A DNA stretch of 7,339 nt from the NCBI GenBank assembly GCA_002825515.1, contig PJET01000203.1, forward strand, positions 1-7,339, read 5' to 3'. The DNA is from Candidatus Thorarchaeota archaeon MP11T_1 (GTDB lineage: Archaea; Asgardarchaeota; Thorarchaeia; Thorarchaeales; Thorarchaeaceae). Shown piece after piece: positions 1 to 7,339 of the stretch (positions are counted from its first letter, which is position 1; every line of letters starts with the position of its first letter). The notes beneath the pieces were generated by a model, which had not been told where the DNA came from, searched no databases, and saw nothing but the letters and a program-made list of their open reading frames with translations. Position numbers and translations under genes: made by a program.

Positions 1-186
1 ACCCTGAGCCCCATACTCAAGTTGTTTCATACCTATTTCGATGCACTTGTGTGTCTTAATATGCGGACGAAGATCTACACCGTTATACTCCGCTTTCTCC
101 GCCATACTTTTGAGATTGTTCTCCAACCGCTCCAGATCGACCAGGAGTGCTGGTGTCATAAGATCACTCGTTTGTAATTTCCTCAT
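1..186 (-). CDS. Fold-type III PLP enzyme, D-threonine aldolase / D-serine dehydratase family (N-terminal 62 residues; continues past the left edge)
   Basis: Read on the minus strand from the ATG at 186, the frame stays open to the edge. Residues 11-18 (TPALLVDL) and 40-48 (RPHIKTHKC) are the two N-terminal signatures of the alanine-racemase-fold family that holds D-threonine aldolase, eukaryotic-type D-serine dehydratase (DSD1) and related D-amino-acid lyases. In that family the first lysine of KTHK, here Lys44, forms the Schiff base with pyridoxal phosphate. The enzyme is expected to be cytosolic and to cleave or dehydrate a beta-hydroxy D-amino acid; which substrate cannot be told from the N-terminus. 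The start is supported by a GGAG 11 bases upstream and by the usual short distance from the start to the TPA motif, although the frame remains open further upstream. It diverges from the DinB-type gene across about 106 bases. Confidence 0.88.
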   Translation of the reverse strand, partial: MRKLQTSDLMTPALLVDLERLENNLKSMAEKAEYNGVDLRPHIKTHKCIEIGMKQLEYGAQG

Positions 187-292
187 TGCGTAGATGGCTC
201 CTTTGACTTTGTCATGCAATCTCCAATAATCTAGTTTGGACCGAGCGAAACAATTTTGAGAGACTTGACTACTAAATTGATTGGTTTTGGAA

Positions 293-793
293 ATGGATAC
301 CATTCCTTCAGTCCTACTGCATATGCTCGAACATGAGAGTTCGCAGGCGAGATTTGTACTTGCATCTGTGAAAGATGTCGATATGCAATTTACTCCAATG
401 GATTCGCTTCGTACACTCGATGATCTGGCTAATCACCTTGCTCTATCTCCGTTGATTGACTTTTATTGCTATACAAAGAAATTCCAGGAGGTTGAACAGA
501 TCCAAGAGATGGAACAGCAATTGAAAAGTGACAATATTGAGGGTATGCTAAAAGTCTTTGACAAAGGAATTGGAATTATCAAAGAGCACATATCTGCATT
601 ATCAAACGAGCAGGCTCTCGAAGAGAATCTGAAGGCAGTCTATGAACAAGGCCCTGATAGGAATTGGGCTCATTACCTGCCCGAGATTACAACACATTTG
701 GCGATGCATAAGATGCAGCTGTGGATGTATCTAAAACTTGCAGGTGCTCCTGTGAGTATGTGGACGTACTACGGTGTTCCTAGAAACGAATGA
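293..793 (+). CDS. DinB-fold putative metal-dependent protein (166 residues)
   Basis: This is a helical protein of the size and layout of the DinB/YfiT four-helix-bundle superfamily. Three histidines are placed as in that family: His48 in the second helix (DLANHLA) and His135 and His139 in an HxxxH of the last helix (THLAMHK), a likely divalent-metal site. The C-terminal run AGAPVSMWTYYG after the last helix is also typical. Family members include thiol-dependent transferases using mycothiol or bacillithiol and many proteins of unknown role, so no reaction is assigned. The ATG at 293 is preferred because it gives the usual distance to the first helix; an in-frame TTG at 281 would add four residues, and neither has a clear ribosome binding site. 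The stop lies six bases from the stop of the convergent radical SAM gene, leaving no room for separate terminators. Confidence 0.82.
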   Translation: MDTIPSVLLHMLEHESSQARFVLASVKDVDMQFTPMDSLRTLDDLANHLALSPLIDFYCYTKKFQEVEQIQEMEQQLKSDNIEGMLKVFDKGIGIIKEHISALSNEQALEENLKAVYEQGPDRNWAHYLPEITTHLAMHKMQLWMYLKLAGAPVSMWTYYGVPRNE

Positions 794-799
794 GTGTGT

Positions 800-2239
800 T
801 CAAGTAATTCCATGCTGATCTCCACGAATTCTTCTTCGTAGATTCAAACGAACCTCATCGATCTTCTCAGCCATTCTACTCTTCTTAGGCCAGTATTCCT
901 TGATTTCATCAAATCCGTGGACATCCCAATATAGTGGGCAAGCACCATAGCAATAATCAAAGTGCTCGCAAGCCTTGCAACCTTCAGGTGCAAAATCCTT
1001 TGCTCTCCAAAACTGAGATGCTCGATTGTACCATACTTGTTCGAAACTCTCAGTAAGGAGGTTGCCAACAGGTTCACTAAAACTTGAACATGGCAGTACG
1101 CCTCCCTCTGCATCAACCGAGAGCAGACCGTCGCAACAAGCACAGCTTTTTGCCCCAAGTCCATGTGCTATTGGGTTGAACAAACAGACTGGTGTTGGTG
1201 CATACCACACAAATTGTATACCTCTTTTGTTCGCTCGCCTCTTAACACGTTTCACTATATCTTTGATTTCAGCATATTTGACTTGGAGCTCATCTCTGAG
1301 TTTGGCTGCTGTACCTGTGTATATCACCATATTCATACTAAAGTATGTGAGTTTTAATTCATCAGCATGGAAGTCTACGAGCTCTTCTAGTTTGTCAAGA
1401 TTAGGGCGACATATGGTGGTATTGCAATGTGTATAGATGTCAGTTTCTTGAAGGTTTTTAATCCCCCTAACAGTCCTCTCGAAAGCACCGGGTATTCCAA
1501 CGATGTAATCATGCGTAGCAGCATCAGGTCCTTCAATAGAAACTTGAGCACTGTTTAATCCAGCTTTTACCAGTTTCTGTACATACTCTTTATCGTGGCA
1601 ACGAATTCCATTCGTGATTAGATTTACTCTTAGTCCTCTCTTTCGTGCATATGATATTAGTTCAAAGATGTCCTCACGTAGTGTTGGTTCTCCACCTGTG
1701 AAAGAAAGACTAGGAACATGTGCATCATCCACGATGATGTCAATGACACGCTTGACCTCTTCCGTTGTCATCTCACCAGACTCTCTAAATGGAGAATATG
1801 CATAGCAGAACCGACACTTGTTGTTGCACCTATAAGTAAGGGCAATCTCACTTAATACAGGATACTTAATTTCACCTTCTCCAAATGGTACAATCTTAGT
1901 AGTTTTGTAGCTGTAGATATTTTGGTTTCCAATGGTCATGTTTCGAAGGTCATCAACAAAAGCCGCCAAGTCGTTTATTACAACCTGCCTTTCTCCACCC
2001 GCTTTAACAAAGAAGTTAATGATGTCCTCTAAAGATTCAGTTTCAAGGAGCTTTCTGAGCATCCACATACCAGTTTCATTGAGATGCATCGTTTTGTTAG
2101 GTCTCAAGATTAGCAGTTTGTCTTCTGGTCTAACAAAGAAAAAGTCCCTTACCTCATCTATGAATGCTGGTATCCATTGAAGGTCTTCCAATGTGTAGTT
2201 GTAATGTGGAATTGAACGAAACGAGGTCATTGTCTTCAT
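800..2239 (-). CDS. Radical SAM/SPASM-domain enzyme with PqqD-like N-terminal region (479 residues)
   Basis: Residues about 33-100 resemble a PqqD-like domain, the fold of the RiPP recognition element (VRPEDKLLIL, then an N-E-T-G-x-x-x-L-x-x-L helix). The radical SAM core follows, with the [4Fe-4S] motif CNNKCRFC (Cys138, Cys142, Cys145) and the SAM-contacting GGEP of SFTGGEPTLR. The C-terminus is a SPASM domain for auxiliary Fe-S clusters: a cysteine cluster at 366-369, Cys384 in GGVLPC, then the canonical C-x2-C-x5-C-x3-C at 421, 424, 430 and 434. Relatives include PqqE, AhbC/AhbD-type heme enzymes, NirJ and peptide-modifying maturases; the substrate here is unknown and no short precursor-peptide gene was found nearby. 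The enzyme is expected to be cytosolic and oxygen-sensitive. The frame is open to 2374, but ATG 2239 has GGTGA just ahead, and longer starts would overlap the divergent gene. Confidence 0.9.
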   Translation of the reverse strand: MKTMTSFRSIPHYNYTLEDLQWIPAFIDEVRDFFFVRPEDKLLILRPNKTMHLNETGMWMLRKLLETESLEDIINFFVKAGGERQVVINDLAAFVDDLRNMTIGNQNIYSYKTTKIVPFGEGEIKYPVLSEIALTYRCNNKCRFCYAYSPFRESGEMTTEEVKRVIDIIVDDAHVPSLSFTGGEPTLREDIFELISYARKRGLRVNLITNGIRCHDKEYVQKLVKAGLNSAQVSIEGPDAATHDYIVGIPGAFERTVRGIKNLQETDIYTHCNTTICRPNLDKLEELVDFHADELKLTYFSMNMVIYTGTAAKLRDELQVKYAEIKDIVKRVKRRANKRGIQFVWYAPTPVCLFNPIAHGLGAKSCACCDGLLSVDAEGGVLPCSSFSEPVGNLLTESFEQVWYNRASQFWRAKDFAPEGCKACEHFDYCYGACPLYWDVHGFDEIKEYWPKKSRMAEKIDEVRLNLRRRIRGDQHGIT

Positions 2240-2241
2240 GG

Positions 2242-2246
2242 TCACC
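2242..2246 (-). promoter_or_regulatory. Ribosome binding site of the radical SAM gene
   Basis: On the minus strand GGTGA stands two bases before the ATG at 2239. This matches the GGTGA part of the archaeal Shine-Dalgarno sequence GGAGGTGATC at the close spacing often seen in archaea. It favours 2239 over the ATG at 2254, which has no such site, and over the GTG-, TTG- or ATG-type starts further out. Confidence 0.5.
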
Positions 2247-2334
2247 CTATTCATCTTAAGGGTTAGGATAGAAGATTTCCAAAAAATGAAAGGCTTATCA
2301 GTCCCTAATCTTGTGATAAAAATAACATAGTCAT
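2247..2334. promoter_or_regulatory. Divergent promoter region between the radical SAM gene and the 131-residue protein gene
   Basis: This short A/T-rich gap must hold the promoters of two divergent genes. The stretch around 2314-2326 (gataaaaataac) is the most TATA-like element and could serve either strand; read on the minus strand it would give a leader of roughly 55 bases for the radical SAM gene. A second candidate for the plus strand is cttatca at 2294-2300. No operator-like inverted repeat was recognised. The placement is a guess from base composition. Confidence 0.3.
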
Positions 2335-2338
2335 GGAG
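2335..2338 (+). promoter_or_regulatory. Ribosome binding site deciding the start of the 131-residue protein
   Basis: GGAG lies eight bases before the ATG at 2347. It overlaps an in-frame GTG at 2338, which makes that GTG an unlikely start because it would have no ribosome binding site of its own. Confidence 0.6.
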
Positions 2339-2346
2339 TGTGTTCA

Positions 2347-2742
2347 ATGAGCACAAATGAGATAAAATTACCATATGGCACGATCACAAAGAAGAAACTT
2401 ATCATGCACTTCAGTGCTTACGATATTGACCTGCCAATCATTGCTGCTGGCATTCGAGAGAGAATGGATGTCTTTCGTGAACTTGATGTCGAGTTCGCTG
2501 GTTTTGGTACAGAAGTACCTGCAAACATGAGTGAACAGACTCCTGCAATCGTGAAATGTTTCTTTGAGTATGTCGGGAAAGATGCGGACGCAGGTGTCAC
2601 ATTAAAGCGAGTCTATCACCTTGTTTGGGGTGGCATGATAGCTGAGTTTCCTGATCTTGTTGAGTGGGCAGCTGCAAAAGCTGACCTATCAAATCTCACC
2701 ATTGCACAAGCTGATGTTCTTAGAGCCCAAAGAGGCGACTAA
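2347..2742 (+). CDS. Unrecognised 131-residue protein
   Basis: I do not recognise a family. The product is soluble-looking, with no signal peptide or membrane segment. The N-terminal part has a basic patch (TKKKL, residues about 14-18) followed by alternating hydrophobic and charged residues that suggest an alpha/beta fold; a helical, Ala-rich acidic part lies near the C-terminus (EWAAAKADL). There is one cysteine (in VKCFF) and no metal-binding or catalytic motif. Coding is supported by a good ribosome binding site, the full-length open frame and its fit between flanking genes. It is the first gene of the plus-strand set, 50 bases ahead of the large membrane protein, so it may share a transcript with it. 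It diverges from the radical SAM gene. Confidence 0.72.
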   Translation: MSTNEIKLPYGTITKKKLIMHFSAYDIDLPIIAAGIRERMDVFRELDVEFAGFGTEVPANMSEQTPAIVKCFFEYVGKDADAGVTLKRVYHLVWGGMIAEFPDLVEWAAAKADLSNLTIAQADVLRAQRGD

Positions 2743-2780
2743 ACTCATCAATAAACATGTGTCTGGAGAGGATTTAGCTA

Positions 2781-2785
2781 GAGGT
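2781..2785 (+). promoter_or_regulatory. Ribosome binding site supporting the GTG start of the membrane protein
   Basis: GAGGT is seven bases before the GTG at 2793. The start is further supported because translation from it immediately yields a standard signal peptide. Confidence 0.65.
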
Positions 2786-2792
2786 TAATGAA

Positions 2793-4925
2793 GTGAAGAG
2801 AAGCTTGGTAAACGCATTACTAATTGGATTACTTGTACTTTCTATGATTCAGCCCCAATCTCCTAGCCATGCAAGTAGTATACCAAGCGCCAATCCTAAT
2901 CTAGATAGTGTGAATGTTGATGTTGTTGTCATGCCCAATGGCAGAATAAATGTCACATACTGGATGACTTTCACTGCAGCGGAAGGAGGTCTAGGGGGAT
3001 TCAATCTAGAAGGAATTCAAGAATCTACGATACGTGACAGTAGTCGTGCATATGTTGAATGGGGTGGCAGTCGGTATAGTCTTCTAGTTACTACTCTTCC
3101 GAGTGGTTATGGCCTAGACTGGGTTCCTCGAACCCCAGAAGCACAACAAGTTCTTGTTGTTTTTGGTTACTTCAGTACAAACCGTGTTATTGAGCAAACA
3201 ACATCACCTACCTATGGCGACCTTGGAGTTTTCAATTGGGCACCAGTTCAATGGGAAATACCAATAGACTATGAAGCAGTACAGGTTATCTATCCCATCG
3301 AAATGAATACCTCTTGGATTGAACCAACTCATGGAGTTACACCAGAGGGAGCTGAATATGCAGGCTATGTTGAAGATGCTGATCAAGGATTGTGGCAGGG
3401 TGCTTTCCAGAGTGCGTTCGACGAAGACAATCTTCTCGCATATCCTTATGATGCTGGAGCAGATCCACGCTATTTCACAGTAAGTCTTGGTCACTCAAAT
3501 ATAGATGCATATGGTCACTTCAGGGTTTTTCACTATACTAACTGGAGCTTCTATGAACCATATCTTGAGGATGGAGCTCTTGGTATTGATTATACACCTA
3601 TAATTAATGCCCAAGCAAACACTCAATTCAGCTTGCAGCTTGCCGTCTTTAATTACGGTGATGCAGATTTAGAAGATGTAGCAATAACAATGTCACTTCC
3701 TGAAAATCTCACGCTTACATCCGGATCAGTGACGACATCTATTGGAGACCTCTCTGGTGGAGAAACATGGTTTGAATCATACACTCTAATTCCTGCAAAT
3801 GTACCTGCAATTCTGACGATCGCGTTTCAAGTCAGTGCGTCAAATCTGAACTCTTCAGATTGGCAATCCTTTACAGTTGATGTATATGTTCAGGAGTATA
3901 TCCCTCCACTGATTCCACCGAATTTATTGTTTGGTGGAGCTGCTATCTTTGTGTCGATTGGATTCATCTTTTATGGATATAGACGAGTTACCCGTAGGTA
4001 TGGTGCAAAATGGGAGGCTGATGACACAACCTATGTCTATGAGAGTCCTGAGATAGCAATACAGACATTCGGAGAACCAGGAACTGTTGCAGATTTGGAC
4101 CCTATTGAATCCGCCTTCTTCATCAACACAACAAGGCAGAAACTCGTTTCAATGATACTTATGTCCTGTGTCAAAAAAGGAGCAGTTCGAGTACTATCAA
4201 CTGATCCGCTTAAGCTCTCTGTGACAGGTCTTCAATTCCAAGACTTGACTTATTACGAGGAACTTTTTGTCGCTGCAATAGTGGATGACGAACTAGATTC
4301 AGATAAGATTGATGATATGCTTGAAGAATTAGCTGAGCAGGTACAAGAGAAAGCCTGGAGTGCAGATTTTGAGGCGACGAAAGCCAAGCATGATGAAATG
4401 GTTGATGGCGCTTGGGAGGAATTGGAGTCGTATCCCACCTTAGATGGAAGGATGGATTATTACTTTAACCGTCAATTTCATGGTGGTGGTTGGGCATGGT
4501 ATTGGATATACATGCATCCGCGTCACGACCACATTAGAGATGTTTTTATAAAACCAGGACCTTCGATTTCTCCTCCACAAGTTCCTGATTGGTTCTCTCA
4601 GCTCTCGGAAGTAACTGGTAATGCAGTTAGTGGAGTCGGTCGAGTGGTTGGTGATGTGGCTGCAACCACTGGTCAAATAATGAACAATGTTGCCAATACT
4701 ATCGGTAGCGTTGTACAAGGAGTAGGCGACATTATCACAGCCCCCCTAAAACCTCTTATTGAAAGCACAAGTAGATGTGTGTCCCACGATGCTTGCCATA
4801 GTGCTTGTGTATCTCACGATGCATGTCATAGTGCTTGTCACAGTGCCTGCCATAGTGCCTGCGTATGTCATAGTGCCTGTCACAGCGCTTGCCATAGCGC
4901 CTGTGTATCTGGAGGTTTCAGGTAA
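2793..4925 (+). CDS. Exported single-pass membrane protein, DUF2207-like, with Cys/His repeat tail (710 residues)
   Basis: The N-terminus is a signal peptide (MKRS followed by a hydrophobic core; plausible cleavage after SHA, residue 27). Residues about 35-180 resemble the beta-rich N-terminal part of DUF2207 proteins, and 271-370 look like a CARDB/DUF11-type beta-sandwich. Five N-x-S/T sequons lie in this outer part. A membrane helix spans about 378-396 and is followed by four arginines (397, 398, 401, 402), which puts the rest in the cytoplasm. Residues about 400-550 resemble the DUF2207 C-terminal region (DLDPIESAFF, SCVKKGAVRV). Then come a Trp/His-rich stretch (563-580), a Gly/Val segment with 11-residue periodicity (610-642) and a tail of nine His-x-Ala-Cys units (662-704). 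The biochemical role is unknown. It is probably in one operon with the phosphoesterase that follows directly. The GTG start has a good ribosome binding site. Confidence 0.88.
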   Translation: MKRSLVNALLIGLLVLSMIQPQSPSHASSIPSANPNLDSVNVDVVVMPNGRINVTYWMTFTAAEGGLGGFNLEGIQESTIRDSSRAYVEWGGSRYSLLVTTLPSGYGLDWVPRTPEAQQVLVVFGYFSTNRVIEQTTSPTYGDLGVFNWAPVQWEIPIDYEAVQVIYPIEMNTSWIEPTHGVTPEGAEYAGYVEDADQGLWQGAFQSAFDEDNLLAYPYDAGADPRYFTVSLGHSNIDAYGHFRVFHYTNWSFYEPYLEDGALGIDYTPIINAQANTQFSLQLAVFNYGDADLEDVAITMSLPENLTLTSGSVTTSIGDLSGGETWFESYTLIPANVPAILTIAFQVSASNLNSSDWQSFTVDVYVQEYIPPLIPPNLLFGGAAIFVSIGFIFYGYRRVTRRYGAKWEADDTTYVYESPEIAIQTFGEPGTVADLDPIESAFFINTTRQKLVSMILMSCVKKGAVRVLSTDPLKLSVTGLQFQDLTYYEELFVAAIVDDELDSDKIDDMLEELAEQVQEKAWSADFEATKAKHDEMVDGAWEELESYPTLDGRMDYYFNRQFHGGGWAWYWIYMHPRHDHIRDVFIKPGPSISPPQVPDWFSQLSEVTGNAVSGVGRVVGDVAATTGQIMNNVANTIGSVVQGVGDIITAPLKPLIESTSRCVSHDACHSACVSHDACHSACHSACHSACVCHSACHSACHSACVSGGFR
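4620..4718 (+). repeat. Three 11-residue units within the membrane protein (residues 610-642)
   Basis: The segment can be laid out as NAVSGVGRVVG, DVAATTGQIMN and NVANTIGSVVQ. Glycine recurs at 616, 627 and 638, a hydrophobic pair at 618-619, 629-630 and 640-641, and valine at 622, 633 and, in a partial fourth unit, 644. An 11-residue period corresponds to three helical turns and is the pattern of membrane-binding amphipathic helices in apolipoproteins, perilipins and synucleins. The repetition is visible at protein level only; the DNA units are diverged. Confidence 0.5.
4776..4904 (+). repeat. Tandem Cys/His repeat region encoding nine H-x-A-C units
   Basis: The 12-base unit coding His-Ser-Ala-Cys occurs seven times (at 4797, 4827, 4839, 4851, 4869, 4881 and 4893), and a His-Asp-Ala-Cys version occurs twice (4785 and 4815). 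A 30-base block coding VSHDACHSAC at 4779-4808 is repeated at 4809-4838 with four differences, all silent. The region encodes 11 Cys and 9 His, mostly with C-x3-C spacing. It has no stop or frame break, so it is an in-frame part of the membrane protein gene. Confidence 0.93.
4911..4916 (+). promoter_or_regulatory. Ribosome binding site of the phosphoesterase inside the end of the membrane protein gene
   Basis: GGAGGT forms the Gly-Gly codons (residues 707-708) at the C-terminus of the membrane protein and lies nine bases before the TTG at 4926. The stop codon of the first gene directly abuts this TTG, so a terminating ribosome sits on the start site. This makes translational coupling likely. 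Confidence 0.75.
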
Positions 4926-5681
4926 TTGGTAGAACCATTCGCTACGATTTTCCATGTTAGTGATATTCACATCGGTGAAAGTGGAGTAATGGTAAAGGAT
5001 CTCGAGAAAGTTATCAATTCAATCGAAGAAACAGCTACAAATTCTCCATCTCCCTTGCTATTAGTGACTGGAGATTTAACCACTGAAGGTCTCAGAGAGG
5101 AGTATGAAGGAGCTGCATCTGTTTTGAATGAGGTCCGCATTCCTAGGGTGATAATCCCAGGAAATCATGATGAGCGAAATTATGGTTCCGTTATTTTTGA
5201 AGAGTTTTTTGGAGATCGTTTCAAAACATATGAGTCTGAGCATCTAGCAATTTTTGCTGCTGATAGCGCTGAACCAGATAATGATGCAGGCCATGTTGGT
5301 AGAGTAAAGTATAACGAGATTAGGGACTTCTTCAACAAGGCAAAAAATAAGGTTAAGGTATTTGCTCTTCATCATCATCTTATTGCAGTTCCACATACTG
5401 GGAGAGAACACAATGTTGTTGAAGATGCAGGGGATGTTCTTGGAGTTCTAAACAATTCAGGTTGCTCGTTGGTACTTAATGGTCACCGTCATGTTCCTTG
5501 GATGTGGCAACTAGGTGACATGGTTCTTTATAATACTGGAACATTACTTTCTCGACGAGTTCGTGGAGCAATGACTCAATTACACACAGAGATCTCTATT
5601 GCTGAAGATCATGTAAAATTTATACTACGCTACAAAGATGGTAGTGAGCGATTATTTACGCAATCCCGGTTGCGAATATAA
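4926..5681 (+). CDS. Calcineurin-like metallophosphoesterase (251 residues)
   Basis: All blocks of the two-metal calcineurin-like phosphoesterase fold are present in order: D-x-H (Asp13, His15 in VSDIHIG), GD (Asp50 in VTGDLT), GNHD (Asn80, His81, Asp82), the histidine block ALHHH (149-151) and GHRH (His187, His189). The arrangement is closest to the CpdA/Rv0805-like class III enzymes, which hydrolyse cyclic nucleotides, phosphodiesters or phosphomonoesters; the substrate is not predictable from sequence alone. There is no signal peptide, so it should act in the cytoplasm, on the same side as the C-terminal tail of the preceding membrane protein. The TTG start directly follows the previous stop and has a strong ribosome binding site; no ATG occurs before the D-x-H motif, so a start this early is required. 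It is convergent with the next gene, 27 bases apart. Confidence 0.92.
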   Translation: MVEPFATIFHVSDIHIGESGVMVKDLEKVINSIEETATNSPSPLLLVTGDLTTEGLREEYEGAASVLNEVRIPRVIIPGNHDERNYGSVIFEEFFGDRFKTYESEHLAIFAADSAEPDNDAGHVGRVKYNEIRDFFNKAKNKVKVFALHHHLIAVPHTGREHNVVEDAGDVLGVLNNSGCSLVLNGHRHVPWMWQLGDMVLYNTGTLLSRRVRGAMTQLHTEISIAEDHVKFILRYKDGSERLFTQSRLRI

Positions 5682-5708
5682 TATCCTGAAGTAAGTAAAT
5701 ATGGTTCA

Positions 5709-6062
5709 CTAATACTCGGGAAAGAACCAAACGATGTCAACCGAGGTCACATTTGATAAGGATACTATTGAACTTACAACTCCTCGAACAACAACAACTG
5801 AATTCAATGTTGATGCACCAGTCCATTCGATGAGAACGAAATTTGGTCCATCCGATATTGTGATTATATTCCCAACACGAAGAGTTACCTCTCCCTTTAC
5901 AGCAACAGCCGTACCTATTGAAACTAGTCCGTCATTGATGTCATTTATACTTGTAAGCCCAATTAATCCATCGTGCCATGCGATAACACCTACTGTGACA
6001 ATAACAAGCACAAGTAGGACCAATGCTATCTTGGCAACAGGTCTTCCTTTCTTTTTTGGCAT
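5709..6062 (-). CDS. Small membrane-anchored or exported protein with an OB-like beta domain (117 residues)
   Basis: The N-terminus is basic (MPKKKGRPVAK) and is followed by a hydrophobic helix at residues about 12-29, so the rest faces outside the membrane. No clear cleavage site follows the helix, so an uncleaved anchor is as likely as secretion. Residues about 45-115 alternate in a five-strand-like pattern (VAVKGEVTL, ITISDG, VVVRGVVSS, SVDIVWFF) that resembles small OB-fold domains; this is an impression of pattern, not a family match. There is no cysteine and no catalytic motif; one N-x-T sequon lies in the outer domain (SNVTS). The ATG at 6062 has GGTGG six bases upstream (6069-6073). 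The opposite strand also has an open frame here (5734-6090), but it lacks the signal, composition and ribosome binding site of a real gene. Function unknown. Confidence 0.75.
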   Translation of the reverse strand: MPKKKGRPVAKIALVLLVLVIVTVGVIAWHDGLIGLTSINDINDGLVSIGTAVAVKGEVTLRVGNIITISDGPNFVLIEWTGASTLNSVVVVRGVVSSIVSLSNVTSVDIVWFFPEY

Positions 6063-6073
6063 GCTATTCCACC

Positions 6074-6138
6074 AGATATACTACGCATAATCAAACTAAA
6101 GAGTATGACGGCTTAAAGAGGAAATACTTTAGGTTGGC
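6074..6138. promoter_or_regulatory. Divergent promoter region between the OB-like protein and metallopeptidase genes
   Basis: The gap between two divergent starts contains a nearly symmetric cttaaag at 6112-6118 (ctttaag on the minus strand). It sits about 40 bases before the plus-strand ATG at 6154 and about 50 before the minus-strand ATG at 6062, and could act as a TATA element in either direction. A second plus-strand candidate is tacttta at 6125-6131, which would give an almost leaderless transcript. Neither is a strong match to the archaeal consensus. Confidence 0.28.
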
Positions 6139-6153
6139 TTGTTATTCCCAGAA

Positions 6154-7339
6154 ATGGTTTCAATGAATGTATCAGAGAGATTTGTGACGATTGCTGGTGA
6201 AATTGGTGCGTTCACAGAAAGATTGACTGGTGTAAGTGTAGTTGATGCATATTTTGGTCCTAAAGAGCTAGATCCGAAAAAGATGAATGGAGAAAAATCT
6301 GCATCCGACCTTACCCATGAAATCCATGTTGTGTTTGATGCTGTGCGAGATGAGATTGAAGACCCACTACGTCTTGAATACATGATGGGTGAGTTGCATT
6401 CATTAAACATGGTTATTGATTGGTTGGATGGAACGGAGCTTTCTTACTCTGAACTTGTGGAAGGACTTTTTCATATTCCAATGAAGAAGTTCACTGAGGT
6501 TGAGATTGACAAGAGTATAGAGATTGTTAATGAGTTACTTGATGGTTTCCCTGGTGATGATCTTCACGACAAGATATCTAGATTTGGAAAAGAAGGTGAA
6601 ATTACTGGCGATGCCCTTCAGAGTCTACTTGAAAATGATTTGCAGCAACGTGCACTAGAAATAGGTCAAGAGTTCCGGGATAGAATTTTCACACTCATAG
6701 GTGCATCTGTACCTGACAAGGGTGTCCAATATGAAGCTGTCAGGAATCAGCCTTGGGGAGGGTATAATTGGTATCTTGGTGAATTCAAATCTTTGAATCA
6801 ATTCAATATAGACCGGAAGTTCAATAGAGATACCTTGCAGTCAACGATCTATCACGAGTATGAACATCATATTTCAAACCTATGGCGAGAGAAAGCATAT
6901 CTTAATACTGGTAATCTTGAGTTGTCTATTGTTCTCCTTCATACTGGTAGATGCGTCATCTCAGAAGGGACTGCTGATACTGCGAAAGAATTCCTTGGAG
7001 TTTCTGATGATGATCCTAGAATGATCGTATTGAGTGCACTGTATCCCCTCAGAAGGATGACTCAAATTAACGCAGCAATCCTTCTAAATGACGAAAGAAA
7101 ATCAGTGGAAGAAGCAATAGATTACCTACAATATAGAGGATATAGAACTCTAGAATCTGCAGAAGGGTCGATAGATTTCATTTCTCCAACAACCAAGGAC
7201 GGTACAATTAACTTCTTCGCACCCTACATATTCACTTACTTCATTGGACGTACAAATTATGTTCATCCTACTTATCTCAAGGCTGTGGAGAAGGACCTAC
7301 TCCCCGAATTCTTCAAAACTGTCTACATGAATCCTTATT
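6154..7339 (+). CDS. HExxH zinc metallopeptidase, DUF885/gluzincin-like (first 395 residues; continues past the right edge)
   Basis: The frame is open from a stop at 6130 to the window edge. It carries HEYEH at residues 234-238, the HExxH zinc site with Glu235 as the expected catalytic base, and SEGTAD with Glu271 as the probable third zinc ligand 33 residues later, which is the gluzincin arrangement. Ahead of it, QPWGGYNWYLG (199-209) and the N-x-D block resemble the substrate-cleft region of DUF885-like and M3/M32-like peptidases. There is no signal peptide, so a cytosolic oligopeptidase or carboxypeptidase is the likely role. The remaining length is probably short if it matches family size. 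ATG 6154 is chosen; ATG 6163 and TTG 6139 are alternatives, and no good ribosome binding site precedes any of them, so a short-leader or leaderless mRNA is possible. Confidence 0.87.
   Translation, partial: MVSMNVSERFVTIAGEIGAFTERLTGVSVVDAYFGPKELDPKKMNGEKSASDLTHEIHVVFDAVRDEIEDPLRLEYMMGELHSLNMVIDWLDGTELSYSELVEGLFHIPMKKFTEVEIDKSIEIVNELLDGFPGDDLHDKISRFGKEGEITGDALQSLLENDLQQRALEIGQEFRDRIFTLIGASVPDKGVQYEAVRNQPWGGYNWYLGEFKSLNQFNIDRKFNRDTLQSTIYHEYEHHISNLWREKAYLNTGNLELSIVLLHTGRCVISEGTADTAKEFLGVSDDDPRMIVLSALYPLRRMTQINAAILLNDERKSVEEAIDYLQYRGYRTLESAEGSIDFISPTTKDGTINFFAPYIFTYFIGRTNYVHPTYLKAVEKDLLPEFFKTVYMNPY

Follow-up and report, generated by a model that had tools for sequence, protein, structure and literature searches.

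What is the role of a C-terminal tail built from H-x-A-C units on a membrane protein of Candidatus Thorarchaeota archaeon MP11T_1? The window analyzed here, a contiguous stretch of 7,339 nucleotides, encodes a 710-residue protein with the C-terminus RCVSHDACHSACVSHDACHSACHSACHSACVCHSACHSACHSACVSGGFR. A preliminary description of this DNA had counted 11 cysteines, 9 histidines, and nine H[SD]AC units in this tail. We find the same numbers, with seven HSAC and two HDAC units, and the span given at the time (4776..4904) runs exactly from the first base of the first tail cysteine codon to the last base of the last one. Successive cysteines are spaced by 6, 4, 6, 4, 4, 4, 2, 4, 4, and 4 residues, and the remainder of the protein contains a single cysteine (residue 459). 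The observed 20 cysteines and histidines in 43 residues were not reached in any of 5000 shufflings of the sequence (highest value 10). The gene for a radical SAM/SPASM enzyme nearby went unremarked in the earlier reading. This gene makes the tail a probable enzyme substrate. The relevant features of the window are:

800..2374, minus strand: listed open reading frame of the radical SAM/SPASM enzyme with N-terminal PqqD-like domain (Pfam; relatives beside the tail gene)
938..1186, minus strand: SPASM region with auxiliary-cluster cysteines C347, C361, C364, C379, C416, C419, C425, and C429
1805..1828, minus strand: CxxxCxxC motif of the radical SAM cluster (C133, C137, and C140, invariant in 50 aligned enzymes)
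1934..2167, minus strand: PqqD-like domain of the enzyme, RiPP recognition element type (Pfam PqqD; structure model)
2338..2742, plus strand: small protein of 134 residues between the enzyme and tail genes (BLAST relatives)
2793..4925, plus strand, stop included: tail-bearing membrane protein of 710 residues (open reading frame, hydrophobic segments, 55 related loci)
2889..3902, plus strand: predicted extracytoplasmic domain, residues 33–370, with an Ost1/ribophorin-I-like beta fold and an Ig-like domain (262–370)
3909..3980, plus strand: transmembrane helix, residues 373–396 by hydropathy (helix 376–401 in the model)
3981..4775, plus strand: predicted cytoplasmic domain and linker, residues 397–661 (topology; structure model)
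4776..4922, plus strand: Cys/His repeat tail, residues 662–710, seven HSAC and two HDAC units, end CVSGGFR

Hydropathy analysis of the window protein revealed an N-terminal, signal-like hydrophobic segment (residues 1–19) and one later segment (residues 373–396). Because the latter is directly followed by the basic residues of GYRRVTRRYGAK, the tail should face the cytoplasm. This topology is consistent with the initial assignment as a membrane protein with a cytoplasmic tail. The structure model of the cytoplasmic part has pLDDT values of about 75–89 at residues 431–540 and low values after residue 547. Since no Pfam domain covers the tail, either in the window protein or in the relatives tested, there is no known metal-binding family under which it could be filed. 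The preliminary description had likewise been unable to name one, and the window protein contains no Pfam metal-binding domain.

The same description had considered DUF2207-like proteins as possible carriers of such tails, and this idea is weakly supported. The window protein itself has no DUF2207 match at E ≤ 0.01; weak matches below the Pfam cut-off do appear in bacterial relatives, namely, in two of three and four of ten proteins of two test sets. The best of these reaches 20.0 bits (P0023) against a cut-off of 24.4 bits for DUF2207 (PF09972). Matches to TIGR04222 are similarly faint (L022, 25.1 bits; P0039, 25.5 bits; cut-off 43 bits) and absent for the window protein at the limits used. 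The relatives resemble DUF2207 membrane proteins weakly in the ectodomain and TIGR04222 proteins weakly in the cytoplasmic domain, with every match under the curated cut-offs. Solved structures resembling the tail protein were found neither by single sequence (E ≤ 1) nor by profile (E ≤ 0.1). Of 47 tail-bearing proteins in the database, 16 (13 of 42 and 3 of 5) come with a precomputed match to PF27846, a newer Pfam family; one of the 16 is a 102-residue piece that is mostly tail. Part of the family may therefore already be catalogued. A pair of DUF2207 and LemA proteins has been described beside OvoA, and we dropped a link to ovothiol on the authors' own conclusion that the pair is unlinked to 5-thiohistidine (available part of PMC12631010).

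To trace the family we queried 84,980 species genomes with residues 1–636 alone, a stretch that covers the body and excludes the tail. This search returned 55 related loci, 20 from Asgard archaea (19 labeled Thorarchaeota and one Lokiarchaeota) and 35 from bacteria. The bacterial loci represent 12 named phyla (Planctomycetota, Elusimicrobiota, Omnitrophota, Bacillota, Spirochaetota, Pseudomonadota, Nitrospirota, Bacteroidota, Calditrichota, Hydrogenedentota, Lentisphaerota, and Auribacterota), and four of them carry no phylum name. All 55 loci encode the tail, with at least three HxAC units in a frame. It is therefore not the feature of a single assembly, frameshifted or absent in relatives, that the preliminary description had reckoned with as a sign of a functionless repeat. 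In an alignment of 25 of the 56 tail proteins, archaeal and bacterial bodies are about 24–30% identical, and the columns of the tail are the invariant ones.

The tail DNA contains imperfect tandem repeats according to Tandem Repeats Finder, and the encoded protein sequence is conserved despite them. Among the 21 Thorarchaeal-type genes (the window and L001–L020), no two tails share the same DNA sequence; even so, 45 of the 49 codon columns vary only synonymously and 4 include an amino acid change. Pairwise differences per codon in the tail amount to 0.56 (synonymous) and 0.013 (nonsynonymous), compared with 0.39 and 0.38 over the 71 codons that precede it in the same genes. A survey of 101 tails (55 from the loci and the window, 46 from protein searches) defines the repeat code. 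The number of units per tail ranges from 3 to 10, the variable position of H-x-A-C is Ser in 596 and Asp in 210 units, followed by Gly, Asn, Thr, and others, and the residue before cysteine is alanine in 858 of 860 H-x-y-C units. The cysteine spacing is four in 715 of 788 instances. Several database proteins and contigs (P0001, P0002, L057, and L058) end just before, inside, or next to the tail. The DNA repeat probably breaks assemblies, and counts of tails would therefore be too low.

The neighboring enzyme matches three Pfam families above their cut-offs: Radical_SAM (4.3e-29; 102.2 bits, cut-off 29.5), SPASM (2.6e-6; 28.1 bits, cut-off 21.5), and PqqD (2.5e-5; 25.0 bits, cut-off 23.4). Because its homologues are 473–478 residues long, we suggest that translation starts near 2230–2239 instead of at 2374 as in the listed open reading frame. 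In the structure model the PqqD-like domain consists of strands (residues 29–47) followed by three helices (50–97) in a winged-helix-like order. PqqD-like domains at such a position act as RiPP recognition elements. Among the relatives, PqqD scores above the cut-off in L060 and L062, just below it in L047, and is not listed for L022 and L061. An alignment of 50 of 53 enzyme reading frames (three are cut short) shows seven of the eight SPASM cysteines as invariant and the eighth, C364, as conserved at 90% or more. The CxxxCxxC motif occurs in all 70 sequences of the enzyme tree described below, and CxxCx5CxxxC in 69 of them, missing only from one of two tandem copies in genome G157. These copies (L066, 2288–3712 and 3753–5156, plus strand) both encode radical SAM proteins, and the first, which lacks the cysteine motif at the SPASM end, looks degenerate. 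No NCBIfam model reaches its cut-off for the window enzyme; the best scores 159 of 500 bits, and the best models below cut-off are haem-pathway and PQQ enzymes, including AhbD and NirJ2.

All 35 bacterial loci and 18 of the 20 archaeal ones have a relative of this enzyme next to the tail gene. In bacteria the enzyme gene lies directly downstream of the tail gene on the same strand; in archaea the two genes are divergent. The two exceptions are L005, which begins at a contig end and whose genome has the enzyme on another contig, and L016, where a partial tail gene is immediately preceded by a run of 100 N and no enzyme was found in the genome. The preliminary description had proposed a pattern search of archaeal genomes, which we ran on Asgard archaea. 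The HxAC tail was found in 31 of 195 genomes and a close enzyme in 29, with both in 28 and the tail alone in 3 (Fisher p = 2e-29). The three are G001, with an N gap, and G004 and G105, with contig ends. For this count, the enzyme matches in 67 of the 195 genomes were divided, after the scores were seen, into clade A (at least 480 bits, 29 genomes) and clade B (best match 241–346 bits, 37 genomes), and G141, an enzyme fragment at a contig end with 283 bits, was left out of both. Only G116 then has the enzyme alone, or two genomes if G141 is counted as clade A (p = 3e-28). In G116 (L056, 1–3200) the tail gene is cut to residues 18–82 and followed by an integrase-like reading frame, next to an intact enzyme gene, which indicates either an insertion or a misassembly.

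The same association holds outside the archaea. Among 199 genomes of Planctomycetota, 10 encode the enzyme, and these 10 are also the ones with an S/D-type tail, so that neither is found alone. The tail pattern initially matched 14 of the 199; we excluded G224, G282, G298, and G384 on account of the residue at x (W, K/E, F, or R/A), and the enzyme is missing from all four. A reversed control pattern matched three Planctomycetota (G244, G346, and G374) and no Asgard genome. An enzyme search of 145 Omnitrophota gave two strong matches and one weak match. We conclude that the pairing of tail and enzyme is well supported by comparative evidence.

Other genes near the tail follow narrower patterns. 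BLAST detected relatives of the 134-residue protein in 18 of the 20 archaeal loci and in none of the 35 bacterial loci, and the protein has no Pfam or NCBIfam match. Bacterial loci contain a third gene for a protein of about 320 residues with about four hydrophobic segments and no Pfam match at cut-off (alignment of 11 of 12 sequences, out of at least 24). It occurs once in each of the 10 tail-bearing bacterial genomes tested. Since it is absent from all eight tail-bearing Thorarchaeota tested, it is not a universal part of the system. Genome G513 has a weak enzyme match (174.8 bits), no third gene, and no HxAC tail in the 10 kb retrieved. A 400-residue protein at 6139–7338 (plus strand) of the window contains an HExxH-like stretch, HEYEHH, matches a metalloprotease model below the cut-off, and recurs in 14 archaeal loci besides the window.

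The distant enzymes of clade B, found in 37 of the 67 enzyme-matching Asgard genomes, are associated with a second tail type. In all eight loci first fetched (L059–L066), the enzyme stands beside a membrane protein with a tail ending in CACACACACAGGGR or CACACAGCACACAGGGR. This result bears out an uncertain mention of Cys-Ala tails in the preliminary description, since CACACAGGGR tails turned up on related systems. The pattern CACACAGGG matches 31 of 195 Asgard genomes, 30 with the distant enzyme and none with an HxAC tail. In 26 of the 29 genomes entered, no more than 400 nt separate the CA tail from the enzyme; G033, with tail and enzyme on different contigs, and G025, with no enzyme, were not entered. 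The CA-tail protein was not found in four distant-enzyme genomes (G066, G041, G060, and G048). In a tree of 70 enzymes, midpoint-rooted for drawing only, all 51 HxAC enzymes form one clade (support 100/100) with archaeal and bacterial branches, and the CA group lies opposite (19 rows from 18 of the 37 clade B genomes). Enzyme clades and tail types thus match. The CA systems resemble the HxAC systems in that a membrane protein with a Cys-repeat tail is encoded beside a radical SAM/SPASM enzyme of the sister clade. They differ in that the Cys-Ala tail lacks histidine and ends in CAGGGR, and in the third gene, which in three CA loci follows the enzyme gene and encodes a class I SAM methyltransferase. 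Further Asgard loci (L077 and L079–L081) combine a CACACACACAGGGR-type tail with a radical SAM/SPASM enzyme, in many cases together with a methyltransferase.

How might enzyme and tail work together? We consider it probable that the neighboring radical SAM/SPASM enzyme uses the tail as a repeat substrate, on a protein that stays in the membrane. An oxygen-sensitive enzyme in the cytoplasm, a tail of Cys units predicted to face the same compartment, an RRE-type domain, a gene linkage that survives changes in gene order, and a separate enzyme clade for each tail code all fit together as enzyme and substrate. We infer from these relations that the enzyme acts on the tail, and the following steps concern its chemistry and role. 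The body of the protein would reside in the membrane, with the beta-rich domain outside and the small domain and tail inside. The PqqD-like domain would probably be the part of the enzyme that binds its partner, and the H-x-A-C units would be processed along the tail in the reducing cytoplasm, much as RiPP maturases process repeat core peptides. Given the precedents of SkfB and PapB, the likeliest products would be thioethers or other Cys crosslinks, within or between neighboring units. PapB links Cys to Asp in CX3D motifs, six times (available part of PMC9413430). The near-invariant alanine, which also precedes cysteine inside CACACA tails, may serve as the acceptor or as a residue that the enzyme recognizes. 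With no release step evident, the result would be an array of Cys and His that is chemically hardened and stays tethered to the membrane, and that might serve metal or redox chemistry.

Two RiPP features are present: a precursor gene linked to a maturase gene, at the frequencies given above, and a peptide-binding RRE (PqqD-like) domain in the maturase. The third, a short precursor with a leader cleaved by a protease, was not found, as all 42 matches of one protein search for the tail are proteins of 510–844 residues. Since the tail sits on such large proteins and no leader protease was recognized nearby, the modified tail probably stays on the protein. A tail search among proteins of 72–228 residues gave five matches, and in no case was a small precursor clearly intact. 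On inspection, P0051 and P0053 look like fragments of the same large proteins, P0050 and P0052 are short pieces on contigs of 728 and 578 bases, and P0054 (157 residues) lies on a contig of 591 bases. In its widest form our proposal is that a radical SAM enzyme builds a permanent, crosslinked Cys/His array, a genetically encoded prosthetic structure in place of a released peptide, with two sister enzyme clades each using its own tail code (HxAC or CA) on membrane proteins of one kind, in Asgard archaea and no fewer than 12 bacterial phyla; we put this forward tentatively, as a possibility somewhat short of an even chance.

A tail that binds Zn, Cu, Fe, or an Fe–S cluster through unmodified Cys and His, with the enzyme acting elsewhere, would account for 11 cysteines and 9 histidines in 49 residues, for the cytoplasmic location predicted by topology, and for the constant cysteine spacing of four. 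It would leave the tight pairing with one enzyme clade unexplained; moreover, ligation needs no invariant alanine, and the CACACACACAGGGR tail of the sister clade has no histidine at all. We therefore regard this explanation as unlikely. The preliminary preference for metal or cluster binding does fit a cytoplasmic Cys/His array, but on its own it explains neither the alanine nor the linked enzyme. The tail might also be an unmodified guide or docking tag for an enzyme that acts on a different region of the protein or on something else, for example the product of the third gene or a cofactor. The tail is indeed the best conserved part of the protein, and the haem-pathway and PQQ enzymes are the best NCBIfam models for the enzyme, if far below cut-off. 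Such tags rarely need 3–10 identical units, however, and the repeat number varies freely among lineages, as in repeat cores, so that we give this explanation only a slim chance. Attachment of c-type haem takes place outside the cytoplasm. A cytochrome-like tail with covalent haem is suggested by each CHSACH, which reads as C-x3-C-H, and by the radical SAM haem enzymes AhbD and NirJ2 among the sub-cut-off matches. This is very improbable for a tail on the cytoplasmic side with overlapping motifs, in which each Cys would serve two haems, and with a sister tail without His. Finally, we reject an unstable DNA repeat without function, which the tandem repeats in the tail DNA and the G298 pattern match, a near-exact 12-nt DNA repeat of another kind, might suggest, on the grounds of codons scrambled synonymously under a constant protein sequence, a tail in every locus, and the shuffling result.

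With the tail as the probable repeat substrate of the enzyme, the closest comparisons are to other radical SAM systems. Ranthipeptide and sactipeptide systems (PapB/PapA and SkfB) modify a short peptide with a cleaved leader; here, the units are H-x-A-C on the tail of a 500–850-residue membrane protein, and no protease or exporter gene was recognized adjacent. HxsA carries a His repeat at its C-terminus. The His-Xaa-Ser system (HxsA with HxsB and HxsC), described by Haft and Basu as told in the available part of PMC9062424, is alike in combining a C-terminal repeat with a radical SAM maturase. It differs in the repeat, H-x-S instead of H-x-A-C, and in that a single enzyme is present here; the HxsC model gives the window enzyme 105.6 bits against a cut-off of 267.9. 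TIGR04117, a Cys-Xaa-Xaa-Xaa repeat radical SAM target, shares a cysteine every four residues but describes a small protein (model length about 98 residues). One of three tail proteins, L037, matches it with 12.8 bits (E 0.096; cut-off 50), and the window protein is not matched at E ≤ 0.1. We found no description of HSAC or CACACAGGGR tails in a literature search that left most subscription papers outside, so a description may exist. The system appears to be a variant of the radical SAM repeat-substrate kind, unusual as a permanent tail of a membrane protein.

Most of what is known of radical SAM/SPASM enzymes concerns the making of short peptide products and cofactors. In the system described here, the enzyme seems to act on the fixed tail of a large membrane protein, and the repeat code of this tail, very simple and ancient, is found in both Asgard archaea and bacteria. 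The two matched enzyme–tail pairs, HxAC and CACACA, offer a natural system for learning how such enzymes read their substrates. If the modification is real, it would assign a function to membrane proteins of a widespread, uncharacterized group, and a Cys/His cofactor of a new type may come to light. In the widest form of the proposal, such permanent modifications of membrane sensors or redox proteins would make up a RiPP-like class.
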